Shown: positions 1 to 30,837 of the stretch, piece by piece
Layout of the letters: every line of letters begins with the position of its first letter
How positions within the stretch are numbered: the first letter of the stretch is position 1
From: a virus
Virus record (IMG/VR): IMGVR_UViG_3300007512_000142
Coordinates: 1 to 30,837 of that record
DNA length: 30,837 bases
Strand: one strand, 5' to 3'
Notes under the pieces: generated by a model
Seen by the model: only the letters and a program-made list of their open reading frames with translations
Told to the model about the DNA's origin: nothing
Databases searched by the model: none
Program-made: the position numbers and the translations under genes

Positions 1-85
1 GCTTTTGTTTCCTTTGTATATACCCACTCTCATGCGCGGCCAATTTTTGGGGGGCCCTTATGTCACTTATGTGTTAGGCTAAGGA

Positions 86-1114
86 ATGCCTCGTTCTTAC
101 CCAACAAGAAAGCTGAAGCACTACCGGAGATGCGCTTGGACGCTGTTATTGCGAGAGCCGACTTTTGATAGGACGCACTTGAATGAGACCCAACGGGCAT
201 TGCCAAAGGAGCGCGTGAAGCTGGATGACCTGCTCCATTCACTCGGGCTCTACCCTCCGTTCCGGAGCGCGTTCTATGATGATCCTTCTTATTGTTTCTA
301 CTATAAACAGGCGGAGCAGAACCAGACTCGGATAAGACAGCGAGTATCCAACTGTATTCCGTTCGCCCAAAGTGTGTTCCAGTACGATACAATGGGCATA
401 AGTCCAACGGATTGGCCCGTTAGTTCATATGAGGCGTTCAACCTAGAGAATCCGCCGACACCTTACGAGGTGGCGAAGTTCACGCTCGGGGCGTACCCAA
501 GGGCGACGTCCCTCATTGGAGACTCCCGTTTTGACCTCTCTTGGGTGCCCAAAGGAGGGAACCGATTCTGGCAGAGGGCGAGTGGAATCAATCCTCTCTA
601 TATGAGCGCGTTCAGATGGTGGCTACTCGGGGTATCAGCAGAAGGGATTCAGGCTGCATTGCCCGAGGTAGAGTTCGAGGAGATGATGGTAGAGGTTATT
701 CAGGGATTGATGAACTTGACTCGGTTTGCCTTGTGGGCCTTAAGCCCTAATTTGATGCCCGTTATACGAGACCGGAAAACAGCATCCGCGTTTCTACTAC
801 CTTGGGCCGGAAAGGAGAAGGTGAAGAGGAGAGAAGTATTCAAGTCGACGCACGTCCAGACTCTCCTCGCTTTGGGCAGATGCCCGAATCCTATTGATCG
901 GATCTACTGGGGAGGGCCGACTCTATCTCCTACGTTTCGGAACCTCGCGGAAAAGAAACTCGCGGACGATTTAAGTCCCCCCGCTGTTCGGTCTTCCGGG
1001 AAACACGCTCGCCGAGGGATGTGGTGGGTCTTAGAGGGCAGGCAGAAATACCCAAATCTTCAAGTAAGAAAGAAACACTTAGATGAAGCGGAGCGCACAG
1101 TGTATTATTACTAG
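86..1114 (+). CDS. Unrecognised 342-aa protein, first gene of the cluster
   Basis: I do not recognise this family. The protein is rich in Trp, Tyr and Arg, with a basic N-terminus and a basic C-terminal third ending in three Tyr. A segment near residues 180-200 (LLGVSAEGIQAALPEVE) has the helix-turn-helix look of a small DNA-binding element, but this is only a pattern impression. The start is constrained by the sequence: an in-frame TAA lies at 80-82, so the ATG at 86 is the earliest possible start, with AGGA abutting it and TAGG seven bases upstream. The next gene follows after 27 bases. Its place at the head of a packaging cluster allows a role in DNA recognition or packaging regulation, but nothing proves it. 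It could equally be an early or accessory gene. Confidence 0.75.
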   Translation: MPRSYPTRKLKHYRRCAWTLLLREPTFDRTHLNETQRALPKERVKLDDLLHSLGLYPPFRSAFYDDPSYCFYYKQAEQNQTRIRQRVSNCIPFAQSVFQYDTMGISPTDWPVSSYEAFNLENPPTPYEVAKFTLGAYPRATSLIGDSRFDLSWVPKGGNRFWQRASGINPLYMSAFRWWLLGVSAEGIQAALPEVEFEEMMVEVIQGLMNLTRFALWALSPNLMPVIRDRKTASAFLLPWAGKEKVKRREVFKSTHVQTLLALGRCPNPIDRIYWGGPTLSPTFRNLAEKKLADDLSPPAVRSSGKHARRGMWWVLEGRQKYPNLQVRKKHLDEAERTVYYY

Positions 1115-1141
1115 GAGAGTAAACCCCACAAGGGAGGAAAA

Positions 1142-1660
1142 GTGAATAAGAAGCGCGGTAGAAATGTACGAGAGATCTCCAAGCAACTCGATAACTTACC
1201 TTCTAGGGCTAACGGGGCGGATTTGCAACTAACCAAAAGCCAGGTTGAAACTGGGTTATCAAAGATGCGAACAGATCCAGAGGAGAACAAAAGTCTACTA
1301 TCTGTGGATGCACTGCAAGCTCTTGCGTTCGAAGCGACTACTAAAGAGGAGAGCCTGCCTGCTACCTTCCTCCAAACTGCCGCGCCTCATCTTCACTCAA
1401 CTCAGGGTATTGTAGATTTCGCGACCACTGTTTGTCTCTCTGTGGCCCGAGGCGAGATCAAAATAAACCAGTCGGCGGAACTACGCAAGTGGGCAGAACT
1501 GATGTATACATGTAACTTAGCGGGAAAACCCCAATCAGGATCTACCCAAGTCAACTATGTCCAACAGCTAATACAGTTAGCGGGAGGCGCTGAGGCAGTA
1601 AAGCCCGAGGTGGTTGAAGTAAGGGAAGCGATCCTAGATAAAAAAGTTGTAGGAGAGTAG
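1142..1660 (+). CDS. Helical 172-aa protein, candidate terminase small subunit
   Basis: A small, mostly helical protein with a basic N-terminus and a central helix pair around residues 95-125 (ARGEIKINQSAELRKWAEL). Small terminase subunits often carry a comparable segment of the form 'GEI..sqA..l..w', and phage small terminases are usually 120-200 aa and encoded upstream of the large subunit. Here two small genes and a 1015-aa gene intervene before the large terminase, which is unusual. I see no clear helix-turn-helix at the N-terminus. The start is GTG at 1142, chosen because GGGAGG lies a few bases upstream at 1132-1137. The next gene starts two bases after the stop, so the two are probably translated together. 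Reading as small terminase is inference; it may be an unrelated structural or regulatory protein. Confidence 0.75.
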   Translation: MNKKRGRNVREISKQLDNLPSRANGADLQLTKSQVETGLSKMRTDPEENKSLLSVDALQALAFEATTKEESLPATFLQTAAPHLHSTQGIVDFATTVCLSVARGEIKINQSAELRKWAELMYTCNLAGKPQSGSTQVNYVQQLIQLAGGAEAVKPEVVEVREAILDKKVVGE

Positions 1661-1661
1661 G

Positions 1662-4600
1662 ATGACCGAAATCAGAAAGTGGCTCGATGAGTACGAGGAT
1701 ATGGCAGGGCCCATCCCCCGACAGGGCGCAGACCGTAGTCACCGCCAAAACATCATGACCGCAATCCTAGAGGACTTCTCAGACCAACTTCGCGGACTTC
1801 GGCTTAAGACGATTAGTGAGATCCTTGAAGACTTCCCTCCGGATTCTATAAAGGGAGTAGCGGCCACTCTGGGCCTGTCTCCCATGCAGTCTATCCCATC
1901 TGAGAGATGGGGAATCTACGCGAGAGACCTAATAAGAAATACATTAGGGGAGGTGAGTGATGGGGGCTTCCGTCTCGCCAATCGACTGATGGGGGTGTTC
2001 CAGGTTGCTCCTAACGAACTGGAAGGGTTCGCTCAATGGACGAGGAAAAACTTTCCAGAGGTTTTAGAGCTTCCCGCGATGCGGGCTTCTACCAACTTAT
2101 TCCCCGAAGTGACTCCATTCGAGCAGAGGATAGAAGGGATCCGAGAGAGGTCTAATAAGCCCAGAGCAGAGGGGGGCTTCTTTAATGATCCAAAGAGCAT
2201 ACTAGAGCACACTGACTTTACTCAAAATATTCCGGCAGACGAGCTTTGGGGCCAACAAGATCTCCTCCGCTCACAGGTAGAGTATTCGAATGAGGTCACG
2301 AACGCTTGGGCCCAACACGCCGACCCGAGTGCTGTGAGGTCAAATCGCTATATCCACTGGATGAGCGACCCTGACGGCGGGAATGAAGAGTTCCTCCGAC
2401 GGGGCCTCCAAGGAATACAGCAGGGAGAGATCAATGCGATGGTCTACCCCGAGGGGGCCCCCCTAAATCTATTCGAGGGATCGCCTTTCGCGAGAAGCGG
2501 GTTTGGAATTATCGTAGAAGGGGATGTCCGATATATCTCTAATGAAGACGCATTCTCTTTCCCCACGGGGAGCGATCATTCGAGACAACGCACGGGCCTT
2601 TCGGGAGATCGAAGATATCTCCCAAGTAGTCGCTATGCAACGACCCGCCACCTCGCTTTGACTGCCGCCGACGCAGTACACAGATCTGGAAACATGAATG
2701 AGGCTTCTATTGGGAATTTTCGGATAAAAGCTTTTGTGCTGCCATCCCCTCACCCACGCTCATCGCAGCGCATAAAAAGGCTGACACAAGAACTCCAAAG
2801 TCGGTTTGGGGAGGATGTCCCTCTTGTACAGATTAACGCCGATGATCCAAGCCGGGTAGTACCCGCATACGAAAGGACAGACTTCGGAAAGCCCGTCGTC
2901 CGTCGAGTGGGAGACCCGCGAACCCCACAAGACAGAGCCAGGGCTAAGACCAACCGTGCTCGATTGGCCACGGCACAAGAGGCTTCCACGGGGTCTTCCC
3001 AAATTGCGCCACTCGCGACGGGCCCAGAAGAAGGCTTGGGAGGACAGAAGAAACTCTTCCTCCCTCACGAGGCTCCCTATCGAGAGCCCCCACCCCCCCT
3101 TACCTCTTCCTACTCTCCTTCCGTCATCGCCGCCCTCGATGAAAAAGATGAGGCAATGAGAAATGCCCAACATCCTGATCAGTTACGTTTGCCCCTCGAC
3201 GAGGCGGCGCAGAGAGCTAACGACCCCTCTACCCGAAGGGTTTTTGGGTGGACTGCCGCTGATGTTATTGATGTCTATGACGACAAACTCTCCCCCGTGG
3301 AGAAAAAGAACCTCATGGAAGCCTGGTCTAGCGGGACTCGAGAAGATATCGCACGGGCACTGCGGTCGGCCGACATCCAAGATTGGGAAGACACGATGTT
3401 TTGGGAGGACGCCCCATCGTTGGGAGAGAAGATAGCTGATGGAACCACCCACAGCCGGCTAGACAACAGAGTTCCCCACGGGAGCACAAGCGGAACGACT
3501 CCTCTGGAGGATCGTCAGCGAATTCCCCGAAACGCAGCGGGGCAAGGCGAACTATGGCGAAACTATACCCACACTCCACAAGGGCCTCCCATAGCCCCCA
3601 CAACAGGACGAGTGTCCTCGCCAGAAACTCCCGATCCCAACCAACTAGACCTCTTCCCAGAGGAAGCTGAAGCTCGAAGGGAATTTGAGGATATCCTAAA
3701 TGGTGTCGTAGGTAAGGAGGTTGATGATGAGAGGCGTCGGCTGATAGCAGAGGGGATTGATCCACACCATCTCGAGCCTGATCTGGCCACGTTCAGGCAC
3801 AACCAGAGAGAATTATATAGGGCAAGATTCAACGAAGAGCTTGCAGAGAAAAGGGCGGCAGAAAGGGAAGCAGAAGGACTCATAAGGAGAGATGCCGCAG
3901 CAGCCAGAAGACAAGAAGCGGCGAATAGGGCATTACGAAATGCCACCCAACAAAACCTCTTTGCTCCCGGAGAAGCGGGAGGAGCGTTCGGCCCGAGAAA
4001 CCCCCAAGAACAGGGGTCATCGCGGATGCCTTCTGACGCTCCCGGGGATTTTATTCCTCCGGGCAGTAGGAGAAGGAATCTCGCGACGGAGACACAAGTC
4101 AGGGAATTGAGCCCCCAAGAATCCGCAAACCTCCGCGCAGAAGCCACCCAAGCCCACAGGGCAGGCAATTGGCAGAAAGCTTGGAGAGCGTTGGGGATTC
4201 TAGGTGACGTCGCGTTCGCCGCACAACTCGGATACAACATTCATGATCAAGGAAGTGTAGGAAGAGGCCTCATGGAAACGGGGGCCCAAGAAGTCGAGGG
4301 AATGGGTACTGTCCTTCGGGCCCCTGCTACGGGAGCGGAGATGCTTACTGGCCAACGCCCCGAAATGGGAACAGGACTAGGTAACCTTTCCGCGCTCGGA
4401 GACGCAGCTATCTCCTCTGTCGGGGCGCACCGGAGAGAGCAGGCGAGGGCGGCGAACCGAGGATTCGCAGAAAGAGATTATCAGTCTCGCATAGATGCTG
4501 GACTAGATCCGCAAGAGTCGAGATCGGCTGCGCAAGCAGCGACAGCAAGAAGAGCAGAATCATTGCAACGAGGAGGAACTCCTGTTAGCATGGAACCTAG

Positions 4601-4709
4601 GGCCGTTCCCGGACGAAGCGTTCTTGATGCTATGAATGCAGGGAATCAAACAACGAGCCTTCCAGACCGAGAAACTCTACTCAGGAATCTAGGAATAAGG
4701 AGACAGTAA
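1662..4709 (+). CDS. 1015-aa multidomain protein with repeated QxxLF motifs
   Basis: A large protein of unknown function just upstream of the terminase region. Residues about 1-190 are helical. Residues about 225-400 form a compact alpha/beta-looking domain with H232, W233, a 'FLRRGL' stretch at 244-249 and a 'GFGIIVEGDVRYISNEDAFS' stretch near 280-300. Residues about 430-820 are low-complexity, rich in Pro, Arg and Glu, and dotted with short motifs: QKKLF (462-466), QLRLPL (507-512), QLDLF (661-665) and QQNLF (763-767). QLDLF equals the consensus by which bacterial proteins bind the DnaN sliding clamp. The C-terminus is Ala/Gly-rich and helical. Long phage proteins of this mixed style are often virion or polyvalent proteins. 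ATG at 1662 follows AGGAG. The stop overlaps the next start as TAATG. Function is not assigned. Confidence 0.85.
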   Translation: MTEIRKWLDEYEDMAGPIPRQGADRSHRQNIMTAILEDFSDQLRGLRLKTISEILEDFPPDSIKGVAATLGLSPMQSIPSERWGIYARDLIRNTLGEVSDGGFRLANRLMGVFQVAPNELEGFAQWTRKNFPEVLELPAMRASTNLFPEVTPFEQRIEGIRERSNKPRAEGGFFNDPKSILEHTDFTQNIPADELWGQQDLLRSQVEYSNEVTNAWAQHADPSAVRSNRYIHWMSDPDGGNEEFLRRGLQGIQQGEINAMVYPEGAPLNLFEGSPFARSGFGIIVEGDVRYISNEDAFSFPTGSDHSRQRTGLSGDRRYLPSSRYATTRHLALTAADAVHRSGNMNEASIGNFRIKAFVLPSPHPRSSQRIKRLTQELQSRFGEDVPLVQINADDPSRVVPAYERTDFGKPVVRRVGDPRTPQDRARAKTNRARLATAQEASTGSSQIAPLATGPEEGLGGQKKLFLPHEAPYREPPPPLTSSYSPSVIAALDEKDEAMRNAQHPDQLRLPLDEAAQRANDPSTRRVFGWTAADVIDVYDDKLSPVEKKNLMEAWSSGTREDIARALRSADIQDWEDTMFWEDAPSLGEKIADGTTHSRLDNRVPHGSTSGTTPLEDRQRIPRNAAGQGELWRNYTHTPQGPPIAPTTGRVSSPETPDPNQLDLFPEEAEARREFEDILNGVVGKEVDDERRRLIAEGIDPHHLEPDLATFRHNQRELYRARFNEELAEKRAAEREAEGLIRRDAAAARRQEAANRALRNATQQNLFAPGEAGGAFGPRNPQEQGSSRMPSDAPGDFIPPGSRRRNLATETQVRELSPQESANLRAEATQAHRAGNWQKAWRALGILGDVAFAAQLGYNIHDQGSVGRGLMETGAQEVEGMGTVLRAPATGAEMLTGQRPEMGTGLGNLSALGDAAISSVGAHRREQARAANRGFAERDYQSRIDAGLDPQESRSAAQAATARRAESLQRGGTPVSMEPRAVPGRSVLDAMNAGNQTTSLPDRETLLRNLGIRRQ

Positions 4710-5080
4710 TGGCAGACATAGGACTAATGGGAAGGATGAGGAATCAGGCGGCCCACAATGCCATGAGGAAAAACGACCTTCAAAAGCTACTCTCAATCCA
4801 GCCGGGCTCTGCGGAGTGGGAAACCCTCTCCCAAGAAGAGAAAGACCAAGTTTGGGCTTCCCGTCCTGTGAGTGAAGGGCCCCCTGATGTCGCCTCTACT
4901 CCGCAATCCCCGGGCTCGCGTCCCGGAGTCGTCCACCTTGAGCCCGAACGCTGGGATCCAGGCCAGCCCGCAGTCACTCCTGATGATGTTCGAATGGAAA
5001 GAGAGGCCGAAGCAAGAGATAAGGCTTTCTCTTCCGGCAACATTCCAAGGGAAGCAGACGAAGCTACACCGAGGCGCTAG
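4709..5080 (+). CDS. Small protein with N-terminal RNQAA peptide
   Basis: A 123-aa protein with no recognised fold. Residues 4-18 (IGLMGRMRNQAAHNA) form a short, probably helical segment that reappears in the next gene as GLVGLRNQAASNA (residues 46-58). The rest is Pro-, Ser- and Glu-rich and looks disordered. The ATG overlaps the preceding stop (TAATG at 4707-4711) and AAGGAG lies upstream, so translation is coupled to the 1015-aa gene. The shared peptide suggests that both proteins dock on the same partner, possibly a capsid, portal or terminase component, but this is inference. Confidence 0.75.
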   Translation: MADIGLMGRMRNQAAHNAMRKNDLQKLLSIQPGSAEWETLSQEEKDQVWASRPVSEGPPDVASTPQSPGSRPGVVHLEPERWDPGQPAVTPDDVRMEREAEARDKAFSSGNIPREADEATPRR

Positions 5081-5083
5081 AGA

Positions 5084-5698
5084 ATGACGGGGGCAAAGAT
5101 AAATCCTTGGGTACCTGGAGAGGAGTATCCCCAGAATGTAACCCTACCCGGGCAATCCCGAGTTGAGAAACCCGAGGAGACTTATACGGCCCCTACCATA
5201 GGATCTGAGGAGCCGACTGGCCTTGTGGGACTGAGAAATCAAGCGGCCTCGAATGCAATTTCACGCTCTCAGCAACCCGCCCCCACTCCGCAGACCCCTT
5301 CCTGGCCCGGACTTTCCACTAGCATACAAACAATATTGGATAGTGGACGGTTCCCGGAGCTGAGTCCCCAAGTATTAGCCAGAATCTCCTCCCCGAATGG
5401 CCGCCAGAACTGGGCAGATCCCTACCCAGAAGGGTATGAGGACGCGTACTCGGCTATGCTAGACAGTGGTTTAGCCTCCGAGGACATTGTGTTCCGGGCA
5501 GGAGAGCATATTGGAGACGAAAGAGCTATTATCTTTGAGACTAATGCCGTCGGAAACTTTGAGGAGGACGAGATTGGGATCTACTACCCCGAATCTGGGG
5601 ACACAGAATACATGTCCCCCCAAGAATATGAGGATCTAATGAATCCGGAGCCCCAAGACACGGGGTATTTCGACACTGGAGATACAGGAGGCTACTAA
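5084..5698 (+). CDS. Acidic 204-aa protein with RNQAA peptide
   Basis: An unrecognised protein in three parts. Residues 1-45 are a Pro/Glu-rich leader. Residues 46-59 carry GLVGLRNQAASNAI, matching the N-terminus of the preceding gene product. After a Pro-rich linker, residues about 75-204 form an acidic, Tyr-rich region (for example YEDAYSAMLDSGLASEDIVF) whose last 40 residues are strongly acidic and end in DTGGY. The start ATG lies three bases after the previous stop with only a weak GAGG ten bases upstream, so coupling probably matters. The stop overlaps the terminase start (TAATG at 5696-5700). A structural or packaging accessory role is likely from context only. Confidence 0.75.
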   Translation: MTGAKINPWVPGEEYPQNVTLPGQSRVEKPEETYTAPTIGSEEPTGLVGLRNQAASNAISRSQQPAPTPQTPSWPGLSTSIQTILDSGRFPELSPQVLARISSPNGRQNWADPYPEGYEDAYSAMLDSGLASEDIVFRAGEHIGDERAIIFETNAVGNFEEDEIGIYYPESGDTEYMSPQEYEDLMNPEPQDTGYFDTGDTGGY

Positions 5699-7431
5699 TG
5701 GCGAGTACCCCAACTGCTCTGCTACAAACTGCAAACGCAACACAACTTCTGAACACACTGCGCTCACCAGATCGGGCACTGCCCGCGTTTGGAGAGGTAC
5801 ACGACCAGAGTACGGGTCGATTCGTAAAGTATAGCCCCACTCAGATTACATATGAGCTTCAGAATACCGTTCTGGATTATGTCAGTAATCCCCCACGTTT
5901 ACCTTCGGGCGAAACAGAGTTCCTGACTCTCCTCGCCTACCGCCAAGCGGGTAAGTCCCTGTCGATTGAGTACGCGATGTACTGCAAAGCCGCCTATATT
6001 CCGGGCTGGGATCACATTTGTATCGCGGATAATAGGGATCGTGCGGACTATTTGCACAAGAGAGTCCACCATTTGCACCAAAGATGGCCTGAATCCATCC
6101 GATCTAAGACAATTGCGGGCCGAGAGAGCCGCCAACTTACCTTCGATGGTATGCACGGCGGGAAAATGCGTATCCTTTCAGCAGAATCCGGGGCTGTAGG
6201 TGTTGGTCAGTCACCAGATTCCTTCCATGCGAGTGAGTGCCACCTCTGGTCGGACTTCAACGGGAGCATGTTCCTCATCAACCCGTCTCTAATTAACAGA
6301 AAAGAGGCCCTAGTTGTGTTCGAGGCCACCCCTTGGGAGCGAAATTGCGCTTGGCACGAGCATTATGTCATGGCTAAGACGGGCTCAGGTCGCCATCGAG
6401 CCGTATTTTTTCCGTTTTGGGACGGTAAACTCAACGTAAGGCCCGTCACATCGGACTTCCAGCTATCAAACGATGAGATTAACCTCATGAATCGGTACGG
6501 CCCAGAGGGGTTGAGGGAGGAAAACCTAGCATTCCGCCGCTTCATCATGGATACCGACCCTGAAGTCCGCCGAAATCCTGAAATGTTCGGGGTAATGTAC
6601 CCATTTGACGACCTAACGTGCTGGATTGCGTCCGCGAATGCCGCTATTCCCGAGCATTCCCTCGAAAAACACCTGAAAAAACGCTCTACTCCTTGGTCTG
6701 GGCCCTATATGGAGTACGAGCCCCCAGAAGCGGGCGCTGTTTACGCGATTGGCGTGGATCCTTGTGGGTATGCGGCCCGAGATCATGCTTCTTTCCAGAT
6801 ATTGAAGTGTTGGAAGGGTGAATGGACGCAAGTAGCCGTGTTTGCTGACCATTTAGACCCCCTAGAGTTCACGAATCGACTTATTCGGGCCGGAAAGAGG
6901 TACAATTTCGCGCATATCTGCGTTGAGTCCAACGGAGTTGGCCAATCAGTGCTCGCATTGCTCTCAGAGCGGGATTACCCGAACATGTACTACGAGGCAA
7001 AGTTCAAACCGGGCTTCACCAGCACGAGTAAGTCGCTAGATCAGTGCATGGGGTGGCTAGTAGAGGCATTATTAGACGAATTAGTCCTGAATGATGCCGA
7101 TACTCTCCAACAATTCCAGACCTATAAAAATGACAAAAGGATGGAAGAAAGTGCTGCTTCTGAGCTTCTACGGGGCTCCGCGAGCAGCAAGAGAAGGGAA
7201 AGGCATCACTGGGATAAGGTTAGCGCTTTCTTAATGGCAATAGTGGCTGCTCGGCGTGTCCCCGTCCGAGAAAAACCAGGAAGTGAGAAGAAAAATAATG
7301 AAGAAGGGGTGATCATGTTCACAGGTATGAGTTACGAAGATCAGGAAGATTACCGAAAGAAGCTGAATGCGGATAAAGTACCTACAAGGAAGAAGCCTGC
7401 TTATCGTTCGATCAGAAAAAGGAGAAGATAA
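5698..7431 (+). CDS. Terminase large subunit (packaging ATPase and nuclease)
   Basis: This is the motor that pumps DNA through the portal and cuts the concatemer. The N-terminal ATPase has a Walker A-like loop at residues 81-88 (YRQAGKSL), in which the usual Gly pattern is partly replaced, and a region at 173-190 (PDSFHASECHLWSDF) that takes the Walker B/catalytic-acid position, with an 'FEATP' coupling-like motif at 208-212. The C-terminal RNase H-like nuclease shows the expected acidic residues: D354 in AIGVDP, E410 in ICVESNG and D506 in HHWDKVSAFLMA. The length of 577 aa fits the family. AGGAGG stands before the ATG, which overlaps the previous stop. The stop overlaps the next gene in the same way. 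I cannot tell the packaging type (cos, headful or direct repeats) from the sequence alone. Confidence 0.93.
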   Translation: MASTPTALLQTANATQLLNTLRSPDRALPAFGEVHDQSTGRFVKYSPTQITYELQNTVLDYVSNPPRLPSGETEFLTLLAYRQAGKSLSIEYAMYCKAAYIPGWDHICIADNRDRADYLHKRVHHLHQRWPESIRSKTIAGRESRQLTFDGMHGGKMRILSAESGAVGVGQSPDSFHASECHLWSDFNGSMFLINPSLINRKEALVVFEATPWERNCAWHEHYVMAKTGSGRHRAVFFPFWDGKLNVRPVTSDFQLSNDEINLMNRYGPEGLREENLAFRRFIMDTDPEVRRNPEMFGVMYPFDDLTCWIASANAAIPEHSLEKHLKKRSTPWSGPYMEYEPPEAGAVYAIGVDPCGYAARDHASFQILKCWKGEWTQVAVFADHLDPLEFTNRLIRAGKRYNFAHICVESNGVGQSVLALLSERDYPNMYYEAKFKPGFTSTSKSLDQCMGWLVEALLDELVLNDADTLQQFQTYKNDKRMEESAASELLRGSASSKRRERHHWDKVSAFLMAIVAARRVPVREKPGSEKKNNEEGVIMFTGMSYEDQEDYRKKLNADKVPTRKKPAYRSIRKRRR

Positions 7432-7646
7432 TGGCAACCCCCGATACCATCTTGAAGACCATGAGAAATAAGATGATCTCCCGGATCCAGGCAGAAAGCC
7501 GAGATGCTCGAGAAGAAATCCAACAAGACGTAGCAGAAGGCGCAACAACAGAGCCTGCGCAGATGCCCCCCTATCTAATTTCCTCAGCGAACCCAGTTTC
7601 GTCTGAAGAAACACTAGAATCTGAATACCAAGAAACGGAGATATAA
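7431..7646 (+). CDS. Small 71-aa protein between terminase and portal
   Basis: A short protein with a charged helical N-terminal half (MRNKMISRIQAESRDAREEI) and an acidic, Ser/Glu-rich C-terminal half. I do not recognise it. It begins with a TAATG overlap after the terminase, with AAGGAG upstream, and ends in a TAATG overlap with the portal gene, so it sits inside a coupled translation chain. That placement, plus a good ribosome binding site, is the main reason to accept it as real. A helper role in portal or terminase function is possible but unproven. Confidence 0.7.
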   Translation: MATPDTILKTMRNKMISRIQAESRDAREEIQQDVAEGATTEPAQMPPYLISSANPVSSEETLESEYQETEI

Positions 7647-9460
7647 TGCTCACTACAAAGCAAATCACAGGTCTGATCGACACCCACAAAGCGAAGTCTC
7701 ACCTCGACCAAAGAAAATGGGATCAAACACGAAATTGGTATAATAGTGAACCGAACCAACCAACAGGAGTGGATGGAGAATCTGATGACCTCAGTATGGA
7801 GACTAATTATCCCTACGCTTTCGTAGATACAATGGTCGCAAACATCTGCCCAAATAACCCCGAGGTAACTGTAAATGCTAGACGTAAACACCTCCATGAG
7901 CCAGCGAAGTATAGACAAGCTCTTATTAACGATACCTTTAGCCGTATTGGCGGGCACCGTATTCTATGGCGCGCTGCGACTATGGCGAGCGTCTATCCCA
8001 GATCATTTGTAAAGACCGTCTGGAACTTCCGTAAAAGATCTCCAGATTATATTGTTTGTGATCTGCGAAATATCTGGTATGACATGACGGCGGAAAGGTG
8101 GGAGGATATTCGATACCTCATTGAGGTTACTGTACTCACCCGAGACGATTTCAACTCTCGAGTAAAGGGAGAGGGAAAAGAGGATCGAGCCTATGACCCC
8201 AAGGTAGCAGAGAAGGCCCAGTTTGGAGCTTTTCCAGAGTGGTTGCAGGATAAATCGAGGGATCGAAACCTCATGAATGAGTCCTCTAAGGAGGTTTTTG
8301 AGTGGGTCACAGTATATGAGATTTATGATTTTGCTGGGGAAGGACGCTATTACCACTTTCTGGAAGAGAACGAAGAGCCTCTATTCGCGGGGGAGCTTCC
8401 TTACCGGTTTGTGCGTAACCCTTTCCATCGGGTTGTGTTCAACGACAACCTTCAGGATATCGGCGGCTTGTCTGACGTATCTCTTATTGCTCCTGTTCTG
8501 GAGAGACTAAACGAGCTTGATACTCTTATGCTCTGGTTTGCCCAGACGAGTATTCCAATTACCCTACTAAATTCGGGCCTTTGCGACAATCCAGAGCGTG
8601 TTCGGACTCAGCTCCGAGACTCAACCACTCCGGGCTCTATCGTTGAGATAGCAGGGAAGGCGAATGCCTCAATCGGCGACATCATTGGGCACACTCAGAC
8701 CCCGAGCCTGAGTCCCGAGTTTATCGCGATCCGAGATCGTTGTATCCAGATCATTGAGTTTATTCTTGGAATTCCCCAGTATTCTAGGGGGGTTGTAGGA
8801 GTATCCGATGTAGCGACAGAGGTCGCCCTTGCGGACACAGCAACGCGAACAAGAAACGGTAGACGGCAGAAAGTAATCTACGATCTAATCGGCTGGCAAG
8901 CTAAGACAATCACCGGGCTCTACGAAGAGTTCCTCGCAGACGACGAGATCTTACCTGTTCGGATGAACTCAAATACAGACATGATTGAGGTCACCCGAGC
9001 GTCTATGCTCGCGCGGGAAGTGCAAGCGGCGAGAGGAGAAGATCCCCTCGAGTATGACTACATTGCGGTCGCCTATTCCCCGACAGAAAACAACCGCCTA
9101 GTTCAGCTTAGAAATCTACAGCAGTTCTTCCCACTCCTCGTGGAGGCCCAAGACGTAAATCAGCCGGCCCTAATTAGGAAGTTGCTCGAACTTCTTCAGA
9201 TGGAAGACATCTTGAAAGACAAGCAACAAATAGAGGCGGAAGCCCAACAAGCCCAGCAGGCCCAACAACAAGCTCCAGGCGGCGGGATGCCACAACCCCC
9301 TAGTGGGCAAGGCGATAATATGATGGCGGGAGGACTCCCTCCGGGAGCCGAGCCCGTAATGCCTCCTTTGCCGGGGGGCGCGGGAGCCGGTGGGGGACAA
9401 AGCCCCCTAACAGGATTCGGCGGAGCGCCTTTTGATACTTCAGGCATAGGAGGGAAGTAA
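7646..9460 (+). CDS. Portal protein
   Basis: The portal forms the ring at the capsid vertex through which DNA enters and leaves and to which the tail adaptor binds. At 604 aa it has the usual size. An N-terminal helical region is followed by FVDTMVANICPNNPEV near residues 59-74, a signature-like stretch of phage portals, and by a central mixed region with long helices (residues about 280-430). The last 80 residues are low-complexity: Gln/Ala-rich (QQAQQAQQQAPGGG) and then Gly/Pro-rich, probably a flexible tail inside or outside the ring. It directly follows terminase and precedes scaffold and capsid, the usual head-gene order. The start overlaps the preceding stop as TAATG, with GGAG upstream. 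Confidence 0.88.
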   Translation: MLTTKQITGLIDTHKAKSHLDQRKWDQTRNWYNSEPNQPTGVDGESDDLSMETNYPYAFVDTMVANICPNNPEVTVNARRKHLHEPAKYRQALINDTFSRIGGHRILWRAATMASVYPRSFVKTVWNFRKRSPDYIVCDLRNIWYDMTAERWEDIRYLIEVTVLTRDDFNSRVKGEGKEDRAYDPKVAEKAQFGAFPEWLQDKSRDRNLMNESSKEVFEWVTVYEIYDFAGEGRYYHFLEENEEPLFAGELPYRFVRNPFHRVVFNDNLQDIGGLSDVSLIAPVLERLNELDTLMLWFAQTSIPITLLNSGLCDNPERVRTQLRDSTTPGSIVEIAGKANASIGDIIGHTQTPSLSPEFIAIRDRCIQIIEFILGIPQYSRGVVGVSDVATEVALADTATRTRNGRRQKVIYDLIGWQAKTITGLYEEFLADDEILPVRMNSNTDMIEVTRASMLAREVQAARGEDPLEYDYIAVAYSPTENNRLVQLRNLQQFFPLLVEAQDVNQPALIRKLLELLQMEDILKDKQQIEAEAQQAQQAQQQAPGGGMPQPPSGQGDNMMAGGLPPGAEPVMPPLPGGAGAGGGQSPLTGFGGAPFDTSGIGGK

Positions 9461-9888
9461 TGCCTACCTATAAAGGAGTCTGCCCAGAGCATGGCGAACA
9501 AAGTTATTTCCTCTCTATGCAAGGATATATGGAGAACGGTCTGAAGTGTGAGGTCTGCGGGGAAGAAGCAAGAACCGTAATTCAACCGGTTCGCACCATC
9601 GGCCCGAGCTTCGATCACCCCCTAGTTATTGATCAAATTGGAAAAACTTTTACGAGTAAATCTGAAGCCGACGCTTATTTTAAAGCCCACCCGGGCAGAG
9701 CAATCGTCGCGAAAAATGATTCGGCATTCGTTAAGCTGCGGGACTCCGCGCGGGAAAAAGCAGAGACGAAAGCCCGAAAGCAGGGGTTCCGAGATTTAGA
9801 CGCGAAGAAAAGTCATATTAGGAAAGAAGAAAACATAAAGAAGCAAATAAGTGTTGGGAATGGTAAGATTCAGGTTAGTAGTACCTAA
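9460..9888 (+). CDS. Zinc-ribbon protein next to portal
   Basis: A 142-aa protein whose N-terminus carries C8-x2-H11 and C30-x2-C33 (CPEH and CEVC), the four ligands of a small zinc ribbon similar to FmdB-type ribbons. Residues about 45-80 form a short alpha/beta piece, and the remainder is a highly basic helical tail rich in Lys and Arg. Comparable zinc-ribbon proteins sit between portal and scaffold genes in many environmental phages, with no settled function. The basic tail suggests contact with DNA or with acidic proteins, such as the gene product that follows. The start overlaps the portal stop as TAATG, with AGGAGG upstream. Confidence 0.8.
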   Translation: MPTYKGVCPEHGEQSYFLSMQGYMENGLKCEVCGEEARTVIQPVRTIGPSFDHPLVIDQIGKTFTSKSEADAYFKAHPGRAIVAKNDSAFVKLRDSAREKAETKARKQGFRDLDAKKSHIRKEENIKKQISVGNGKIQVSST

Positions 9889-9965
9889 GTTGTTCTTTTC
9901 TCTGGGCAAATCCTCGAATTTGTCTTATGGTTATCATGACTATCAACTAAACTGGGAGATCCCTC

Positions 9966-10328
9966 ATGGCGAAAGAGATGCCGTTTGAAGAAGAAGCTAC
10001 GGAAGTAGAAGAAATAACAGAAGCGGAAGAGGAAGTTTCTGATGTTGACGAGGCCCTCGGAGAGGATCTCGGAGACGAGACGCTAGAAGAGAGCGGCTCT
10101 CTTGAGGAAGGCGTTCAGGGCCTTTTAGACAACTGGCAACCAACTACTCCTGAAGGTGAACAATATAAACAAGAACTCCAAGATCTCATGGGCGGCTCCG
10201 AAGAAGCCGAGATGGAAGAGTCTATGGAGTACGATGAAGGCGGCCTTGCACCGAAGGCTTTCGGATTCCAAATCGGTATGATGGGCAAAGAAGCTGCGAA
10301 GCGCGCCCTCGGCCCGAAGGAAGCATAG
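9966..10328 (+). CDS. Very acidic small protein before scaffold
   Basis: A 120-aa protein whose first 45 residues are dominated by Glu and Asp (EEEATEVEEITEAEEEVSD). The middle is also acidic, and the last 30 residues turn basic (KEAAKRALGPKEA). The motif MEYDEGG near residue 85 precedes a hydrophobic FGFQIGMM stretch. No family is recognised. It is separated from the zinc-ribbon gene by 77 non-coding bases, has GGGAG upstream and is followed after three bases by the scaffold gene. Its charge and place suggest an assembly helper or scaffold partner, or a binder of the basic tail of the preceding protein; this is inference. Confidence 0.7.
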   Translation: MAKEMPFEEEATEVEEITEAEEEVSDVDEALGEDLGDETLEESGSLEEGVQGLLDNWQPTTPEGEQYKQELQDLMGGSEEAEMEESMEYDEGGLAPKAFGFQIGMMGKEAAKRALGPKEA

Positions 10329-10331
10329 ATA

Positions 10332-11288
10332 ATGGAAGGTGTAGCCCCAACCGCATCTCCTGAAGTTGCCGCGCCTGCGGCAGTGGCCGAGCCTACCCCG
10401 AATACGGGGGCTGGCGCAGAGAGTGGTGACCGGACTGTCTCTGCTCCTATTACAACTGCATCAGCCCCTACGGGGGCTCCCGAAGTTACGGCCGCCGATG
10501 ACGCGTGGCCCACTGTAGACTGGGATTCTTGGGATGGAGAGGTAGATTCTCTCCCTTCTCAGTATCATAATTCCGCGAAAGGAATGTCAGACTACTACAA
10601 TCGTAGTTACGAAGCGAAGAACGATGAGATCCGAGATCTCAGATCAATGTACGCAGCTATGCTTTCTGGGGATGAAGATCCTCGTGTTGGCGAGTTGACC
10701 ACTGCATTGGAAGAGTTGAACGCCAAGTTCGATGTCCGAAACAAAGAATATGAAGAACTCCAGCAAACCCACACCAAGACGGAAGAAAGAGCCATCTCAG
10801 ACTATGTAGACCAGTTCTGGAGGGAACACTCGGCCCTCAGAGAGGATCAGGAGAAACTCGCGAAGTTCGCTCCTTTCCTACAAGAAGAGAATGATGTAGG
10901 GGGCATGTGGGATGGTCACGTTGCCGCCCAACTCATCGAACTTTCAGATGAGGCCCTCGCGGCCGCGGTTGAAGCCAAAAAAGATGGAGTCTCAGATCAA
11001 TACGCTCTCAAGCTGGGTTTAGCACATGCCCGATTAGAGGAAGCGAATTCCCAACCTGTAGGGCCTTCAGAAGAAGAAATAGCGTCTATTCAGGCAAAAG
11101 CAGTTGCGGATGCGAAAGCAGAAGCAGCGAAAGCCCCCCGTCAGGGAGCGAAGATCACCAATGGTGCTGTTCGTTCCTCTAGGCCCCGAGCGGCCAAGAA
11201 AGGGTTGGGCGATGCTAAGTCATTAGACGAAATGAGAATTCTTGCTTCCCGTCGTGCATTTTCTGTGCATGGTGGTGGCCGGAAGTAG
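10332..11288 (+). CDS. Capsid scaffolding protein
   Basis: This is probably the assembly core that directs procapsid formation and is then removed. It lies directly before the major capsid gene. The N-terminal 60 residues are Ala/Pro/Thr-rich and disordered. Residues about 85-165 form a long charged helix or coiled coil (for example ELTTALEELNAKFDVRNKEYEELQ in two halves). Further helices run to about residue 270, and the C-terminus is basic (KKGLGDAKSLDEMRILASRR), as is usual for the capsid-binding end of scaffolds. The length of 318 aa fits. Scaffolds are recognised here by context and composition, since their sequences vary widely. No protease motif is visible. AAGGA stands upstream of the ATG. 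Confidence 0.78.
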   Translation: MEGVAPTASPEVAAPAAVAEPTPNTGAGAESGDRTVSAPITTASAPTGAPEVTAADDAWPTVDWDSWDGEVDSLPSQYHNSAKGMSDYYNRSYEAKNDEIRDLRSMYAAMLSGDEDPRVGELTTALEELNAKFDVRNKEYEELQQTHTKTEERAISDYVDQFWREHSALREDQEKLAKFAPFLQEENDVGGMWDGHVAAQLIELSDEALAAAVEAKKDGVSDQYALKLGLAHARLEEANSQPVGPSEEEIASIQAKAVADAKAEAAKAPRQGAKITNGAVRSSRPRAAKKGLGDAKSLDEMRILASRRAFSVHGGGRK

Positions 11289-11291
11289 CAA

Positions 11292-11307
11292 GGGGGAATG
11301 TTCCCCC
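11292..11307 (+). promoter_or_regulatory. Hairpin in the capsid leader
   Basis: GGGGGAA at 11292-11298 and TTCCCCC at 11301-11307 are perfect inverted repeats, giving a 6-bp stem with a 4-base loop in RNA. There is no T-run after it, so it is not a standard terminator. It lies in the 51-base gap between scaffold and capsid genes, ahead of the capsid ribosome binding site (AGGA near 11327). A role in transcript processing or in stabilising the capsid message is plausible. Confidence 0.5.
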
Positions 11308-11339
11308 GTTCCACAACCCCGTAAATAGGAAAAACACAG

Positions 11340-12404
11340 ATGGCAATAAATCCAGATGTACTTGCAAGTGCCTTGCAAGATCTTGCTCCAGGGTACTCGG
11401 AACTATTTTCCCTTTGGCACCCTCTCATGGAGAGAGTTGTCAAGCGTGGGAACATGGATCGAGCTACTCTAAAAGGCCCCTACCGAGAGTTCGTAACTGT
11501 ATCTCAAGGCCCAGGGACTGTAACCCAAGTTCTGACCGGTTCAGAAATCATTGCTGGTGGACGTACACAGTCTGCACAGCGAGGTAACTCATACGCTCCG
11601 CGTATGATCTACGCATTTGACGTACCCGGTAAGGATCTTGCAGAAGCCAACGGCGAGAATGATCTCGCTAAAATCATCAAGCGTTATCCAGAGCTTGCTC
11701 TTTCTGATTTTCACGAGCGTATCGCGAATCAGTTGGCCGCAGGTAACGGTACTGGCGTAAATGGTTTCCTTACTTTGAACGGTGACGTTCAGTACAACCC
11801 TCAAGGTACTAACCGTGATGGTGTATTCGAAGCTGCTGCTCCTGCCGCTCAGACAGGCATAGTTTTCGGACTAGATAAGGCTGCTGTTTCAGGCTGGCAT
11901 AACCAGTATGGTAACATTTCATCATTCGCTACAGACGGTCGCGCTACAATGCGTCAGGTCTACTATGCTTCAAGCCGTCAAGGTTCTAAAGCAAGTGGCC
12001 CAGTTGACCTTCTTCTTGGTGATGAGCTTTCATACTTGAACTACATCGACGATCTCGATGATCAGGTTCGCGTAATGAAGATTGATGGGGACAAAGCTCC
12101 TGGTCAACTTCGTCAGGGAATTCCATTCCTTGAGGCGGATTTCTTCATGGAAGAGTCAATTGATACTGCTCAGTTCGTTGGGGCAGGATCAAACGGCGTA
12201 GTTTACATGCTGAAAACTGACACTTGGCACTCATATACTCTCGGACATGATTCAGGAATGGAAACCAAGGGCGACTTCGCCGTTCGTGGCCCAATCCGTA
12301 TCCCTGAGCAGGATATGTGGCGTTATGAGTATGTACTCAACATGGGTATGTACTGTGATCAACTTCGAGCTAACGGTATGGTTACCGGTGGCGCAACCCC
12401 ATAA
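11340..12404 (+). CDS. Major capsid protein (HK97-like fold expected)
   Basis: The shell subunit. At 354 aa, placed directly after the scaffold and before a decoration protein, it matches head-gene order. A helical N-terminus (residues 1-30) is followed by beta-rich stretches and DLLLGDELSYLNYIDDL near residues 224-240, then a conserved-looking C-terminal strand segment (DMWRYEYVLNMGMYCDQL). The fold assignment is from context and general character, not a database match. Codon use is strikingly different from most neighbours: 12 of roughly 19 Arg codons are CGT, and GGT, GTT and CTT are common, while nearby genes prefer AGA, AGG, CGA and CGG. That fits strong translational selection on the most abundant virion protein. 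AGGA stands nine bases before the ATG. Confidence 0.87.
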   Translation: MAINPDVLASALQDLAPGYSELFSLWHPLMERVVKRGNMDRATLKGPYREFVTVSQGPGTVTQVLTGSEIIAGGRTQSAQRGNSYAPRMIYAFDVPGKDLAEANGENDLAKIIKRYPELALSDFHERIANQLAAGNGTGVNGFLTLNGDVQYNPQGTNRDGVFEAAAPAAQTGIVFGLDKAAVSGWHNQYGNISSFATDGRATMRQVYYASSRQGSKASGPVDLLLGDELSYLNYIDDLDDQVRVMKIDGDKAPGQLRQGIPFLEADFFMEESIDTAQFVGAGSNGVVYMLKTDTWHSYTLGHDSGMETKGDFAVRGPIRIPEQDMWRYEYVLNMGMYCDQLRANGMVTGGATP

Positions 12405-12418
12405 TATAGGAGACTAAA

Positions 12419-12883
12419 ATGACTACAGTTGCAGGTATTTCGCATACCACAGTATCAACTTCACAACTAGCTCCTCTCGGTTTCGAGATGGAGGTTCCTA
12501 CTGCGAATCAAGGTGTTCAAGTTTGGGTTTATATCCAAGCCGCCGCCGCGTTAGCAGTTGGTGACATCGTTGCCAGAGCAGCAGGAGCAGGGGCTTTAAC
12601 CCTCGCTTCTGCCGCGATAGCACCAGTAAACACCCCTACCATCTTGGTTGCGGGCGTTGCACAGCACATAATCGCTACCAATTCTTACGGCTTCGTTATG
12701 AAGAAGGGAATAGGTGAGGTTCTTGCTGACACTGGTGGTGTTACAGCAAATAGCGGCCTTAAGGTCGGTAATATTGTTCCTGGGCGAGCAGACAATATCG
12801 CAGCGGGAGACCACGCTTTCGCGGTTACGACTGAAACAGTCGCGGCTACGGCGCTGGCCACTTGCTGGATTAGCTGCCCATAA
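12419..12883 (+). CDS. Capsid decoration protein
   Basis: A 154-aa Ala/Gly/Val/Thr-rich beta protein directly after the major capsid gene. It shows alternating hydrophobic strands (VWVYIQAAAALAVGDIVARA) and a repeated 'GDxV' and 'KVGNIV' turn style typical of head decoration or stabilisation proteins. It has almost no Lys or Arg. The C-terminus ends in CWISCP. TAGGAG lies upstream of the ATG, 14 bases after the capsid stop. Like the capsid gene it favours GTT and GGT codons, fitting high expression. It probably sits on the outside of the shell at trimer points. A related-looking protein is encoded at 29505. A short fibre role is the main alternative. Confidence 0.72.
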   Translation: MTTVAGISHTTVSTSQLAPLGFEMEVPTANQGVQVWVYIQAAAALAVGDIVARAAGAGALTLASAAIAPVNTPTILVAGVAQHIIATNSYGFVMKKGIGEVLADTGGVTANSGLKVGNIVPGRADNIAAGDHAFAVTTETVAATALATCWISCP

Positions 12884-12912
12884 TCCACCTTTAGCCCTAG
12901 CGAGCTAATTCC

Positions 12913-12947
12913 GGCTCCCCTCTCTTCGTGAGGGGGGAGCCTTTTTT
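12913..12947 (+). terminator. Rho-independent terminator after the decoration gene
   Basis: A 12-bp stem pairs 12913-12924 (GGCTCCCCTCTC) with 12930-12941 (GAGGGGGGAGCC), including one G-T wobble, around a TTCGT loop, and is followed at once by six T (12942-12947). This is a strong intrinsic terminator. It ends the capsid/decoration unit, 30 bases after the decoration stop, and the next ribosome binding site begins right after the T-run. The position resembles the terminator after the T7 capsid gene. With no visible promoter after it, downstream genes probably depend on read-through. Confidence 0.9.
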
Positions 12948-12959
12948 ATAGGAGAAGAC

Positions 12960-14537
12960 ATGAATTTTGGTGAAATAAGAGACGCAATCTTCTCTCAGGC
13001 GGATTGGGCACCTACGCAATCTGCTGATGCGAAGACACGCACCAATCTTTTCATCAATCGGGCATACTTCCAGCTTGCGCAGGAAGCCCCTTTCCTCTTT
13101 TTTGAGGAGAAAGTCGGGCTCGCCACCCAAAAAGATTTTACCCCTAAGACAGCAGAAATCCGAGAAGCCACAGGAAACCCCTCTTTTCCTGCCGACACAG
13201 TTTCCGTTGAGACTACGGATCCTTGGGTACTCAAACGAGTTCTCCAAATAAGTGTAGCTGGGCAAGTGGCTTGGGACATCACAGGAGCATGGAGAGGAAG
13301 GATGCTCCTCGTCACGGATCCCACAGGAGTTTCTCACACCAGAAGAATCCGAGACATCTGGAACGTCCTAGATGCCGGAACGGGCAGTACATATCAATAT
13401 ATTAGTCTCTACAGGCCGTGGAATAACCTCACCGATGCGACGATGGACTGGCGGATTTACACCGAAGACTATTATCTCCCAGATGAGGTCATCGAAGTAA
13501 GCTCAATCCGCCTCGCGAAGGATAACCAGAACTGGCCGCTCGATATTATCGGACAGCTAGAAGCGGAAAAGTTTTCGCTTGCGGACTCTCCTACTCAAGT
13601 AGGGCAGGGAGTTCCCCAAAGTGCTTATCGAAGATTCCACCGACAGATAGAATCCCCAACGGGTGCCCCACTTGCCGCCATTGGAATCGTAGGACAGACT
13701 TGGCAGGGCCCGGAGCCTGCGGGGCAGTTTGAGTATTGCTTCACATTTTGCTGGGGTTATCGCGACCAAGACTACCGCGATTTCGGGCCACAAGGGGTTT
13801 ACAGTTCTGCCCAGACGGTGCCCTCTCGCCTAGAGCCTCTCTGGGAGAGTAACCCAAGTCCCATAGTAGCCATCACGACGGAAAACGAAGCCCCAAACAA
13901 CGCCATCGAGCTTACAATGCCGGACATTGACTATATGCAGGGTTTCGGTCGATCTTCAGACCCAAGGTATCACCACTCGGGCTGGACAAAGAGAATCTAT
14001 CGGAGACGTAAGACAGTAGACTCCGCACACTACGGAACTCTTGCGCAGCAGTTTAATGGTGCTCTCCAGCAGGAAACTCCCGATACTTTTTACCTTTTCC
14101 AAGAAGTGGCAGGACATGTAACTACCTTGATAGATAACGGGTCAATCCTCCCTGATTACCACAGGAGGCTTCGGGATATACATGGATACCAGTCGATTAG
14201 AATGTATCCACGCCCGGACGCAAGGTTTCAGTTGGACATTCGCTGTGTTTTACGCCCAAAAGAGCTAGAGGACGACAACGACGTTCCGAATGTTCATCCT
14301 GATGGAATCAATGTTCTCCTCTATAGGGCCCTCGCTTCTCTCTATGAAGCCCAAGGGAATATAGACCTCGCAGATCGGGCCCTCAGCCGATATACGGAGC
14401 TATTATTTACTCTCACGAAGAGGTACGGAGATCTTAGATATCCGGGAGAAACTTTGAAGAAAAAGCCAGCTCGCTCTGGGCGAGTTACTGGTTCAAGGCG
14501 TCCTTGGAGACGCTGGTACAACTTACCCAACAATTAG
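12960..14537 (+). CDS. Head-to-tail adaptor (tail tubular A-like) with inserted Ig-like domain
   Basis: This protein likely forms the ring joining portal and tail nozzle. The N-terminus (NRAYFQLAQEAPFLFFE, residues about 31-47) and the C-terminal helical part (LLYRALASLYEAQGNIDLAD, about 448-467) resemble the helical-bundle adaptors of short-tailed phages such as T7 gp11. At 525 aa it is much longer than gp11. The extra length includes a beta-rich insert at residues about 238-350 (with FEYCFTFCWGYRDQDY) that looks Ig- or FN3-like. The C-terminus is basic (RRPWRRW). The gene opens the tail module directly after the terminator, with TAGGAG before the ATG. The adaptor call rests on position and general pattern. 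Confidence 0.72.
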   Translation: MNFGEIRDAIFSQADWAPTQSADAKTRTNLFINRAYFQLAQEAPFLFFEEKVGLATQKDFTPKTAEIREATGNPSFPADTVSVETTDPWVLKRVLQISVAGQVAWDITGAWRGRMLLVTDPTGVSHTRRIRDIWNVLDAGTGSTYQYISLYRPWNNLTDATMDWRIYTEDYYLPDEVIEVSSIRLAKDNQNWPLDIIGQLEAEKFSLADSPTQVGQGVPQSAYRRFHRQIESPTGAPLAAIGIVGQTWQGPEPAGQFEYCFTFCWGYRDQDYRDFGPQGVYSSAQTVPSRLEPLWESNPSPIVAITTENEAPNNAIELTMPDIDYMQGFGRSSDPRYHHSGWTKRIYRRRKTVDSAHYGTLAQQFNGALQQETPDTFYLFQEVAGHVTTLIDNGSILPDYHRRLRDIHGYQSIRMYPRPDARFQLDIRCVLRPKELEDDNDVPNVHPDGINVLLYRALASLYEAQGNIDLADRALSRYTELLFTLTKRYGDLRYPGETLKKKPARSGRVTGSRRPWRRWYNLPNN

Positions 14538-14545
14538 GAGATAAA

Positions 14546-14791
14546 ATGAGTGATACTAAGATTATTGCGGGAGCAGTGTATAAGAAAAAAAGAGGAAATG
14601 AGACAGAACATGCTGTCTGCCTTGCTCGAGTCACTGAAGGAGATTCCGTATTTGGGCTCTTTCGTAGATTTGGGCTCTCTTTTGAGCGAATCAAAGAAGA
14701 CTCCGAACAAATGAAAAGCTGGACAATGGTCTCGGCTCCGGCAGTTGCAGAAGCTCCGAAGAAGAAAGTGAAAGCAAAATCTAAAAAGTAG
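14546..14791 (+). CDS. Small 81-aa protein with Lys-rich tail
   Basis: An unrecognised small protein: a mixed N-terminal part (KIIAGAVYKKKRGNETEHAV), a central GLFRRFGLSFERIKED stretch and a Lys/Ala-rich C-terminal tail (KKKVKAKSKK). I chose the ATG at 14546, with AGGAG at 14536-14540 five bases upstream. An earlier in-frame ATG at 14504 lies inside the adaptor gene and has no ribosome binding site. It sits between adaptor and nozzle genes, eight bases before the next start. The basic tail suggests nucleic acid or acidic-protein contact. A minor virion or assembly protein is possible. Confidence 0.7.
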   Translation: MSDTKIIAGAVYKKKRGNETEHAVCLARVTEGDSVFGLFRRFGLSFERIKEDSEQMKSWTMVSAPAVAEAPKKKVKAKSKK

Positions 14792-14799
14792 AGGTAGGA

Positions 14800-16968
14800 A
14801 TGGCAGACGTTCGACTGCGAATTAAGTCTGAAATCTTACCTATTCGAGTTGAATCAGCCAAGCTCATTCTTCCGGATACGGTAGGAGCTAAGGTTGAGAA
14901 TATGTACCTTACAGAAGAGGGAACTCTTCGTTCGGTATGGGGCCCTGCGCCCTACGTTCCCAATTATGGTTCTGGGTATCCAACATACACGAGTATGAAG
15001 GGCCTTTATCACACTCGTATCGGACATGATGGAGAGAGGGACGTACTCCTCCTCCAAGACGGAGACGATATTAAAGTCTTCGAAGGATGGGATATTCCAG
15101 CCGACCCGTGGCAGGTTCTGGTTTCTCCCACAGGGTCTCCGGATCTTGTCCTCGATGTTAAATCAGATGACAAGCCCCGGTTTCCCGCCCAATTTGAGTC
15201 TACCCCAGACGGTGTGGTCATAATTCCATCTGGAGACGCGAGTCTTCCCTTGTTTTACGACGGACGGACTATACTCCCTCTGGGCTATTCAACTTCGCCT
15301 CCGCCCCCTGCGGGACTCTCTCCAGAAGAGCCAGACGGGGATGACTGGTATAAACACACTGCGATTTCAATGGAAGAGGCAATAACCCCCGGAACCACAG
15401 CGGCCACCTCCGCCGGAGAGTTGGGAGTCTGTCGGGTGGGGAGTGTTTCCCTCGACGGTATTGATTCCAGCATATCAGGCCGAATAGCGAAAGGGTCTTA
15501 TAGGGCGGCAACGCAGTGGATGGATCTCTGGGGAAACCTTTCCCCCCTCTCTGGGCGTTCCGGCCCCGTCCGGATTCCCGCATCAGACCCGTCGACCGCA
15601 ACACAAGCAGATGATAGGCTTTACCAGACCCTCTGGACAGGGATCCAGTCGGGCCCCGATGGGACTGTTGGGAGAATTCTTTGTAGGACTATGGATGAGC
15701 TTAACTCAGGGACGGCGAAGCTCTTCGAGATGCCCGCTTATGCCTCTGATGGTTTCCTTTCTCCCGTAAGTATCCCAGATAACGTGAGTTTCGCGTTCCC
15801 AGACAATGTTCCAGATAGTTGGCTTGTCCGGGAGCCAGAAAAGCCGGTCGCGGTCACCCCTTTCAAGCTCTACACTCTTGCTTTTGGGCGGGGCTGGGCG
15901 GCGAACTTTGATGGGGACGGCGGCAAACTCCACCCCTCCATGCCAGGAAGATGGGGGACTTTTTTAGAGAACGAGGAAATCTACCCAGATCCCCGAGGAA
16001 ATCAAATTACTGGTCTCTGTCAAGTAGCGGAAGGGTTATTGGTCTTTACGGACATCACGACTTTTCTGATTGTCCCAAGTTACGGGGGTGAGGGATTCCA
16101 GGCGAGGACGATTCACCCAAGTGTTGGGTGTGTGGCACCCTCTTCGATTGGGATGTTGCCCGACGGAACCGCCATGTGGTTAGGCCGAGAAGGATTCTAC
16201 GGTTACCGAGGGGAGCAAATTCAGCTCCTCTCAGACGGGATCAGCAAGGAAGTAAGAGCATTCAACAGAGCGAGAGTTATCCAGTCCACAGCGGCTGTAG
16301 ATGTTCGAGAAAGAAAGTATAGATGTTGGGTTCCGATGAATGGATCTAAAGAGAACAATACTTGTTGGGAATATGATGGAGAAGGTTGGACACGCCGGAA
16401 CGACGTAAGTGCAGCAGCGGTTTGCGTAACCCAAGACCACCGAAGCTACATGCTCGCCGCAGGCAAGGCCCATGAAGAGGGCGTAGCTAATCCAGCCTCT
16501 GGGGTTTGGGTACTCGACCACCAAGTCCAGTCCTTCGATCCTACTCCCCGCGCGGCAATGGTTCAGACTTCTTGGCTCCGCGCTCCTTTTTCTGAGAGGA
16601 GGGGCTCTCCCCTGTCTGTCTATCTCTGGTTCCGGGAGACGGATTCTGGATCAATAACAGTCGAGGTTGAACGGGATTGGAGAGCAGAAGTTGTTCAGAC
16701 AGAGACTGCAACCCTCCACCCCACTGATGATATCCCCCCATTCTGGGGCACCACTCTTCTGGGCTCTTCCTCTACTTGGAAAGAGAGACGTCCCTACTGG
16801 ACTCGAGTAGACGTTTATGTCCCCTCGGCAGAAGTATTCCGACTGAAAATCACATACAAGAGACAAGTAGGCGTTGGAGTCCCTTTCAAGTCGGGCCACT
16901 GGGAATTTATCGGGCTTGCTTTCGACGAGGCTCCAAAGGGAGATACATTCAGGAGCGCACCAAAATGA
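14800..16968 (+). CDS. Tail nozzle protein (tail tubular B-like beta-propeller)
   Basis: The likely short-tail nozzle, continuing the channel below the adaptor. It is 722 aa, close to T7 gp12 (about 790 aa). It is rich in beta strands and repeated propeller-like blades, with a characteristic late segment at residues about 440-490 (APSSIGMLPDGTAMWLGREG, then GYRGEQIQLLSDGISKE) that matches the 'sp.s...g..v.fl...G.y...g....ls..i' pattern of this group. Residues about 229-260 (GSYRAATQWMDLWGNLSPLS) look like an FN3-type strand insert. The gene follows the adaptor and precedes fibre-like genes. Its stop overlaps the next start as ATGA. AGAGGTAGGA precedes the ATG. Confidence 0.75.
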   Translation: MADVRLRIKSEILPIRVESAKLILPDTVGAKVENMYLTEEGTLRSVWGPAPYVPNYGSGYPTYTSMKGLYHTRIGHDGERDVLLLQDGDDIKVFEGWDIPADPWQVLVSPTGSPDLVLDVKSDDKPRFPAQFESTPDGVVIIPSGDASLPLFYDGRTILPLGYSTSPPPPAGLSPEEPDGDDWYKHTAISMEEAITPGTTAATSAGELGVCRVGSVSLDGIDSSISGRIAKGSYRAATQWMDLWGNLSPLSGRSGPVRIPASDPSTATQADDRLYQTLWTGIQSGPDGTVGRILCRTMDELNSGTAKLFEMPAYASDGFLSPVSIPDNVSFAFPDNVPDSWLVREPEKPVAVTPFKLYTLAFGRGWAANFDGDGGKLHPSMPGRWGTFLENEEIYPDPRGNQITGLCQVAEGLLVFTDITTFLIVPSYGGEGFQARTIHPSVGCVAPSSIGMLPDGTAMWLGREGFYGYRGEQIQLLSDGISKEVRAFNRARVIQSTAAVDVRERKYRCWVPMNGSKENNTCWEYDGEGWTRRNDVSAAAVCVTQDHRSYMLAAGKAHEEGVANPASGVWVLDHQVQSFDPTPRAAMVQTSWLRAPFSERRGSPLSVYLWFRETDSGSITVEVERDWRAEVVQTETATLHPTDDIPPFWGTTLLGSSSTWKERRPYWTRVDVYVPSAEVFRLKITYKRQVGVGVPFKSGHWEFIGLAFDEAPKGDTFRSAPK
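16951..16955 (+). promoter_or_regulatory. Ribosome binding site fixing the start at 16965
   Basis: AGGAG ends nine bases before the ATG at 16965, which overlaps the nozzle stop as ATGA. The same frame is open upstream to an ATG at 16776, but that would extend the protein 63 residues inside the nozzle gene without a ribosome binding site. The short form is therefore preferred. Confidence 0.7.
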
Positions 16969-17606
16969 GTTGGAGATTCCAAAAACTTCCCCTAACGATC
17001 ACGACCGTCCCCGATGTGGACGATATGAACGAGAACTTCTACGAGATCGCAGAAGAAATAGGAGGAAAGCTTAATGAACATAACTGGACTTCAGGAGCTT
17101 TTTCCTCTGCCGTAACTAATCTTGCTCTAGATTCTTGCTTTGTATACCACTCCGGCGCGAATGATCTTCAAACAGAGAACTGCCGCGCAGACCGTTTAAA
17201 TGCGCTTATGATAGACATCCCCCAGCAAGCCTCTTGGAGGGAGATAAGCTCCGCTACCAAAACATTTACATCAATCGGAGGACTCCTTTGGGTTCACGCG
17301 ACTGCACAGATCAACCAGATTCAGTATGACCTAACTCCCACCACTTCTAATTACAGTTCTCTCTTTTTTGCGATCCAAGTCAATGGCTATATTATCCCAG
17401 AGACTGTAGTAGGGGGAGCAGAAGAAGACAACGATTCTCATGCAGGAGTCTTCCACGCTACTATGCCCGTAGGAACCAGCATCGTGTTCCCCATCCCTCC
17501 TGGGCAGGTAACAGTCGCAATGGTTGTGAAAACGGGGTCAGAGGAAGACGGTTCTGGAGTTTATGTTAATAATGCAGAATTGATCTGCCTAGAGATGAGG
17601 AGATAA
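16965..17606 (+). CDS. Fibre- or spike-like virion protein 1 of 3
   Basis: A 213-aa protein with an N-terminal helical anchor (VPDVDDMNENFYEIAEEIGG, residues 15-34) followed by a beta-sandwich-like body with FFAIQVNGYIIPE near 134-146 and a terminal strand (VYVNNAELICLEMRR). The same anchor pattern, an acidic turn, Asn-x-Asn-Phe and a Gly-x-aromatic end, recurs in the next two proteins. FAIQVN is shared exactly with the second (150-155). The family is not identified. Position after the nozzle suggests tail fibres, spikes or surface proteins attached to the tail. Start ATG at 16965 overlaps the nozzle stop. Confidence 0.75.
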   Translation: MSWRFQKLPLTITTVPDVDDMNENFYEIAEEIGGKLNEHNWTSGAFSSAVTNLALDSCFVYHSGANDLQTENCRADRLNALMIDIPQQASWREISSATKTFTSIGGLLWVHATAQINQIQYDLTPTTSNYSSLFFAIQVNGYIIPETVVGGAEEDNDSHAGVFHATMPVGTSIVFPIPPGQVTVAMVVKTGSEEDGSGVYVNNAELICLEMRR

Positions 17607-17607
17607 G

Positions 17608-18354
17608 ATGGCCGAACTAAACTTAGATCCCCTTGAAGAAACAGATCTCTTGAATGCTGACTCGCTCAACAGCAGATTCACGGCTGCGGGAAACTCTTTC
17701 CAGGACACAATTAACAATCTCGTTCCTGATTCTGTCGGGCCCGGGTGTTTTAATGAGAACCATGCTCCGAGTCCTGTGCTGTTCCAAGGCGGGGTAACTG
17801 TGGGAGGCCCAGGGCCTGCCGCCCATACTTACACTTGGGCGGCTGGGGCCACGAACAATAACAACATACCGCCAGACTGGACTGTCTTAAATACCAATGG
17901 GGACGCTGGAACGGGAACTGATCTCGAAATAAATCTGGGAGCAACCTATGATTTGACGAGTACTACGTCGTCTCAAGGAGTTCTTGTGATGGCGGACATT
18001 CATCTTACTCTTTTCAACGATGGAGGAACCTATAATCTTCGAGATCGGGCAGTGTTCGCAATTCAGGTAAACAAAGACGCGGCGGGAGGAACTTGGGAGA
18101 CAATCACTCGGACACTCCGGCACAGTTCCCCAGAGATCCCCAATGGTGTAGCGGCGGCGAGTGGATTGAGGGAGACCGCAGTTAGGATCCCCATTCGGAC
18201 TCTTGTAAAAGAGGGAGATACAAGCAATGATCAGGTTAGGAGAATTCGAGTTGTTACCAGTATTGCTGCGGGCACAGTGCCCCCAACTACTCTGAGGGTA
18301 ACCCTCGCTTGGACACAACTTTCTGCTATAGTATTAAAAGCAGCGAGGACATAA
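17608..18354 (+). CDS. Fibre- or spike-like virion protein 2 of 3
   Basis: A 248-aa paralogue-like protein. The N-terminus (NADSLNSRFTAAGNSFQDTI, residues 16-35) matches the anchor pattern of its neighbours. The body is beta-rich, with RAVFAIQVNKDAAGG near 147-161 sharing FAIQVN with the protein encoded just upstream, and closing strands LRVTLAWTQLSAIVL. A Gly/Pro/Asn-rich section at residues 60-105 gives loops, as expected of a surface protein. GAGGAG precedes the ATG one base after the previous stop. The stop overlaps the next start as TAATG. Receptor binding is plausible but not shown. Confidence 0.75.
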   Translation: MAELNLDPLEETDLLNADSLNSRFTAAGNSFQDTINNLVPDSVGPGCFNENHAPSPVLFQGGVTVGGPGPAAHTYTWAAGATNNNNIPPDWTVLNTNGDAGTGTDLEINLGATYDLTSTTSSQGVLVMADIHLTLFNDGGTYNLRDRAVFAIQVNKDAAGGTWETITRTLRHSSPEIPNGVAAASGLRETAVRIPIRTLVKEGDTSNDQVRRIRVVTSIAAGTVPPTTLRVTLAWTQLSAIVLKAART

Positions 18355-19064
18355 TGGCGGATATTACCTTAAATACTTTTGCGGATGGCAGTGTAGCAGA
18401 CTCAACTCAGGTTGAAGCAAACTTTTATACTCCTACGGCAACAGGAACCACCTCACTAGAAGCCATCAATGGCCACCTTGATCAGACAAACATGGAGTCG
18501 GGAAAATGGGAGATCGAGAGCGTCCATCTCCAGAGAAGATCTATGTCAGGCGGATTTTCTAGAGGGGGAAATATCAATCTTGACTTCTTTGGGGAAACAT
18601 TTAATGGGTGGACGCTCGCTGAGGATGCTGCAACCCCAGCAGAGGCAGATAAATATTATCTCCCCATCCCGGGAGGTTCCACCTCGTTCCACCTCCCATA
18701 TGCCGCCTCTCTCGTTGTCTTCTCTTGGAGCCTTTTTCTCTCGGCTTTTCAGGATAAGGGCAACGAGTTGGATAACTTATTCCAGATGACAGGAGCAAGA
18801 GTCCGACTTTTTATTGACGGTGTAAGGACGATTAAGGAGTTCCCAGTCCCAACAGGAGGATTAAACAACTCGGTGGGAGTCGCGGGAAACTGGGGGCGGG
18901 GGTGGTGTGGCTCACACCTCGCGACTGGACTCACCAAGGGATGGCATAATGTAAGTCTCCGAATTGTCCTTCCCCCACAAACGGGAGGAGTGACTCCGGT
19001 TCTTAAGCCACACAATCAAACCCGTGTGCGAGCAAGGCATATGGATTATGTATACTTTAGATAG
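18354..19064 (+). CDS. Fibre- or spike-like virion protein 3 of 3
   Basis: A 236-aa protein. The N-terminal anchor (VADSTQVEANFYTPTATG, residues 14-31, and INGHLDQTNMESGKW, 38-52) resembles the first protein of the trio, where an NENF and GGKLNEHN pair occupy the same places. The body is beta-rich (ARVRLFIDGVRTIKEF) and ends in a strand MDYVYFR. The longer open frame from 18309 would add 15 residues, but the ATG at 18354 overlaps the upstream stop as TAATG and has AGGA before it, so the short form is chosen. Surface exposure and a role in attachment are inferred from context only. Confidence 0.75.
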   Translation: MADITLNTFADGSVADSTQVEANFYTPTATGTTSLEAINGHLDQTNMESGKWEIESVHLQRRSMSGGFSRGGNINLDFFGETFNGWTLAEDAATPAEADKYYLPIPGGSTSFHLPYAASLVVFSWSLFLSAFQDKGNELDNLFQMTGARVRLFIDGVRTIKEFPVPTGGLNNSVGVAGNWGRGWCGSHLATGLTKGWHNVSLRIVLPPQTGGVTPVLKPHNQTRVRARHMDYVYFR

Positions 19065-19076
19065 GAAGGAGAAGTT

Positions 19077-19673
19077 ATGTCTGGATGGGATAGAGCGGCA
19101 GGAACAGCCTCGGGAGCAGCGAAAGGCGCGGCCGTAGGATCGGCGTTTGGGCCCCTCGGAATAGCTATCGGCGGAGCTTTAGGAGGGGCAAGGGGTTTCT
19201 TGGGCTCTGAAAGCACCTCCTCGTACAATGACGCTCTTCGGAGATCCACGGAAGCTATGGAAGAGGGCGAACTTGGTTTTTCTGAAAACCAGAAAGATCG
19301 AATGGCGGCCACTCAACAAAGGGCAGCGGGCCAGCAGATCGGTGCGATGCAATCAGATATCGCACAACAGGGCCTACAAGGAGTCGGTGCGGGACAACAA
19401 GCTAAAATGATGTCGGCTTTGGCGGAATCAGCGGCAGAAGCCGGAGCCCAAGGGCGGAGAGCGGCAGAAGAGCAGAGCGCAATGTTGGCAGAATCCCGAA
19501 GAAGGGAGACAATGGACAGGTTAAATGAACAACGGATAGAATCCGAATCCATGATAGATAGCGTATTCTCGATGCTGGGGGATCCTTCCCTTGGTGCGGC
19601 GGGAGCGGCAGGACAATACAATACGGAAAATATGTTCAAAACGGCCGCCCAGAAAGCAAAAGTGACGACATAG
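19077..19673 (+). CDS. Internal virion protein with glycine zipper (T7 gp14-like position)
   Basis: A 198-aa protein with an N-terminal Gly/Ala zipper at residues 9-43 (SGAAKGAAVGSAFGPLGIAI, then GGALGGARG), a membrane-active helix type used by ejected phage proteins, followed by long Ala/Gln/Glu-rich helices with coiled-coil character to the C-terminus. Length and layout match the first core/ejection protein of T7-like phages (gp14, 196 aa), which inserts into the host outer membrane. Two larger proteins follow as in T7. AAGGAG precedes the ATG. The assignment is by position and composition; host membrane insertion is inferred. Confidence 0.68.
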   Translation: MSGWDRAAGTASGAAKGAAVGSAFGPLGIAIGGALGGARGFLGSESTSSYNDALRRSTEAMEEGELGFSENQKDRMAATQQRAAGQQIGAMQSDIAQQGLQGVGAGQQAKMMSALAESAAEAGAQGRRAAEEQSAMLAESRRRETMDRLNEQRIESESMIDSVFSMLGDPSLGAAGAAGQYNTENMFKTAAQKAKVTT

Positions 19674-19682
19674 GGAGATAAC

Positions 19683-22136
19683 ATGGCGGACAGGGATAGA
19701 AATCAGAGACTCTGGGAGGCAATAGCGCCCGAAATGGACGACTTCGCCGCTGTTCAGCGACGGACAAACGCGCTCGGCGTTGGCGGGCAGGCGGCCCGAG
19801 ACGAGTACGGGTACTCTCCTGAGCCGATAGATGAGCGAGCGGCAAGAGAGTCCGCCACGGGTTTTTTAATTGAACTCGCAAAGCTTGAAAATGACCAGTC
19901 ATCTCCGATAGACGTTTTAGAACCCATCCTAGATCTTTATGGAACCCTCGGGCAGGCGGAAGCGCAGGGGATGAGTTCTGTGCAGAGAGAAAAGGCGGCG
20001 ATGGCGACCGGACTGGTTCGGGACATTGAACAGCGCCTTCGAGATGTTCAGGCGGTGAGAATAGGAACTATTCCAGCCTCCGCTTATGGGGGAGACACGG
20101 GACTAGATGCGATAGTCGACATGGTAAACAGTGGCCGCGAGTGGGGGGCATCTTTTGATGCGGCCAGGGAAACTATTGCGGGGGCGGCTCCTCAAAATCA
20201 AATGGCCATGCTTCTCCATGTCTCCTCTTCGACCGGAATCTCCCCCGAAGATCTCGTCTTCCAATGGCAGCAAAGCGGCTCGTCTGGCGGGAGGGGCAGA
20301 CTCGGCACGGGGTTTGAACGCATGGCCCAGTCTGTAACGGCCTCCTATGTACAAGAAAGGCAACTCGAACAACAACTATTAGGCGCAGTGGGCGAGATGG
20401 ATCGGATCTTTGGCGGCCTGGGCCCTGTTGGGCGGAGGGGAGAAAGCTTCCTTTTAGCCGTTACGCAGAATCTTTTCGGGGAAGGCGGGGTCAACATGCA
20501 GGGCCTCCAAGAACTCGCGGGCCTGAGCCCGAGGGGGCTTGACGAAATTGAGGCAAATCCCAGAACCCTAACTAATACTCAGCGGGGCCGCTCCGTTGTA
20601 GAGGATCTCCTCGATTTCAATCAAGTAGAGCCTTGGCAAACAGAGCAGCAAGCCCGAGCGGCTTTTGTGAATCATCCGGGATACCGTCCTTGGGCAGAGG
20701 CTCACGGGTTCGATCCGGACTCTCCAGAGACTTTTAGGTTTGCTGTTGACGAATATAACAGAAGACAAACCCACGAGGGCCGGTCGACGGCCGTCAGCCA
20801 AGCGTTCGAAACTCTCAATGGTATTCGGGCATACCCAACTATCAGGGATAAGGCGTGGGCCCAGTATATTAGAATGAGGCATCCGCAGTTATACGCGGAG
20901 GAAGAAGCTCGACGCGCTGGGGAAGATACTTCGTGGGAAGCAGGAGGAGAACCAAGCTGGGAATCCCACCCAGATGATGAAGCAAGGGGCGGCTGGGCCC
21001 CCAGAGAGGGAGAAAGGGCCCCTATCGAGGCCGCAAATCTCGATGACATGAGAGAGCAGGCCACTACTCGACAGTTTACGAATGAGGCCGAAGATGGATT
21101 CGCTCGCTATACCCTCAACCCAGAGACGGGGAATATTGACTGGGTTTCAAAGGATGGGGGCCAACAAGGTTCAATCCCGCCAACAATGAAGGGCCCATAT
21201 TGGGCAGTCCTTGGGGGAGTTTTCGGGGAAGATATCCCTCCTGGGATGGAGGCCGCCGTCGCACAAGCCCACCAACAGAATGTTGTGGAGCCCGCACAAG
21301 AAGAAGCGCCTATAGATTATGGCGCAGATCCTGATTCAATATACGACGCTCATGGGCTCCCCTCTGGGGGGTTAGACGAGCTTCCCGCTGAAGGGGTTCC
21401 TGAAACACCGCAGGGGCCGGGAGTTGAGTATTTACAGAATCAGCCGGAAGGCTCAGAGGCTCACACCCTGCCCGATGGGACTCCTTTCTTCCTCCGAGAA
21501 GGAGGAGGAGGGGCAGTCCGGAGACAAGAATGGTTCGACATGGAAGGAAACCGGGTTAGGCACCCCGCCCAGATCCAAGAGATGGAAGCGGCGGTAGAGG
21601 AGGCAAGAGCCCCCGGGCCTGTAGCGGGGCCTCCGGAGGAGGACGCAGAATATGCCGGCGTCAATCTTGGTGACTATACTCCTCCTACAGGAAGGGAGGG
21701 GACTCCTCAAGAAGGCGGAGGCGCTGTGCCATATACTCCGCCTGAAGAAGAGGAGGAGGAGGAGGAAGAGGTCGCCGAGGAAGTCTCAGAAGAACAAGAG
21801 ACTGTGGGAGATCCCACTGAGGAAGAGGAAGCGGCGGAAAGGGCGGAAGCAGTAGAGCCTCAAAGGCCCGAGCAGCCCGCAGGATTCCGGCCCCAAGCCC
21901 AGGCAGAACTCCCTAGAGTTCAGAGCCCCGTTGGGACAACAAACTTCGAGGCGCAGGCACACAATATTACCCCAACTTCTCCGAGTGCTTTAGTTGCGGC
22001 AAATCCAAGCCTCTCAATGGCAGACGGAGCGGCGGGCAAAATGGACTCTCCACGGGCAGGATTTAGCCAGACTAGGCAGAACGCTCTCTTAGAGAGTTTT
22101 CGCCAGGGACAAAACCCTCCCGGAGGAGTGGCATAA
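19683..22136 (+). CDS. Internal virion protein, 817 aa (T7 gp15-like position)
   Basis: The second of three putative ejection proteins. The N-terminal 450 residues are helical and Ala/Glu/Arg-rich. Residues about 455-640 are more variable, with short beta pieces and Pro. Residues about 686-730 contain a run of Glu coded by a GAG/GAA repeat, followed by a Pro/Ala-rich tail. I find no lysozyme or transglycosylase motif. T7 gp15 is 747 aa, so size and place agree, but there is no recognisable similarity. The stop TAA is directly followed by the ATG of the giant gene, which uses GGAGGAG inside this gene's 3' end. It could form part of a DNA-ejection tube. Confidence 0.68.
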   Translation: MADRDRNQRLWEAIAPEMDDFAAVQRRTNALGVGGQAARDEYGYSPEPIDERAARESATGFLIELAKLENDQSSPIDVLEPILDLYGTLGQAEAQGMSSVQREKAAMATGLVRDIEQRLRDVQAVRIGTIPASAYGGDTGLDAIVDMVNSGREWGASFDAARETIAGAAPQNQMAMLLHVSSSTGISPEDLVFQWQQSGSSGGRGRLGTGFERMAQSVTASYVQERQLEQQLLGAVGEMDRIFGGLGPVGRRGESFLLAVTQNLFGEGGVNMQGLQELAGLSPRGLDEIEANPRTLTNTQRGRSVVEDLLDFNQVEPWQTEQQARAAFVNHPGYRPWAEAHGFDPDSPETFRFAVDEYNRRQTHEGRSTAVSQAFETLNGIRAYPTIRDKAWAQYIRMRHPQLYAEEEARRAGEDTSWEAGGEPSWESHPDDEARGGWAPREGERAPIEAANLDDMREQATTRQFTNEAEDGFARYTLNPETGNIDWVSKDGGQQGSIPPTMKGPYWAVLGGVFGEDIPPGMEAAVAQAHQQNVVEPAQEEAPIDYGADPDSIYDAHGLPSGGLDELPAEGVPETPQGPGVEYLQNQPEGSEAHTLPDGTPFFLREGGGGAVRRQEWFDMEGNRVRHPAQIQEMEAAVEEARAPGPVAGPPEEDAEYAGVNLGDYTPPTGREGTPQEGGGAVPYTPPEEEEEEEEEVAEEVSEEQETVGDPTEEEEAAERAEAVEPQRPEQPAGFRPQAQAELPRVQSPVGTTNFEAQAHNITPTSPSALVAANPSLSMADGAAGKMDSPRAGFSQTRQNALLESFRQGQNPPGGVA
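21744..21770 (+). repeat. GAG/GAA triplet tract coding poly-Glu
   Basis: An imperfect run of GAG and GAA codons in the 817-aa gene gives a stretch of consecutive Glu. The tract is in frame and therefore a protein feature as well as a DNA repeat. It could be length-variable by slippage in whole codons. Confidence 0.75.
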
Positions 22137-25100
22137 ATGTCGGAAGAGACCCAACCCGAGCAGACATCCCCTTTCGATTCACTCATTCAAACCCTCCAAG
22201 AGGCAGAGAGTCGAGTTGAGGCGAGCCCGTCCGTTCAGGCTTGGGGAGCCCGAGGAGCAGAAAGGCGGGGAGAAGAGCCTCCGGCTCCTTTGCCCGTTAG
22301 GACTCCCCAAGTTTTCGAGTCTCTTGTTGAGTCTGCCGCGCAGAAGAGAGAAGAGACGGCATACCGACGTTCTCCAGAACGGGCCATCTTTAGGGACTCC
22401 CCAATTGAAGGCCAAGCAGTTGATTTAAATTCGCCAACAGCACCTCCCCGGGCATCAACGGGGATGCAGATAGACTACTTATCTTCTGACGCCCCTCCCG
22501 TAGACTGGAGCCCGGAGCCCCAAGAGATCGCTCGACTTATCGAAAGTAACGCACTAACTCAGCGACATGCGGGGGATTTGGATAGAGTCTGGCAGGCGGG
22601 CAGGGCGGACGCTTATGGAAGGGGCGGAATAGGGTGGATGGCCCCCCACATTGGGCAACAACTTATTCAGGATATGTACCAAGGAGAGTCTGCGGTACAA
22701 GACCAGATAATGTCCGAGGTGCCCATTTCGAGGTTCCCCGGAGTTACAGCAGTTAATACCTATGAAATGAACGAGCAGGCCAGCGATCTCTGGTTCGCTA
22801 AAATCATGGAGGAGAGAGGACTGACTCCCCAGACGGCTACTCCGGAACAGAGAGCGGAAATCGACGAGGAGACAAGACTTCGAACCGCCAGAACAATGGC
22901 GCGAGTAATGCAGTCAGGGGGGAGACTTCTCTGGACAGACCCGCTTGATCACGACATCACCGAAGATTTGATGAATAGCGGCGTCATCGGAACAGTGTTC
23001 CGTCCGCTTAGGGCTTTAACTAGCCCAGTAAGATTTGGCGCTATGGGCAGAGGAAGATCAGATACTCCTCTAGGAAGAACTCAATTGTCCCTTTCGAGGG
23101 GACAGCTAAAGTATGAAAGCTCACTTTCTCTTATTGGTAGGATGGCCCCCTCTACTATTTTAGCCGCCTCAATGAGTACAGGGACGTCCCCTTGGAGTAG
23201 AGAATCCACAGAAGCAATCCGGGCTGGGGAGGATATCATCCTCCACGTCCCTGACATTGCGGAAGCACTCGGAGGAGAAGACCCCGGCATTGTTGCAAAA
23301 GGTGTCGCCGCTTCCCTTGTTTTAGGGATTATCCTTTTCGAACCTGACATTATAAGTCTGAGCCTTGGAACAGCAGGAATCGCAGGAAAGGGAGCGAAAG
23401 TAGCCAACGCAGCGCGTAGGATCAACAGGATAGCGAACTCAGCCAACCAGATCGCGGAAACTCTCCGAACCGGAAACATAACAATCCGAGAGGCGGCGAC
23501 CCAGCTAGAAGCCCTCGATCCCGCATTCTTCCGGGCCGTAGAACTCTCTGCCGGATCTAGGCTTAACATTTCGGGCGGAACTATTTCCCCAACTATCCAC
23601 GCAGACTTTAAAGAAGCAGAACGGCTAAGAGGGGAGGCGACCGCCCTCCGAGGAAAGGCCGAAGAAGCGCAAACGCAGTGGGAGAGGTTCGCTGCGGGAG
23701 AACACCCTGACTTTGACGTCTCTGTCTCTAGGGGATTCGCCAGTAATAAACTTGCGTTAGAGGCGGCAGAAGCTGACCACGCCGCTTCCTTAGTCGAAAC
23801 GCGAGCATTAGAGAAGGAGAAGAACGCTTTCCTAGAAGGTATTGGGTTCTCGCCGGAAGACGCCGCTCGGATTACTTCTCAAAGAGGCATCCCTGTTGAC
23901 GAGGCAGCCGCAGGTTTCCAAGAAAGAATAGCTAATCGTCTAGAGGCCCGCGCAAAAGAGTTCCGAAAAGGGAATAGGGCCGCTTTCGACCAGTATGAGA
24001 GGGCATCCACAACGCTTGCGGATCTTCTCGCTAATCTTCAGAAGCTGAGAGGCCCCCATAAGGGGGTGGAATCTCGGATGCTTACCGTGTCGGAGGCCCC
24101 ACATGGAACCGTAGCCTCCCAGAGGCTTGCCAATCACCCTACTATTGGGCAGGAAGTCTCTTTCAGAACTGAGAGAGGTGGTTGGAAAAGGGGAAGGGTC
24201 GAAGATCTAACAGTTAAAGGCCCGGAGGGGGGGAGATTCCCCTCTAGACATTCTGCGAAGAAAAGAGACGGTTTTTATGAGATCTACTTAGAGCTAACGA
24301 CAAAGGGAGGGGAGAAGGTAACTATTCTGCACCCCCTCCGGGTAACTCACGAAGAGGGAAGAGCGATTCGCATAGCGAAGAAGAACTTCCAGAATTCCCA
24401 TGCTGTGGTGTTCTCCCCCGGAGGCCCCTATACCCAGTTTCGGACATTTACAGACGCGGCAGACCAAGCCCGGGCGCTCGCCAAAAGTCTCCGACAGGGA
24501 GGAGAAGCGGCAAGCTCGCTAAAAACATACGAGAGGGCGGTTGCAAGATTAAAAGAGAGCAAGAAGGCCCTAAAAGAGGTGCGGAAAGGCACGAAGGGGA
24601 ACATAAAAACAGAGCAGGCTCTCCTTAATAAGTGGAGCAAGGCTGAGAGGGCGGCAGCAAAGAAGGAAGAAGCCGCAACAAGGGCCGCTGGCCTTCGAAA
24701 TAACTACGCTGATTCTATCTCGGATCTCGTCGAGAGCACCCGGGCTTTCCGAGCGGAAGGACTGGAGAGGATGGGGCTCGACAATCCCACACTAAAATCT
24801 TTTCTGACCTCTAAGAAACCTTGGAAGGCCGTCAGCAAACTAACAGCAGACGAGATCTCCAAGTTCGGGCACCTCTCTACGGACGCCAGTGTAGAGAAGT
24901 CATTCCGAAAGGTCATGGAAGAGAATGTCCGATTGAACCCGAAGACTCGAGAGGCGGAAGTCGATGTAGCGGGGATGGTGACAGATCTTGAGAGGATAAT
25001 AGGGAGAGACGAACTCGAAGAGCTTCTGGATATGCCCCAGTTCAGTAACTTCAAAAAGTTACTAGACGACAGCATATTCCCCTCCCAAATAACTGAGTCC

Positions 25101-28100
25101 GTGCGGGGGGGAGAGACGTACTCTGATGGGTGGCCTCTTGGATTCTCCATCTCCTCAACAGAAGTGGCGAAGGGGATAAAGGCCCACTCGGAAGACACCG
25201 ATGGCCTCATTGACTTCCTCACGAAACACCTACTCGATGAGGATTATCGGGAGATCCTCAAGCGGATCAAACCAATCCTCTCCCCAGCCGTAGAGACAGC
25301 AGTTTTGTCTAAGAAGGGGATGAAAAGCCTAGGCTTTGGGGAGGCCCGGGGAGTCACCCGTACTAGGACGCAGGACTCAAGCGATCTGATCGCGCTGGCG
25401 AGTGCCCGGTCGAAAGGCACGGGGATCGCGGCAGAGGTTGTCGTACACGAACTCCTTCATGCAGCGACCACAAGGAGATTGGTAACTGCTAAGCTTCGTA
25501 AGAACCAGGGGACGGAGATCTCAAAGGCGGGACGGGATATTTTTTATCTTTGGCAGTCCCCCAGAGTGCAGAGTGCACTACAAGAGGAACTCACTCGTTT
25601 CGAAAAACGTGCTAGAATGGGTGATACGACAGGACTCAAGTATCATCCAGGAGAGCCACTTAGTAAACTAAGTGAGTTCATTGCCTATGGAATGACCAAT
25701 CGCCAATTCCAAGATGTCCTCCAGTCGATAAAATTGCCGGATGGGAAGAATGCGTGGTCAAAATTTGTAGACACAATTCGGAGAATACTAGGCATCCCCC
25801 CGGGCGAAACGAACGCTCTGTCAGAGCTTTTCCGGGCCACGGACGACTTCATGAGCGCCTCCATCCGCGATCTCCCTGATCAGAGGGCCCTAGGGGGGCT
25901 TCCGAGGGAAGGGAGCCTTCAAGCCCCGGCTTTGCGGCGGAAGCTAGCGAAGGAGAGGAAAGAGGCGAGGGCGGAGATGAGGGCAGAGAGGGCAAAGGCG
26001 AGGGAGAGGAAAGCGGCGAGGCAGAAGGCAAAAGCCGAAAGAGGTGAAAACCCCCCACAATGGAGCAGAGAAGCAGAGAGAAAGTTCGCGGAGGAGGCGA
26101 GAGTAAGAGAAGAGGCGCGAGCAAAGAGAAAGATACGACGAGCGGCGGCGGCGGCGGCGCGGCGGCGGAAAGCGGCGAGAGGGGCTAAGCCTGAGTTCAA
26201 GCTTACTCCTCCGGATCCGGAATATAAGCCGCCCCCAATACCTCGGGCGGTCGAGCCAAAGCCGAAAGAGGGGCCACTCCCAGGACAGGGGAGTTTCGAC
26301 TTTGATGCTCCGAAACCCACCGCAAAAGTCGAGCCTGAGCCTTCTGGGCCGAAGCCGCCGGGAGACGATCAACCTCCTCCGAGTGGCGATGGTGGCGGTG
26401 GTTCTGGGAGAGATTTCATAGACGGTCACGTTCGCATTCCCTATGCCGAGTGGGGTGGGATTGCTCAGGAAGTCCGGACTCTAATCTCCTTCGGGGAGAG
26501 GATAAGGGTCTTTAATAAATCTTCGGCTTGGGGTCGGGCAATCTTCGAAGCCCAGAAAGATCTGAACCTAAGAAGTACGAAGAGGGGAGAGAAGTTTGGG
26601 CCCTTCCGCCACCCGAAATATCTAACAGATAGGATTCGCCTTTTCCTTAGACAGAAAGGGGGAATGTTTGATAGCACACAAACGCGAGTTGGTGAGGTCG
26701 GGAAGGAGCTTGAAACCGCTATAATTGAAACTGAGCGCGTTTTCTCTCGGGCCCAGCTTGAGTTAGCAGAGGTCATTACCATAAAAGAACTTGGAGATAC
26801 GCCCACTGAACGGATGATTAACTTCTTAGACGGAGTAAATCCTGTCCCGATGAAAGAGGGATTAAGCCGCTGGGACGCTGTTACAGGAAACGGATCGGCT
26901 TTCCAGAAGATGAAAATGCAGCTTCTGGCGGACACTAGGCTGGATCCTCGTCTAAAAGAGGCACGGGCCGCAGAGGTCGAGGGCCATCGAGCTAGGCTAC
27001 AGGCTGAGATAGATAAAATAAAAAGGAGAATAGGGAAAGAAAACGACGGACTCTCTGGTGATGAGCTGGATGACCTCCTCAAGGGGCTTTCAGACGATGT
27101 TCTCGCTCTAGTCAGTAGAGGCGAAAGGGCAACAGATGGAATACCGAAGGCTCTTGTCTCCCTTTCTCGGGCTTGGATGAGGAGCTATGCGGGGAAGCCT
27201 ATCCAAGCGGACATCGGAATTATCCTCGCGGGCATAACCCGAGGGGCCCTAGAAAAAGCAGAGACTTACAAAGAGTTCTCAGATTTAGTTCGAAGAGGAA
27301 CATATTCTATCCTCTCGGAGACGACCCCTAATGTGGAGAAGGCGCACTCGATGTCGGCCTCCGCTATTATGCTCTCTGCAACTCTGGGCGAGTTCGGACA
27401 TCGAATAGACAAAGTAATAATGGGGAAAATAGGCGCAGAAGAGGCGGCAGACATTAACCGCATCTTCATGGGAGAATTTGGGGACATTAAAGACCTAGAC
27501 ACCGCTTTAGAAAATCTCAATAAGCTCGGGATGCCCCTAAGTCAGAAGGAAATCAAGACATTCAGAGACTTAGGCTCCGACCTAAGAGGGATTGGATCTG
27601 TCCAGAAGACTCTCGTAGAGCTAGGAACTCGAGAGGGGGGATCCTCAATGGTTCCCAAGGCCCTCATAGAGCAGATAGAGAAGAAAGCAGGGAACATCGT
27701 AAAAGATCTCGAAGCCCTTAATGTTATTGCGAGGGTTACTCCGAACGTCGATAAGGCTCTTGGAACTTACATGAGCCTCTGGCGCGGATCGGCTGTTACA
27801 GGGCTCATCGTCCCAAACCCAAGATACTGGACGAACAATATGTTTGGGGACTTCTCCCAGATGTGGATGCAGGAGGGAGCGGGTTTCGCTGCCCGTCGGA
27901 GCCTCATCAATTTCCCGACAAACATTCCCTTCTATGGGCGGAAGCTCCAAGAAAAGTCGCTTTTCATGGCGGAGAGAGTTGGAGGAAAATCGGGATCTAC
28001 TGAGGCGCTGCCCGGAATGATTGAGGTCATGATCAATCCTCACCTCGGGCGGGTCTTTAAGGGAGAGGCGGGAGAGCTTGTCACGAAGAATGGGGATGTG

Positions 28101-29402
28101 ATTACCTATGACATGCTCCGTAAGTGGGCAGTGGAAGATGGAATCTCAGAGTCCTTTATCCGTGAAGAGCTTTTCCAAATGTATGACCGCGTGGGCGAAA
28201 CATGGGGTGGGGATACATATAAATGGTGGCAGAAACAGATAGCAGACCACGCTAATCTTGTTCAGGAAAGGCAGCGAGTTGGTATGTATGCTGATCTTAT
28301 CCAACGAGGAGTCCCCCGGGCAGAGGCCGCGAAGAGGACGAAAAGAGCGTTATACGATTGGTCTCATGGAATTGCAGAGTGGGAAGCCCGCTACATTGCG
28401 CGAAATATTCCTTTCTGGAGATTCTGGAGGCTCTCCATAGCCCAGATTGCGGACGCGGTTATGGAGCCCCTCGTCCGTCCTACAGGAGAAATCTTTAAGA
28501 AGGCGATGTTGGGGAACACAAAACTGGCGAGACTGAGGCAACAGCTACATATTCTGCCTTCTCTCCCTGAGTTCATATACCAAGACAATGTTGATGTAGG
28601 AATCACTACAAATGAGAGGGTAAACCTCATTGCTACTCAACTTTACCCAGACTGGATGGAAACCCGCGCCAAACTAGGTGTCCTCCCAATGGATCCAATC
28701 AGGAGACAATTCTGGCAGGAGACTTATGACAGGCAATACTCACACGAAGCCATCCTACTCCCTACGATAACGGCACTCGACTCGGCTGATATGATGATCG
28801 GGCTAACCTCTGGTCTTGGTTTCTGTCTCGGGCAGATCTTTGAAGCAATGGGAATGAAAGGCCCGAGTAGAAGAGTTGGGGACGCGGAAGCTCGATTCTT
28901 CGAGCCAATCTTAGGATCTATGAACCCGATTATCGAGCCCTTCGCGCGGCCAGCCCTTGAGAAATTAGGGGCAGATCTTGACTACTCCTCAGAAGGAGAT
29001 TTTAGATACCTTAGTCCGACGGACGAGGAGGTTTTCCAGCAATTGAGTAGGCTTCCAATGGTGAGGTCTCAAATGCAGTTCGACCATGAGAGGGGCCAAT
29101 GGAAAGTTCCGAACTCAGTTTACACAACGTATCGGTTACTTCCTGTTCTTTCTACTCAGGTGGGCGGCTGGGCAGGTGCCATCAATAACCCAGACTGGCA
29201 ACGAGGAACAACGGCGGGAACACTCATGATGCTCCGAAAACTTACAAGATTCGGAGATGTAAAACCCTTTGATATGAATCAGAGCCTTCAGGGGAGGGTT
29301 CGAGATATCCAAGACGAGTGGCGGAATTTCACGGCCGAAATGGGAGACATCCGAGCCCCAATGACGCATGGAAGAGCGCGGGGGAGAACTGATAGAGATT
29401 AG
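22137..29402 (+). CDS. Giant 2421-aa internal virion/polyvalent protein with metallopeptidase motif
   Basis: The largest gene, at the T7 gp16-like position. In order: residues 1-380 helical; a hydrophobic Gly/Ala segment at 384-417 (GVAASLVLGIILFEPDII); coiled-coil-like helices at about 490-650; a small beta domain at 665-750; more helices; an HExxH zinc-peptidase motif at 1104-1108 (EVVVHELLHAAT) with a likely third ligand E1180 in LSEFIAYGM; a charged Arg/Glu/Ala helix at 1262-1350; a Pro/Gly linker to about 1425; then a C-terminal region of about 1000 residues containing LGTYMSLWRG (1875), NNMFGDF (1900-1906) and IARNIPFWRFWRLS (about 2086). The peptidase and its following helices match the style of large polyvalent proteins in phages. 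No lytic transglycosylase or RNA polymerase motif is seen. It may be ejected with the DNA and cleave a host target. Confidence 0.85.
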   Translation: MSEETQPEQTSPFDSLIQTLQEAESRVEASPSVQAWGARGAERRGEEPPAPLPVRTPQVFESLVESAAQKREETAYRRSPERAIFRDSPIEGQAVDLNSPTAPPRASTGMQIDYLSSDAPPVDWSPEPQEIARLIESNALTQRHAGDLDRVWQAGRADAYGRGGIGWMAPHIGQQLIQDMYQGESAVQDQIMSEVPISRFPGVTAVNTYEMNEQASDLWFAKIMEERGLTPQTATPEQRAEIDEETRLRTARTMARVMQSGGRLLWTDPLDHDITEDLMNSGVIGTVFRPLRALTSPVRFGAMGRGRSDTPLGRTQLSLSRGQLKYESSLSLIGRMAPSTILAASMSTGTSPWSRESTEAIRAGEDIILHVPDIAEALGGEDPGIVAKGVAASLVLGIILFEPDIISLSLGTAGIAGKGAKVANAARRINRIANSANQIAETLRTGNITIREAATQLEALDPAFFRAVELSAGSRLNISGGTISPTIHADFKEAERLRGEATALRGKAEEAQTQWERFAAGEHPDFDVSVSRGFASNKLALEAAEADHAASLVETRALEKEKNAFLEGIGFSPEDAARITSQRGIPVDEAAAGFQERIANRLEARAKEFRKGNRAAFDQYERASTTLADLLANLQKLRGPHKGVESRMLTVSEAPHGTVASQRLANHPTIGQEVSFRTERGGWKRGRVEDLTVKGPEGGRFPSRHSAKKRDGFYEIYLELTTKGGEKVTILHPLRVTHEEGRAIRIAKKNFQNSHAVVFSPGGPYTQFRTFTDAADQARALAKSLRQGGEAASSLKTYERAVARLKESKKALKEVRKGTKGNIKTEQALLNKWSKAERAAAKKEEAATRAAGLRNNYADSISDLVESTRAFRAEGLERMGLDNPTLKSFLTSKKPWKAVSKLTADEISKFGHLSTDASVEKSFRKVMEENVRLNPKTREAEVDVAGMVTDLERIIGRDELEELLDMPQFSNFKKLLDDSIFPSQITESVRGGETYSDGWPLGFSISSTEVAKGIKAHSEDTDGLIDFLTKHLLDEDYREILKRIKPILSPAVETAVLSKKGMKSLGFGEARGVTRTRTQDSSDLIALASARSKGTGIAAEVVVHELLHAATTRRLVTAKLRKNQGTEISKAGRDIFYLWQSPRVQSALQEELTRFEKRARMGDTTGLKYHPGEPLSKLSEFIAYGMTNRQFQDVLQSIKLPDGKNAWSKFVDTIRRILGIPPGETNALSELFRATDDFMSASIRDLPDQRALGGLPREGSLQAPALRRKLAKERKEARAEMRAERAKARERKAARQKAKAERGENPPQWSREAERKFAEEARVREEARAKRKIRRAAAAAARRRKAARGAKPEFKLTPPDPEYKPPPIPRAVEPKPKEGPLPGQGSFDFDAPKPTAKVEPEPSGPKPPGDDQPPPSGDGGGGSGRDFIDGHVRIPYAEWGGIAQEVRTLISFGERIRVFNKSSAWGRAIFEAQKDLNLRSTKRGEKFGPFRHPKYLTDRIRLFLRQKGGMFDSTQTRVGEVGKELETAIIETERVFSRAQLELAEVITIKELGDTPTERMINFLDGVNPVPMKEGLSRWDAVTGNGSAFQKMKMQLLADTRLDPRLKEARAAEVEGHRARLQAEIDKIKRRIGKENDGLSGDELDDLLKGLSDDVLALVSRGERATDGIPKALVSLSRAWMRSYAGKPIQADIGIILAGITRGALEKAETYKEFSDLVRRGTYSILSETTPNVEKAHSMSASAIMLSATLGEFGHRIDKVIMGKIGAEEAADINRIFMGEFGDIKDLDTALENLNKLGMPLSQKEIKTFRDLGSDLRGIGSVQKTLVELGTREGGSSMVPKALIEQIEKKAGNIVKDLEALNVIARVTPNVDKALGTYMSLWRGSAVTGLIVPNPRYWTNNMFGDFSQMWMQEGAGFAARRSLINFPTNIPFYGRKLQEKSLFMAERVGGKSGSTEALPGMIEVMINPHLGRVFKGEAGELVTKNGDVITYDMLRKWAVEDGISESFIREELFQMYDRVGETWGGDTYKWWQKQIADHANLVQERQRVGMYADLIQRGVPRAEAAKRTKRALYDWSHGIAEWEARYIARNIPFWRFWRLSIAQIADAVMEPLVRPTGEIFKKAMLGNTKLARLRQQLHILPSLPEFIYQDNVDVGITTNERVNLIATQLYPDWMETRAKLGVLPMDPIRRQFWQETYDRQYSHEAILLPTITALDSADMMIGLTSGLGFCLGQIFEAMGMKGPSRRVGDAEARFFEPILGSMNPIIEPFARPALEKLGADLDYSSEGDFRYLSPTDEEVFQQLSRLPMVRSQMQFDHERGQWKVPNSVYTTYRLLPVLSTQVGGWAGAINNPDWQRGTTAGTLMMLRKLTRFGDVKPFDMNQSLQGRVRDIQDEWRNFTAEMGDIRAPMTHGRARGRTDRD
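26142..26168 (+). repeat. GCG/GGC triplet tract in the giant gene
   Basis: A run of GCG triplets codes for consecutive Ala and then Arg residues near residues 1336-1344 of the giant protein. It sits in a strongly purine-biased, low-complexity stretch (about 25930-26190) that codes for a long charged helix. Codon slippage or secondary structure is possible here. Confidence 0.7.
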
Positions 29403-29408
29403 AATAAC

Positions 29409-29437
29409 TCGACAAACCATAGGAAAAGTAGTAAGAT
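29409..29437 (+). promoter_or_regulatory. Possible sigma-70-type promoter
   Basis: TCGACA at 29409-29414 (5 of 6 to TTGACA), then exactly 17 bases, then TAAGAT at 29432-29437 (4 of 6 to TATAAT). It lies in the longest gap of the window, just after the giant gene and about 70 bases before the next start. It would let the following virion genes be transcribed separately. The match could be chance. Confidence 0.35.
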
Positions 29438-29493
29438 TCTAATAACTTCTGCGAAGATGCAGGAGCCTCAACTGAAGATAGTCGAGAAGACTC

Positions 29494-29499
29494 AAGGAG
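29494..29499 (+). promoter_or_regulatory. Ribosome binding site fixing the start at 29505
   Basis: AAGGAG stands five bases before the ATG at 29505. The longer open frame from 29457 would add 16 residues and has no comparable site, so translation from 29505 is preferred. Confidence 0.75.
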
Positions 29500-29504
29500 T
29501 AGAA

Positions 29505-29951
29505 ATGCCAAACTTAAAGCAGAAACACATAAAGCCCGCCAGAAACGTCCCATATGCTGAGGGAATCCTAGTATATAACGGAACGGGATCTACAATCTCA
29601 CAGAACACTGTTGTTCGAGTTCTCGCTGGAGCCCTTAATGGTGGCGGCCTAAAAATCACTGCCGCTTCTGCGGCGACGGACGTTGCCGGGGGAAAGGTTC
29701 CTCTGTTTGTGACTAAGCATGGAATCCCAACAGGGAAATGGGGAGTTGTTCTTCCTTGGAGCATAGTTTCTGGAGTGAACACTTCTGGCGTTGCGGCAGA
29801 AGGTAATGTTGTTTATCTCCAAGATGCTGCGGGCACCTATGGCGCTGCCGCAGGAACAGTTTCTCGGGCCGTTGGAATTTGTATCGTAAAACATGCTTCT
29901 ACCGGAATCGTTTGGCTCTGCCCGAACCAGTTCAGCTACGAAACAGCATAG
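29505..29951 (+). CDS. Second decoration- or head-fibre-like protein
   Basis: A 148-aa beta-rich, Gly/Ala/Val/Thr-rich protein. A middle part (EGILVYNGTGSTISQNTVVR) and a later part (AAEGNVVYLQDAAGTY, then VSRAVGICIVKHASTGIVWL) show the 'G..VyL.d..G........aiGi' pattern found in many phage decoration and fibre proteins. Composition resembles the decoration protein at 12419, although I cannot align them convincingly by eye. The start is set by AAGGAG and lies after a promoter-like site. A role on the capsid surface or in fibres is likely; the exact one is unknown. Confidence 0.7.
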   Translation: MPNLKQKHIKPARNVPYAEGILVYNGTGSTISQNTVVRVLAGALNGGGLKITAASAATDVAGGKVPLFVTKHGIPTGKWGVVLPWSIVSGVNTSGVAAEGNVVYLQDAAGTYGAAAGTVSRAVGICIVKHASTGIVWLCPNQFSYETA

Positions 29952-29966
29952 ATATAGGGGGCCCAA

Positions 29967-30338
29967 ATGTCTGGTTCTACCAGTAAAAAGAAGTGGGTCA
30001 GAGTATCCGCGAGTGGCTTGGAGGCGGGGGCTGGAGTGGCAATGACACTCCAAGCTCCGTTCTGCGGGTGGATTCGTCGGGCCCGAGTGGTTGGGCCCGG
30101 AGGGTCTAATCTTACCCTGAATGTGTCCGAAACCTTAGCGGGCACAGGAAGCTTTGATATTGTTCTAGCTTATGGTTCGGCTGCAACGCCGATTGATGAA
30201 GAAGAGAGTCCGGGGGTGTTTTATGATGTCCCTAAAACGGATCCGAGCAATCCCATGATCGGGACTGTGTATCTCTCTGCAACATCGTCTGTGAACGGAG
30301 CCGTGTCTGTCCAGCTCGATATTGAGCCTGCATTTTAG
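29967..30338 (+). CDS. Small beta-rich virion-like protein
   Basis: A 123-aa protein without recognised family. Alternating hydrophobic strands (GAGVAMTLQAPFCGWIRRAR, then NLTLNVSETLAGTGSFDIVL) and a final strand VSVQLDIEPAF suggest a beta sandwich. The N-terminus is basic (STSKKKWVRV). The ribosome binding site is weak (AGGGGG about eight bases before the ATG). It lies 15 bases after the decoration-like gene and 9 bases before the next start. Its place and fold style suggest a small surface or spike component. It could also pair with the preceding protein. Confidence 0.65.
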   Translation: MSGSTSKKKWVRVSASGLEAGAGVAMTLQAPFCGWIRRARVVGPGGSNLTLNVSETLAGTGSFDIVLAYGSAATPIDEEESPGVFYDVPKTDPSNPMIGTVYLSATSSVNGAVSVQLDIEPAF

Positions 30339-30347
30339 GGGGTAGCA

Positions 30348-30837
30348 ATGCCCCAGATACCGGAAGGCCGTAGGCACTTAGAGGCTCCTGCGAACGATTA
30401 TTACACGTTGGAGGAGCTTCGTCTTCTTGCAGCGATGCACGAGTATAATCGAGGAGTGGAAAGGTGGACAGACCAGGCGATGCCTTCTGACCCCGGGGGA
30501 CGCAGAGAGTTTCTCCTACAGAATGGGCCGAGAAACTTAGCAGAAACGGCGATAGTAATCCCGGGCTATGCTTTCCTAACTCCCGACCATGCTCGAGTAA
30601 TTATGAGGGGGGATACCCTCCATAATGAGCCGGGCCTTCCGGACGTAATGGAAGGCGCTCGTGCAGATCGTCAAGCATTGAGTGTGGCTCCCTTCTTGTA
30701 TAGGGCGCTAGGAGACGAGCTTTCGGACTCCGGAATTAAGAGACGAGATCAACTAGAAGAATTAAACGAAGATGCTCTCGCTAGGGTTCGGAGCACTCCT
30801 CTATATCAGTCCGCCATGAGGTCAGAATTGGCGAGGC
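30348..30837 (+). CDS. Partial gene, unrecognised, cut by the window edge
   Basis: An open frame of 163 codons runs from the ATG at 30348 to the window edge without a stop. Translation begins MPQIPEGRRHLEAPANDYYT and continues as a helical, Arg/Leu/Glu-rich protein (for example LEELRLLAAMHEYNRGVERW, then RDQLEELNEDALARVR). GGGGG followed by TAGCA precedes the ATG, nine bases after the previous stop. Codon use is like the neighbouring genes. I do not recognise it, and the missing 3' part prevents a function call. Confidence 0.7.
   Translation, partial: MPQIPEGRRHLEAPANDYYTLEELRLLAAMHEYNRGVERWTDQAMPSDPGGRREFLLQNGPRNLAETAIVIPGYAFLTPDHARVIMRGDTLHNEPGLPDVMEGARADRQALSVAPFLYRALGDELSDSGIKRRDQLEELNEDALARVRSTPLYQSAMRSELAR

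Follow-up and report, generated by a model that had tools for sequence, protein, structure and literature searches.

A zincin-like metallopeptidase cassette inserted into the giant ejection-position protein of a virus lineage

No domain is commoner in phage polyvalent proteins than the zincin peptidase, which may either process the phage's own proteins or attack the host. The polyvalent zincin-like metallopeptidase (MPTase) class was reported in 2017, with a helix bearing HExxH, a glutamate on a later helix and a three-stranded sheet, together with its presence in the N4 virion RNA polymerase (vRNAP) and its promiscuous linkage to ADP-ribosyltransferase (ART), lysozyme and other effector domains (Iyer et al., PMC5512222). 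N4-like vRNAPs are giant proteins ejected into the host. In the N4 structure paper (PMC12633501) the domain goes by the name C1 and its HExxH is described as conserved; proteolysis by the domain is not reported in the portions of the N4 literature considered here (PMC12633501). The same MPTase domain is carried by phiKMV gp37, an internal core protein equivalent to T7 gp16 (PDB 9sfn chain G), and this peptidase goes unmentioned in the available text of PMC5512222 and of an ejection-protein review (PMC8954989). Limnohabitans phage YIMV22061 and Xanthomonas phage DoCa9 also have the MPTase in the internal virion protein at the gp16 position, there together with an N-terminal SLT transglycosylase.

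The window, as we call the whole stretch of DNA analysed, is a linear 30.8-kb virus record (IMGVR_UViG_3300007512_000142; 30,837 nucleotides), probably a fragment, in which the terminase, portal and major capsid protein genes were recognised weakly (PHROGs). Three clustered genes lie 3' of the head-tail genes, and the last and largest of them, as for a T7 gp16-type protein, encodes P0001 (Table 1), with a good ribosome-binding site (GGAGGAG, 22122-22128) 8 nt 5' of its ATG. The sizes follow the ejection-gene pattern given in the review (PMC8954989, available text), and sister phages keep the gene order, in agreement with the third-gene position proposed in an earlier note on this DNA. phiKMV gp37 resembles P0001 in being third in a trio and in having a long C-terminal part after the MPTase. 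It differs in its length of 1337 aa, in lacking detectable homology outside the domain, and in having a neighbour, gp36, with a lysozyme domain.

Table 1. Coordinates of the features discussed; positions are those of the window unless a contig is named.
Feature	Position	Strand	Basis or remark
198-aa Gly/Ala-rich protein, gp14 position	19077..19673	+	syntenic in sister phages
817-aa protein, gp15 position	19683..22136	+	syntenic in sister phages
P0001, 2421-aa ejection-position protein, third gene of trio	22137..29402	+	complete open ORF
N-terminal backbone half, aa 1-974	22137..25058	+	also in sisters that lack the peptidase; 41% identical to L220
Strongly hydrophobic segment, aa 382-416	23280..23384	+	hydropathy scan; only strong candidate membrane segment
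Inserted cassette (MPTase + linker), aa ~975-1435, edges +/- ~10 aa	25059..26441	+	missing in L220, L189-L196 and others
Zincin-like MPTase domain, aa 993-1251	25113..25889	+	HMM from profile A2, AlphaFold2 model, VIA-align 2
HELLH, aa 1104-1108	25446..25460	+	putative zinc ligands H1104 and H1108; putative general base E1105
E1180, putative third zinc ligand, on following helix	25674..25676	+	
NAWSKFVDTIRRILGIP, aa 1205-1221, conserved C-terminal helix of MPTase family	25749..25799	+	
Low-complexity linker, aa 1252-1435, Lys/Arg/Ala-rich then Pro-/Gly-rich	25890..26441	+	composition; probably disordered
C-terminal backbone half, aa 1436-2421, mostly helical	26442..29399	+	lineage-conserved; 57% to L220
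Pre-terminase effector loci	L010:2-2323, L122:1165-4206, L165:6291-7814, L019:3135-4604, L021:9446-10909		

We call P0001 an ejection protein on account of its gene order and architecture, because its backbone has no detectable sequence homology to gp16-type proteins of the T7 or phiKMV kind or to N4 proteins, and its C-terminal half gave no profile match to the C-terminal parts of phiKMV gp37 or the Limnohabitans protein. A model of that half showed weak structural matches to N4 gp50 (Z 3.6-3.7) and to the T7 ejectosome (7k5c, Z 3.0), and we claim no kinship with N4 gp50 from the former. The portal and the 817-aa protein found no match among named phages. Close to its C-terminus the 817-aa protein carries a long acidic stretch rich in Glu, and the adjacent gene product, P0001, has a strongly basic linker. 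The only host hint for the lineage comes from L220, the nearest complete homologue, which lies on a 57-kb contig (JAERSQ010000243.1) binned with a Proteobacteria MAG.

The earlier note had singled out HELLH, E1180 and the segment NAWSKFVDTIRRILGIP, all of which are present as described, E1180 within LSEFIAYGMT, and had read them as a metallopeptidase module. HELLH is the sole HExxH in P0001. From the composition of the protein 0.035 such motifs are expected and 3.3% of shuffled copies contain one, so the motif by itself is suggestive at most; it is homology that places it far beyond chance. A tblastn search of named phages matched 132 records, and among the matches listed all were confined to aa ~1008-1244 of P0001. 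These were internal virion proteins of phiKMV-like, Xanthomonas and Limnohabitans phages, N4-like vRNAPs and a DarB-like antirestriction protein. Pairwise comparisons gave E-values of 2e-9 to 1e-15; phiKMV gp37 is 29% identical over aa 1078-1241 and has HEAVH with a downstream glutamate. The equivalents of H1104, E1105, H1108, E1180, G1185, T1187 and Q1192 are invariant in all seven sequences aligned, and E1180 and NAWSKFVDTIRRILGIP fall within a conserved block, E-[FLV]-x-x-[YW]-G-[ML]-T-[ND]...W-x-[RK]-F-V-x-x-[IL]-R-x-[IL]-LG. When viral contigs were scanned for the motif E[LF][VIL][ATS][YW]G[LM]T[ND], 300 relatives emerged. HExxH, which lies outside that motif, is kept in 47/47 aligned segments taken from 45 of these loci, the conservation in homologues that the earlier note had asked about, while E1180 is part of the search motif for these 47 and its invariance is independent only in the tblastn set of seven. 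Overall identity of the relatives to the window's MPTase domain is only 21-31%.

A profile search of PDB sequences returned 9sfn_G, an internal virion protein of 1337 aa, as is phiKMV gp37 (E 1e-57), followed by the ejection protein gp48 (8vb2, 3e-7) and the N4 vRNAP (1e-4). No Pfam model matched P0001. In contrast to the N4-like vRNAPs, a T7-like RNA polymerase domain was not found in it by Pfam, which did match the vRNAP of Vibrio phage phi 1; a match to phrog_2206, "virion RNA polymerase", was rejected as polymerase evidence, as it covers the MPTase region only (aa 797-1335). A tree of MPTase domains gave no supported placement for the window copy. A search of P0001 for a further MPTase copy, decayed ones included, found none. 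Two copies do occur in some giant phage proteins, namely L011 (direct tandem, aa 739-1004 and 1026-1308), L009, L060 and L004, the vRNAP of Vibrio phage phi 1 (aa 1849-2066 and 2180-2297).

An AlphaFold2 model of aa 985-1265, run with 46 sequences (pLDDT 82, pTM 0.80), predicts a zincin core. A helix (model residues 51-64) and three strands (68-73, 88-92 and 99-104) all precede the HExxH helix (115-134), on which HELLH lies, and E1180 is placed on a later helix (194-203). These core elements are like those of the MPTases of Iyer et al.; what distinguishes P0001 is that its module is a separable insertion in one family member. With VIA-align 2 the top match was the C1 domain of N4 gp50 (aa 2124-2375; aligned 2124-2366, Z 9.3, 3.6 Å, 183 residues), and the next, at Z 5-6, were the zincins lethal factor, SPRTN and PPEP. 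Among the matches in a viral structure library are internal core proteins and vRNAPs of phages. The fold was visible only by these two means, plain Foldseek against the PDB giving no significant match. Sequence homology, predicted fold and HExxH invariance uphold the metallopeptidase reading, so that both refuting conditions named in the earlier note, a model that lacks a zincin fold and homologues that do not keep HExxH, were decided in its favour, and the assignment of aa ~993-1251 to a zincin MPTase of the polyvalent-protein type with all four expected catalytic residues is well supported by sequence and model. The domain would be expected to bind zinc and to be proteolytically active.

Sister phages were gathered via the portal and their whole records searched (n=36; the compared records are uncultivated contigs). 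MPTase profile A2 was found in one of them; the other 35 lack an MPTase of this type, which is how the absence is to be read, because the profile misses very divergent zincins such as that of L181. P0001 itself was matched in 24/36 records, on both sides of the MPTase, the exception being G030, in which the sole match is the MPTase of a separate gene. Most of the MPTase-less sisters are also without HExxH. L220 aligns with aa 1-979 (41%) and 1445-2417 (57%) and has no HExxH; its junction measures 19 aa, as against 465 aa in the window. L168 aligns with aa 114-964 and 1442-2404, with 32 aa between, and L189 with aa 112-991 and 1442-2419, with 5 aa between; L170 and L190 likewise lack the cassette, and L188 is about as close as L220 (60%), its contig stopping before the insertion site. 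As judged from these alignments, the MPTase with its linker (aa ~975-1435) is an insertion relative to the closest relatives. Its DNA composition shows no sign of recent import (GC 0.529 for the MPTase, 0.523 for the window).

The peptidase-less sister proteins are ~2000 aa long and are flanked by the same gene order as in the window. The great length of P0001 is therefore a lineage trait and not the peptidase's: the earlier note was right on its 2421 aa, far more than T7 gp16, and the length stems from a backbone of ~2 kilo-residues that peptidase-less sisters have too. Nine homologues (L176, L177, L207, L210, L212, L214, L215, L216 and L217) exceed the usual ~2000 aa by 400-1400 aa without this MPTase type. 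Their extra parts may be other cargo; HEIGH occurs at aa 1602 of L216 and HEHAH at aa 1521 of L210.

The C-terminal half was used for a tree of 44 rows, of which 42 are labelled. The MPTase is present in four of these 42 homologues, namely the window's, L181, L211 and L218, which are scattered and require a minimum of four changes. Peptidase-less neighbours accompany them in the starred clades that hold the window's protein (99), L181 with L184 (97) and L211 with L202 (100); L218 is a long branch of unsure placement. The module of L211 occupies aa 1314-1626, against 27 aa at that place in L202, and that of L181, a minus-strand ORF, occupies aa 1372-1717, against 11 aa in L184. Both insertion sites differ from the window's. 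The zincin-like insertion of L181 is very divergent (HEALH...FAEI; hhalign probability 92.7, E 4e-7). The portal tree unites the window with G001-G005 (99), all five without an MPTase in the record; G001 and G004 are short fragments. Change counts alone cannot separate gain from loss; we prefer gain, because the peptidase-less state is far commoner and surrounds each case, and hence favour the view that equivalent MPTase modules were gained separately in several members of the P0001 family.

The module also occurs outside this protein. Three relatives with 51-52% terminase identity (L010, L019 and L021) have a separate MPTase gene immediately upstream of the terminase, fused in L010 to an ART-PolyVal domain (4e-23), an ADP-ribosyltransferase. 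The same position holds GNAT and ART-PolyVal in L122 and ART-PolyVal in L165. The pre-terminase locus thus appears as a second polyvalent-effector site of the lineage, with ART-PolyVal, GNAT or MPTase depending on the phage; in the window it is occupied by a 1015-aa protein (1662-4709) without a Pfam or PHROG match. Since the MPTase is found at two loci across relatives, the module would move between them, as an effector does.

It had further been supposed that the peptidase stands in the place of a transglycosylase. That supposition is not supported, as some relatives, including the YIMV22061 and DoCa9 proteins, have both domains in one protein, and as the peptidase-less sisters of the window's lineage are without a detectable transglycosylase too. 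Pfam searches of P0001, its 817-aa neighbour, L168 and the C-terminal halves of 26 relatives found no transglycosylase. The N-terminal transglycosylase of gp16-type proteins is described as variable, able to move to gp15 and not universal in the available text of the review (PMC8954989). The absence of a transglycosylase is a trait of the lineage, unrelated to the peptidase.

What, then, would the peptidase do? Because sisters exist without it, the cassette is not generally needed for assembly or ejection, and this dispensability lowers the case for an obligate maturation role as well as for a structural one. The invariant catalytic residues favour an enzyme, and an enzyme in an ejection-like position suggests a peptidase that is brought into the host and does its work inside it. 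A host target is preferred over one of the phage's own because sister proteins manage without the domain. We therefore propose, with moderate confidence, that P0001 is a giant ejection-position protein with an inserted, portable zincin cassette, which is packaged and ejected and whose peptidase cleaves a host protein early in infection. P0001 would be packaged and leave the capsid with the DNA; the peptidase would refold on the host side, tethered by the flexible linker; zinc would be held by H1104, H1108 and E1180, while E1105 would serve as general base; and early cleavage of a host protein would benefit the phage. The cassette is probably an accessory, host-directed and optional cargo rather than part of the ejection machine.

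The MPTase might instead cut the polypeptide that carries it, perhaps within the adjoining linker, or neighbouring proteins, either ahead of packaging or once ejection has taken place, easing passage through a narrow tail or the release of parts. Auto-processing was proposed for polyvalent MPTases by Iyer et al., citing cleavage of P1 DdrB (PMC5512222, available text), and the cassette brings with it a long, probably disordered linker, a natural place for cleavage. Yet sister proteins of the same lineage and gene order lack both peptidase and linker, the N4 vRNAP is packaged unprocessed (PMC5512222, available text), the domain is a separate protein in L010, L019 and L021, and without the cassette no known effector domain remains to be released. 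We regard self-processing as rather unlikely; processing of the ejection proteins, which the earlier note had entertained, is weakened as a necessary step by the lack of the MPTase in nearly all homologues of the ejection-position protein. A zincin fold retained for the folding or assembly of the ejection apparatus, its proteolysis unimportant, would accord with the N4 region containing the domain being needed for encapsidation (cited in the available text of PMC5512222) and with the contact of C1 with the polymerase in N4 (PMC12633501, available text). The catalytic residues are invariant despite the low overall identity, however, and the domain is missing from most backbone homologues, so that a structural role is quite improbable. 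Nor do we give much credence to a late-expressed intracellular polyvalent protein outside the virion, a reading that draws on the backbone's lack of sequence homology to known ejection proteins, as P0001 closes a 198/817/2421-aa set of conserved order past the capsid and tail genes and phiKMV gp37, annotated as structural and itself part of a solved structure entry, has the same domain in a homologous position.

What is new here is a clean presence/absence series of the MPTase within one protein family. Returning to the host-directed cargo, we can tentatively envision the ejection-position protein as a delivery chassis, with effectors repeatedly plugged between its conserved halves against particular hosts and interchangeable with the pre-terminase locus. 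Otherwise collinear proteins with or without the peptidase amount to a natural deletion experiment, which indicates that ejection can in general do without the domain, and the series makes its role testable by inactivating a single cassette. Ejection proteins would thereby be suggested as natural carriers of injected enzymes.
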